A DNA stretch of 54,597 nucleotides, from assembly GCA_002104905.1 (NCBI GenBank), contig MCFE01000600.1, positions 1 through 54,597 of the forward strand, given 5' to 3'. This DNA is from Basidiobolus meristosporus CBS 931.73. Lineage: Eukaryota; Basidiobolomycota; Basidiobolomycetes; Basidiobolales; Basidiobolaceae. Made by a program: the position numbers and the translations under genes. Under the pieces are notes generated by a model. The model searched no databases. It was not told the DNA's origin and saw only the letters and a list, made by a program, of their open reading frames with translations. This document shows, in pieces, positions 1 through 54,597 of this stretch (position 1 is the stretch's first letter; each line of letters opens with the position of its first letter).

Positions 1-322
1 ATATTGATGCTACCCAAGATGAGATGCATCTGGCGGGGATCTTGGTTGACCCGGGGTCATTCAAGGCGGCAGCCCCGCCGTCAGGAGCGAGGGGATTTCA
101 TGTGAAGCCCAACATGTGGGAAATCTGGCTGGATGCGGCATTTTCCACGGGTATGGTCTTGCGTGATTCTACCCACCTTCCCCGGCCCATTTCGGTCGCA
201 TTCAGGTGGAGTGCTCCAAGCGACCTCGTGGTAGCATGAGAAAATGGCCGAGCGAAGCCTGACGAGTTGCCTGTTGCTCGTTTGGCGGCACTTATGCAAG
301 CGCTCATTTAGGGGGGATTTGG

Positions 323-907
323 ATGGCTGGAGATCCGGCTTTCGGGTGGTACCAACAAGCTTCAGATGGCATTCACATGATCAGGGTTCTGAGGGACATC
401 GTACCTTCCGACGAGCCAGAGATCTTGCATGTGATCGTGTACTCTGGAATCTCCAACCAGATAAATATCCCCGGTTTGCCAGCTGGTCACCAACTTCCCC
501 ACTCCACCCAAACCATGGATGAAAAAGGCAGCAGACTATCTCGAACCCAGGCGCTCTTGCATCCGAGCAATGTCCCCGCCTGCATTTTGCTCGCCCTCTG
601 CTTCCCCCTCATCTCCTTCTTGTTGGCCACATTCGTCACATTTGCGGTGGTGACCACCGCTTCCGCGGCGGCCATCCTGTCTGTACGATTCGGCCTGTTA
701 ACGATGAGCATGAGCTGGACCATGGTTGTGGAGCACTCGATCCAGTGGGTGAGACGATCGATGGAAAGTCTCCTGCGGCTCACCCACTCCTCCCAACTGT
801 GTAGCTATTCGGAGAGATGTGCGCGGGACGTCATTTGGAAGAACCCCAGCCGTGCACCTGAACCCCGGAGAATCACCCGTCGCCGCCGTAGAAGCAACTC
901 ACAATAG
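323..907 (+). CDS. hypothetical membrane protein, 194 aa
   Basis: I do not recognise a family. The reading frame is open from an in-frame TGA at 260-262, and ATG 323 is the first Met in it. The middle (residues ~80-130) carries two adjacent hydrophobic stretches, Ala/Val/Leu-rich, that could form a membrane hairpin. The tail is strongly basic (RRITRRRRR). A possible polyadenylation signal AATAAA lies about 95 nt after the stop (1003-1008), which supports a + strand transcript. The first 260 nt of the window contain no convincing exon, so an upstream exon outside the window is possible. Hairpin membrane proteins of lipid droplets or ER would fit this architecture, but that is only a shape argument. 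Confidence 0.35.
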   Translation: MAGDPAFGWYQQASDGIHMIRVLRDIVPSDEPEILHVIVYSGISNQINIPGLPAGHQLPHSTQTMDEKGSRLSRTQALLHPSNVPACILLALCFPLISFLLATFVTFAVVTTASAAAILSVRFGLLTMSMSWTMVVEHSIQWVRRSMESLLRLTHSSQLCSYSERCARDVIWKNPSRAPEPRRITRRRRRSNSQ

Positions 908-1184
908 CCAACCCACCTGCCTTCCTGCCTACCCATCCACCTAGAGGCCCGTCAAATATACCCCTAGATCATACATGGCCTTCCATTGGGGAAGGATGGT
1001 GCAATAAAGTTCTTTGATACATATGGATCTCGGCGGTTTATTGAATCCCAGCCCGGTAGACGATCCCGATGGGATTTCCCATATCAGATTACTAGTACAA
1101 TGGGCAGGAGGATGGCTTGGTGAACGTCAACGTTCCACCAAGTAGGACGAACTTGCAGGTTAAGAATGATGTGCGCGGTTTCAT

Positions 1185-2153
1185 TTAGAGGCGGATGTGG
1201 CTTGGGGCGGGGAAGGGGAGGGAAATGGGGGCAAGGGTGAGGTGTTCTGGAAGTGGAGGCCTCATTGGCGAGGAGGTGATACTGCGCTTCTTTATCTCAA
1301 TATTGATGAATTTGATCCTTCGGAACCCACAGTAGGTACAGTTCACTCCGCATCTGCCATAGACGACCACGTACCGGCCGAGGTGAGGTAGTAGATGTAG
1401 CCTCAGCGCAAAATAGATATCCAGGCCTAACAGCCCGTGCACAGCCAGTTCCGCGCTGACCGTACCTATCACCTTGAGGAAGCGTTTACGGCGATCATAA
1501 AGCACCACGTCGAAGTCATCCACCTTATCTAGGAACTCGGTGGGTGTCTCCCACCAGATTCGCTTCTTGATCCGAATATCGATGGCAGCGATAGGACGTA
1601 GCTTGATGTTGGCCGTGGTCTCGGAGCAATTAAATGGGATGGGTTTGTCATTCGCAATGGTAGGCTGTGCCGGTTTAGTTGAGGTAGATGTTGCCCCATT
1701 AGTTATGGTACCGTTGTTGCTGACCAGTGTGGTAGAGGGAATATGACTATTGGTTCTGCGCTGAGCATCCGTGGTGACTGCTTGAGATGGTGACGATGTG
1801 TTTCGCGGCGTTGACTTGATTTGCGAGTGATAGGAGACCGACGGAGAGATAGGGGGCGTCGGTGAGCTAGGTGGCTTCGACTGCCTTCCATACCCCTCGT
1901 AATAGGCTCTACCTTTGGGGTCATGGTTACCATCGGAACGACGAGTGGCAGTGGGTGTCATTAGCTGTGACCTGCAAGAGGAGTCTTGGGTATGGGCAGT
2001 GCAGCTGGTTGGCAACTGCATGCTACCTAACCCGCTGCGTGCCATCACCGATGGTGAATTAGGCGATGCTTTGCCGAAAGCGGAGATGGCAGTGATCAGA
2101 CACACCGCAAGTGATAAGGCTATCGGATTTACGGGTCGTTGGCTAAGCCACAT
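1185..2153 (-). CDS. unknown Ser/Thr/Pro-rich secreted or membrane-anchored protein, 322 aa
   Basis: A long single-exon frame on the minus strand that I cannot assign. The frame is open further upstream, but the only codon there that could begin it is GTG. The first ATG (2153-2151) gives an N-terminus with a 14-residue hydrophobic core ending in AISAFGKA, which looks like a signal peptide or signal anchor. Residues ~45-185 are low-complexity Ser/Thr/Pro/Asn, as in O-glycosylated fungal wall or surface proteins. The conserved-looking part is the C-terminal third, with an acidic-basic stretch (DKVDDFDVVLYDRRKRF), an aliphatic segment and a short Cys cluster (RCGVNCTYCGFRR). Unlike its neighbours it shows no clear intron. 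Confidence reflects length and composition rather than homology. Confidence 0.45.
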   Translation of the reverse strand: MWLSQRPVNPIALSLAVCLITAISAFGKASPNSPSVMARSGLGSMQLPTSCTAHTQDSSCRSQLMTPTATRRSDGNHDPKGRAYYEGYGRQSKPPSSPTPPISPSVSYHSQIKSTPRNTSSPSQAVTTDAQRRTNSHIPSTTLVSNNGTITNGATSTSTKPAQPTIANDKPIPFNCSETTANIKLRPIAAIDIRIKKRIWWETPTEFLDKVDDFDVVLYDRRKRFLKVIGTVSAELAVHGLLGLDIYFALRLHLLPHLGRYVVVYGRCGVNCTYCGFRRIKFINIEIKKRSITSSPMRPPLPEHLTLAPISLPFPAPSHIRL

Positions 2154-2926
2154 CTTTGCGAATGTTACTGCTTGTGGGGATGGCGAGCAGTCAGCCAGAG
2201 CTTTTATTGGATTTCCACCGGTCACAGAATCCCACTCCTAGCTCCTATTTTGGAATACAACGCTGCTGTGGAAGGGCAATTAGGGCCATTTCGATGCTCC
2301 GACCAAGGATGCAATCCGTATCGCTCATATAGCCTGCTATGGCGAATGGATTTATTTGCTACAGGTTGAATCCAACCCCAACCACATCGTAGCAAACATA
2401 TCAGGCTGATACCCAATAGACTCGTGGCTCCCAACCGATCCCCCTTCAATTCATAAATACCCATGCACTTCTATGCGGCTCATTGGTTTGAGGCAGCTGC
2501 TTACAGCAGGCAAATCGCTGGAAAATCCGCCTGCTGATGCTGGTACAGTCCATGAGCCAAATTAATCGGCACATGGGCGCGTAGGCTGGCGAAGAAGTGA
2601 TAGGATGCTAGGTAGACTAACGTTCCGTACGACTGGAATTTATTTTGATAAACGCAAGGGAAAACATTGCATCCGTGTCATGTGCATTCAAGGGTTCATC
2701 CCTACTACACAAACACACTAGCAAGTAAGACGATACTGGACTCGCTTACAAGCTGATTTAAAAAGGCCACTTGTAAGGGGATGACTCGATTGGGCATGAC
2801 ATGGATGGTGCAAGTAGAATCCACCTAGGGAACAGTTCTGAACCAGACCAGCCAGCATCTTCGGGTCAGGGCATAACATACGTGTGTCAGTGTGGATGCG
2901 AAGAAGCTAGCGAGAGTGCACAATAC
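2154..2926. other. intergenic, nothing recognised
   Basis: No frame with recognisable protein features, RNA gene or repeat was seen between the start of the unknown minus-strand gene and the stop codon of the PDI gene. Confidence 0.5.
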
Positions 2927-4962
2927 CTAGTCAGCCTTGTCTGGCTTAGATTCTTCGTCGCCGTCCGAAGTGCACTGTATTATCGAGTACAAGATTCCGC
3001 CAACAATGCCGAAGAACACGCAGATAATAATTAACGGGCTGTGCCAAATAAATCCCTACACATCAATTTAGCATATCAACTTGTGCCACCTCATTTAACA
3101 GGAATTCTTACTGCAATCAAACTGAGCCCACGACCACCGCGCTGAAATGAGTCCACAGTTAGCCTCAAGGTTTGTTCGAAATGACCACCCGATCACCTTA
3201 CCTTCAAACATCTAGTGATTACTCCGACAGTACTCTTGTCCTAATTGCAAAGCAAAGTAAGTACTCGGCAGTAAAGGAGAAGCCTCGGCCAAAGGGAGCA
3301 AACCTGTAGAATATGGTCCTGTGCTGCTTTGACAGCACCAAGAATCTGCTGTGAATTAAGCTTCAGTACGGCTCCCTTGATGTCCACATCAAAATAGCTA
3401 TCATCCTGGAAATGGGTCAGTGGGTGGCGAGGGCTCTTCATACTCAAGAGATGGATCAAATACCCAAGTTTTCAGAATCACCACTGATGGGAAGGCGTCG
3501 GTATTCAAACCAAACGTGCGGTAGACATAAGACAGCCAGTTATGCCCATCGACCCAGCTGAAGATCACGCGTGCCTTCTTGTGGTTGTCGGGCTGATGAT
3601 ATCTGGCGATGGCTGCTTCCTTCAAGATTGCCTTTTGTTGGGCGAAGTTGGGAGCACCTGGGTTGAGGATTCCAAGCACCACGTAACCGGGTGTATTTAG
3701 GATTTCTTCGGAGGTGTCGGAATCCAATTGAACTAGAATGGGGAGCTTTTCTTGCCATATCCATCTCGACAACCCCTTCACATCCTCAAAGGGGCCTGTG
3801 TACGCTTTGGCTTGACCGTTTTTATATGCAACTAGCGCAGGAACCTCAGTGACATCAAGATTCTTGGCAATGGCGGGATCCTCCGTGACATAGAACTGTG
3901 ATTGTAAGCCAACCTTGGCAGATATGGCATAAATGCTATCCAAGTAAGCCTTGGGCGACTCTTTGTTGTGGAAGTAAATAAACGCCACATCGTTCTGAGT
4001 AATGTCGTGGGCGTTTGCTACGGAGATCTGGCCTATATCTGTTCCTGTGAGCCCTATCGCGAAGTTCGAAAGCGCCTCGAGTGTTCGGCCACCATCATAA
4101 AGTGTGACACTTCCTTCCTGAATGAACTTGATGGTAGGATAGGAACGAATTTCTTCCGTACTACAGAATTGCCCATACATCTCGCAGTTCACCTCAGCAA
4201 CATTGATCTTTCCGCGGAGGGCTTCTCCAACTTCAACCCAAATAGGAGCGAGTGCCTGACAGTGGCCACACCAGGGCGCGTAGAATTTAACAAACCAAGG
4301 TCCTTTGCTAGTGTTAGAGGAAAAATTGGTTGGCGTGAGGGGCACCACAATTCCATCAGGATTTGGCTTCGATGTGACTGCAGTCTTCGACCCATTTACT
4401 TTCAAGGGTGCACCATCATCAACGGTCTTGGAGTTCTAGTAAATAGCTAAAGCGTTAGCGCACTGAGCACACCCCTGGATGCACTTGGATTACCTCGACT
4501 TCGGCTGGTTTGTATTCGGCAGCTTTGGAACTGACGTAGGCCAAGATGGCTTCGTAGGTATGTTCGTCAGCAAATTCTTCAACAAGCTTCCCCTTATTGT
4601 ACAACAGTATAGTGGGGTACCCATCAATCTTGTTCTTTTCGCATATGCTTTCATTGGCTACACAATCGATTTTTCCAAAGAAAAAACGACTCTTGGTCAG
4701 AGCGTCGCCCTCGGTCTCCACCAATTTCTCCCAAATTGGAGCCAAGCGCTTGCAGAACGTGCAGTTGGGGGAGTAGTACTCCACGAGCCTGAAGTGGTAA
4801 GGATCAGACCGGCTGTCATCAGGGGCAGAATCAACAAACATACCAGGTATCCTTCTCGATGCTATTGAGGCTCTCTTCAGTCAACTCCACAGTGCCCGCA
4901 CCCCAGGCACTTGAGAAAAGTGCGATCAAGCACAAGGCTAGTATAAATCTGGAACGGAACAT
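2927..4962 (-). CDS. transmembrane protein disulfide isomerase, two thioredoxin domains, 7 exons, 561 aa
   Basis: ER oxidoreductase that forms and reshuffles disulfides in secretory proteins. Exons on the minus strand: 4962-4844, 4788-4494, 4435-3464, 3405-3304, 3240-3202, 3141-3112, 3055-2927; all junctions are GT-AG and keep one 561-codon frame. Residues 1-21 are a signal peptide. Thioredoxin domain 1 has the active site CTFC (C49/C52) after YYSPN; domain 2 has the classical APWCGHC (C194/C197). A long thioredoxin-like middle region follows. The last exon encodes a single membrane span (~526-545) and an acidic cytosolic tail ending SKPDKAD. This is the type I architecture of TMX3/Eps1-like PDIs rather than soluble KDEL PDIs. 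The non-canonical CTFC in domain 1 suggests a different redox potential from CGHC. The small terminal exons (39 and 30 nt) are easy for gene finders to miss. Confidence 0.9.
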
Positions 4963-5508
4963 CGGCAAGGAAGATGACGGCATGCCCGAAAGAAAAAGAG
5001 ACCAAGTTCAATATCCACAGTTGTGGACGATTAGCCAAATATTTATCAGGGCGGGACTCAGGATCAATATAGCGTAGCAATCGATTGATTCAGTAGTATC
5101 GAATTACCAGATGTGAATAATGGATGGTGGTCAGCATGGAGGTGTGTCCACTCGTGATTCCACCGACCCTTAATAGCTCCCAACGGATGCCAGATTCCCA
5201 TCAACCAACCAATATCTGGCAGCGTGCATCGCGTAAGCTGCACGGCATGTTTCAAGTGTATCGGTGCTGGTGGCCAGCCCATCATCATTGCCATCATTGT
5301 CATTGCCGACGCTTAGCTTCGCTTTTCAGGGTCAAGTGTCTTTATTGATGTCGAATTCAGCTCAACTCTAATTTCATGGGAGAGCGGTTAACATGGCCAT
5401 GTTATGGGTTGGTGCGTATTTATAAAAATCAAGTTTAGAGTTATGGATCTTGCTTAAAATAAACATTAAACAGTATCGACTGTGGGTTAAATTACAAACG
5501 GCTTGCGG
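4963..5508. other. intergenic between PDI promoter and SEY1 3' end
   Basis: Contains the PDI upstream region and the SEY1 3' untranslated region. No other gene was seen; the short frames here have no protein-like features. Confidence 0.5.
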
Positions 5509-8500
5509 TTAATTCTTGGTAGTCATCTCAATCTCATCCTCAACCTGTGGCTTGGCAAGGTGGGGTGGGTTAAGCTTGGGTTCCGTTAATGAGGCGTTGA
5601 TTTGGGCAACAGCCTCATTGAAGACGCCCTTCAGGATGCGGTTGATGGGGCCCACCAAGTTCAGCGCATAAACAATGTACGACGTGATTCCAGCGAAGAT
5701 GGTGAAGACAAGGTAAATGGGATTGGACAAAATGGAAATGAACTCATTCCATCCCAAGACAATGAGAAGCACAATCACCCAGTACGGGATACGAGCAGTT
5801 GTGGCCACAACAGACCGCTTGGCCTCGACGAACAAAGCATCCGCCTCTCTTGTAAATCTGGACAGAAGGTCCTGCTGCTTGGCATTGGACAGCACGGTTA
5901 ACGTGCTTCCAAAATCGTACTCCTAAGATGACGGATAAATAGGTGATTGGTGCCAGAGGTGGCTTGTTACCCCATCATACCTCAGGGAAATACAGCTCAG
6001 GCTCAAAATCGGCCTCTCTGATGTCGATCTTCGAAAACAGCGGAAGTGTTTGTACGGCCTACATAAGCCACCGTTAGCATCGGCGTGGTAGTTTGTGGGG
6101 AATGAGGATGCATACCTGGGCCTTGGCCTTTCGGAAATACCCGTCCATGTCGTCCTCCGGCTTCCAAACTCTCGGCAAGCCCTCGGAGTCATAACGGAAG
6201 TTCTCTTCCAGTTTGTTGCGCAACTTCAAGATCATCAAATGATCCACTGTTTCATCCTTGATCTTTTGGCATAGAATGTCCCAGGAACGCATACGCAGAT
6301 TCTGGATGGATGATTTCATTTCTTGGTCATCGGAGTTGAAGCCTTGGTTGTGGATTATTGTTAGCCAGCGCAGTTACAATGATCGATGATTTGCCCTTAC
6401 ATCCAGCACGCTTGGCCAGTTTCTCTTCAGCGTTATCGGTGGCGGACTTATATGCTTCCAACGTTTTCCGCCACATATCTGGCTTTGCAGCAGTAAGGAA
6501 GATGGTGACCGTCTCACTGAACTCATCTCTGAGGTGTTTCTATCCGAGGGTTAGAAAGAAAGCGAGCATCGTAGTACTGATGGTGAGTTTGTACCTCCAA
6601 GGAATTGATCAGTTTCTTCATCTCGTCGCGTTTCTGGGTCTGTGCGATGTCTTCCAAACTCTGGTCCAACTGGTTGGCCTCTTCTTCATACGACCATTCG
6701 GTATCTGAGAGAGTTATCGCCTCAGCGTTCTCCTTGAAATAGGCTTGGGATTCCTTTTTGGAATTGAGAACAATGCTTCCGAAGTCGTACTGCTCACCCT
6801 TGAGTTTTTCCTAGTTTGATGGAGCTTGTAAGCAACCTTCCGCCAAAAGCAACTAAAAGTCAATCACTAACTCTCAGGGATTCGGTAAACATAGTAACTG
6901 CCTTTCTATGGAGATTGCGGAGCTGACCCACATAGAAGATATGCAATTGCGAGTTAAACTTGTTGATGACTTCTTGGCGCTTGCGTTTGTAGACCTCTTC
7001 ATGGTAACGGCTGGCATCCTTATCGAAGCTCTCTGTACACGTGATTAGCTAAAGGAAAGCGTGACTGAACGAGAAAAACAACGCACTGATATAGGTCTGA
7101 CGGATCTCATGTATGCGAGGGCCTAGATCTTCAACAACGCTCCCTGCTTCAATTGGGCGCTTGAATTCCTTGATGGCATCCATGAAAAGATTGAAGGAAG
7201 CCTACAACACATTTGTATTAACAAATCTCGTTCGTGATCGGACCAACATCAAAGCCACCCACATTAGCAATTTCATCGCAGCGGTACTGTGCCAATAGCT
7301 CCTTTTGAGTTGGAAGATCAAGATCTCTGTTGGTGACAATTTTTTCCTAATTAGATTTAGCAGAACGTTTAGCTCGTTTCAAGTGGCCATGCAACAGAGT
7401 GCAATTTACCCAAATAGCTTCCAAGAAAGTAGAGAAGCCATCGGCAGGAATCATCTTGTGATAGTATGGCTTGAACACGTATTCCGGGTCCGAGGAATCC
7501 GTGAATCTAGTAGTTCCTATCGATTAGGCGATGACTAGCGCGTCACTAAGTGACAGGTGTGGGCATACCTCCTACGTAGGGCTGCAACGCCTTCGTCGAA
7601 CTTTTCTGGGAGAAGAATCTTGTGTGGAAGGGCCGCGAATGCAAAGTCGAAGAAATCCGTGATTTGACAATCTTCCAAACCCTCAGGCTAGTGAAATGTT
7701 GCTTAGCTTGGTAACGACATATTGGATACTACAGTATGTACCTTAGAAAGCCCCGACCACAACTTATTTAAGTCGTTCGTGAGGGTGGCGGTCAGATTCT
7801 CCAAAGGAGTATTCCCAATGAAATCTCTAATGACAAAAAACAAGAGCGTTTTTCCTTTCCTAATATATCGACAACAGATGAGTGGATGTGAGCGAGTGGC
7901 AGGCTTATCATCTTATACTTGCCCTTTCTGCTGGAAAAGTTGGAGATTGACTTCAAAAACAGTTTTAAGTAGGCCCATGTTGGCACCATTATACAAGCCG
8001 ATCATGTTTTCCCACTGGTTGATAATAATAGCTTCGGCAGTAGCCATGGAGAAGAGCGCACTTTTTCTTTCGAAATCCTTAATGCCGAAGAATGAGGAAA
8101 ACGGGTAAAAGGCTTGAATACCAGATCAGGTTACCTGATCTTCACCACGCTCGCGGCCATCTGTTCCTTCAACATCCATGACCAAGACTTTCATGCCTTG
8201 GCCTCGGCTGATCCAGATTCCTAAGTATTGGCGATTAACATAAAGTGCCAGTTAAGTATGCAGTGTTAGACTTTTACCTTTAGTTGTTTGCGCACGTCTT
8301 TTTTCATCCATAACATCAAAACTAGTACCAAAAACACTATTCAATAGTGTACCTGGAGGAAAATTCTGTGAATGATGAGACTCACGATTGAAGCCAATAT
8401 TGAACACATACTTTTTCCGGTGCTTTGCGAACCAAAAACGGCAACAATATTGTAGTTGAACCCATTATCGATGAGATGCCAGCGTTCTCTCATGTAATCG

Positions 8501-8734
8501 TTTACTTGATTGCTGTGTTTATGAAAGACAGGTAGATGGTGATTAACAACGTTTCATCGCCAAACAACTTTAGACTTTCATAACTGTTACTTACGAGAAA
8601 GCTTGGGTGTCATCGATGATTTGTAACTGTGGGTACGCATTACTCTGTGATAGCTTTAGGGTGGTTTCTTTTGTGGTGGTGGGGGTGTTAGTGTTCACCA
8701 CGTTGTCAGTGGGAGCGTTAGTAAGACTGTCCAT
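5509..8734 (-). CDS. SEY1: Sey1/RHD3/atlastin-family ER membrane-fusion GTPase, 16 exons, 774 aa
   Basis: Dynamin-like GTPase that fuses ER tubules homotypically. Exons (minus): 8734-8595, 8512-8412, 8352-8278, 8220-8135, 8077-7923, 7859-7742, 7687-7569, 7506-7410, 7346-7263, 7201-7087, 7032-6872, 6810-6595, 6539-6401, 6342-6116, 6058-5981, 5922-5509; the phases join into one 774-codon frame. GTPase motifs: P-loop GSQSTGKS (residues ~74-81, split by an intron), switch region RRAQTTKG, G3 DVEGTDG (121-127) and the atlastin-type G4 VIRD (~195-198). A helical middle domain follows, then two membrane spans (~682-702 and ~706-727) forming the ER hairpin, and a short charged cytosolic tail. The length matches yeast Sey1 (~776 aa). 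Intron 5 (7922-7860) appears to use a GC donor (GCAAGT); a GT choice there breaks the frame. Introns are 54-82 nt. Confidence 0.96.
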
Positions 8735-10550
8735 TTGAGATTTTAGAAGGAAGAGAGGCTCAAAAGATATACTGGACAGTTACGTCAGAAATAATATGAG
8801 GACAACTCTTCAAATACGCAATGATCAATACAAATACCGGGAATTATAAAATCCGATTTCACGTTAAATCCCCAACCCAACTGATATGAATAATTAGCCA
8901 CCTGTTATTCTAACCCCAAATCACAGCACCTAGTTTCCCCATTGCAATGTATGCTGGCACCACTCGGCGGTCACCATGATGTATGTAACAGTAACTCAGT
9001 AGAGGAATGTTTCGAGCACGTATTGCCACCAACTACCGGTGAGGGCATCGTTTTGCTTGGGACACTGCAAACCAAGACGCCGAACTCGGTGTATATTGTT
9101 TGGTTCCAGCACTTGCCTAAATTGTCAGCTCGTAGAAATGATCAAAAGATAGCTATTGGTAGCTGACACGTATTCATGCAGGAATATCATGAGATAAACA
9201 TATGCTTGTGCGATCGACCTAGTAACAGGGACGTCGGTGGTAAGCCTGATCGGGTTGTCATTGAGTGCTGTGTTATTGATGTCACTATGGTGTAGATTGA
9301 CTTTGCATGTTTCGATGTGCAGAGCCCCTGATTGGTTGTCACCCCAGCCTTGTATCTGATCACCCGAGGTCAGATAGTATCGGAGTCGCGGGCATGGATT
9401 GCTAGGGTGTGGAGTGTCTGGCGAAATCAGAATTCGGCAGCAACACGCCTAGCCTGCCTAGTGGCCAACAAATCATCGCACCCTACCTCTTAGGGACTAT
9501 TCTAGTTAGGAGATACACAGCCTTGATAGCGGGTTTATGTTGGTATGCTAATCATCGTGGTAGTTCAGTGTGGCTAGTCTTTTTAAGCAGGGGTGGCTGA
9601 CCAATTTACTGAGCTAAGCTCAATTCAGCTGGTGGATGCCATGCCAACCAAATGGAATTCTCCGGATACAGATTTGGTGAGACCAGGGCATCGCCACTTC
9701 ACGCTCCATTTCTACCTGAGGGGCTTCTCCGCACCAGGCGATTTTTGGTGCACCACGATGCATACTAGTTGGAGGATTACCAGGCATAACTAATTCCCGC
9801 GTAATTCAGCGATGCTATCCAAGCTGGTCAATTGAGCTGCCCAAACCTGCGTTTCAGGAAGCGTTCCGACTCAGTACTCGGCCATAGCCAATCACGTTTG
9901 ACATCTGTATGCATACATGCATATATTGCGCGCGCTACCTGGAGTGCAAGTCCCCAAGATTACCCCTCTCGAACCATGGCTTGATTTACTCCGTGCTCAC
10001 ACAAGACATCTCGATCAGTTCCTAATGCCAAGATACAATAGTCTTTCATGTAGAGTGGCTGAAAAGAAATATGTAACAAGGAAACTAAACCACATTGCAT
10101 CATATGCAATAGCCCTTGACGTTATACAGGTCGTTTTCATGAAGTTATTTGTTTGACTTGACCCTAATTGTCTCATATCATCTTTTATTTCGGTTTCCCT
10201 TTATTTCCACCCGATCTTTCTTGACTGCGCTTAATACCTTCTTATCACTCTTCAAATTGGGATCGCGCTCCTTCCTGACTTTACTTTTGGAGCATTCAGT
10301 CCCCATAAGCATCCAATCTATCTGGTGAACTACGCCATATTTTATTTATCTCTTGAGGCGCTCTCCGGGAATTACCCTACTTCGCAATACATACTCGGTC
10401 TTGGGTTCGACAGCGTTGTCACAAACAGCCGAAATCTGCCTAGAAGTGGATTTCCCGACCCTTCACATCAGGTGCATCACCAGTAGCATTGGTGGTCAAC
10501 CACAAACAACATTGACATTACCTAGACTGGGTCATTGGGACGTTTGAGAG
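8735..10550. other. 1.8-kb intergenic region between divergent genes
   Basis: Separates the divergent SEY1 and Ig-like/TM genes and should contain both promoters. I see no TATA box at the usual 50-60 nt distance for either gene, and no tRNA-like or protein-coding signal in between. Confidence 0.4.
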
Positions 10551-13489
10551 ATGCTGGGGATTCAGCTCCATGTCACACGGATCCTAGCTTATATGGTCCT
10601 TATTTGTATTGGTACTACAGTCGCACAGAGCACTGAAGTTCCTCGTCTGAATGCTATTGCCTTTCAAGATGGTAGAACTATTTGGACTTTCTCAAGATTT
10701 AAGAATTATTCCTCATTCGTCAACGCTAACCCTCAAAGTCCAACATACATACAAGACCTCAAGGCTTCGATATTGCCTGATCTTGTTGTAGCATACGACA
10801 AAAATCGGAACCTGTTGTTCCAACGGGATGATTTTCCCCCTTTGTGGTCGGATGATCACTCGCTATTCGTTGCCCTTCCCTCGGGTGATATAGGCTACTT
10901 TTACATCGAGCTGGGAAGCAATCTGCTGAATTTACAAGTCTATTCGGCCGATGGAAAGAAGAAAGGAGACAACATTGCGCTTCAAGATGTCATAACTTAT
11001 TCTGCAGCTGTAAGCCTTGCTGCCCCTATGAGAATCTTGCTAGCATTCATCGACATCGATCCCAATTCAGGGCCTTCACTCAAGATGCAGTTGTTTGATA
11101 CCGAGGGTATACCAGTCGGAAAGCCTTCGCTCCTAGCCAGTAATATATTCGATGCAAGCCAAAAGACTCTCTATCAGCCCAGTGTTTCTGTCTCTGCCAC
11201 TGCTGACGGAAGCTTCTTGGTTAGCTGGCCAGGAAAGACCCGCGCGGGCGACAATGTTATTCGTGCTGCCTATGTAGCACCCAATCAGCCAGTGACAAAA
11301 GCCTTCATAGTTTCCACTTCTACAGCAAACACTGGGTTCATGAAGATAAACAAATGCGACACCTTGAGAGCGGGTGACGGTCATTATTGCATTTATGAAG
11401 AATGGGCTCCTCAGGGAGGCACTGTTTGGACACGAATAACCTTCATCACAGTCTTCTCGTACTCAGGCTCGGTTTACGATACTCCCACAAGACTTGGGAA
11501 TTCCACTGAGGATGTCAGCAAAGTGTTTTCACCGGCTATGAACATTGCCTTACCGTACGGCGGCTTGCTAGTAACGACCGACTATAAGGTTGATCCCACC
11601 AACCCCAGCGCCATGCCTGCTATATTTCTCTACGACCGCGAATGGAACCCGAAGCCCTATGATGGCAAAAATATTAAGAGTTACACAGTTTGCGTCTTGC
11701 CGAACAATACAGTGGTTACTTTGGAGCAGGTTAAACAACCCTCTGCTGAGATAAGTTCTGGAGAATGGCTTATTCAGCCTGGGTGGAGAGCCGTGAAGGA
11801 AGATCTACCGAAATTTCTTCCAGGTATGGGATCTTCAGTATATCGCCACCCTACATAGACTAACAAATTAATGTCTCTAGATTCCAAGTATGGTGACAAC
11901 CCGGTCATATCCTCTACCTATCCAGAACTGTATGGCATGATTCCTCTAGGCTTGGGTTATCTCAACATCAGCTTCCTTCAGGAAGACTACCGCTTTGGTC
12001 TAGGAAATCTATCCATCTATGACTCGCATTATCCAGAATACCCTCGAGAGGTCATATCAGTGATCCCTGATCCAAACGGATTGGGGAAGAGTCTCTCGAT
12101 GAAAGTATCAAGCTTCACATTCAATACCCCAAGCCATGACTACTTTGTTACGATCGACGGGGGTGCGTTCAAGAGTTCTTTGAACGAGCCATTGCTGGGA
12201 ATCCCAAAGAACACATGGTCGTTTACAACAGCCGCAGGTAAGTGAGGCCTTTTTGACGCATATTCCTTCCCAAAAATCTAATGGATTTTGCCCATATCCT
12301 AAGACTACAGTGATCAAGGTGAGACTTGGAAGATATTTGTAGTCGACGGCCATTTTCTGACATGTTTTTCTTCACAGCGGAAAAGGATGATGTGATTCTT
12401 CAGATCAGAGTTAAATATTCTAAGGGGGAGTTTCGGGATCGCAGCGAAGTTGCCCAGAAGTTAACCCAGGACCTTTCGCAGCTCGTTCCGGTGGAGAAGG
12501 AAAGAGTGATGGTGCGTTACTTGCGCTCTGATGAGGTTGGCGAGATCTACCAAGTATCCCTCATGAGGCTTCGAAACGGCAATGGCAAACGAATGGCCAA
12601 CAAATTGGCCGATGACCTCCATGCAATGATCCTGCGGAAGACGTCAAGCAATCTGGTTGCCGGAAACGCGACCAAGTTTGTTGATCCAGAGTTTGGAACA
12701 TTGTACGAAGGTATGCTTGACCTGATCACCAGATTGATCCCGCATGGATCTAATACATACATATCCCTTGGTTGTTTAGAGAATATTTTCCAAACTAACA
12801 AAGGTGCGCTTATCGCGATAGCATGTGTGGTCATAGGCTTGATAGCGTTCTACATTTTCTGCCACCGGCGCTTCCCAGAAAGCGACAATATGGTGATCTT
12901 TGTCCTAGCAGTGTCGCTGTTCGATTTTGTAGCGGACCTCCTATTTGTTATTCTAAACAGCGGGGATATACCGTACCTACAGATTCCCTCAGTGATCTTC
13001 TTCGTTCTTCCTTTCTCCTTTAACATGATCGCCTCTACCACGATCGTGGTAAAGGAGGTGTCGACCAATCCCAAATTCCATGACTGGTTCTCGAAGAAAA
13101 CCCTGTTGACCACGGGAATTTCTGTCCTGTCTGCCACTAACCCGGTGCTTCTGAATATCATGCGATCCCGGTTTGCTGGAATGAATGAGCTCAACGCACC
13201 ACTCAGCGAACGCGTTTCCCGATGGATTTTGTACTGCACCGCGGCAGATATCATCATTGAGGACATTCCACAATTGGTCATTCAGACCCTCTACAAGACC
13301 AACAACGGGTTTTTCAAGCTGATCCCGTTTCTGGCCATGGTTTCCAGCTGCCTGGGAATCCTCTTCTCAATCATTGCGCACATATACAATCATGTGGCGT
13401 ACAAGCAAGGCAAAAAGAAGAGCCGTAAAGAAAAGAGCCCGAAGGAGTTTCATGAAATCGAGTACAAGACAGCTAAAGAGTTCATGTAA
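10551..13489 (+). CDS. secreted-N-terminus, Ig-like (SbsA-type) domain, multi-TM C-terminus protein, 4-5 exons
   Basis: Large surface or endomembrane protein of unknown role. Proposed exons: 10551-11823, 11881-12237, 12304-12318 (15-nt microexon), 12378-12710, 12780-13489; all introns are phase 1. Residues 1-26 are a signal peptide. A ~420-residue extracellular beta-rich region follows, then an SbsA-like Ig fold ending in the typical TWSFTT, then a juxtamembrane region. The C-terminus has a single span followed by four or so further hydrophobic segments and a Lys-rich tail. The segment IIIEDIPQLVIQTLY resembles the EDxPQ motif of XK-related membrane proteins. The last intron (12711-12779) is 69 nt and lacks stops, so an unspliced form would add 23 residues. 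Function is inferred only as a membrane receptor- or channel-like protein. Confidence 0.8.
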
Positions 13490-14267
13490 ATGTCTCCTTC
13501 TGACCCGGACATAGATACTCATGCGATCACGCATGATTCTCATTTGCAAAGTCAACCCAGCTTCTGAAGTCGAAGATATAGGAACCCACCACCAAACAAC
13601 TCTGACCTTGTTCGGTAGAATGGCGGTCGGTGTTCCGTAAAGCAATATCCAGTTCAACCGTATTTTTTATTCTTCATCCATTCCCCACCACGCTCTTCCG
13701 TTCTCTCCCCTCCCCTCCCCTCCCCGTATACATATCTTTATGCTTTCCTGACCTCAGACATGTAGCTTACTATTAAACTCATGGGAAAATTGGCCATTTC
13801 CAACCGCGAATCCTCGACGGGAAGCCATACCCAACCAACCAAGCACCTACCTCCTCCTAGTGAATGACTCGTATGTCGCCAGATGCTATTTTCCAACCAA
13901 CTACATAAACATCAAGATCAATCAAGCTTCGCTTGATCCACGGTTCTCCAGGAATCGACCACAGTGACAACCGTCGCGAGATCCAGATGAGTAGCCCATA
14001 AACCACAGCCATCATTGGTATTGTCTATTGCTGTTGGTGACCTCAGTGCTTTTAGTTCTAACCCCACCATTAATATGAATAATCAAGCATCCTGGAATTC
14101 GGTGCAGCATGGCGAGCCCAGTGCCGTATTGTCTGCTAACCATCTGGCACGAATAGATGGAGGTTGCGGGGGCCCTATGTCTACGGGGACTCACCAAAGG
14201 TTCAGCATCGTTCAGTCCGTTTATTCCAAATCTCAAAAATACATCAACACACCCGGGGTTGGGGGAA
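13490..14267. other. convergent intergenic region with a pyrimidine tract
   Basis: 3' flanks of two convergent genes. A C/T-rich tract with repeated TCCCC units lies at about 13680-13725. Nothing else was recognised. Confidence 0.4.
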
Positions 14268-15638
14268 TCACTCCGAATCAAACCAAATGTACCTATCCTG
14301 TCGGATGTGGCCGACCCGGCCATTGCCAATGTAGATCCTCGCCTCGTATTTGGTATCGTTCTCGTTGGTCTCGATGACCGGGAGATCGGTGCACTCGCCC
14401 ATGCGAGGCCCATCGATTCTGAGCTCCGTCAGGTCGTCAGTGTATTGACCAACCCGGTCGAATCTGGCTCGTTGTGCGCGGTAGATCTGCATCAGCGCGA
14501 ATCTGGTTCGTGCCTCGTATGGCGGGTATGTGGTGTCGCTGTCCGGTCTCGCATCCAGAGGTAGGAACTCGATCGTGCCCCACCATTCCGGCTCCAACAC
14601 GCCCCCGGGGATGGGGGACCACGTCTGGAGGTACGGCACCTGAGGAATCAGCTTTTCCACCGCAGTACTGATGTATCTCCGACGTCTGCGCGGCTTGGGA
14701 TCCGAGCCTTCGGAGTTGGTCATAGGCGGCCAGCCAGAGCTTTGGAAGTGGAAAATAGGGGTCAGTTCTCTGAGGAAGCCCAGATGACGAGTCACATAGT
14801 AGGATGAACTGGTACGAACCGCATGAATTGGAAGCTGGAGTAGGGCGGGATGGAGTGTGGATCGCGCTTTAGCCGGTGCTTCAGAACGTTGATGGGGATG
14901 GCCCACTCGATGTTCCACAGACTCTGCGTCTCGCGGTTGGTCGCCACGTTCACTATCTTGTCTAGCCCTCCGTTGACCAGTTGGTGCACCTCGCTCGTGT
15001 TTAGTACCGCCGACTCGAACTGGTTGCTGAGTTTCCAGACGGATGGCCTTCCACCATCCATCGGGGGCTTATCGTATTGCAGAGCCCTGTAAACGCCCAG
15101 GGGGTTGATTTGGATCCGCTTCAGCTGATGGTGCGTTCGATCGGTGTCGATCAGCATCTCGAACGTGTTGTCGAATATATCTGGGGATGGGTGCGGTCAG
15201 TGGATGGCAAGGTGAGTCCAGAGAACGTGGCAGACCTACCCTGCAGCTCCGGCATCCTGGTGAGGTTTGCGATGATGAATGGGTCGAACAGCTGCGCAGC
15301 CACGTAAATGAAGTTTTCGTCCCAAAGCATCTACATGAGGGTGCAAATTCTAAGTGCGCGTTCGTCACCCCACTTCTGCTCCCAACTCCACAAACCTTGG
15401 CCCTGGTCTTCAGCTGCGTCGACGAGCTGGACTTGGACAACGCTAGGGCATCCACGAACTCCTCTGTCCAAGGAGCGACCGCCCACTCAACATCGTCGAG
15501 GCTTCCATCGATCCTCGGCGCGGTCAGGGTGGCCGGGATGGCGTAATGTTTGATTGGAGGTAAGATACACTCGCATGAGATGTGGGCGATCCAAAGGACC
15601 AGCACAACCAGGTTACAATTCAGATTCTGCAGATTCAT
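14268..15638 (-). CDS. secreted CBM9-like carbohydrate-binding protein, 4 exons, 388 aa
   Basis: Resembles 'carbohydrate-binding family 9-like' proteins, which bind sugars through a beta-sandwich. Exons (minus): 15638-15396, 15330-15240, 15180-14820, 14739-14268; they join in frame to 388 aa. Residues ~1-23 are a signal peptide. The fold-defining signatures are the start APRIDGSLDDVEWA, then ENFIYVAAQLFDP, the strand ending in EMLIDTD, the later WNIEWAIPI, and near the C-terminus TWSPIPGGVLEPEWWGTIEF, equivalent to the WSP...WGxxxF block of this family. A helical Arg/Gln-rich extension follows (ALMQIYRAQRARFDR). Family members often accompany polysaccharide degradation, but no such enzyme is adjacent here. 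Confidence 0.85.
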
Positions 15639-17350
15639 CCTGTCGTAGACGGACTGACCATATACTTACAAATAGACCAGTGGACGGTGTAGTTAGCTTC
15701 TATTGCTCTCTACGGGAATTCGGATATGGGGTTGGCACTCGGGGATCGCAAGAGCAATGTACAGAAGGGCGAGGAAAGTAGGAGAGGAAAAGTTCTGGAG
15801 GACGGGAAGAGAAGTGATGGTTGGAGAAGAGATGGGAAACGAGGGTTCACGGGGCACTATCTATATCTCCGGAATGAAGTTCACCGGCAACACGTCTAAA
15901 CATTACCCTGAATGGCCTATGTATGGATTTTGTCATGGTGTTCGTCGCCCGCGGCTATTCGAGATGGCTTGCATGGAGCATGCATATGGTTCGTGGCTGT
16001 ACGGGATGATTTGGAAATCCAGATGCACCCGCAAGTTGATGGCCCACGGATTCCGACGAACCCGCCATATGTTGTCTATTCGTTTATTTCTCTCGAGTCT
16101 GGCGGCCAACCCGTGAGCTGAGTGCTTTTTTCGCGTACCCTTGCAGCGGTTGCACCTTGGATGCGATGGTAAATCAATCATGCATGCTGCGTACCCGTTT
16201 GCCTGAGGTTTGTCCGATCTCCAGGTGCCTCTTGAAACAGCCGCAAATAATGCCGCGCTTCTCCATGCCATTACGGAGGGCTTCGTGGATCACACGAGAG
16301 GCTCGGCCGGGGTCAGAGATGAGGGGATTTTCAGGAGAATCCCAGAGTTCACCGGGTTGGCTCGGCTTGATCGGATTGGTTTCGATGGCACAGGGCGTCC
16401 GCCAAGGGGAGATGGGCATGGTACGGAGATTCGTTAAGATTCGTGTGTCCTTGATCGGTCGTCGGAACATGAATGAGGATGCGCGTATTGCGTACAACCA
16501 GGAGTCACCGATGGATGCTGTTGCTTTCTGCTCACGGTTCTGTGGAATCCAAGATGCTCCACTAGTGAGGCTGTGCGAAGAGCGACCCTAGGCTGGATTC
16601 ACCAATCGACCAGCAGCTAGCGGTCAGGTCTAAGGCTACCCATGGTGAGACTGGCTAGATTGGCCGCTTGCACCTATCAGCATCCAAACAACATCCAAAC
16701 TAGCATGATGCACCCATGGCACTCATACGCATGGGACTGCTGTAGATCAAAATCAAGGTTTTCGGATTGGGGGCGACCGCGAGTGGCCATGAACCAAGAA
16801 TCGAGTGGCCACATCCAGTAAGGACTGTCCATCCCGCAGATGTCTGCTCACGAGGTTTGAGCCGACCTTCGTGCACTGTACGAGCCGTAGTGGCGGAGGT
16901 TACCAATCCTGTGCGGCCCATGCTCAGCAGCGTCGTGTACGCTTGGCACCCAAACCTCCGCTAATCCCGCCAATGGCCGCCCTGGTCTCAACAATGGTGC
17001 GCCAGCCAGTAGGAATGCTGGATGGTGGGCCGGCTCGCGACTTGATTGATGGTTGGCGACTAGAAATGCTGCTAACTAGATGGATGGACGCGGTGGATGC
17101 TGCCTGGTGGGCTGGACCCTGTTGGGTGTTCGTGCTTTGCACATGCGACAATGAAACCAAGGCCCAGCGGAAATCGGGGCGATCCGATCTCAGATGGGGC
17201 GTTCCCTGCCTTCTATTTAAAGGTGGAGCTGAACTCTGGGATATCCAAGGCATAATCTAGTGAACCTGGCTAATCATTGTGGGTGAGTAAGGGACTCGGC
17301 TATCTACGGGTGCCAATTAACTGACTAAGGACCTGAAGAAGCGCTCATTG
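15639..17350. other. 1.7-kb region without a recognisable gene
   Basis: Several short frames on both strands overlap one another but none has a signal peptide, domain motif or plausible splice structure. It contains the CBM9-gene promoter. No repeat or RNA gene was recognised. Confidence 0.4.
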
Positions 17351-17581
17351 ATGCCAGTATTCCAACTGCCAAGCTTCTTATTCGGGACGAACGTAAAGAA
17401 AAGTAACCAGCAGTATCTACATCGTGGTCAGTCAATCTCCAAGCAGGAATATGACTACCACAAGGCCCTCACCGACCGCTATTGTATCATGCTTGAATAC
17501 TACAATAGACGCCGCCAGTTCGGAGACCACTCTGTCGGTAAGTCTGCTTACCTGATGGAACTTAATCCTTGGTCTTTATAA
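17351..17581 (+). CDS. small protein, paralogue A of a convergent pair, 76 aa or longer
   Basis: Unknown function. The first ATG is at 17351. Its core YLHRGQSISKQEYDYHKAL matches YSHQGHVISKEEYMYHRW in the minus-strand frame ending at 17991, so two diverged copies face each other about 0.4 kb apart. Both begin with a short hydrophobic Leu/Phe/Pro stretch (LPSFLFG here) and end in a polar tail. A good donor, GTAAGT, lies inside the frame at ~17535, so a further 3' exon may replace the last ~16 residues. Conservation of a Tyr/His/Ser/Lys pattern between divergent copies is the reason for calling this coding. Confidence 0.45.
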   Translation: MPVFQLPSFLFGTNVKKSNQQYLHRGQSISKQEYDYHKALTDRYCIMLEYYNRRRQFGDHSVGKSAYLMELNPWSL

Positions 17582-17990
17582 GCGCTCTTGGCGTTCTGTC
17601 GGAGTAGGTGATCGCTTCCTCTGTTTAATCCCTGACCGGAATCTTTCCTCATCTCCACATCTTACATAACAATAAAACCTTAACACAACGAAGGCTACGA
17701 GTCTGTGCTTCCACCGACCAACGCATCGGTTGGTCTGTCAAACGTCGCTTTCATGAGGTAGACCAATAGTGCTTTTATTCCGTCGAACTCTCTTCTAGCC
17801 GAGGAGTAGAGGTGTGCACAATGATAGTCAAGATTAGTTTGGGCAGCCAAGGGGCAGTAAAGCCGTAAAAGGAGAAGAGTATAGAGTCAGAACCATCGAT
17901 GGGGAGGGGTGGGACGGATATCCGTAGGTGTAGACGGGCCTCAGGGAAAGAATGTACATAACGCTGGAATCAGAGACCCGGCCGACCAAT
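17582..17990. other. spacer between the convergent paralogues
   Basis: Contains the 3' flanks of both genes; AATAAAA occurs at about 17672, a possible polyadenylation signal for paralogue A. Nothing else seen. Confidence 0.35.
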
Positions 17991-18284
17991 TCAGCGTTCG
18001 TTGGAGCGAGTGCTCTGAGAGTGGTGCTTCGTGGAATTCGCGGGCCGTGATTCTCTTTGAGGGCTTTCGAGAAAGTTGGCATGTGGGTTGTAGGCTAACA
18101 TGGTGCGGTGCTGTTGGCTGACCCATCGATGATACATATACTCCTCCTTGGATATGACATGGCCCTGGTGGCTGTAAAGCTGGGATGCGTTCGATGGGCA
18201 TTCAGCCTTTTCATCGATCCTGGTATGGCTTTCAGAGGGGGCTTTCTCATCGGAAGGGTTAAACCGTGGTAGTAGTAGAAACAT
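17991..18284 (-). CDS. small protein, paralogue B of a convergent pair, 97 aa
   Basis: Unknown function, homologous to the + strand frame at 17351-17581. I start it at the ATG 18284-18282, which gives the N-terminus MFLLLPRF, comparable to the hydrophobic start of paralogue A; the frame is open further upstream without protein-like features. The shared core (Y-x-H-x-G-x-x-I-S-K-x-E-Y-x-Y-H) lies at residues ~38-56, after a charged linker. The polar Ser/Arg/Gln-rich C-terminus differs from A. The sequences are too divergent for a recent duplication. Confidence 0.45.
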   Translation of the reverse strand: MFLLLPRFNPSDEKAPSESHTRIDEKAECPSNASQLYSHQGHVISKEEYMYHRWVSQQHRTMLAYNPHANFLESPQRESRPANSTKHHSQSTRSNER

Positions 18285-19218
18285 AGGATATACTGAACAG
18301 GTGCTCAAGGGGAGTATGCAATAGGGCTTGGGTTGCGGACTGTGATGCCCAGGTGGGCCATGCAAGAGGTTTAAATGGAGATGGATGGGCCAACATCGAT
18401 GCATCGGAGCAGTTGGCATCTCCAGAATCGTATTGTGACGAAAACCGCCGCTTGGAACCTCGGTGGATCCATGAAAATCATCCTGATTCCTGATTCATCG
18501 CTGCAGAGATTCGCGAGATCTGTTTGAAAACAAAGGGAGAGCCTCTTCACCTGCCCCTTGCGTTACGTCAAAACGAGATCCTCAATGGTGTATCCAATCC
18601 GGCCATCCTGACCCGTTCTGGCCTATTCACCCCCAGGTCCCGAGGAATATCCAGGCGAGATGTACGGCACTGCATGGATTGAATGGCCTGGCTTACTTGC
18701 CGTTTCAAAAATCGTCACAATGACTTCATGGCGCTTGGTGCGCAGTCCCGTCATCTCCTGAGCATAGCCATTTACCAGTCCAATTGCCCGATCCAATCAT
18801 AAAGTCGCTCTTATGGAATCCGGCTGCACGCACCATCCTGCGCCAGATTGTCCGAGCCTCCCACCAGGCTTTTGCTCAACTCCATGCTCCACTCTGCTGC
18901 GCAAGAATGGCACCGGAAGTTCCAGCCAAGGCCCCGCGCTCGCCCTGGCTATTCGGCCCCCGCCGGTTTGGACATCAAGAAAGGCTGATTTATTTCATTA
19001 ACATCTAGGTATACAAGAAGGGGCAAGGGACACTAGATGATTGAGCCACCGGTGTCGATTCGGTGGTTCGTGCGAGTGAATGTATAGTAACATTGCATGA
19101 GTGAGAACTCACCCAGCAAATAGATTGGTTGGAAAAAGGGTTATGAACGTCAACGAAAGAGTATGATTACAGAGAAGAGTTGATTCCAACCAACGACTTG
19201 CACCCACGTAGCTATGCT
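18285..19218. other. intergenic, nothing recognised
   Basis: Between paralogue B and the 3' end of beta-tubulin. No domain-bearing frame, RNA gene or repeat was seen. Confidence 0.4.
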
Positions 19219-20568
19219 TTACAGCTCCTCCTCCGGAAGCTCTTCTTCGTACCCATATTCCTCTTCCTCATACTCCTCGGCGGTGGCGTCTTGGTATTGC
19301 TGGTATTCGGATATGAGATCGTTCATATTCGACTCGGCTTCAGTAAACTCCATCTCATCCATACCCTCCCCAGTGTACCAGTGCAAGAAAGCCTTGCGGC
19401 GGAACATCACGGTAAACTGCTCCCCGATCCGCTTGAACAACTCCTGGATGGAGGTCGAGTTACCAACGAAAGTGGCGGACATCTTAAGGCCCTTTGGGGG
19501 GATATCACACACAGAAGTCTTGATGTTGTTGGGGATCCATTCAACAAAGTAGCTGCTATTCTTGTTTTGAACGTTGATCATTTGGTTCTCGACCTCCTTG
19601 GTGGACATGCGGCCACGGAACATCGCAGCAACTGTAAGGTAACGACCATGGCGAGGGTCTGAGGCAGCCATCATGTTCTTAGAATCAAACATTTGTTGTG
19701 TGAGCTCAGGGACGGTGAGTGCCTGATACCCTGCTGAGCCACGGGAGGTCAAGGGAGCAAACCCGACCATGAAGAAATGGAGACGAGGGAAAGGAACCAT
19801 ATTAACCGCCAATTTACGTAGGTCCGCATTCAGTTGACCAGGGAAACGAAGGGAAGTTGTGGTGCCACTCATCACATTCGAGACAAGATGATTCAAATCA
19901 TCGTAGGAGGGGGTGGTGAGCTTCAAGGTACGGAAGCAAATATCATACAGGGCTTCGTTATCGATGCAGAAAGTCAGGTCGGAGTTCTCCACCAATTGGT
20001 GAACCGAAAGAGTGGCATTATACGGCTCGACGACAGTGTCCGAGACTTTGGGTGAAGGCACAACCGAGAAGGTACACATCATGCGGTCGGGATACTCTTC
20101 GCGGATTTTCGAGATGAGAAGGGTGCCAAGGCCGGAGCCGGTGCCACCACCAAGAGAGTGGGTGATTTGGAAACCTTGAAGGCTGTCGCAGCCTTCGGCT
20201 TCCTTGCGAACGACATCTAATACAGACTCCACCAATTCAGCGCCTTCAGTATAATGACCTTTGGCCCAATTGTTACCGGCACCGTTCTGGCCGTAAATGA
20301 AGTTGTCGGGACGGAAGAGCGCGCCAAGATTACTGGCACGAATGTTATCCATGGTACCAGGCTCTAAATCTACCAGCACTGCACGGGGGACATATTTGCC
20401 GTTCGCGGCTTCGTTGTAGTAGACATCTATCCTATCGAGCTGGAGATCAGAGTCTCCGTGGAAAGCACCGTCGCCAGCAATCCCGTGCTCCTCAGATATG
20501 GTATCCCAGAACTGATTACCAATCTGGTTACCGCACTGGCCTGTTTGAATGTGGACGATCTCTCTCAT
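19219..20568 (-). CDS. TUB2: beta-tubulin, intronless, 449 aa
   Basis: Subunit of the alpha/beta-tubulin dimer that builds microtubules. It starts with MREI, the autoregulatory beta-tubulin N-terminus, carries the tubulin signature GGGTGSGLG at ~140-148, and ends in an acidic tail rich in Glu with a Tyr ([13 protein letters not shown]). Length is normal. The gene has no intron although most genes around it are intron-rich, which suggests a retroposed origin or intron loss. His6, Phe167 and Phe200 are as in benzimidazole-sensitive fungi, but residue 198 is Leu ([12 protein letters not shown]; the usual residue is Glu, SDETF). Position 198 lines the benzimidazole site, and substitutions there are classical resistance changes. 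Confidence 0.97.
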
Positions 20569-22423
20569 ACTTCAGAAGGGTTGGTTGAACGGAGCAAAAA
20601 GCGTGTGCAGGTAGAGCAAGTGATGGATGTGGAACACACAGCTTCAAATGCAAGGCGTAGGTGAGGAATCCAACAACATTTATTCCTCTCGGATCTTATT
20701 TGTTTTCCATATTCTTAAAATACATTAGGAGGACCTCGTTGCTTCACACGCCGCACAAGCATTCACACCAATGAATCAGTTACTTGTACCAGTCGGCCCA
20801 ATCAGTCCAGATGCTGGCCATCTTGATCATTCTCAGTTCTTGGAGCTCGACATCTGGGGATCAATATAGTTGCTCACTGACTGCGTGACAATGAGACAAG
20901 ATGCTCGCTTGAGTCGTCTCGAACCAGCCAATGAGGTGATTGTTCTCAGGAATTGCATGACGGGCGATTTGGTGGGCATTTGGATGATATTCATGTGTCT
21001 CGAATCGTACGTACAACGCCGAACCTAGACCTGTCCTCTTGGTCCGTGTTCAGACTTCTGGTGCGCGTGGGGATTGATAACGGTTGACCGTATGCTCAGC
21101 GTCTCTGGGAACCTGGTCGGCCACCTCAGTCTCCCTTCGGCACGCTATCCATCGCCCCCTTACTGTGCATCCGGCTCTGAAGCCACCAGACATCTCCCAG
21201 ATCTTTGCGGAATGCGGCGAGGAGGATTGGGGATAAATTGAGCTACACAAATGTCGTCTGCACACAGCTTACCTGATAACGCTTACGTGCTGGCCCTTCG
21301 CACACGCACAGCATGCCTATTCTTCACGACATGGCCTGGAAATTTGTACCACATCATTGCGGCCTCCCCATCATCTGCTACCAATGCCCACGTAACAACC
21401 AGGCAGAAAGCTTGTTGCAGGTGGCATAATGGGTACATAATATAAATTCCATGGATTAATGTTGCCTCGTCAAAGACCATTCGGCAATCCGAGATTTCGC
21501 CTGTTCTCAAGGGCGATTTTTCAAGAGCAGGCTGCCATGAGGCACCCAATTTCATTCACCGAGAATGATTCGATGTGTGCGTGTGTGGTGCGGAATGGTT
21601 CTTTGCTGAAGGATCTTATGACTGCAATCACACCATCCAACCGGAACCTGTATAATCCAGGACGAGTTGCATTTTCAAGGTGTCCGCTGTTCCGACTCCG
21701 TCTGGCATGTGTTACAATCATTAGAACCAGCACCTGTTCCTGTCAAACTGGTTCGGCACCAAGACTCCATTCCTTTGGATGCAGGTTCTACCACAGCTGG
21801 CTTCTATATTTCTGTCACTCGTGCCGATGGTACCGTCAGCTTCTCTCAAGCAAGGCGCGCAGTAGGTCTATCTAGCTTGATGCATCTATTTACCAGCAGG
21901 AGAATTGGCCCCGCAAATATTTCAGAAGACGCTCATGACGGCCCACTTACATGGCTAAGGCTAGAGACGGATAGATGGTATTGTCGTATATTTGCTCCAC
22001 ACGCATTCATTTGCACTGGCTTCTTCGCGGCGGTTCCAATGAGTACCGCGGCATTCCGACCGTCATCCTCGCTGAGAGGCACAGATACAACTCGGCGTTC
22101 TCACCATCAGCAAGCTCGCTTATCATCGATATCAATCATGTATCGGTAGAGAATTCTATGTACCGTGTGACACGTGGTTTGGAATGCCCTATCGTCGACT
22201 GGAGTGATCTGAAGATTGGGTGACACTTCAGTTTGAGCAAGGATGTGGAATGTGCAAATCTGATTCGACACAACGTGCGGATACCATCCAGGCTTTGGCT
22301 GTACATAATATAGGTCTTAATAACAGTCAAGGGTCAACGTTCCTGGAGTTCACTCAAGTGGTACAGATCTTGGCCTTCTCGTGCATGCCCCTCCTGTCAT
22401 AGCAACCAAGCCCGCGCAGAAAT
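20569..22423. other. 1.85-kb intergenic region
   Basis: Holds the tubulin promoter and the upstream region of LDH. Overlapping short frames have no recognisable features; no tRNA or repeat was seen. Confidence 0.4.
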
Positions 22424-22430
22424 TATAAAA
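22424..22430 (+). promoter_or_regulatory. TATA box of the LDH gene
   Basis: TATAAAA lies 55 nt before the ATG at 22479, the same spacing seen at the subtelomeric genes further right. Confidence 0.6.
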
Positions 22431-22478
22431 AGGAGGCGCGTGCATTTGCCATAGCAGATTACTTGCCAAGTACAGGTC

Positions 22479-23390
22479 ATGCCAGCTAACAAAACCATAG
22501 CAATCATTGGGAGTGGTGCGGTTGGTGCATCCATTGCCAGCGCGCTAATTCTCCGCAATGTGTCCTCCACCGTGCTCATGGTGGACATCGATGACAAGGT
22601 TGCCGAAGGGCAGACGCTGGATCTCACCGATTCACTCTTCCTGTCCTCCTCCCACGTCAAAGTGGGAACGTACAAAGAGGCTGGACAAGCGGATATCATT
22701 GTGATTACAGCAGGTGCCAACCAGAAGCCAGGCGAGACTCGGCTACAGCTGATAGAAAAGAACTGTACCATTTTACAAAGTGTCATTACCCGCATGTCCC
22801 CCATCAATCCCAGCTCCAAAATCCTGCTGGTTGCCAATCCCGTCGATATTCTAGCCCACATCACCCAAAGAATCTCTGGCCTGCCCCATAGACAGGTTTT
22901 CGGCTCTGGCACTTTCCTGGATTCTGGCCGTCTGCGCTCGGTGCTCGCGCGTAAGCTTGGGGTCAGTGATGTTGCGATCCATTGCTATGTATTGGGCGAA
23001 CACGGGGACAACCAATTCGTCGCCTGGTCGTCAGCATCGGTGGGAGGTGTCCCGCTTCTGGAGTTCCCACAGATGGAGAACATCGACCGGGAAGCCCTGG
23101 CGAAGGAGGTGAGACGTAAGGCCTACGAGATAATCGAACTAAAGGGGGCCACGTATTACGGGATTGGTGCATGCGTGTCATCCTTGTGCGAAAGCATGCT
23201 CTATCATCGCTGCGATGTGCGGCCGGTGTCTTGCTGGAATGAGAAGTATCAATGCTACGTGTCGGTGCCAGCTGTCATCGGGATGAATGGAATTGAGGAC
23301 ATCATTGATATCCGACTAAACGAGGAAGAAACAAAAAACATGGCCAAAGCGGTCGACGCCATGCGCCAGGCAGTTGGCCAGTACATTTAG
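22479..23390 (+). CDS. NAD-dependent L-lactate dehydrogenase, intronless, 303 aa
   Basis: Interconverts pyruvate and L-lactate with NAD(H) in the cytosol. The Rossmann motif GSGAVGAS (G11/G13/G16) is followed by Asp36 for the NAD ribose (MVDID). The substrate loop has QKPGETR (R88), the core has NPVDIL, the active site FGSGTFLDSGRLR provides D148 and R151, and LGEHGDNQF provides the catalytic His175. These fit LDH rather than MDH. The sequence resembles the fungal LDHs of Mucorales (for example the block GATYYGIGAC). The chain is at the short end of the family. Lack of introns in an intron-rich neighbourhood is compatible with ancient transfer or intron loss. Confidence 0.93.
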   Translation: MPANKTIAIIGSGAVGASIASALILRNVSSTVLMVDIDDKVAEGQTLDLTDSLFLSSSHVKVGTYKEAGQADIIVITAGANQKPGETRLQLIEKNCTILQSVITRMSPINPSSKILLVANPVDILAHITQRISGLPHRQVFGSGTFLDSGRLRSVLARKLGVSDVAIHCYVLGEHGDNQFVAWSSASVGGVPLLEFPQMENIDREALAKEVRRKAYEIIELKGATYYGIGACVSSLCESMLYHRCDVRPVSCWNEKYQCYVSVPAVIGMNGIEDIIDIRLNEEETKNMAKAVDAMRQAVGQYI

Positions 23391-24481
23391 CCAGAACGAT
23401 TTCTTGTCCAGGTCGCAACTGGGTATTGCAGTGTTCGGCTGATGAATCGTTATCGAGGCTAGCACCCACATCACATCTCCACCATAAATTGATAGATCAC
23501 CCAGAGGAATAAAGCCAATGTCGATACCAAACCCATGATCTGCTGCGCTTCCACATGTCTCGCATCACCCCAAAATACTATCACTAATTGCAGTGCATAC
23601 CACACAAGGGTCGGTCTCTCTTGGCCAATCGATGTCCCTGGTGGGCAACCTCATTGATTTGTAATGTCCAAATGCCATTCTGGTTGCGGATCAAGATCTG
23701 GATAATTTATCTTATATTGGACGTCGATTGTGAGGATCAAGATCTGGATGATTTGTCTTGTATTGGACACCGATTGTGGAGATGTCATGCAGAGCCATTT
23801 CCTTAGCAATCTGCGCCCTAGAGCTACGCCATTGGACGGTTCGAGAAGACACGATCTACATTCTCGAGCCAAGCAAGGTGTGAAGAGGAGGCCATGGTGG
23901 GTTGTTGCCAGCCTTGCCGGAGTGTGCAATTACATGTATGGCTCCGCTACTAAGGCTGACAGACTTCCGTCTCCTCCAGCCAGACATGCCGCCGCCATTT
24001 CCGCGTTGTGGCCATCTTTGCGTTTCTTCGCGGCTAAATTGGATATTTTAGGTTCATATCGGTCAGCATGCATCTCATAGTCTAACCCAAACTCAATTTG
24101 GACTTCAGGATCCTCACATATTTGATAAGGTATGGTAGTGTAAGCACCATTCTCAGATCAAACTTCCATTTGCTATGATTATACTGAGAGTTGCTCTGTC
24201 GACGAGCTCTGATTGGATCTTTTCTTCCAGTGAGATGTCATGATCATGGCCGTTGAGGGGTTGACAGGCTTATCGCACTAAGGCACTGAAATTTTGGCGA
24301 TATTAGTAAATGAAGTGTCTGACGCCGAATAATGATGCGCTCCCTTATAAGCGTGATGGAGTCCATCTTTTAACATCATTTTTCCACCACTCCTTTGTAT
24401 TTTGTTAGACTGCCCGTTCCAAACATTTATCCATCCCACCCCACCTTTCTGCATTGTCCACGGTGAATCAGCCCGAGCACG
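23391..24481. other. intergenic between LDH and the cyclin gene
   Basis: Contains the 46-bp tandem duplication listed separately. A pyrimidine-rich stretch precedes the cyclin ATG (24378-24460). No other gene seen. Confidence 0.4.
23688..23779. repeat. 46-bp direct tandem duplication
   Basis: Two adjacent copies start at 23688 and 23734, each beginning GGATCAAGATCTGGAT and differing mainly by A/G transitions. It is non-coding as far as can be seen. Confidence 0.85.
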
Positions 24482-25467
24482 ATGAGGAAAACCTTCAATT
24501 TAGCCGAGTTTCCAACCAAAGACACTGTCGACATCCTGGGGAACTTTCTGGTTTACCTTGTTGACGCCAACGATCCCGTGCCCCACTCAGCAGATCCTGC
24601 TGGGCCGCCGAAGCCTCCATCATACACACCTTTTCATGCCAAGAGGCTCCCGAATATCACCATTCATCTGTATCTGAGCCGAATCTTAAAATACTGCCCT
24701 TGCAATAATGAATGCTTTATCGCGATATTGATATATTTCGACCGAATGACCAAATTCTACAACCAAGTCCATCCCCACAAGCGGCCATTCACTATTGATG
24801 CCTACAACGTTCATAGGCTAGTTATCGTTGGCATCATGATCGCCTCCAAATTCTTTTCCGATGTATACTACACAAATGTTCGGTATGCAAAGGTATGTAT
24901 AGAACCTACTGTCGCTTTAAAATTGATGGACTCATGGAGCTTTCTGTGCAGGTCGGAGGACTCCCGGTCAAAGAGCTGAACAACTTGGAGCTCGAATTCC
25001 TGTATCTGGTTCAGTATCAAGTTAACGTCGGAGTGCCGGAGCTTCAGGCTTATGCGGACCAGTTGCTGAATTACTCCAGCTGCAACAAAATGGCATTCAC
25101 CCTGGACCGTGACGAGAAGCTGCCGAAATTGTTAATAGGCAGCCAACCCGTCTCAACCACGTCCGTATCGGATGTACATGCCTTGAGAACTGATACAGTC
25201 CACGGGTCGAGAGGGAATATCCTAGAGCGAAATCTGTCTCCGGAGTGTGCTGAAGAGTGTAAGCGATCAGTCAAATCGCTAGCGAGCTTCAGAACATGCG
25301 ATTCCCTAACTCGTTCGCCTCTTGGTAAGCCCTCTGAGGATTTGCAGGCCAAACAGCGACGCAACGAATGGCCTCACAAGTCTCTAAATCATTGGTGTCA
25401 TAATAGATTTCCGTCTCCACGAACATCCGAAGGAGAAATGATTGGCCACGCCTCTTCAGTATATTAG
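24482..25467 (+). CDS. Pho80-like cyclin (PHO85-type partner), 2 exons, 308 aa
   Basis: Regulatory subunit of a Pho85-like CDK, a class that controls phosphate response and morphogenesis. Exon 1 is 24482-24892, the intron 24893-24951 (GTATGT...GTGCAG), exon 2 24952-25467. The cyclin fold spans residues ~55-195: FHAKRLPNITIHLYLSRILKY start, CPCNNECFIAILIYFDRM helix, then NVHRLVIVGIMIASKF and YYTNVRYAK/VGGLPVKELNNLELEFL across the intron. These blocks are diagnostic of the Pho80/Pcl family. The remaining ~110 residues are a polar, Ser/Arg-rich tail without a recognisable domain, longer than in yeast Pho80. Confidence 0.9.
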
Positions 25468-26290
25468 CTGGCAAGTGAAATGCTCCAGGCTACTACGGTG
25501 GGCCTAGGCATAGGTTTCGGGGGATCAATCTTGTTTGCTTCAGGCACTCTATCTGAAGGATTGGGCAGGATTGACCGGTGGCTTATTGGCTCATGCCATG
25601 TGTGCATCCCTCGCTGATCATTCATATGTATAATACAGGATCATACATGCTTTGCCACTGACCAGGTGTGGTGACCTGTCACAAACCACCTTTGACTCTT
25701 CGGTCACCAGGGCCAGGGCCAGGACCAATACAGCAGTAGACATCATGGCCATATTTTCTTTCGTTTCCATTCACAGGGATCAATGACTGTATGACCTGTC
25801 CCTAGTCCAATGGACAGAATTCAAGTCTGTAGCTGTTTGCTTTATTTGTAAATTGGTCTATTCCGGATTAGAAATGATGGTTGTATTTTACATCAGCCTG
25901 CTTACATTCATGCGGGGACAATACAATCCCGAAATAGGTTAATGTACATAAATGTGGGTAGATGGACCTGTGCATCAACAACAAATTCGGCCAAGTGAGC
26001 TTATGATCTTGTTGCGTGTGATAGGTTGTGTTGAATGTTAGTACTAGACTATTTCTGAATGCCACTTTTTTGACCGGGAATCTGCGGTTTGTTCTTGTTG
26101 GTGCGCAAACAACATAATGTCTTAGGTTGTTTACAAAGAAGGATCCTGAACATGTAGATACCAAATTTACCAATAAACAATTGCAAGAGCTTATCAGAAA
26201 AGCGGAATAGACACCACGTAGCCTAGACTACAAATATTCATACAATTTCAGTGAAAGAAGTGCATGTACAATAATAAAGATATGTAGATA
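25468..26290. other. intergenic transition into AT-rich DNA
   Basis: Base composition drops from gene-like to AT-rich. No supported gene; the short minus-strand frame at 25868-26173 has no recognisable features. Confidence 0.4.
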
Positions 26291-26294
26291 TCCC

Positions 26295-26520
26295 TATGAA
26301 AAAATATTAAGAAAAGGCCCGCACAGTACCGTCATAAAATCAGCTGAATTCCAACTTTCCCAAAGGTGACAACTATCAATAGATCAGGAACTAGCTTCAC
26401 AGTAGACACACAGACATCCTTTTCAGGGGGAGACCAGACCAACTAGCATTCATGTTGAACTTACCAGCAAAATACCATCAAAATACTAGCTGAATACCAG
26501 CTAAAAATCCACTGTATTCC
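26295..26520. repeat. diverged direct repeat copy 1
   Basis: Shares AGAAAAGGCC, ATCAGCTGAATTC, a GGGGGAGAC or GGAGGAGAC tract and TGAATACCAGCTAAA in the same order with the block at 26575-26815. Confidence 0.6.
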
Positions 26521-26574
26521 AACTTTGATGTTTTTCATAGAGTAAGGGACTCTACTGCAGCTTATACATTAATC

Positions 26575-26815
26575 CAAGAAAAAAAATTGAGAAAAGGCCA
26601 GCAGAGCAGCATCAAAATATCAGCTGAATTCTCAGTTGCTCAAAACTCACAACTCTCAATAGCTCAGATACTAGCTCTTGGGCAGACAAGCAGACATATT
26701 TTCCAGGAGGAGACTAAGCCAACTAGCACTCATACCAAATTAAGTAATCAGCTGCATACCAGCAAAATACTATCAGAATACCAACTGAATACCAGCTAAA
26801 GATCAACAAGTTCCT
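26575..26815. repeat. diverged direct repeat copy 2
   Basis: Same ordered elements as copy 1. The copies differ by many substitutions and small indels, so the duplication is old. Confidence 0.6.
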
Positions 26816-29800
26816 ACTCTGAGACTTTACAAGGGATTTGTTGAGAAGACTGGCAGGCAATGCAATGAGCCTTGCAATACCTGTAGAAGACCTTTGTTTA
26901 TGGGAGCATGCACATATAAATAGGACAATAATTAGCAGAATTAGTGTACATCTGAATACTCAGCAAATATTGACTAATCAGTGTTCAAAATAATTCAATA
27001 TAAATGACTATACCAAGCACCTTTACTAGGATTCCTACTTATGCTTTGATGTTCTTGATATACTTTCAAATACCATCTTCCACCTTAAAAAAGCATTTTG
27101 AACTTTCCACCACAATGATGCACATCAGTGTATTCAATAGATGGTTGAAACCAAGTAGGGCAAGGGATTGTTGTTATAAGAATTTGTAATTCTGCCTAAC
27201 TATTCACCTAGCTTAGTCACTTAGATCATTACCTACACATCTTGGAGAATACTGACCAAATTCCTTGCTGGGACTTGGAATATTTTTACCAAAACATCAG
27301 GTACCCAGAACATGAGAACTCTCAAAGTTGTCCAAACAGCCCAAAACTTTGCACATATGTTCTTGGGACCTGCCTAAACATGTTCTACATGCTTGCTATG
27401 CCAAAACCACACAGAAGTATAAATACACATCTGCATTAAATCAATCATTAAGTGAAACCATACAATCTACTTGTTCTCCCAATCACTTCCAATATCTCCA
27501 AGACTCTTACAACAATTATTAGATGACTAAGTGCTTATGAGTATCCAGCTTACACCTGAACTGCTCATTGTACATGAGATTACTTTTGGTTTTATTTGTT
27601 ATCAAAAGCTTTCACATCTCATTTAGTTTATATGAAACTTGCAAATACCAGAGTTTGCAGCAGCATGATAGGACAGAACATTTGCAAAGATTGTCTAAGG
27701 CCCCCACACTCCTGAAAATTGGAAAGTTCAAATTGATTGGATTTTTTGCTGGTGGAAGTAATGAGCAGCTGATTACTAAATTTGGTATAAAGCTGGCTGG
27801 CCTAGTTTCCCCTTGGAAAGAAGTCTGCTTGTCCTCTGTAAAGTTAGTGCCTGAGATATTAAGAGTTGTTACTTTGGGAATACTGAAATTCAGCTGATAA
27901 TATGATGGTATTTAGCAGACCTTTTGTTGATTTTTTCCTAGAGACTATACAAACAGTATTTTGGGACCCTCTTGAATGTACTCTCAAGATATGTCCTGCA
28001 AGATTCTCCTTAGTGAATTCTATGCAAAGCCATCTCAAGCTAAAGAAATATGTCTGGTTTTAGTAGGAAGCATTATCAGGGCTGTCATTCTTATGAGTTT
28101 AATATATTAATACTGTAACCCCAAAAGGCTTGTCAGCCAAGGTTTTCAGTATGAGCCTATCTATAGAAGTCAGAGAAATGTTCTTTCATGTGATTGGATG
28201 TAATTTGAGCTGAACCTGTTACAAAAAATAAAGTAGATATTACACAGGTTGTAGCTATCATCTGGGTCAAACTGGAGGCCTGTGTACAAGAATGAGTCCA
28301 TGGATCAGACTGCCTGAAATTTTAGAGCTGCATTGGCATTTACTACATGTACACTTGAGTCCTATACTTGGCCACCAGATATGCTGCTGATGGAAGCTTG
28401 TCCAAATCCATCTGTTGCACTTGTAACAAAAGCAATTCACCAAAATCAAAAAACAGATGTGGTAAGATATGTTTTCACTGTGCTTCCAGTATCAAGACAT
28501 GTGGGAAAAGCATAAGCTATACTTGTCAAGTATTAGCTAAATAGAAGCTACAACCAGCCTAAAAGTGTGATGTTACTCCTGGCTCCAATTACTGGTTTAT
28601 AAGAGTAAGCAGTTATGAAGCTTATACTCCAGAATCACTCAGAAGATAAATGCAATATCTCAATGAGCTCAAACTCTTGATTGTGCATACAGGAAACTTG
28701 AATAGCTACTAATATACAGACTATCACCCACATATGACAAATGCCTTTTCATATGAAAGTAATACAATTTTTGGGGCTCTAAAAGGGATTGGCAGTGCCC
28801 ACTAAAAGGCAAGGATACTCTTGAAGTAGAGGAACAATGTCAAAATCATATGAAGTTGTATACCTGGATTTTATGATTCTTAATGATTACATGTTTTCAC
28901 TGATAAAGCCTCAAGAAGAAGTACTCACAGTCAGCTCAAGAATCTAAGAAATTCAGATATTAATAAGCCAACAAGCAGTAGCAGAGAGCTCTGCTTTATG
29001 CTCAAAATAAATCAGATGATGAAAACAAGAAACGTATGCCAATCTGGTTGAGTGTTGTGATAAGGGAACTGCCAGGTTCTTCATAGCAAAAGAGTCAAGT
29101 AAAAAAGTGATGCTATATAAGTTAGGCAAGGAAAGACCATCAAACTAGCTGCAAGCCATTGCATAACATTATTGAATGCATATTCTGGCTATCAGAAAGA
29201 TTATAGATATATTATTATGCCTTGATTGGCAAAATCTTAGCCTCAAAAGATCATTCCAATAAAGCATACTTTTGGTCATTCAGGATAAGTTTTGTATATT
29301 ATGGATCACCAATAGATATACAACATGTAGGTGAGGATTAGACTCATATTTGTAAAAGAAGGTCATGTCAAATTGATAATTATACTAGCTAGCAATAAGT
29401 ATATTCATATCTAGCATTCAGATGAAACCTCACTCAACAGAAATACTAAGTACCATGTCTCTCTCAGATATACACTCCACAAAAGTGGATTCTACTTCTT
29501 GCTCTTATTTAGGCTAACCCTACCAGAGCACTTCAATAATGCCAATTGTGTAGTCCCTCCTTGGTATTCCTATGTCAATTAAACAAAGATTTTGAATAAA
29601 TAGCTTTGCCTTATTGATACTTTCTAAAGTCCATTCCTGCCCTTCCTTGCATTACCTTCTGAGTTATATCCATTTTTGACAGCAAGTATGAGAATGCAGC
29701 TAGAGTCTATTGGTAGATATTGTGAAAAGAGGCAATAGCCCATCAATATCTAATTGCATACACACTAATTAGATCATTAACGCACTTGGTAAAGGCATGG

Positions 29801-29879
29801 TGAAGGTCACATAATCTAATGTACCACCAGAGTAATAATCATATCTCAAAGATAAAAGTTAACTAAAGACTAGATCAAT

Positions 29880-30150
29880 ACTCTCATAACATCAGCAGAA
29901 CTTAAAGTTTCCCTAAACAATTCTCAATATCCCAAGTTCTAGCTATTTGGCAAACAAGATGATATATTTTCAGGAGGAGTCTAGGCTAAACAACATTCAT
30001 ACTAGGCTTGGTTACAAGCTACTCATTACTTCCACAAAGAATTACAACTAAAGTTTAAAGGAAAAACACAACCTAAATGCCAGCAAAACACCACTTGAAT
30101 ACCGCTGAATACCAGCAGATTACTAGATGAATTTCAAGGGTGAAATTTTC
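29880..30150. repeat. diverged direct repeat copy 3
   Basis: Keeps ATTTTCAGGAGGAGTCTAGG, ACATTCATACTAGG and ATACCAGCAGATTA-like elements of copies 1 and 2, 3.1-3.6 kb away. Confidence 0.45.
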
Positions 30151-30160
30151 CATGGTTCAT

Positions 30161-30696
30161 ACAGACCCTGCATTTTGACTTGTCAGATTATCTAGAACCA
30201 ATGCTTGAATATGATAGCACAAAATTATAATATCTTGTTTTATCCAGGAGAGCAATAAAACCACATGAAATAATCCGCCACACGTTGATCCATTTAAGAT
30301 TCCATCAATCGCTAAACCCAATTCTTAAGGGGATATCATGAGTAGTTATACAGCATTCCATTCCATATCCGTGGTCCGCTGAAATATTCCAGATCTTCAG
30401 CTTCCATATTTCGTTTATTTCCTATGAAGCAAACAGCCCCCCTTTTTGTATTTACTCAATCACGCCAATTGTGCTTTGGGAAATATCACATCTTATCCCG
30501 TTTGCGAAGCATTTGGGGAGAGATAGACTGAATAACCTACGTTATTTAATACACATGTTCGTAAGGAAAAGGAGTTTACAATACCACTGTTGTGTGTTTG
30601 GCTTGAATAGGGTGAGACATATATGCTATGTGCAAAAATCGTGAACCAGCGCATGAATATGTAGTCGGGTGCATACAGGAGAATACGTCCAAGGAG
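30161..30696. other. intergenic, upstream region of the Cys-rich peptide gene
   Basis: No coding signal seen before the TATA box at 30697. Confidence 0.4.
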
Positions 30697-30704
30697 TATA
30701 TAAA
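30697..30704 (+). promoter_or_regulatory. TATA box of the Cys-rich peptide gene
   Basis: TATATAAA, 55 nt before ATG 30752, matching the spacing at LDH, the Con-6 genes and the MBL-fold gene. Confidence 0.6.
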
Positions 30705-30751
30705 TGTATGGTTAGAACTGATATTCAATATCACTCACTACTCATTTTACT

Positions 30752-30895
30752 ATGCGCTTCGTCCACTTTTTCACTCTTGCAGTTATTACCGCTGCCAGCG
30801 TAGTTGCCGTTACCAAGCAACAGTGCGAGAAGACCTGCAAGGCACCAAAGAGCTGCATGGATATGAACAAGACCAACAACTATCACTGTATGTAA
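30752..30895 (+). CDS. small secreted cysteine-rich peptide, 46-47 aa
   Basis: Signal peptide at residues 1-20 (hydrophobic core after MRFVHFFT), then a mature peptide of about 26 residues starting TKQQCEKTCKAPKSC. Four Cys (about residues 25, 29, 35, 46) could make two disulfides. As drawn it ends HCM-stop. However GTATGTAAAT at the end is an excellent donor, and an acceptor at ~31031 would join to GC-TAG, giving HC-stop, so the protein is nearly the same either way. Its size, secretion signal and subtelomeric site fit small secreted effector or antimicrobial-type peptides. No family was recognised. Confidence 0.6.
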   Translation: MRFVHFFTLAVITAASVVAVTKQQCEKTCKAPKSCMDMNKTNNYHCM

Positions 30896-31481
30896 ATTCG
30901 CACTACGTTAATCGGCCGGTATTTATATTGGTATCAAGGCCCATCGAACCCCACATTGAAATAATCGGAAAACTTTGCATATCTGGAACGCCTCTGATAT
31001 AGAAATAAATATCATCTTTCACCAAAAAATAGGCTAGTGCTAAATGGCTTTAAGAATGCCGTGCGTTTTAAATCAGCGCTGATGTAAATGGCAACTCAAG
31101 GATGATTGCATTTCATTCCAGTCAAAATATCACCCAAAGTATTTCTGTCCTATACCAACAAGAACTTCACTCGGTGATTTGTGTAATAAATATTTTGTAC
31201 ATAATGATTGGAGTCAAACGGTATCCAGGATTGGGAGGACAAGTAGAACGCACTTGTATGAATTTTGGCAAACTCAAAAAGCTGTCATTAGATCTGCGGA
31301 TGATACAATACAGAGTTACCGCAAGCATCTTTTTCATCTCGATGCTGATTTTAGCTGATTGGCCCAGGAAATTTGGTTACTGCTCCAGGTTGTAGGCTTC
31401 ACCATCGCTTTGTTCAAAATATTTGTAGAATTTTCCTACATTTGACCTTTGTACAACGCCACCTATACTGCTTTCCTCGTC
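30896..31481. other. intergenic / 3' region of the Cys-rich peptide gene
   Basis: May hold the proposed 3' intron of the peptide gene. No other gene seen. Confidence 0.35.
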
Positions 31482-31488
31482 TATAAAA
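31482..31488 (+). promoter_or_regulatory. TATA box of the former allantoicase gene
   Basis: TATAAAA 60 nt before the original ATG at 31548; the promoter core looks intact although the gene is broken. Confidence 0.5.
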
Positions 31489-31547
31489 GCGCATTCCGGT
31501 TGATCAGCTCACCACAACTAATGCCTATCTCCGAATCGAACAACAAA

Positions 31548-32550
31548 ATGACCAGCTACATCCAACTTCCTATCGACAGCTTCAAAAGCTCTCCTCTTAC
31601 ATTGATCTTGCGAACAGTAAGCTTGGATCCAAGGTTATGGCCGTATCCGATGAATTTTTCGCCGCCGCATCCAATATGCCCAACCCAAAGCCATCAGTCC
31701 GTGAGGCCAACATGTTCATAGAGACTGGTGCCTGGTTTGATGGTTGGGAGACCATAACCCAGATCACGATTGGGCTATTATCCAACTCGCCTTTGCTGGC
31801 TCTATTGTTGGTTTTGATATTGATACCGCCCACTTTACCGGATATCACGCACTAGTGGCCTCGGTGGATGTGGCCTTTGTTAGTAGCGAGGCGCTGGCTT
31901 AATGTGGTGATATTGGCTATAAATGGAAGGAGGTTCTACCAAAGGTTGAGTTGCAACTAACCTCCAAGCATTACCTCATTCTCAATAACCCTGATAACAC
32001 TCCGTATAACTTTGTTCGCATCAGCCAGTATCCCGATGGTGGAATTGCCCGTTTCCGTGTGTATGGTAGCATACTTCCCATGTCCCCGGGGGATAAAAAT
32101 GAATTGGTCGACCTGGCATACATTGGTAACGGCGCATGTGTATTCGTTTCTTCAAATGATTATTTCTCTCCTGCCTCTAGTGTCGTCTTGCCTACTCGTG
32201 GTGAAAATATGGGCGATGGATGGGAGACCAAGCATTCCAGAACTCCAGGTCACATCGATTATTTGATTGTGGAGCTTGGTGCACCTGGTAACCTTGAAAG
32301 AGCTGTTTTCAACACTCTTCACTTCCGAGGAAATTTAGGCTTCACTGGAGGCTTGTAGTTCTCAGGAAGAAAATCCTGATAACGCCCCAAGTGCTAACCG
32401 GGAAGGCTTTTGGACTACTATCTCTCCCAAGCAGCAGACTGCAGCTGATGTCGAGCACAAATGTGAGTTGCCCCCACGGATAAGGTGTTCACCCACGTAC
32501 GTGCCACCCTCTACCCCGATGGTGGCTTCAAACGTCTCCGTGTTTAGGGC
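31548..32550 (+). pseudogene. decayed allantoicase (ureide degradation)
   Basis: Allantoicase hydrolyses allantoate to ureidoglycolate and urea in purine catabolism. Family blocks are readable but spread over different frames: SKVMAVSDEFFAAASNM and TGAWFDGWET (domain 1), DHDWAIIQ with DIDTAHFTG, then ISQYPDGGIARFRVYG, and MGDGWETKHSRTPGHIDY with NTLHFRGN. A second domain is traceable to TLYPDGGFKRLRV. Breaks: a frameshift at ~31600 before the SKVMAVSD block, one after GWET (~31753), a TAA at 31900-31902, a frameshift near 32355 and a TAG at ~32547. The substitution load looks light, so loss is probably not ancient. A functional copy may exist elsewhere. Confidence 0.9.
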
Positions 32551-33207
32551 TATAGAGCCTAAAGCATGAGCCTCGAAAAATTCATTCTTGAAAAGAGCTT
32601 AACATGAAATAGATCATAAATAAATGGGTGCTTGCAGTAGATTTCGTCAATTGCGATATGGTGGCAACACGAAACAGATTATTCGGCGAGTCCAAGTTTC
32701 GGAGAATGCATTCGACATCGACAGGTTAAGCTATATCATATCGCTATTAATTGCTGACTAGGCTCGAATCTGAATAATTACACTAGCGCTACTCTTCCAC
32801 TACTAGACTTGGTGGGCAATTTTGGAACTTCTTTGGTTCGCCTTGTTTTATCTACTGGCTGAAGCGGATATTAGTGGTATATTCTGCCATATTGCTGGGA
32901 CTAAAGGTGTATGGCTTACAAAGCGGTGAAAGTTTGGGAGCTACACCAAGAAGGTCAAAGTACCCTTATTCAACAAGATTATTCACCTAATTTTTCCCAA
33001 TTGGATGATTATTCCTTTTGAAAGTAAAATAAAGGAGAGTATGAAGTCCCATATCACACCATTGATGACAAAACACTGAGCTGGGGAGAACCTTTCGATG
33101 GTGCTGACCATGATGATTAGGTACATGTTTCGGTCTATCGCAAGACAGACAACTGGACAAAGTATATTATACAGAGGGGAGGCTTGATAGATTGAATAGA
33201 CTTGCGA
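32551..33207. other. intergenic, nothing recognised
   Basis: Between the allantoicase relic and the next TATA box. No supported gene or repeat. Confidence 0.4.
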
Positions 33208-33213
33208 TATAAA
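33208..33213 (+). promoter_or_regulatory. TATA box of the repeat-peptide gene
   Basis: TATAAA 50 nt before ATG 33258. Confidence 0.6.
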
Positions 33214-33257
33214 GGACATCGCTTTCCAAACAACAGCAAATCAGTCCTCTTTCGAAT

Positions 33258-33758
33258 ATGCACTATAAATTCGCCATCTTCTGCACTCTCTTAACGGCCA
33301 CTCTGGCATATGGTGACCACCTTCAGTCTTCTATTCCAGTTTCTGGGAGTAATGTTGTTAGTGCCGTGGCATCATCCAATACGGATTCCAGCCCATCCCT
33401 TTACGGAAGAAAGTATTTCGGGTTAGGTAATGAGGTTGAGATCACACCTGATGAAGCCCTTGGAAGCGTTACCCGCTTCGCCCGTACAAGTGAGCCATTG
33501 ACTGAGGACATCGAACCCGAAATGGGCATCTTCAACGATGAGGCTATTGATGATGATGATGATGCTGCTGATAGCGACAACAATGCTGATGAGACTGAAC
33601 TTTGGAGATATGGTCGTTTTGGAAGATTCGGCCGCTTTCGACCATACGGTCCATTCAGGAGATATGGACCGTTCCGACGATATGGTCCCTTCAGAAGATA
33701 CGGACCTTTCCGGAGATATGGGCCCTTCAGACATCATGGCAGATTTTATCGCTGGTAA
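33258..33758 (+). CDS. secreted repeat-peptide precursor with tandem YGPFRR units, 166 aa
   Basis: Signal peptide at residues 1-18 (ends ATLAYG). A ~75-residue pro-region follows, then a very acidic patch (DDDDDAADSDNNADE), then a basic aromatic C-terminus: YGRFGRFGRF followed by five tandem copies of Tyr-Gly-Pro-Phe-Arg, the first four followed by a second Arg, ending RFYRW. Arg-Arg between units is a consensus Kex2 cleavage site, so processing would release several identical short peptides, each with a Tyr-Gly-Pro-Phe core. This is the layout of fungal Kex2-processed repeat proteins, including precursors of pheromones and of ustiloxin-type cyclic peptides. No modifying enzyme is visible nearby, so an unmodified antimicrobial or wall peptide is equally possible. 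Single exon. Confidence 0.8.
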   Translation: MHYKFAIFCTLLTATLAYGDHLQSSIPVSGSNVVSAVASSNTDSSPSLYGRKYFGLGNEVEITPDEALGSVTRFARTSEPLTEDIEPEMGIFNDEAIDDDDDAADSDNNADETELWRYGRFGRFGRFRPYGPFRRYGPFRRYGPFRRYGPFRRYGPFRHHGRFYRW

Positions 33759-34362
33759 TTGAAATACTCTGTAAATGTGTGGAGATTTCAATGAATGGCA
33801 CTGGCCACTGCCTAGGAAGAACGGCTTCCAATAAATGTCATCTCTACTTAATCATTGCTTGATTTTCTATATGAATACCGGCTCTCTGAGTAGCTTAATG
33901 AGATTTCTATTCTTATCGAAGCGCAGAATGTAGTTTGCCAGTTGCCGGTACGCTCGTACCACACGATTTTGGAGTTTTCATCTAGTTCAAATAGATAGCT
34001 ATATAAGCTTGAATACTGTCTTAGGGCCGGATCACCCATTGAGCTTAGCTTAGGGGTCAACAGGAAGTATCTCGGGTGGTACTGCTACTGCAATGTATCA
34101 GCAACGAATTGTATACTCAACATCACAAGGGTCTGTGGCATCCATAAATTGAGTTTGTTAAACAAACTCGACGTACCTCACAAGGGTGTCATCAAAGGGT
34201 AGCAATAAACATTTCAACAAGTGCCATAATCAAACCGCTCACAGCATTTTGAGTGTAGTTAGTGCCTAGTAAGCCCCCCAAGGGATTCTCTTCCCAACTT
34301 CCGAATCAACTTTAGGCCTGTAATTGGTATTGCAGGGAGTTCAACTGGTTAATGTATGCTTA
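33759..34362. other. intergenic, last sequence before the first telomeric-LINE fossil
   Basis: No gene recognised. AATAAA at ~33830 may serve the repeat-peptide gene. Confidence 0.4.
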
Positions 34363-34700
34363 ATTTAGGGTTGGGGGTGACAGTCACCAATAGGTGGAAT
34401 ATTTATTCCAATAACCCACAATAAAGCCAAGTGTTACTTGGGTAGCATTTTAACAAGTGAGTAATGGGAAGGGTAATATTGTGAAAGCCTACCAGAAAGG
34501 CTGTTTGGTTCAAGATGAGTTTGGGTAGAGCTGAGTGGCACTGGAGGGATAGCCAAAAGAGATAATAGCCTACTGAAAATTACAACCAAGTTTGACAAGT
34601 ATGACTTGGAGGTAAGTGAGAATTGAGCATTGAGCTTAAGGTAGCTACTCTGCAAAGTGGAAACATATGTGGCATATGCAAGTACTAGGTCTTCAAAATA
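34363..34700 (-). mobile_element. LINE unit 1: fossil 3' fragment of a telomeric non-LTR element
   Basis: Starts (element 3' end) with TTAGGGTTGGGGG, then the shared terminal block with CACC-AATA-GGTG hairpin and ...TATTTATT...AATAAAGCCA. The minus-strand frame 34655-34434 (ending KMLPK) resembles the C-terminus of the RT protein at 50778-52922. The 5' limit is approximate. It is heavily truncated and diverged. Confidence 0.65.
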
Positions 34701-34767
34701 TTCAATATGCTGAGCAACTGCTGTATCAGGAGCTTGTCAAGTATTATTCTCCAATAAGACTGCACAT

Positions 34768-35610
34768 TGGGTTAGGGGGGAGACAGTCACCAACATGTGA
34801 AATCTTTATTACAGTGGAGACAAAGAAGCCAGTGCTACTATTGTAACTTTGATACAAGGGTGTCTAGCTGAGGGGAGTTGGTAGGTAAGTTAACAAGGAG
34901 AGATGATGGTTTCTCAGTGATCAGGACACTGTTCAGTGGGAAGGGGGGTAGCAAGAGGGGTGAGAATGATTTGTGAGCAATATTGATAAGGGGACTATGA
35001 TAAGGATTGATATTCATCATAAAGGGAGTGTGCTCCTTGAGATATTGCTGCCAAAGGTCTGTCAAGTACTTCAGGTAGGCCAGCTTGGGTTTTTCTGACT
35101 GCAGAATATAATGAGCAAACTTCTTGACATCAAGATCTCCAAGTATAGCACTCCAGCAGGAGCCAGGTGTACTGTGGTGTGTTCTCTCTTGGCCTTGATC
35201 TTTGGGTTGTTGCAGTGGTGAAGTCTGAAATATAATCTGGTTCTAAGGCAGAGAAGTCTGATATTATTGGGCATAAACCTAAAAGCATCAAGGATTGCAT
35301 GTCTGTAGGGGCATTCAGGCAGATGAGACACCAAGGAGGTAATACAGCAGACTGCAAATTTGTCAAGCTCAGTGCAGTCTCTATAAGTAAGAGAGAGAAG
35401 TGGTAAGCCAGATGCCAGGACAGGGAAGACAAACTGCCAAGTAAAAGGAGGCAGCAGGGAGCTGAAGTTGTAGGAGGAGTAACAGCTGGTGGTTTGTGGA
35501 GTGGCCATCTTGCCAGGACAATTCTCTTCTTAGGTGTGCTCTTGAGTCTAGTCCAGTAGGAAGGCAAGGAATGCCAATATTTATAGTAGAAACCTGAGCA
35601 GGTAGAGTGT
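34768..35610 (-). mobile_element. LINE unit 2: 5'-truncated, mutated copy of the RT element
   Basis: Element 3' end begins GGGTTAGGGGGGAGACAGTC, the same terminal block as unit 10. The minus strand then matches the last ~250-300 residues of the unit-10 RT protein (for example LPECPYRHAIL and TPFMMNINPYH), split across frames by frameshifts (pieces at 35065-34838, 35508-35071 and 35669-35130). Similarity stops near 35610, the 5' truncation point. It is clearly inactive. Confidence 0.9.
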
Positions 35611-35734
35611 GTGGGTACTAAATGTAGTACCAACTCTTTGCCAAGAGTTCTCCCCAGAGTCCTACCCAAAGTCCCCCAGTATCCTCCCTATGAATCCCCC
35701 ATGCATCGTCCCTCCTATTCTTGCTCTTATTGAG

Positions 35735-35990
35735 TCAGAACACTTACCATAACAGGAAGGGGATCACACCCCTATCTTATCTCACATTGTCTATTATCTA
35801 AGCCCCTCTAAGTGACATATATATATCCAATTGAACCTAGTGAGAGAACAACAAGATTTGGGTGGAATAAACATAAGTCTTCATTAACTTGCTACCTTCT
35901 ATTGGAAGCTATTCTGAACCAAGTGGTACTGACTTGACCTACAAGCTCTCCCACTCACCAAGCACAGTCAGTAATAACCCACATATTTGG
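35735..35990 (+). repeat. probable 5' LTR and leader of Ty3/gypsy relic 1
   Basis: Lies directly upstream of a gag frame, has a TATATATAT box at ~35817 and an AATAAA at ~35865. A TTTGGTACC-like primer-binding site may lie at 35986-35994. No second LTR is present in the window, so the limits are uncertain. Confidence 0.35.
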
Positions 35991-35994
35991 TACC

Positions 35995-37391
35995 ATGTCT
36001 GCAGAAATAAGCACAAGTGAGGAAATGACTACTGCAATCAAACTAAAAATGTACAAGGGAAAGAGAGCAAAAGCCCTTGAGTGGTTTAATAAGTTTGGGA
36101 GAGTTGCAGTAGATGCAGGATGAGACAGCAATAAGAAAGTAAGGGAGTTTGCAAAACATATGGAAGGGTCAGCATGGCAATGGCATTATGGGTTGGAAGA
36201 CACAGTTAAAGACAACTGGGATGCACTAGAAGAAGCATACAAGACATGCTTTCAATATGTCAAAGGATACCACTACAAAGCCCTTCTACTGTCCTTACCA
36301 AAAAAAAGCAGTGAGAGCTATGAAGCCTACACTGAACTGTTTCTCCAACAAGCTTGATGTCTCCCAAAGGACAAAATTGCCAAACAACAGCTCATGAGGT
36401 ATTACATCATGGGCTTAGTCAATGAAGTAAGACATAGGGCATCCAAAGAACAACAGGGATGTAAAACATTGCAAGAGTTGGTTGAACAAGTACAAGGGGT
36501 CATCTTGCTACGGGGGCTACCCTATAGTGATACAAGTTATTGAAGGACAGGGATCCCCCATTAGAAAGGAAAAATTGCCTCCCCAAAAGACCATGAGTTG
36601 GAGGAATTATGGCAAAAGGTCCAAGAATTCTTGATCAACAAAGTCCTAGAAGTCCCCAAAGAAGGTGATAAACTCTGGGAAGCTGTTGTAGATCTAAAGG
36701 CCCAGGTGCAAGCCCTGAATCAACAGATGGAACAACTGCAACAACAGTATCTGTGTTATGTATGTGGAGAAGTAGGCCACCAGGCCCACAAATGTGAAAA
36801 ATGGTATAGACAAGAACCCATACCAGACACAAAAGAGGAGAAGGCATCAGAAGACAGAGTCCCTTGCCAGGAGGCCAACACAACTCAGTCAATCTAAACC
36901 CTCTAGTCAGAACAGTCAACATGTGGAAAAATAAGCGTCAATATGATGCTTCTAGAGAGGATGCAAAAGAGCCTGTAGTAGAGGTTCTATCAAAAGGAAA
37001 AAATGCGGAATTAGGTGAAGAAGTATGGAATGAGCCTTAGGAAGAAATGTTGAAGCAAACAAAGAACACCAGTAAGTCTTCCCACAGCCTATTCCCCATA
37101 ATGAAGGTACTAGAGCAAACCAAGGCAACCCTCCCAATGAACAATATACTGAGACTTGCCCCAACTCTAGTCATGGAGCTGATAGAGGGATTGAAGAAGA
37201 TAACAACCCTTCATGTCAACCAGACAGTCCTACAAAAACCAAACAAGGGTACATATGTAAAGGTAATTATAGGGAATACAGAGATTCTTGCCCTTATTGA
37301 CACAGGATCCTCTATATTGATCCAATCAGAGTCATTAGCAAAATATCTAAAGTTAGATATAGTCCCCAACAACACCATTCAAGTATGGTAG
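35995..37391 (+). pseudogene. Ty3/gypsy relic 1: broken gag and protease
   Basis: The gag frame from ATG 35995 runs to a natural-looking TAA at 36895 but contains four in-frame stops (TGA 36121, TGA 36355, TGA 36541, TAG 36562). It has a capsid-like helical region and one CCHC zinc knuckle (CYVCGEVGHQAHKC). In another frame, 37047-37391 encodes an aspartic protease start (IIGNTEILALIDTGSS, catalytic DTG). RT, RNase H and integrase are absent; homology stops at ~37391. Every premature stop can come from one C-to-T or G-to-A change. Confidence 0.88.
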
Positions 37392-38187
37392 TATTGCCCT
37401 AATTGCCCTAATTGCTCTATTTGCTCAATTGTCTTGACTTGGGCAATATGCTTGCTTTTATCCTGAGGATTGTAGAAAAGGTACATGGCTCACAGAGATT
37501 TGTCAGAGATGATGAAATCAGAATGTAATTAAGCTGCACACCAACTCTATCATCTGACTTTGGCACTGTAATCATGTTGCTATGCAATATTACTGTTGAT
37601 CACGTGTTGAACAAAAATATCAGCCATATCAATAGTACGTGTTCATTCATGCGGGCTGCCATACATGATTCATCTATAGCTCACATTGCATTGCTAACAG
37701 GACAGACCTCTAGGGTCTGAGGTATGTGGTCTTCTCAAACCCAAGGATCTTGCCATCAAGTGTGTTCAAGCGTGCATTGTGTAAATAGAAAGCTTAGAGT
37801 ATGCATATAAGCAATATTCAATGCACTAGGCATACAGCCAAAGTAAAGGTGGATATAGAATAGCATTTTCAAGGCATGCTCAACATCGGGAAATGAATAG
37901 AACATAACTACGGTGTAGATGTCAACCGCACTTGGGGTCAGATGCTGCATTCTCATTCATTGCTTTTGATTATTGCACTTGGTGGCCTCAATCATACATT
38001 ATGTATCAGTCCGATCCGATCAGACAAACTGCTGCGTAAACGATGACAAAGATGGGATATTTCCAACGTTATCTCGATCTGCACCATGCGAATCGATCGC
38101 CTCCTGTCGTTACCATGATGCTATTAGCTGAAACTAAACACGCAATGCTGGTCGCCATTCATGATGTCACTGGAAACATAGGTCGAG
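37392..38187. other. intergenic, start of the Con-6 tandem repeat unit
   Basis: Contains upstream DNA that recurs before other Con-6 copies (for example CAGACAAACTGCTGCGTAAACG at ~38021 and ~39707). No further gene seen. Confidence 0.5.
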
Positions 38188-38194
38188 TATTTAA
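38188..38194 (+). promoter_or_regulatory. TATA-like box, Con-6 copy 1
   Basis: TATTTAA 62 nt before ATG 38250; the other copies have TATATAA at the equivalent place, so this one is slightly mutated. Confidence 0.5.
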
Positions 38195-38249
38195 CTGCAC
38201 CAGAGGCTCCTTCTTCCACATATCATTTCTCGAATAACTCAAAAGCACC

Positions 38250-38435
38250 ATGGAATACGAAGGAAAGAACCCAGGAAACGTTGAAGGAGGACTCAAGGCC
38301 GCCGCTCACAATCCCAACGTCTCAGCCGAGAAGCATCAAGAATCGCTAGAGAAGGCATCGCAGATCCATGAGGAGCGTACTGGCAAACCACTGGAAGGGC
38401 AAACCATCGAAAAGGAATCCAAGGATTCAAAATAA
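38250..38435 (+). CDS. Con-6 family protein copy 1, 61 aa
   Basis: Conidiation-specific protein 6 domain: NPGNVEGGLKAAAHNPNVSA matches the family core NPGNVxGGxKAxxxNPNVSxEA. Con-6 proteins are small, hydrophilic, cytosolic proteins abundant in spores and stress; their molecular action is unknown. Ascomycete Con-6 usually carries two tandem domains, whereas this has one, followed by a Glu/Lys-rich helix (EKASQIHEE) and a short tail ending KESKDSK. No intron. First of five tandem copies; 0.9-1.0 kb spacing and shared promoter and 3' flanks show that the unit was duplicated with its regulatory DNA. Confidence 0.88.
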   Translation: MEYEGKNPGNVEGGLKAAAHNPNVSAEKHQESLEKASQIHEERTGKPLEGQTIEKESKDSK

Positions 38436-39120
38436 AGAACAGACACACTTTACTGTGTACTTTGAAATCTCGGTTACCATGACCAAGGCCGTATATAAAA
38501 TTGTGATAAAAGTGGAGTGTTGTCTATTGCCGCTCCAGCTGACTTTACTAGATGAATCTATTTATCGATCGAGTACCAGTTGGATCTGATATTCTGGAAA
38601 CATAAATGTTCATTAGTTTGCTCGATTCCTCGATAATGTAATAGTTGCAACTTGACCGGGATTTTATCGAACTTCGTGACATCACCATAGAATGCCCTAC
38701 AATAGGGAATGTTCACTCAGTACCTCCAAACATGAATCTAGTCCGATGATGAGCAGTATTGTACACAGCAGGGGTTGTGGTTTTGAAATACCGTTAAGTA
38801 CATCCAGTGCATATTTAGGCCGATATATAGTGTTGCCGCGAGTTGCTTTATATTAGCTTGAAGAAATGGATAGAGCGGTCGTTTCCGTGATTGGGGCCAA
38901 GGGTCGCATTCTTATACATCGATCTCCTCGATGGGCGCTTCAATCATACAGTGTCTATCAACCAAATCCAATCGCCCGAGCTTCAATGTAAACAATGCCA
39001 GCGTTTTCCCGATCTACGCGTTGAACATCGATCATCTGAAGTCGATAGTATAACGCCATTAAATGAAACTTGACTCGAAGAGCTCACCATTCATGATGTC
39101 ACTGTGGACGTATAGGTCAA

Positions 39121-39127
39121 GTATATA
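39121..39127 (+). promoter_or_regulatory. TATA box, Con-6 copy 2
   Basis: GTATATAAGC about 60 nt before ATG 39184, followed by the shared CTTCTTCCA leader motif. Confidence 0.6.
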
Positions 39128-39183
39128 AGCTCCCATAAGGTTTCTTCTTCCATAGAAGATCTATCTGGCAACACAGAAACACC

Positions 39184-39369
39184 ATGGAGTACGAAGGAAA
39201 GAACCCCGGAAACGTTGAAGGAGGATTCAAGGCTGCCGCTCACAATCCCAACGTCTCAGCCGAGAAGCAACAAGAATCACTAGAGAAGGCGTCCCAGATC
39301 CACGAGGAGCGTACTGGCAAACCACTGGAAGGGCAGACCATTGAAAAGGAATCCAAGGATTCAAAATAA
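39184..39369 (+). CDS. Con-6 family protein copy 2, 61 aa
   Basis: Nearly identical to copy 1 (differences such as GGF for GGL and KQQ for KHQ), so duplication is recent or the copies are homogenised. Same single Con-6 domain and KESKDSK tail. Confidence 0.88.
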   Translation: MEYEGKNPGNVEGGFKAAAHNPNVSAEKQQESLEKASQIHEERTGKPLEGQTIEKESKDSK

Positions 39370-39854
39370 AAACATTGCCCGTTTTAACGTGTGCGCTGAT
39401 TAGTGATGTTAGTCTTGCTATTATATGAAAATCAACTGCATGATGAATTTGTAGGCGCTGGTTCATGGAGGCTGCTTTACCCGATTCATCTGTAGGTCAA
39501 CTCACATTTGTAGCGGGTCAGGCATTTAGATTTCGAGATTTGAAGTCCTCCTATACCTTGGGATCTCATTATTAAGTGTGTCCGAGCGAGGATCCAAGCT
39601 CAAAGATGCGAAATGAAGCGGAGGAAACACTGGATAATGTACCGTTAGTGCATAGATATCAACAGTACTTAATTCACTTATCAGCCTCGATCATACATCG
39701 TGTATCAGACAAACTGCTGCGTAAACGGTCGAATATGCCAAAGCAATGCTGATCTGTAGATATCGATCACCTCAGACAGATAGCATAATGGCATTGACTG
39801 AAGCTAGTCATGAAGCGCTCATTATGCATGATGTCACTGAGAAAATAGGTTGAG

Positions 39855-39861
39855 TATATAA
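39855..39861 (+). promoter_or_regulatory. TATA box, Con-6 copy 3
   Basis: TATATAA 62 nt before ATG 39917; the leader between them is almost identical to that of copy 1. Confidence 0.6.
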
Positions 39862-39916
39862 GCGCACCAGAGGCTCCTTCTCCCACATATCATTTCTCAA
39901 ATAACCCAAAAGCACC

Positions 39917-40093
39917 ATGGAATACGAAGGAAAGAACCCAGGAAACGTTGAAGGAGGACTCAAGGCCGCCGCTCACAATCCCAACGTCTCAGCCGAGAAG
40001 CAACAAGAATCACTAGAGAAGGCATCGCAGATCCATGAGGAGCGTACTGGCAAACCACTGGAAGGGCAAACCATTGAAAAGGAATCAAAATAA
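39917..40093 (+). CDS. Con-6 family protein copy 3, 58 aa
   Basis: Same protein as copy 1 but ending KESK-stop: a 9-nt in-frame loss removes three residues of the tail. At 58 codons it falls below common ORF length cut-offs and is easily missed. Coding sequence and promoter are otherwise intact. Confidence 0.85.
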   Translation: MEYEGKNPGNVEGGLKAAAHNPNVSAEKQQESLEKASQIHEERTGKPLEGQTIEKESK

Positions 40094-40222
40094 AATTCGG
40101 GCACATTATCAAGTGTACCTTGAAACTTTGGTTATCGTGTTACTTCTGTGGTATACATAACTACGTGTATACTTCACATGTTCGAACGTACATTTGGAGT
40201 CTGGTGGGTCATAAACACAATG

Positions 40223-40325
40223 GACTTGTTCCATCATGATCACAGTGCCAGATTAGGATCAAAATCAAAAACTTAACATATTGATAACAAAATAAACTGC
40301 ACTTTCTGGCACAATGGAACAAGTC
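40223..40325. repeat. short imperfect inverted repeat
   Basis: Arm GACTTGTTCCAT...GTGCCAGA at 40223-40253 is matched in reverse complement by TCTGGCAC...ATGGAACAAGTC at 40305-40325, around a ~50-bp AT-rich loop. The second arm lacks about 9-10 bases. Could be a MITE-like scar. Confidence 0.65.
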
Positions 40326-40726
40326 TAATGCAGATGCTCATGCAACCTTGGAAAGTGAGGGCTTCGGTAGTGTATTCCCTTGGCATATATGTATCAATGT
40401 GACTTGGGTATCACCGATGGGAGTTCATGCAAATCTAATTAAGCAGAGCCATGTGTGAAATACTGGATTAGCCACTATCCTATATGAGACTTGCGCGTCA
40501 TCAATAGAGCCTAGCTAACTTGGCATAGTCATCTCATCGATCATGACACTTATTGACCTTGATCATTGATTATGTACTTGGCATAATCTTCTCATCGATC
40601 GTGTATTTATTAATTCTAATATCCCGCAGTCATCGCGATCTATATGGTATAGATCGATCGTCAGAAATGTCGTCGACAATGACCAGACACTGGTGCCATA
40701 CGGGGTAAGGCTCGCGTATATAAGCC

Positions 40727-40733
40727 AGTTAAA
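40727..40733 (+). promoter_or_regulatory. TATA box, Con-6 copy 4
   Basis: TATATAA 52 nt before ATG 40779, then the CTTCTTCCACAGATCATTTC leader shared with copies 1 and 3. Confidence 0.6.
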
Positions 40734-40778
40734 GGTGCCTTCTTCCACAGATCATTTCTCTAATAACTCGAGAGCACC

Positions 40779-40964
40779 ATGGAATACGAAGGAAAGAACC
40801 CCGGAAACGTTGAAGGAGGATTTAAGGCTGCCGCTCGCAATCCCAACGTCTCAGCCGAGAAGCAACAGGAGTCACTAGAGAAGGCGTCCAAGATCCATGA
40901 AGAGCGTACAGGCGAGCCATTAAAGGATCAAACTATACAGAAGGAATCCAAGGATTCAAAATAA
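40779..40964 (+). CDS. Con-6 family protein copy 4, 61 aa
   Basis: Intact but the most diverged full-length copy: HEERTGEPLKDQTIQKESKDSK replaces HEERTGKPLEGQTIEKES... The Con-6 core is unchanged apart from AAARNPNVSA. Preserved length under divergence suggests it is still functional. Confidence 0.87.
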   Translation: MEYEGKNPGNVEGGFKAAARNPNVSAEKQQESLEKASKIHEERTGEPLKDQTIQKESKDSK

Positions 40965-41312
40965 AGACTAACGCGTATGCTGATTAACGATGCTAACTTT
41001 GCCATTGTATGGAGTCCAACTATTTTGTGGATTTGCGCTTGTTCATTCATGCAGACCTTACCTAACTCGTCCTTAGTCCACCTAGTAATTGTAACATGAG
41101 AGACTTTCGAGAATTCGAGATTGGTGGCCCTCCTAGATCTCAGTATCTCATCATGAAGCGTGTCCAAGCAAGAACCCAAGCACAAAATGAATATGAATAT
41201 CTTGCAAGTAAACAGAATCATCATGTTGAAAAATATCATATACACATGCAGTAAAGCTTCAGATGTATAAGAAATGAAGAGGAAGAAAAGGTGACTACTG
41301 TGCTAATATGCC

Positions 41313-41560
41313 ACGATCAAACATCGTATTTCAGTCAAATCCGGTCAGGTACAACACTGCGCACCCAAAGCTATCCCGATCTACGCTGTCTATATCGATC
41401 GTGTCACAGTTGCCGCGATCTTTATAGCATAGGTCGTTGGCCAACACAGACACTGATGCTGTACGGAGTTGGGCTCGTGTTTATAAGCTTGTCAAAGACA
41501 CACTATTGAGTGTACCTTAAAATCCCGTTACTATATCATTCATGTCAAAGCAAAAGATGT
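41313..41560 (+). repeat. Con-6 unit scar: promoter and 3'UTR without the gene
   Basis: The usual upstream DNA and a TTATAA box (41481-41486) lead directly into ACACACTATTGAGTGTACCTT, which corresponds to the 3' untranslated region of copy 1 (ACACACTTTACTGTGTACTT). The coding part has been deleted. Confidence 0.65.
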
Positions 41561-41740
41561 GCTTTTGTCCGCAAATGAAATGGGAGCCTTAATCAAGTAG
41601 AGAGCAATAAAATACCAAAGTCACTTGCTTAATATGTAACCAAGGGGTTCTAGGGACATGGGATATTAAACTACGAGTATCCTCCACTTGTTTGACTACA
41701 CGAACTAAGAACAGTAATACCGTAGGGGGTATGGTTTGTG

Positions 41741-41747
41741 TATATAA
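41741..41747 (+). promoter_or_regulatory. TATA box, Con-6 copy 5
   Basis: TATATAA 61 nt before ATG 41802, with the shared leader. Confidence 0.55.
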
Positions 41748-41801
41748 GCCAGCCAAAGTCTCCTTCTTCCACATAACGTTTTTCGAATAATCAAAAGCAC
41801 C

Positions 41802-42029
41802 ATGGAATATGAAGGAAATAACCCCAGAAACGTCGAAGATAAACTCAAGGCTGCCGCTCACAATCCCAATGTCTCAGCCGAGAAGCATCAAGAGTCACTA
41901 GAGAAGGCTTCCCAGATCCATGAAGAGGCGAACCGTTGGAAGGGCACACTATCCAAAAGGAATTTAACAATTCAAAATAAAGATTGTGCACGCACTCTTG
42001 TGTGTATAGAAAATTTCAACTCCCCATAG
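41802..42029 (+). pseudogene. Con-6 copy 5, frameshifted
   Basis: The Con-6 core is intact (NPRNVEDKLKAAAHNPNVSA), but a small deletion after HEE shifts the frame. The conserved tail is lost and translation runs on to 75 residues through the old 3' flank. The core carries extra substitutions (GGxK to DKLK). The Con-6 domain itself might still be made, but the gene appears to be degenerating. Confidence 0.8.
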
Positions 42030-43036
42030 TGTAGCAAAAAGCAATCATTCATTTGGAGTTGGAGGTCGCCGATAGGTTTCACGTCAAACAAGTTGTGATA
42101 AATGTGACCCAGTTCGTGGGATGATGGTATTGAGAAACATAGCCAAAGTACTCTAGAGCTATTTAATGTTTATTGACGTTCAGAATATTTATTGACATTC
42201 AGAATACCTTTTAATAACGGGTACGTACATCGAGGGTCCAAGGCTTACAGAGCACCACTACTCCTCACCCTTTCTGCCTGCATATCAAACATTAGTGAAG
42301 TTGGGAATAATGAACGTGGGTTTGCTCTGGCAAAGATTGGGTGGAATTATGGCGAAATCAGAGGATATTTCAATTTCGAGTGATAAGATTGGATCATCAA
42401 ATGGGATTTTGATCGAAAGGGACTTGACCCTAATCCGGATGCGCGTATCAATCAATTATATGCTGTAAGGTTGCGATTTCCTTCGATGGTTCCTTTATTG
42501 GGTAAAGTGTTCGAGCCGATCATATATTCCTGAGAGCGCCCTGACCGAGTATGGTCGTTTTTACCGAATTCTGCCCAAGGAGCATCGACATGATGGGATC
42601 AAGCACAGGTGTTCAAATCATACGGGTAGCCTTGTTGTGAATATTTGCTGGTGTTTGGCTCGATTACTGCTATGTATTCTAGCAAGGATAAAGAAGGCAA
42701 TGAACCCCTCAATTCTTGAATTTCTGTTTCTATATTCGGTGTTGAGCATGTGAATCGTCAATGACTCGCTTACAATCAGATTAAGTGCATTAGAAGATGG
42801 CTGATATGGCTGTGTTGATGTGATCGGGTCATCCATGCGTCAAATAGAGAGCTCTCCAGATTGCCCATCCCGAATAAATACAAGCGCCCTATCCAAACAT
42901 TGACCTTTTATCCGGGGCTTGATCCAGGGCACATATACTAGTCATCTTGGGAAGTGCACCATCATTCACAATTTCCAGGGCCGTCATTGAGCAGTTGATT
43001 ACTAATTCTTTGTATTGGACTGGAAGCTTGGATAGA
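42030..43036. other. intergenic with possible coding relics and a 19-bp duplication
   Basis: A 19-bp direct duplication (TTTATTGACGTTCAGAATA and a one-mismatch copy) lies at 42169-42206. Around 42290-42460 and 42530-42620 interrupted frames (for example GWNYGEIRGYFNFE, then stops) look like a dead secreted-protein gene that I cannot identify. Confidence 0.4.
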
Positions 43037-43042
43037 TATAAA
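43037..43042 (+). promoter_or_regulatory. TATA box of the MBL-fold gene
   Basis: TATAAA 50 nt before ATG 43087. Confidence 0.6.
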
Positions 43043-43086
43043 GAACGGAAGGAAGGAAGCATCAGACATCCAGCTCAGTATTCATA

Positions 43087-44101
43087 ATGAAGTATCCAGT
43101 TGTCCAAGCAATCACCCTCTCAGCCCTGTTCTTATCCGCCTTTGGCAGTCCAAAGCTTAAGGTGATCCACCACAGCTCCTCAGATGCCTCGATGTATGAG
43201 GTCTCAACCGCTGTCATTGGGCAGAGGGAGGTAGTTATCCTTGACGCTGGGTTCACCAGATCATCCGCGCAAGAGATGATCTCTCTCCTCAAGAACACCA
43301 CCAAGCTTCCAGTCACCAAGATCTTTGCTACCCACGAGCACCCTGATCATTACTTTGGGGCCACGGAGATTCTCAAGGCTTACCCTAAAGCCGGCTTCTA
43401 TGCATCGCCAAGCGTAGTGAAGAAAATCAAGCAGCATGTAGATGAGAAAGGTATTTGCAATTCTGCCGCATCTTTCACTTACCTTGGCATCTACTGACAT
43501 TCACAAATTCTATTCCACTCCAGTGAAGCAATGGACTGGTGCTTACGCACCTGGTGAGATCCCACAAGCACCAAGAATTCCCAAGCCATTCCGAGGCAAG
43601 TCGATCACCCTTGGGGGAAACAAGAACGAGCCAATCAAACTATTGCAACCGTTTGATGGTGATGTTGAGGACGTGACAGCTTATTGGATTCCTTCCCAGA
43701 AGACACTCATCACAGGTGACATGGTGTACTCAAGCAGGATGCATGTCTGGCTTTCAGAAGCCCAGGAGCCTAGCCATCGTAAGAAATGGATTCGCAGCTT
43801 GGACTGTAAGTATACGTTGATTCGAATCGGAAGGGGTGTCACGCAGGTATTAATCTCTCCTCCAGATCTCATCCGCCTCAAGCCCAAGAAGGTGATTGCT
43901 GGGCATGTTCCTAGCACTGAGAAGCCTCAGGTGTCTGATCTTCGGGCCACCAAGGAGTATATCGAGTACTTCGATCGCCACGTCTACGGTAAAAGCTATA
44001 CAGCCCAAAAGATCTATGACCTTATGAAGAAAAGATTCCCCAACCGCATTGCTCTTGAGACCCTGAATCTCACAGCATCAGCCTATGGTCATGGCCAATG
44101 A
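43087..44101 (+). CDS. secreted metallo-beta-lactamase-fold hydrolase, 3 exons, 293 aa
   Basis: MBL-fold metal hydrolase; substrate unknown. Exons 43087-43450, 43524-43805, 43866-44101 with GT-AG introns of 73 and 60 nt give 293 codons. Residues 1-20 are a signal peptide. The metal-binding motif THEHPDHYFG (HxHxDH) is present, then the bridging Asp in TLITGDMVYSSRMHVW, and a late GHVPS that supplies the last His. The usual second-metal His between these is not obvious; FDGDVEDVTAYW may cover that position. The family includes glyoxalase II-like, lactonase-like and quorum-quenching enzymes; secretion argues for an extracellular substrate. A broken duplicate lies 0.3 kb downstream. Confidence 0.85.
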
Positions 44102-44367
44102 TGCTGACTCTGAGTCAAGTTCAGTATCCCCAAATACCCCAGTAAACCCAATAAACCTCCATTTGCATGTCGCCTAACTCTTGCGCTCATCTTTTGCATA
44201 GATGCATGGGATTCACAATCAATACTCAATATACTCAGGGCTTTCTAATCTCAATCAATCAACCATACTGCTGGAAATAATATGCTTTTAATAACCAAGT
44301 ACAAAACAAATGCACGGAAAAGATTATGCTCACAAGGGTGAGCTCGTTGCTTCAACTTGATCATTCA
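44102..44367. other. 3' flank of the MBL-fold gene
   Basis: Short intergenic stretch with AATAAA at ~44150. Nothing else seen. Confidence 0.4.
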
Positions 44368-44480
44368 ATCCTTATCCACCTTTGGAAGTTCGAATATCAA
44401 GGTGCTCCACCTGAGCTCTTCAGATACCTCAGCTCTCAAGGTATAAGTTACTGTCACTGGGAGGAGGTGGCAATGTTTAC
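44368..44480 (+). pseudogene. truncated duplicate of the MBL-fold gene (5' part only)
   Basis: Runs parallel to 43127-43240 of the intact gene: TTATCCACCTTTGGAAGTTC against TTATCCGCCTTTGGCAGTCC, and CTGTCACTGGGAGGAGGTGG against CTGTCATTGGGCAGAGGGAG. Similarity ends within ~20 bases of the first telomeric-LINE terminal block of the distal stack. Confidence 0.8.
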
Positions 44481-44489
44481 TTGTTAAAT

Positions 44490-44917
44490 GAGGGAAGGTT
44501 GCCAAGATTAGGTGAAATCTTTACATGCAGCCTAAACTAAAACAAATGAAGAAGTCAGCAGGGATGTATGCCCCTTGTATAATAGTTTTCAACCAACTTA
44601 AAGCAGTATTCCAAGGTATATCAGAGCTTTGATGTACATTGGAACGGAGTAAAGCAGCCTGGAGATTTAGAAATGTTTAAGAAAACATACAACAACAAAT
44701 GTATGGGAGTGTCTGATAAGGGAGATGAATCTAATTGCAGTGATATTTTCATGTAAAAGTAGCCAAGTGAGTGATTAATCAGGAAAGTCCTGAAAGGTGT
44801 GTATAAAGCATTTTCAGTCAAATTGGTACAAGACATCCAGAGAAAACACTTGAGTAACGTTTTTATCAAGTATATTTGCCATAGTGCAATGGCTGGTAAG
44901 CTTGATATTAGCAAGAC
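44490..44917 (-). mobile_element. LINE unit 3: degenerate telomeric LINE fragment
   Basis: Begins with a weak terminal block (AGGGAAGGTTGCCAAGATT, then AGGTGAAATCTTTACA and AATGAAGAAGTCAG). Minus-strand frame 44914-44621 looks like a decayed RT C-terminal piece. It sits at the break of the duplicate MBL gene. Confidence 0.5.
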
Positions 44918-45000
44918 TTAGGGGTTAAGGGGGATCAGCAATTAGCAAAAGGTGAAATCATTATATCAACAGCTCAAAATGCAGATGCAAAGTACAGTAT
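44918..45000 (-). mobile_element. LINE unit 4: short telomeric LINE 3' fragment
   Basis: TTAGGGGTTAAGGGGG followed by AGCAAAAGGTGAAATCATTA. Only about 80 bp remain before the next unit. Confidence 0.5.
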
Positions 45001-45210
45001 GGGTAGGGATAGGGGGGAGAACATTAGCAATAAGTGAAGCCTCAGTCTCAGTTGAAACATGAAAGCCATTAATGCTGATATAGCTTTGATACAAAGGATT
45101 ATAGCTGAGCAGAGCTGGTAGGTAGGTTGATAACCAGAAACAATGTCTTTTCATTGTACAAGACACTATTCAGAGTGAATGGTGGTAGCAAGAGTAGTTA
45201 GGGTTAGGGG
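45001..45210 (-). mobile_element. LINE unit 5: telomeric LINE 3' fragment
   Basis: GGGTAGGGATAGGGGGGAGA start, then sequence related to the unit-10 3'UTR (for example TAGCTTTGATACAA and GCTGAG). It ends at TTAGGGTTAGGGG near 45195-45208. The hairpin is eroded. Confidence 0.55.
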
Positions 45211-45484
45211 TCTAAATTCTTTTATTGAATCTGATCAAGTATAGTAATACCATTTCAACTTGATTCAAGTTGAGTGGTGCATATTGTACAAAGAAAATAT
45301 ATCCATGGTAATGTGAAGGTAAATATACTGCTTAAGTTGAGTTGAGTTCTGAAAAGAAATCTGTCAAAAAATCTGGCTAGAAAATGAAGTAAAGCTGGGA
45401 GTTATTTGAAAGCAAAGCACCAAGGGAAAGTGTAGAGCTATACTACCACTTCCTGGAAGGCAGGGATCTCACAGGAAGGCAGAA
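45211..45484 (-). mobile_element. unassigned insert between LINE units
   Basis: Follows TTAGGGTTAGGGG and contains TTCTTTTATTGAATCTG-like text that may be a very degenerate terminal block. No protein signal recognised. Confidence 0.35.
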
Positions 45485-45710
45485 GGGTTAGGGGGGAGGA
45501 AAGTCACCAAGTGGTGAAATCTTTATTTACTTATGACAAGTATTTAAAGAAGCCAAGTTAATCTGAAGTTATTCCTAGAAAGCTAGGTCTGAGAGATATC
45601 TTCCTGGTAAGCCAGGTCTGAGAGTTGAGAAGCTGAGTGGTACTATATTTCCTAGTTAGCTAGGTCTGAGAGAGGTTTCCTGGAAAGCCAGGCCTGAGAA
45701 GTGAGAATTT
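45485..45710 (-). mobile_element. LINE unit 6: telomeric LINE 3' fragment
   Basis: AGGGTTAGGGGGGAGGAAAG start, clean hairpin TCACC-AAGT-GGTGA, then ATCTTTATTTA and AAAGAAGCCAAG. It then carries the hairpin series listed separately and ends at the next TTAGGGTTAGG. Confidence 0.7.
45574..45692. repeat. series of four co-varying hairpins
   Basis: CCTAG-AAAG-CTAGG (45574-45587), CCTGG-TAAG-CCAGG (45603-45616), CCTAG-TTAG-CTAGG (45651-45664) and CCTGG-AAAG-CCAGG (45679-45692). Each is followed by TCTGAGA or CCTGAGA. Stem changes are compensated (A-T versus G-C). Confidence 0.85.
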
Positions 45711-46378
45711 AGGGTTAGGAGGGGGGGGGAAACCACCGGTTGGTGTAATCTTTATTGTCAATCATTGTGAAAATAAAGAAGTCAGGGATTGATTCTGGAG
45801 TCTTGTAACATATTTGTACAGACACTTTGGGTTAATATGTAGATAGGTTGCTATTTCTTGTAGTTCCTCTGCATTGAATAGAGTGTTGAGAGGGAGTGGC
45901 GGTAGCACTAGCAATAATAACTTATGATCTATGTATTGTGATGTGCTTTTGCCAATTGGTGATATAAAGCAAAGAAATGGGGTTTGCTGAGTTACATACT
46001 CTTGCCATAGTTGATTAAGATACTTGCTATATGCTTCTTTGGGGTTTTTACTCCCCTCTATTGCTTTGGCAAATTGCTGGACTTTTGGGCACTCAATGAT
46101 AGCTGCCCAACAGGAGTTATTTTGAAGCATCTTGCAAGAAATCCATGCTTGTATCAACTCATTTGTTGATTTTTGGAGTTGAATACGTAGTCTTGTACAG
46201 AGGTACAAAATTCTAATTGAATACAGGAGTAGTCCAAACGTTACCAGGACTGCGTGGTGATACTGTGTTGGTGGGAGCCATGGTAATAAAGTATAAATGC
46301 TGTGAGAAACAAACTTGTCCAGTTTTGTCAGGTATCTTGTTGGAATAGGCATTATTGCCAATCCAAACTCCAGTACCT
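45711..46378 (-). mobile_element. LINE unit 7: 5'-truncated RT element of a second family
   Basis: Starts TTAGGGTTAGGAGGGGGGGG, hairpin CACC-GGTT-GGTG, then ATCTTTATTG and AAATAAAGAAG. The minus-strand frame 46361-45762 (199 aa) matches the C-terminal ~200 residues of the unit-10 RT protein at the level of blocks (LDKFVSHSIYTLLPWLPPTQ, YLNQLWQEYVTQQTPF, LVLPPLPLNTLFNAEEL) but is clearly a different lineage. The frame is open although the rest of the RT is missing. Confidence 0.85.
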
Positions 46379-47037
46379 AGGGGGGGATGATCATCACCAA
46401 AGGTTGAAATCTTTATTTAAATAATAAATAAAGAAGCCAAGTTTGAATATGAATATCTGAGATCCAGGAAGCCTATAAGATAAACTTGGACTTTGCTGTA
46501 TCCCAAATATCCTCAATATCAAAGTCTAGAGGAGAGTGTAGCAAGACTGCTTGTTCACTGTAGTATTTCTTGAGGAAGTTTGTGACTTGAAGGGAAGGAG
46601 AGTTTTTCAACAAGCTGGTAAATCTTTTGAGGAGTTCTTTTTCCAGAGAGAATGGCACAAAGAGTGGAATGTCCAAGTGATGTCTGAATATATGCTCTGA
46701 GAGCTCCCAATCCAACATATTTTTGACTTCTTCTGTAAAATCTTCAACAATATCTTTGTCAAGAATAACTTCCAAGAGATCCCTGGCAATGTACTGAATG
46801 TTAATAATCTTAGGCATATGAATACCTAGGTCCTTGAGGTAGTTTCTTTGTTCTGATATTGGGAGATATCCTGCATTTCTGAAATAGCAAACAGCCCAGT
46901 TGGCAGTAGGAGGAGTATCAGGGCTGACAGGGAATCTTCTTCTGGCTGTTGAGTGCACTGGCTTAGCAGACTGTCTTGATGAAAGGGCAGCTGGTTTTGG
47001 ATGAGCTTGAAGTGCTTGGGAGTAGGTCTGAGTACAA
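46379..47037 (-). mobile_element. LINE unit 8: ORF1-type element, 5'-truncated
   Basis: Starts TAGGGGGGGGATGATCATCA with the unit-11 terminal block. The ORF1 frame from ~47037 down to 46473 is nearly identical to residues ~80-266 of the unit-11 ORF1 protein (few substitutions, such as QSA for QSP). It is cut exactly where TTAGGGGGG of unit 9 begins. High identity implies recent activity. Confidence 0.9.
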
Positions 47038-47136
47038 GGGTTAGGGGGGATGATCATCACCAAAGGGTGAAATCTTTATTTAAATAATAAAAAAAGAAGC
47101 CAAGTTTGAATATGAATATCTGAGATGCAGGAAGCC
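47038..47136 (-). mobile_element. LINE unit 9: ORF1-type element, 3'UTR only
   Basis: AGGGTTAGGGGGGATGATCA start, hairpin TCACC-AAAG-GGTGA, then the 3'UTR almost identical to unit 11 up to GAGATGCAGGAAGCC. It is interrupted there by the LTR at 47137. Confidence 0.85.
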
Positions 47137-47583
47137 TGTTGTGCATCAACATTTAAAACTTAGCCAATTTTACTCCGTTTGAAAATCTAGTACCCTAACT
47201 GACTTTCCCTAACCCAAACATAACAAATCCCAGTTACAGTTTATTTTATCCCACCTCAGAATCTATTGTTAGCTATCACACCTGATCTATTTTCAAATGG
47301 TCATTACATTATCAACCTATCTGCCAAGCCTTCCCAGGTGATTAGTCATCTGAGATCTATCCAACCATGGTGCAGTTGCCAAGACATCAGTTGATTGATG
47401 ATGTAATTTTCATTTATCTTATGCACCTGTGAACACCCAAATTTATCTCAATCAATCCAGTCCCTTGGCGCTTACTAATTCAACTTGATCAGAAAAGTAT
47501 AAATAAAGTTTACTGAACCTTTTGGTTTAGTGTGTGTCTCAACAAAATTAAGATTCTGTCTCAGCAAAAATAAGAATCCAACA
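47137..47583 (+). repeat. 5' LTR of Ty3/gypsy element 2 (approximate)
   Basis: Starts TGTTGTGCATCAACA directly after LINE unit 9. A candidate end CAACA at 47579-47583 makes perfect TGTTG/CAACA termini, with another CAACA at ~47540. Internal TATAAATAAAG at ~47498. The 3' LTR is missing. Confidence 0.55.
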
Positions 47584-47873
47584 ATTCTGTTCTAGTTTCT
47601 ATCCAAGCCTAGTATATCTAGCACTCCAAAGAACACCAAGCCTAGCCTGCCTAGCAAACAAATATCATTGTCTTTATAGCCAACCCAGCTATATCCAAGA
47701 CCAATATTAGATCAGAATCTTTCTGCTAATATTTCCGCTACTCTCTGATAATTCTAAGATTCTGCACTTAATTGTCCCTTTGGTTCAGTTAAACCATTCA
47801 AGAGTTTTATTACACTTTCTCTTGGATACAACATTTTTTTTGTTGAATTCCATTACATTCAGCCAATTAGAAG

Positions 47874-50715
47874 ATGTCCTCAGCAGCAAGCAATCCAAAC
47901 CTTTCCATGTTGGAAGAGCCCAGAAGAAATCAGGAAGAACTTACTGAACAGCTTGAAAACATCATGCTTGAAAGAAATACCATGATGCTTGAGCACTCAA
48001 AGCTTGCCAAAACAAGATCTGATAATCACTGTAGAGATGAACTCCTTGAAGTTATATCCGGTTACCAAGATGAAATTGGAATAATTAAGGAAGCACTGGA
48101 GAATATTGCCATAGTAATTGACAGCATTGAAAATCCGCCAAGCCTTGCTCTGCATCAGCCACCAAAAAGTCATGCCTTTGAGTCCTCCAGATCTACATCT
48201 CCTTCTAGACCTGCCCTGGTGGTTGTCCCAAGATCCTTGCCTGTTTATGCTGAAGGCACCAATGCCATCAAGAATCCAACAGAGTTTCTTTACAAGTTTA
48301 GTCACATCTTAGCTGCACACCAGCTAGACCCTGACACCAACTGGGCTAGACTCCTGCCTCTCTGTCTCACAATGCAAGATGCTGACTGGGTTGAAGTGAA
48401 CATTCCTTCCAATAGTACGTGGAAAATTGCCCAAAACCTCTTTTGCAGCCATTTTGAAGATCCTCTCAAGAAAGCACATCTGAACTGCGACTTATGGAAA
48501 ACTAAAATGCAAAAAGGTGAATCTGTGCAACACTTCTGTGATAGATTCCAAAGACAAATGAGATTAGCTGGAGTTGGTGATGATAATCCATCACTTACTG
48601 CTCATTTTCTTTCAAACTTTTCACACCAGCTACAGAGCAATATTGCTATTGTCCAAGCATGTAACCCTGCACGTACCTATGACCAGATCTCAGAGATATG
48701 TACACTGGCAATCACCTTGACTGCAGCTGTTAGCCAGACTTCAGGCAACTCAACCCAATATCCACAACAGCCGGAAAAGAGACCAGTCATGTGACCAAGA
48801 AGCAATCAACCGCTACCAAGCACTGTGAGCTTCATGGAAAATGCTATCATTCTACCAGTGAATGCAAAGGCATCACCAAGCAGTCAAACAAGTCAGGAAA
48901 CACTGCAGAAAAGCAGCAAAACACCAAAACTGATAATCCATATGCTGATGACAAGTGATTTAAATGTGGAAATATGGGACATAGATCACCTGCCTGTCCT
49001 GAGAAGAACTCCACACCATCAGCCAAAATTACCCAGATCCTTGATGATCATTCAGCCAATGATACAATGAGGTATGAAGAAGCATATGAAGAACTTACAG
49101 TTCAAGATTATAACAACCTCTTTGAGTTTCCGGCTAAAATTGCAACTGTTCAAGAAAAGAAGCAACCAATCACACAGCTCAAAGCCACAGAAGTGCCACT
49201 CACCCTCAATGGCCAATCATATGTAGCACTACTGGATACTGGATCATCCAACTCTATTGTATCACCCAATGTAGTCAGAGAACTCAATTTGGAGATAGAA
49301 AAACGTCCAGGAAAAATCATTCTTGCAGCTAAGGATCTCTCAGCCCCAAGAATTGGCATTACCAACCCAATCAACATACATTGTGGCTCAGTAACCATAA
49401 TCCATCAGATGGAAGTGATTGACATACCAGATGGACCTCAGGTAGTCATTGGTCCGGACACCTTCAGCAAACTTGGCTTTCACATAGGCGGACTACCAGT
49501 TTCCTATCCAGGAATCACTAAATCTCAGCCACTCATAATGGATCAAATCCCAGAAATTATCTCATCCCAACCAGAAGAAGAAGAGTTAACCCCAACTTTT
49601 CAAGAATATTCTCAATCAGTCAAATTGGATATTCAGCTGGCCATAGAGAGAAATCAGGCCATTCCAAGGAACAGCTTCTGCACCATCCCAGAATCCATTG
49701 TTACACTAGAGACCCCACCTGGTGAGTCAACATGGAGGAGGCAATACCCAATTCCGCATTCATGTCAACACTTAGTTGATGAGATAGTCCAAAAATGGGC
49801 TGACAATGGAATTATCACTCAAGCCCCTGTCAACACAACATTCAACAGCCCTTTGACGCTTGCACCAAAGAAAGATGCTGATGAAAATCTAACCTTGAAG
49901 AGACCCTGTTTGGACCCCAGACCTCTGAACAAGCTTCTCCAAGATGACAAGTTTCCAATTCCAAGAATCCAAGATATCTTTTCCACACTATCAGGAGCAA
50001 AAGTATTCTCCAAGTTGGACTTGAAGGATGCATATCACTGATTCCAGATCCATCCTGATCACCAGCATAAGACTGCCTTCACTTGGAATAATATGCAATG
50101 GATGTTTCAGGGAGCTCCCTTTGGCCTAAAGACACTTACCAGCAAGTTTCAGAGAGTCATGACTATAATACTCAAGAATACACCATACGCATTGGTATTT
50201 GTTGATGATGTCATCATATTTTCCACTAACCGTGACGATCATGCAACCCATGTCACTGATGTAATCAACAGACTGACAACTGCTGGACTGATTCTCAATG
50301 CTGAAAAGTGCAGTTTTGCCCGCCTCAAAATCAATCTACTTGGATTTATAGTCACACCAGCTGGCCACCAATTAGATCCTTTCAAACTGGTCAATATCCC
50401 AGAATGGCCAAAACCCACTAGCGCCAAGCAACTTCAACATTATCTTGGAGTATTCAACTATTTCAGGGAACACATACCACTCATGTCCTCATTGAGTGCC
50501 CTTTAGATGCATTATGCCATAGCCCTGATCTCACCTCAGCCTGGAACAAGACTCATGACCAAGCCTTTGAGTCACTCTGCCAACTGCTTCCACAAGCACC
50601 CACCTTATCCTACCCAGACTTTACTAGCCCTTTGTTGTTGCTACAGATGCATCTAATGTTGGGTTAGGGGCAGTCCTCTATCAAGATGAAGACCAAAATC
50701 CGCCTCACTGGATCT
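47874..50715 (+). pseudogene. Ty3/gypsy element 2: gag-pro-RT, 3'-truncated and mutated
   Basis: Gag from ATG 47874 (306 aa) has a coiled-coil start and a Ty3-type capsid (LCLTMQDADWVEV ... GESVQHFCDRFQRQM). A frameshift near 48780 separates it from the zinc-knuckle region (HCELHGKCYHSTSECK and FKCGNMGHRSPAC, whose first Cys is a TGA). Protease has ALLDTGSS. RT runs from RRQYPIPHSCQHLVDEIV through SKLDLKDAYH, a TGA at 50039-50041, GAPFGLK, then the catalytic FVDDVIIF, and connects to RNase H (DASNVGLGAVLYQDE in a shifted frame). Integrase and the 3' LTR are absent: the sequence stops at 50715 where a LINE/telomeric junction begins. Confidence 0.93.
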
Positions 50716-52936
50716 TAGGGGGGAGACAGTCACCAACAGGTGAAATCTTTATTTCAGTTGAAACAAAGAAGCCAGCGCTACTGTTGTAGCTTTGATACAA
50801 GAGTGTGTAGCTGAGGGGAATTTGTAGGTAAGTTAATAAGAAGTGATGATAGTTCTTCAGTGCTCAAGACACTGTTCAGTGGGAAGGGGGGTAGCAAGAG
50901 AGGTAAGAATGACTTGAGAACAACATTAATGAGGGGAATGTGATAAGGGTTGATATTCATCATAAAGGGAGTGTGCTGCTGCAGATATTGCTGCCAAAGG
51001 TCTATCAAGTACTTCAGGTAGGCCAGCTTGGGTTTTTCTGACTGCAGAATATAGTGTGCAAACTTCTTGACTTCAGGATCTCCAAGTATAGTTCTCCAGC
51101 AGGAGCCAGGTGTTATGTGGTGTGTTCTCTTCCAGGCCTTAATCAGTGGGTTGCTGCAGTTGTGAAGTCTGAGGTATAATCTGGTTCTAAGGTAGAGAAG
51201 TCTGATCTTATAGGGCATAAACCCAAAAGCACCAAGAATAGCATGTCTGTAGGGGCATTCAGGCAAATGAGACACCAAGGAGGTAATGCACCATACTGCA
51301 AACTTGTCAAGCTTAGTGCAGTCTCTAGAAGTAAGAGAGAGAAGTGGTAAGCCAAATTCCAGGACAGGGAAGACAAACTGCTTGAGTAGAAGGAGGCAGC
51401 TGGGAGCTGAAGTTGTAGGAGGAGTAACAGCCAGTAGCTTGTGGAGTGCCTGTCTTGCCAGGATAATTCTCTTCTTCAGGTGTGCTCCAGAGTCTAGTCC
51501 AGTAGTAAGGAAAGGAAAGCCAAGATATGTAGCAGAAACCTGAGCAGGTAGAGTGGAGTTCTCCAAGTTGATGGGTGAGCCCAAAGGTACTGTCTTTGCA
51601 ATGGAAAGCTGGAGATTATTCTTCTGCAGATACTGGTGGTTGGTCTGGGAGTCTTGTTGCACATTGGAGGAGGATATTCTGATGTCATCAGCAAAGAGAG
51701 TAACCAGGCAGTCAGCTGAGAGTCTTGGGAAATCATTCAGGAAGATGGCAAACAGTATAGGACCAAGCACAGAGCCTTGAACCACTCCATTAGGAACTGG
51801 GAACACAGCTGATTGCTCACTTGGGTGCAGAATTCTTGCTTGTGGATCCAGAAACAGAGACCTGACAAGGAGGGTGAGAGAGGTACTGGAGAAGCATTGC
51901 AACTTGGACCAAAGCAGATTTCTGTCAACTAAATCAAAGGCCTTAGTAATATCAAACAGAACAGAGGGATACTTGCACTGGAGAGAGTGATCTTGGCTAA
52001 GTATGACTGCATATTCCAAGGAGAGGCCAGGAACAAAGCCAAACTGTGCAGGATGAAACTTGAGTGAGTCAGAGTAGAGCTCCTGAGCAAGCAGAAGCTC
52101 AAACACCTTTCTGCAGGTGGGCAGCAGAGATATTGGCCTGTAGGAGCTAGGATCCAGGTGCTTTCCTTTACCCTTGTACAGTGGCAGAACCTTTGCAAAG
52201 GACCATTCCTCAGGAGTAGAAAGCTGGGCTGAGCATTGTTGAAACAGTGGAAGCAGAAGTGCAGACATGGCCTTGGTACTAGTCTTCAGAAGCTCATAAG
52301 AGATTGTGTCAACACCTGGAGCAGAAGAGTTGGGAAGCCTCTTGAGCACATTATGGATTCTCCTTTGATCAAGTGCAAGTGGGATGGGCAGAGTCTTGAA
52401 GTCAGGATGAAAGCCAGGAGTTGAGTACTGCTTTGTAGAGAAGAAGATGTTAGCCAGCTGTTCTGTTGAAGGTAACTTCTTGGAAGAGGGCCTCATTGCC
52501 CTGTAGAGTCTTGATACTGTTCTTGTAATAGAGTTGGAAGATTGCAGAGGCAAAGAACTCATAATATGATCCCAGAGCTGAGTATGCAGAGTGTGGTGAA
52601 TTGCCTTGGAGTGATGCATTGCTGTCAGGAGGAGTTTCTCTGTTTTTGGGTTAGGGAAACTCAGGTAGCTTTGTTGCAGGGCTGAAACAATGGATTCCCA
52701 TTTTCTTGAGGTAACAGCAGTAGTCTTGCATGGCAGTGAGAGGGAGGCAGACACCAGAATCAGATGCTTCACAAAGAGCCAGGCATAGTTGAGATCATCT
52801 GGCAGAGAAAGTAGCAAACTGGCAAGCTTCAAGTAGTTCCCAAAGTCTTTCTTCTGATTCTTGGTAGCTTTGTGGGTGAGCACAGTAAGTTTTGGCAGCT
52901 TCTTCTTCACAACTGGTTGCATGGAAAGGGACCAGG
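50716..52936 (-). mobile_element. LINE unit 10: reverse-transcriptase telomeric element
   Basis: 3' end TTAGGGGGGAGACAGTCACC, hairpin TCACC-AACA-GGTGA, then ATCTTTATTTC and AAAGAAGCCA. It carries one long ORF (50778-52922) and about 15 bp of 5' leader before degenerate telomeric repeats. It is either a full element with a minimal leader or one truncated just before its ATG. The 3' end sits directly on broken gypsy DNA. Confidence 0.9.
50778..52922 (-). CDS. non-LTR retrotransposon reverse transcriptase, no endonuclease seen, 714 aa
   Basis: LINE-type RT (Jockey/Tad-like pattern), not a Penelope type. ATG 52922 is 6 codons after an in-frame TAA. Residues 1-190 are Ser/Leu-rich and do not show apurinic-endonuclease motifs. 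RT blocks: LPNSSAPGVDTISYELLKT (~196-214), YKGKGKHLDPSSYRPISLLP (~249-268), VLFDITKAFDLVD (~321-333, first catalytic Asp), NGVVQGSVLGPILF (~378-391), and FADD (~410-413, catalytic pair). A thumb and a ~250-residue C-terminal domain follow, shared with units 2 and 7 (LPECPYRHAIL, WQQYLQQHTPFMMNINPYH). No CCHC knuckle and no restriction-like endonuclease motif is visible. The intact reading frame suggests recent activity. It would supply RT for attachment to chromosome ends. Confidence 0.93.
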   Translation of the reverse strand: MQPVVKKKLPKLTVLTHKATKNQKKDFGNYLKLASLLLSLPDDLNYAWLFVKHLILVSASLSLPCKTTAVTSRKWESIVSALQQSYLSFPNPKTEKLLLTAMHHSKAIHHTLHTQLWDHIMSSLPLQSSNSITRTVSRLYRAMRPSSKKLPSTEQLANIFFSTKQYSTPGFHPDFKTLPIPLALDQRRIHNVLKRLPNSSAPGVDTISYELLKTSTKAMSALLLPLFQQCSAQLSTPEEWSFAKVLPLYKGKGKHLDPSSYRPISLLPTCRKVFELLLAQELYSDSLKFHPAQFGFVPGLSLEYAVILSQDHSLQCKYPSVLFDITKAFDLVDRNLLWSKLQCFSSTSLTLLVRSLFLDPQARILHPSEQSAVFPVPNGVVQGSVLGPILFAIFLNDFPRLSADCLVTLFADDIRISSSNVQQDSQTNHQYLQKNNLQLSIAKTVPLGSPINLENSTLPAQVSATYLGFPFLTTGLDSGAHLKKRIILARQALHKLLAVTPPTTSAPSCLLLLKQFVFPVLEFGLPLLSLTSRDCTKLDKFAVWCITSLVSHLPECPYRHAILGAFGFMPYKIRLLYLRTRLYLRLHNCSNPLIKAWKRTHHITPGSCWRTILGDPEVKKFAHYILQSEKPKLAYLKYLIDLWQQYLQQHTPFMMNINPYHIPLINVVLKSFLPLLLPPFPLNSVLSTEELSSLLINLPTNSPQLHTLVSKLQQ

Positions 52937-52968
52937 CTTAGGGCTAGGGTAGGGTTAGGGTTAGGGGG
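52937..52968 (+). repeat. interstitial degenerate telomeric repeats
   Basis: CTTAGGG, CTAGGG, TAGGG, TTAGGG, TTAGGGGGG between LINE units 10 and 11: the longest internal telomere remnant of the stack, with variant repeats. Confidence 0.9.
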
Positions 52969-53055
52969 GATGATCATCAGCAAAGGGTGAAATCTTTATT
53001 TAAATAATAAATAAAGAAGCCAAGTTTGAATATGGATATCTGAGATGCAGGAAGC

Positions 53056-53856
53056 CTACAAGATAAACTTGGACTTTGCTGTATCCCATATATCCTCAAT
53101 ATCAAAGTCTAGAGGAGAGTGTAGCAAGACTGCTTGTTCACTGTAGTATTTCTTGAGGAAGTTTGTGACTTGAAGGGAAGGAGAGTTTTTCAACAAGCTG
53201 GTAAATCTTTTGAGGAGTTCTTTTTCCAGAGAGAATGGCACAAAGAGTGGAATGTCCAAGTGATGTCTGAATATATGCTCTGAGAGCTCCCAATCCAACA
53301 TATTTTTGACTTCTTCTGTAAAATCTTCAACAATATCTTTGTCAAGAATAACTTCCAAGAGATCCCTGGCAATGTACTGAATATTAATAATCTTAGGCAT
53401 ATGAATACCTAGGTCCTTGAGGTAGTTTCTTTGTTCTGATATTGGGAGATATCCTGCATTTCTGAAATAGCAAACAGCCCAGTTGGCAGTAGGAGGAGTA
53501 TCAGGGCTGACAGGGAATCTTCTTCTGGCTTTAGAGTGCACTGGCTTAGGAGACTGTCTTGATGGAAGGGCAGCTGGTTTTGGATGAGCTTGAAGTGCTT
53601 GAGAGTAGGTCTGAGTACAAGTAGTAGAAGTTCCTGGTTGCTGAGAATTTTCAGATTGACTGGATGAAGAGCTAATTGAGGGGTAGCAAGGTAAGGAAGA
53701 AGCTGAAAGAGAAGTGGAGAGGGCTGGGTGAAGTTCAGAAAGAGTTTTGAAAAGAATTTGGAACTGAGATTTCAACATTGAGTTTTCAGCCTCAAGAAGA
53801 GAAACTCTTTGTTCAAGGTAAGAAGTCTGTAAAGAGTGAAAGTTGGGTAAAGACAT
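53056..53856 (-). CDS. ORF1 (Gag-like) protein of the terminal telomeric element, 266 aa
   Basis: ATG 53856. Residues ~14-40 are a strong leucine coiled coil (LEQRVSLLEAENSMLKSQF), then a Ser-rich linker, a basic patch (KARRRFPVSPD, ~106-116) and a C-terminal domain (~120-266) beginning NWAVCYFRNAGYLPISEQRN, with alternating charged and aliphatic blocks. This is the general order of LINE ORF1 proteins (trimerising coiled coil, then nucleic-acid-binding domain). It probably binds element RNA and guides it to the telomere. No zinc knuckle is seen. A truncated, nearly identical copy is in unit 8. In this unit the stop is followed only by the 3'UTR, so ORF2 must act in trans. Confidence 0.85.
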   Translation of the reverse strand: MSLPNFHSLQTSYLEQRVSLLEAENSMLKSQFQILFKTLSELHPALSTSLSASSLPCYPSISSSSSQSENSQQPGTSTTCTQTYSQALQAHPKPAALPSRQSPKPVHSKARRRFPVSPDTPPTANWAVCYFRNAGYLPISEQRNYLKDLGIHMPKIINIQYIARDLLEVILDKDIVEDFTEEVKNMLDWELSEHIFRHHLDIPLFVPFSLEKELLKRFTSLLKNSPSLQVTNFLKKYYSEQAVLLHSPLDFDIEDIWDTAKSKFIL

Positions 53857-53907
53857 GGAAGTAATAAATAAGAAGAATGGAGTAGTTGGGGTGGGAGGGT
53901 GGGAAAA

Positions 53908-54438
53908 TAGGTAAGAAGAAAAGAGAGGAAAGATCTGAAATTGAAAATCTCAGAATTTATAGATAGGTGGACAAGGGTAGAGGATTGATTAATCCAGGGT
54001 TAGGGAAAAATAGGTAAGAAGAAAAGAGAGGAAAGATCTGAAATTGAAAATCTCAGAATTTATAGATAGGTGGACAAGGGTAGAGGATTGATTAATCCAG
54101 GGTTAGGGAAAAATAGGTAAGAAGAAAAGAGAGGAAAGATCTGAAATTGAAAATCTCAGAATTTATAGATAGGTGGACAAGGGTAGAGGATTGATTAATC
54201 CAGGGTTAGGGAAAAATAGGTAAGAAGAAAAGAGAGGAAAGATCTGAAATTGAAAATCTCAGAATTTATAGATAGGTGGACAAGGGTAGAGGATTGATTA
54301 ATCCAGGGTTAGGGAAAAATAGGTAAGAAGAAAAGAGAGGAAAGATCTGAAATTGAAAATCTCAGAATTTATAGATAGGTGGACAAGGGTAGAGGATTGA
54401 TTAATCCAGGGTTAGGGAAAAATAGGTAAGAAGAAAAG
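53908..54438. repeat. 103-bp tandem repeats at the 5' end of the terminal element
   Basis: Units begin TAGGTAAGAAGAAAAGAGAG at 53908, 54011, 54114, 54217, 54320 and 54423: a constant 103-bp period and virtually no divergence. Each contains CCAGGGTTAGGGAAAAA, a telomere-like motif near its end. The sixth is cut after ~16 bp by the telomere. Confidence 0.96.
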
Positions 54439-54439
54439 A

Positions 54440-54597
54440 GGGTAGGGTTAGGGTTAGGGTTAGGGTTAGGGTTAGGGTTAGGGTTAGGGTTAGGGTTAGG
54501 GTTAGGGTTAGGGTTAGGGTTAGGGTTAGGGTTAGGGTTAGGGTTAGGGTTAGGGTTAGGGTTAGGGTTAGGGTTAGGGTTAGGGTTAGGGTTAGGG
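54440..54597 (+). repeat. telomere, (TTAGGG)n
   Basis: About 26 perfect repeats after one TAGGG, G-rich strand 5' to 3' toward the window end, so this is the physical right chromosome end. Confidence 0.98.

Follow-up and report, generated by a model that had tools for sequence, protein, structure and literature searches.

One-way stacks of non-LTR retrotransposons on chromosome ends of the fungus Basidiobolus meristosporus

Introduction

Non-LTR retrotransposons (LINEs) that attach to chromosome ends are best known in flies, a lineage that lost telomerase. The right end of a contig of Basidiobolus meristosporus CBS 931.73 (C870, analysed over its whole length of 54,597 nt and referred to here as the window) raises the question of how elements of this kind come to be stacked on a chromosome end that is capped with TTAGGG repeats. 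The genome also encodes a TERT RNA-binding domain, found on contig C880 as two pieces scoring above the cut-off and in 0 of 14 control genomes.

The terminal array

From position 44490 to the contig end, ten minus-strand units are arranged head to tail and are followed by 157 bp of TTAGGG repeats (Table 1). The units have their 3' ends leftwards, are mostly truncated at the 5' end, and are joined by short TTAGGG remnants with an additional run of G residues, an arrangement that the first-pass annotation had already recognised in at least eight units. The sequence TTAGGGTTAGGG, with at most one mismatch, has 33 matches on both strands of the window, compared with a mean of 0.21 and a maximum of 2 in 100 shuffles. 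A putative Ty3-like LTR element lies inside the array, and the next LINE is positioned directly on its broken end. To the left of the array, the window also contains a relic that is older and has the same orientation.

Table 1. Features of the terminal array and of the older relic in the window. The left border of the Ty3-like element was placed where identity to the gag-only element stops.
Feature	Position	Strand	Basis
Older relic of the same kind	34365-35609	-	TTAGGGTTGGGGG and 3' end (34365-34410), then GGGTTAGGGGGG and 3' part of RT family; blastn 89.7% over 838 nt to RT copy L041
Oldest unit of terminal array	44490-44920	-	3' end block 44490-44530; 73.8% over 80 nt to gag-B 3' end; core GGTGAAATCTTTA at 44511
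Short degenerate unit	44921-45007	-	GGGGTTAAGGGGG and 3' block; family D4
Diverged 3' fragment of RT family	45008-45197	-	71% over 183 nt to RT copy L041
Unit after TTAGGGTTAGGGG	45198-45484	-	Sequence; 0 matches to the five family sequences tried
5'-truncated SINE-like element	45485-45708	-	TTAGGGGGG and shared hairpin tail; 98.7% over 224 nt to L067 copy
5'-truncated unit with 204-aa ORF (45762-46376)	45709-46376	-	By eye resembles C-terminus of a second RT lineage; no significant Pfam match
5'-truncated gag-only element	46377-47038	-	98.2% over 657 nt to outermost gag-only unit
Very short gag-only 3' fragment	47039-47137	-	96.8% over 93 nt
Putative Ty3-like LTR element	47138-50706	+	Retrotrans_gag E 2.2e-5; ORFs; broken inside pol (judged by eye)
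LINE copy, 5'-truncated	50707-52938	-	719-codon RT ORF; 3' end CTTAGGGGGGAGACAG...; RVT_1 E 3.8e-24; 99% over 2221 nt to L041
Interstitial telomere-like tract entering G-run	52939-52963	+	Sequence
Gag-only element, outermost unit	52964-54440	-	297-codon open frame 53059-53949; hairpin tail at left; 5.2 copies of 103-bp repeat at 5' end (53904-54440), GGGTTAGGG in each
Terminal (TTAGGG)n telomere	54441-54597	+	Sequence

Position and orientation of copies across the genome

One-way stacks of retrotransposons on chromosome ends occur genome-wide in Basidiobolus; a single copy among those that can be placed clearly departs from this. The exact 3' end of the RT unit occurs 658 times (613 forward and 45 reverse), and the reversed pattern used as a control does not occur. 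The subset with exactly eight G residues was recovered completely, and all 25 copies face a contig end no more than 13.3 kb away with their 5' end towards it; for the 19 of these on contigs longer than 60 kb, chance would place 2.4 within 15 kb. Among 100 of the 658 matches that were listed, placement was scored only where contig size is known, and 38/38 of the 3' ends on contigs longer than 100 kb are near an end and face it. RT copies on contigs of known size behave likewise (33/34), the exception being an inward-pointing copy (C726:57065-59221), with 57 kb between it and the end that it faces.

The scored RT copies (n=62) are 97-100% identical, and the 45-nt flanks of 29/29 copies all differ (from 30 loci, L039-L068, one of which yielded no flank), which indicates independent events. 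Several truncated copies (L053, L057, L059, L062, L063 and L066) carry telomere repeats directly on their 5' end. Many interior copies in both orientations without adjacent TTAGGG, or poly(A) tails, would argue against the attachment to telomeres that had been proposed from the window. On these counts the proposal is supported, the exceptions being the C726 copy and 12 of 91 listed copies with no TTAGGG within 20 nt of the RT 3' end; the block is not flanked by a poly(A) tract, the longest T-run among 103 junctions being 4.

A further 26 listed RT 3' ends are on contigs shorter than 20 kb, for which the orientation test says little, and 9 of these are nearer the opposite end. Counts of a telomeric 24-mer are 7428 forward versus 81 reverse; telomeres are found nearly all at right contig ends, a bias that counts against the reading preferred below.

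A LINE with a putative APE-like endonuclease

The best matches of the window RT among solved chains are to LINE-1 ORF2 (E 5e-14), which together with the RVT_1 match bears out its initial designation as non-LTR. We constructed a tree of 69 database sequences and the window RT, having offered 70 of 120 listed matches and omitted P0005 because it appears to be a chimeric gene model; no RT clade is claimed since the tree lacks labelled clade references. ORF1 and the EN-RT frame are separated by a single in-frame UGA-CUA, and TGA precedes CTA in 23/23 copies that match the exact ORF2-start pattern. ORF2 codons 1-140, which lie ahead of the first Met, have a pN/pS of 0.11 in 18 copies, and ORF2 is predicted to be synthesised by readthrough of this one stop. 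Among the papers listed in a literature search on LINE readthrough, none was a direct match.

The N-terminal region of ORF2 is a putative APE-like endonuclease and is under purifying selection (pN/pS 0.13), as judged from 18 of 20 complete ORF2 copies after exclusion of L044 and L064, which contain 29 and 4 in-frame stops, respectively. Its relatives score close to the Pfam cut-offs (P0002 with PF03372, E 7e-5, 23 bits against 24.5; P0006 with PF14529, 27.5 bits against 27.4). The GDLN and SDH motifs are kept, and Asp, within LCLIDV, replaces the catalytic Glu, at positions that we take to be those of the endonuclease motifs. The element is a non-LTR retrotransposon with a putative APE-like endonuclease, and the idea of an endonuclease-less element is rejected on the N-terminal region, the Pfam scores in relatives and the purifying selection. 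C-terminal of the RT, a general Pfam search, on which the absence of a REL domain rests, found 0 domains in P0002, P0006 and the window RT, and only an unrelated match (E 0.32) in P0004. Structure prediction for P0002, an EN-RT relative, reached a mean pLDDT of only 44.8.

Gag-only and SINE-like partners with a shared RNA tail

The array proved richer than first described, since it includes gag-only and SINE-like members in addition to the LINE. Homologous gag-only proteins are present in B. ranarum; structure prediction of the gag-only protein gave a mean pLDDT of only 39.4. The SINE-like family comprises at least 217 copies of a unit of about 524 nt, in which the longest ATG ORF is 40 aa. 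Scored against the A-box and B-box consensus of Pol III promoters, this unit has an exact B box and an A box with 10/11 matches, a combination seen in 1/20000 single-base shuffles. Being short and non-coding, with putative internal Pol III boxes and the same 3' tail as the LINE, it has the attributes expected of a SINE. A tRNA, 7SL or 5S ancestry is not apparent in Rfam (0 matches at E 1) or by ARAGORN, which found 0 tRNAs in the unit and likewise 0 in the window. Among 100 of the 217 copies listed, 28 are on contigs of known size, and all 17 of those on contigs longer than 90 kb lie no more than 17.9 kb from the contig end that they face.

A predicted two-hairpin RNA tail ending in CCCC(CC)UAA is common to the families compared, with fold z-scores of -4.2, -3.2, -3.9, -3.6 and -2.4 in five families. 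We aligned 14 chosen representatives of 55 tails, excluding ends less than 70 nt from a locus edge. At pair ten of the first stem, different families have C-G, A-U or G-C; four cells show changes on both sides, a pair count reached in 0/500 shuffles, and the covariation score was reached by 12/500. The covariation is thin, with both-side changes at one pair only, a count matched by 389/500 shuffles, and further pair types matched by 488/500. Covariation in the second hairpin is ruled out, its sequence being nearly invariant. The common tail suggests that the gag-only and SINE-like elements are probably hitchhikers on the LINE machinery, their RNAs being moved in trans by the LINE RT.

Joints and the priming of reverse transcription

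We parsed 101 of 103 junctions, leaving 2 unparsed. The joints consist of about one TTAGGG and a G-run of 3-12, which is six in 46 joints. Our preferred reading, to which we assign a probability of roughly 0.7, is that the non-LTR retrotransposons attached themselves to the chromosome tip, the 3' end of which primes reverse transcription on the C-run of the element RNA. A chromosome end eroded to roughly one TTAGGG would anneal through its GGG to CCCCCC of the RNA, in a register that may vary and would so give a G-run of varying length. The LINE RT would copy the RNA outward until it stops, with a stop before the RNA 5' end resulting in 5' truncation, and telomerase would re-cap the product. 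The suggestion in the first-pass annotation that the RNA C-run anneals to the telomeric G-strand fits the junctions.

As a caveat, the TTA of the joint could originate from the RNA template instead of from the target. In a fuller version of this idea, which we consider rather unlikely, the RNA ends in CCCCCCUAA(CCC), the RT primes from any broken 3' end with little or no telomere annealing, and the TTAGGG of the joint is written from RNA. Consistent with this, the G-run is preceded by exactly TTA in 23/101 joints, many of which lie on non-telomeric sequence, and the same SINE-like 5' end carries several different families with an identical TTA joint. However, 63/101 joints match telomeric sequence beyond TTA, and the 18 that stop at AGGGTTA exceed a one-in-four chance extension, an excess that is partly owed to the recurrent SINE-like 5' end finishing in GG.

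Less probable again is insertion of the SART/TRAS type, in which the APE-like endonuclease would nick the G-strand near the telomere base, reverse transcription would start there and the distal telomere would be lost. The conserved and constrained endonuclease region speaks for this and counts against our preferred reading, because pure end-priming would need no endonuclease; SART1, moreover, inserts into TTAGG repeats cut by its own endonuclease (PMC7265360, in part), which is of the APE class (PMC5537684, in part). SART1 nevertheless requires at least three repeats (PMC7265360, in part), whereas 96/101 joints retain no more than 9 telomeric nt beyond the G-run even though terminal arrays reach about 220 nt, and these joints do not have repeats on both sides of the insertion. 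Elements are also found on broken non-telomeric ends, such as that of the Ty3-like fragment at 50706.

We regard it as improbable that a few attachments were followed by spread of the array between ends through break-induced replication or unequal exchange. Such a process has been argued for part of the MoTeR arrays (PMC7367193, in part), and it would accord with the spacing of SINE-like units at 521-600 bp on ten of the listed contigs and with the 103-bp and other 5' tandem repeats, but the different flanks of the RT copies and the 103 distinct junctions argue against it. An assembly artefact or chimeric contigs, to which the bias of telomeres towards right contig ends might point, is highly improbable, given that the ORFs are open and constrained, that joints are unique across dozens of contigs and that B. 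ranarum has gag-only homologs.

Comparison with known telomeric elements

The preferred reading, attachment primed by the chromosome tip, likens these elements to HeT-A/TART/TAHRE of Drosophila (Jockey clade), which are also stacked head to tail with their 3' ends pointing inward, include a gag-only element beside a gag and EN-RT element, and keep their endonuclease under selection though a chromosome end needs no nick (PMC5537684, in part), as is the case for the putative endonuclease of the Basidiobolus LINE. The geometry proposed at the outset, with 3' ends inward and units stacked on the end, holds; the host does not correspond, having a TERT domain and TTAGGG caps where a Drosophila-type host lacks telomerase. 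In addition, the Basidiobolus joints lack oligo(A), the tail comprises two predicted hairpins and a C-run, a SINE-like member is present, and the host belongs to another kingdom. The elements likely work like HeT-A/TART, the likeness being one of geometry and mode.

That this geometry, with a gag-only partner and hundreds of copies, exists in an early-diverging fungus with a retained TERT gene suggests that end attachment by LINEs evolved more than once and is compatible with telomerase, beside which it may provide a second healing route. We tentatively propose, at somewhat less than even odds, three tiers in a telomerase-positive fungus, namely a LINE, gag-only elements of the HeT-A kind and the first SINE to attach to telomeres. 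Each would have a hairpin tail containing a telomerase-like template (CCCCCCUAA), such that an RNA made by Pol III, and not only telomerase RNA, would template the healing of nearly telomere-less ends. The SINE-like element, carrying the same tail, offers a way to ask which parts of an RNA are sufficient for attachment to an end. Our literature search, with subscription papers mostly outside it, found no account of Basidiobolus telomeric elements or of any telomeric SINE.

Athena-type Penelope-like elements are another group for which pairing with the chromosome end has been envisaged. Athena elements contain embedded telomeric repeats (PMC10088271, in part), and for the endonuclease-deficient Penelope-like elements the chromosome end is thought to serve as primer (PMC5537684, in part). 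They differ in RT class from the Basidiobolus RT, which matches LINE-1 ORF2 and has a putative APE-like endonuclease.

SART1 and TRAS1 of Bombyx (R1 clade) are likewise APE-type telomeric LINEs, and a telomere-like motif near the 3' stem-loop of SART1 RNA may anneal to the target (PMC7265360, in part). SART1 differs in inserting within repeats, and its RNA would pair with the bottom strand (same source); in Basidiobolus the joints hold hardly any repeat sequence and priming would come from the G-strand end.

MoTeR of Magnaporthe and FoTeR of Fusarium are also fungal, telomere-located and present as truncated copies, with the 5' end outward (stated for MoTeR) and a second MoTeR that shares its ends (PMC7367193 and PMC12857005, both in part). 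The resemblance to MoTeR noted initially extends to geometry only: MoTeR and FoTeR group with CRE and SLACS in one clade and carry a REL domain (same sources), in contrast to the putatively APE-like Basidiobolus LINE, and CRE-type membership is rejected on the putative APE-like N-terminal domain and the 0 relevant domains in the general Pfam search C-terminal of the RT. FoTeR keeps 3.0-7.0 repeats at its 3' side, and up to 8.0 in truncated copies (PMC12857005, in part), compared with about one repeat, a G-run and a hairpin tail in Basidiobolus.

Terminal array and position of copies in the genome

Inspection of the window, which is the complete contig C870 of an 89.0 Mb, 1311-contig assembly, bore out the terminal head-to-tail array of telomere-attached retroelements described by the first-pass annotation. 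We counted ten units and a telomere cap, with a broken Ty3-like element situated within the array and a gag-only element as its outermost unit. The 137-nt block copies just inside the array are probably a tandem gene family. The recurrence of GATCCAGTGAGGCGGAT under two LINE attachments may reflect either chance or a preferred break site.

Coordinates of features in the window and on other contigs or extracted loci of the same genome
Feature	Sequence	Position	Remarks
Older relic	window	34365-35609	orientation same as array units
137-nt block	window	38157-41927	five diverged copies, spacing 733-1024 bp
GATCCAGTGAGGCGGAT	window	50706	broken end under LINE attachment
GATCCAGTGAGGCGGAT	C2	near 259979	separate LINE attachment; opposite orientation to window site
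Gag-only 5' tandem repeats (~100 bp)	window	53904-54440	GGGTTAGGG in each repeat unit
Gag-only 5' tandem repeats (~100 bp)	L067	24-491
Inward-pointing RT copy	C726	57065-59221	right contig end telomeric
Second RT lineage	C142 (L071)	1-500	P0006-like by eye; at contig end beside main family

The exact 3' end of the RT family (the LINE, with ORF1 and EN-RT) occurs 613 times forward and 45 times in reverse in the genome, and the reversed-pattern control gave no matches. Telomere arrays share this contig strand bias (7428 forward and 81 reverse telomeric 24-mers genome-wide), so the useful measure is whether the 5' end of an element faces a nearby contig end. On nearly all telomere-bearing contigs the telomere lies on the right. 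Compared at many contig ends, the outward orientation proposed from the window alone was found in all 25 copies that carry exactly eight Gs, a subset taken in full, of which the farthest lies 13.3 kb from the contig end (n=19 on contigs >60 kb, chance expectation within 15 kb 2.4), and in 33 of the 34 scored RT copies on contigs of known size, 62 of 1586 candidates having been scored. Among the first 100 listed RT 3' ends, 64 are on contigs of known size; all 38 on contigs >100 kb fit, and the 26 on contigs <20 kb are poorly judgeable, nine lying closer to the opposite end. The single exception, on C726, has what by eye is a copia-like fragment next to its 5' end and looks like a rearrangement. 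On C291, elements occur near each end; their orientations are opposite, and both face outward. Of the 134 listed gag matches, 12 are on the plus strand, each no farther than 10.6 kb from the left end of its contig.

Joints and proposed mode of attachment

We parsed 101 of 103 distinct junctions. These have a G-run of 3-12 (six in 46 cases), and the telomeric match beyond it does not exceed 9 nt in 96 of them, or 7 nt in 84. TTAGGG occurs within 20 nt of the RT 3' end in 79 of 91 listed cases, and terminal telomere arrays in the loci examined are up to about 220 nt long. Poly(A) tails, which the first-pass annotation had named, together with target-site duplications, as evidence that would refute its reading, are absent: T-runs in the 56 nt next to the 3'-terminal block do not exceed four at the 103 junctions. 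The flanks differ in all 29 RT copies compared, a pattern that points to separate attachments rather than to array copying.

The best account of these sequences is end-primed reverse transcription, in which the G-strand 3' end of the chromosome would be set on the C-run of the element RNA. Register slippage at the C-run would vary the length of the G-run, and priming upstream of any tail would leave joints without poly(A). Telomerase would then finish the end; six 5'-truncated RT copies (L053, L057, L059, L062, L063 and L066) have a (TTAGGG)n array directly outward, as such finishing would predict. The near-absence of repeats at the joints implies either attachment on ends almost without telomere or telomeric letters derived from RNA; the TTA of the joint may be coded by the element RNA rather than by the telomeric target.

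By comparison, FoTeR retains 3.0-7.0 repeats on its 3' side, and up to 8.0 in truncated copies, according to excerpts of PMC12857005; FoTeR and MoTeR cluster with CRE and SLACS (excerpts of PMC12857005 and PMC7367193), and SART1 inserts within repeats, requiring three or more (excerpt of PMC7265360). We therefore suggest that the Basidiobolus system works like HeT-A/TART, a likeness of working that need not mean membership. MoTeR1 is the fungal case named in the consulted portion of a survey of telomeric retrotransposons (PMC10088271), where a term search did not find the word "SINE"; a similar search of an Entomophthorales genome paper (PMC11105155) found no word starting "telomer".

Coding capacity of the LINE

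Complete LINE copies encode ORF1, one in-frame UGA followed by CUA, and 922 open codons holding an endonuclease-like region and RT. UGA-CUA is a leaky stop context, and ORF2 would be expressed by stop-codon readthrough; TGA precedes CTA in all 23 copies matching the exact 24-base ORF2-start pattern, a conservation that is weak alone because the copies are young. Initiation at a near-cognate codon may operate instead. The first Met of ORF2 is codon 142, and pN/pS across 18 copies is 0.11 for codons 1-140 and 0.13 for the endonuclease region, values not favoured by ranking because both segments were absent from the copy-fetching query. The endonuclease region keeps what we take to be the GDLN and SDH motifs, with Asp at the presumed Glu position (in LCLIDV). 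A constrained endonuclease is likewise reported for TART, an end-attaching LINE (excerpt of PMC5537684). ORF1 has a 98% match, covering 65% of the query, in Basidiobolus meristosporus CBS 931.73, which identifies the species. Database relatives of ORF1 (P0124-P0126, 434-500 aa) and of EN-RT (P0001-P0003) come from same-sized contigs, and hence probably from the same ones.

SINE-like and gag-only families and the shared RNA tail

A SINE-like family of about 524 nt carries a AGGAAAGTCACC tail, and its longest ATG ORF is 40 aa. Its 5' end contains an exact B box and a 10/11 A box, a combination present in 1 of 20,000 single-base shuffles, the motif having been sought after reading the sequence; neither Rfam nor ARAGORN recognised a tRNA in the unit, hence the label. 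At least 217 copies have the same 5' end (206 forward, 11 reverse), with neighbours 521-600 bp apart on ten of the listed contigs. Among 28 on contigs of known size, all 17 on contigs >90 kb lie within 17.9 kb of the faced end. The unit lacks any stretch of four Ts, so that a Pol III transcript would extend into the flank; that new copies start at the C-run despite this predicted run-on would again favour internal priming.

Across 154 aa, the gag-only protein (297 aa) is 29% identical to ORF1 (E 1e-18). Its listed genome matches are mostly 87-100% or 44-49% identical, and the two database proteins found are both from B. ranarum. A second copy, in L048, matches the outermost unit of the window over 1068 nt. 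Given GGGTTAGGG in the 5' repeats, a completed gag-only cDNA might finish in telomere sequence.

The five folded families share one tail layout: a first stem whose 3' arm includes AAUAAA, then a second stem (CACC/GGUG) joined by a short linker to CCCC(CC)UAA (fold z-scores -4.2 to -2.4). At the tenth pair of the first stem the LINE has C-G, gag-A has A-U, and both gag-B and gag-C have G-C; one SINE-like variant has lost this pair. Statistical support for the pairing is mixed: double-sided changes occupy 4 cells against 0 of 500 shuffles, the covariation score is reached by 12 of 500, and only one pair changes on both sides, a count reached by 389 of 500. A further telomere-joined family (L046 and L054) has a different tail with the 3' end AATAAAGCACTAGAACCCTAACCCTAA and no G-run; the 5' part of the L046 copy contains tandem repeats with CCCTAA.
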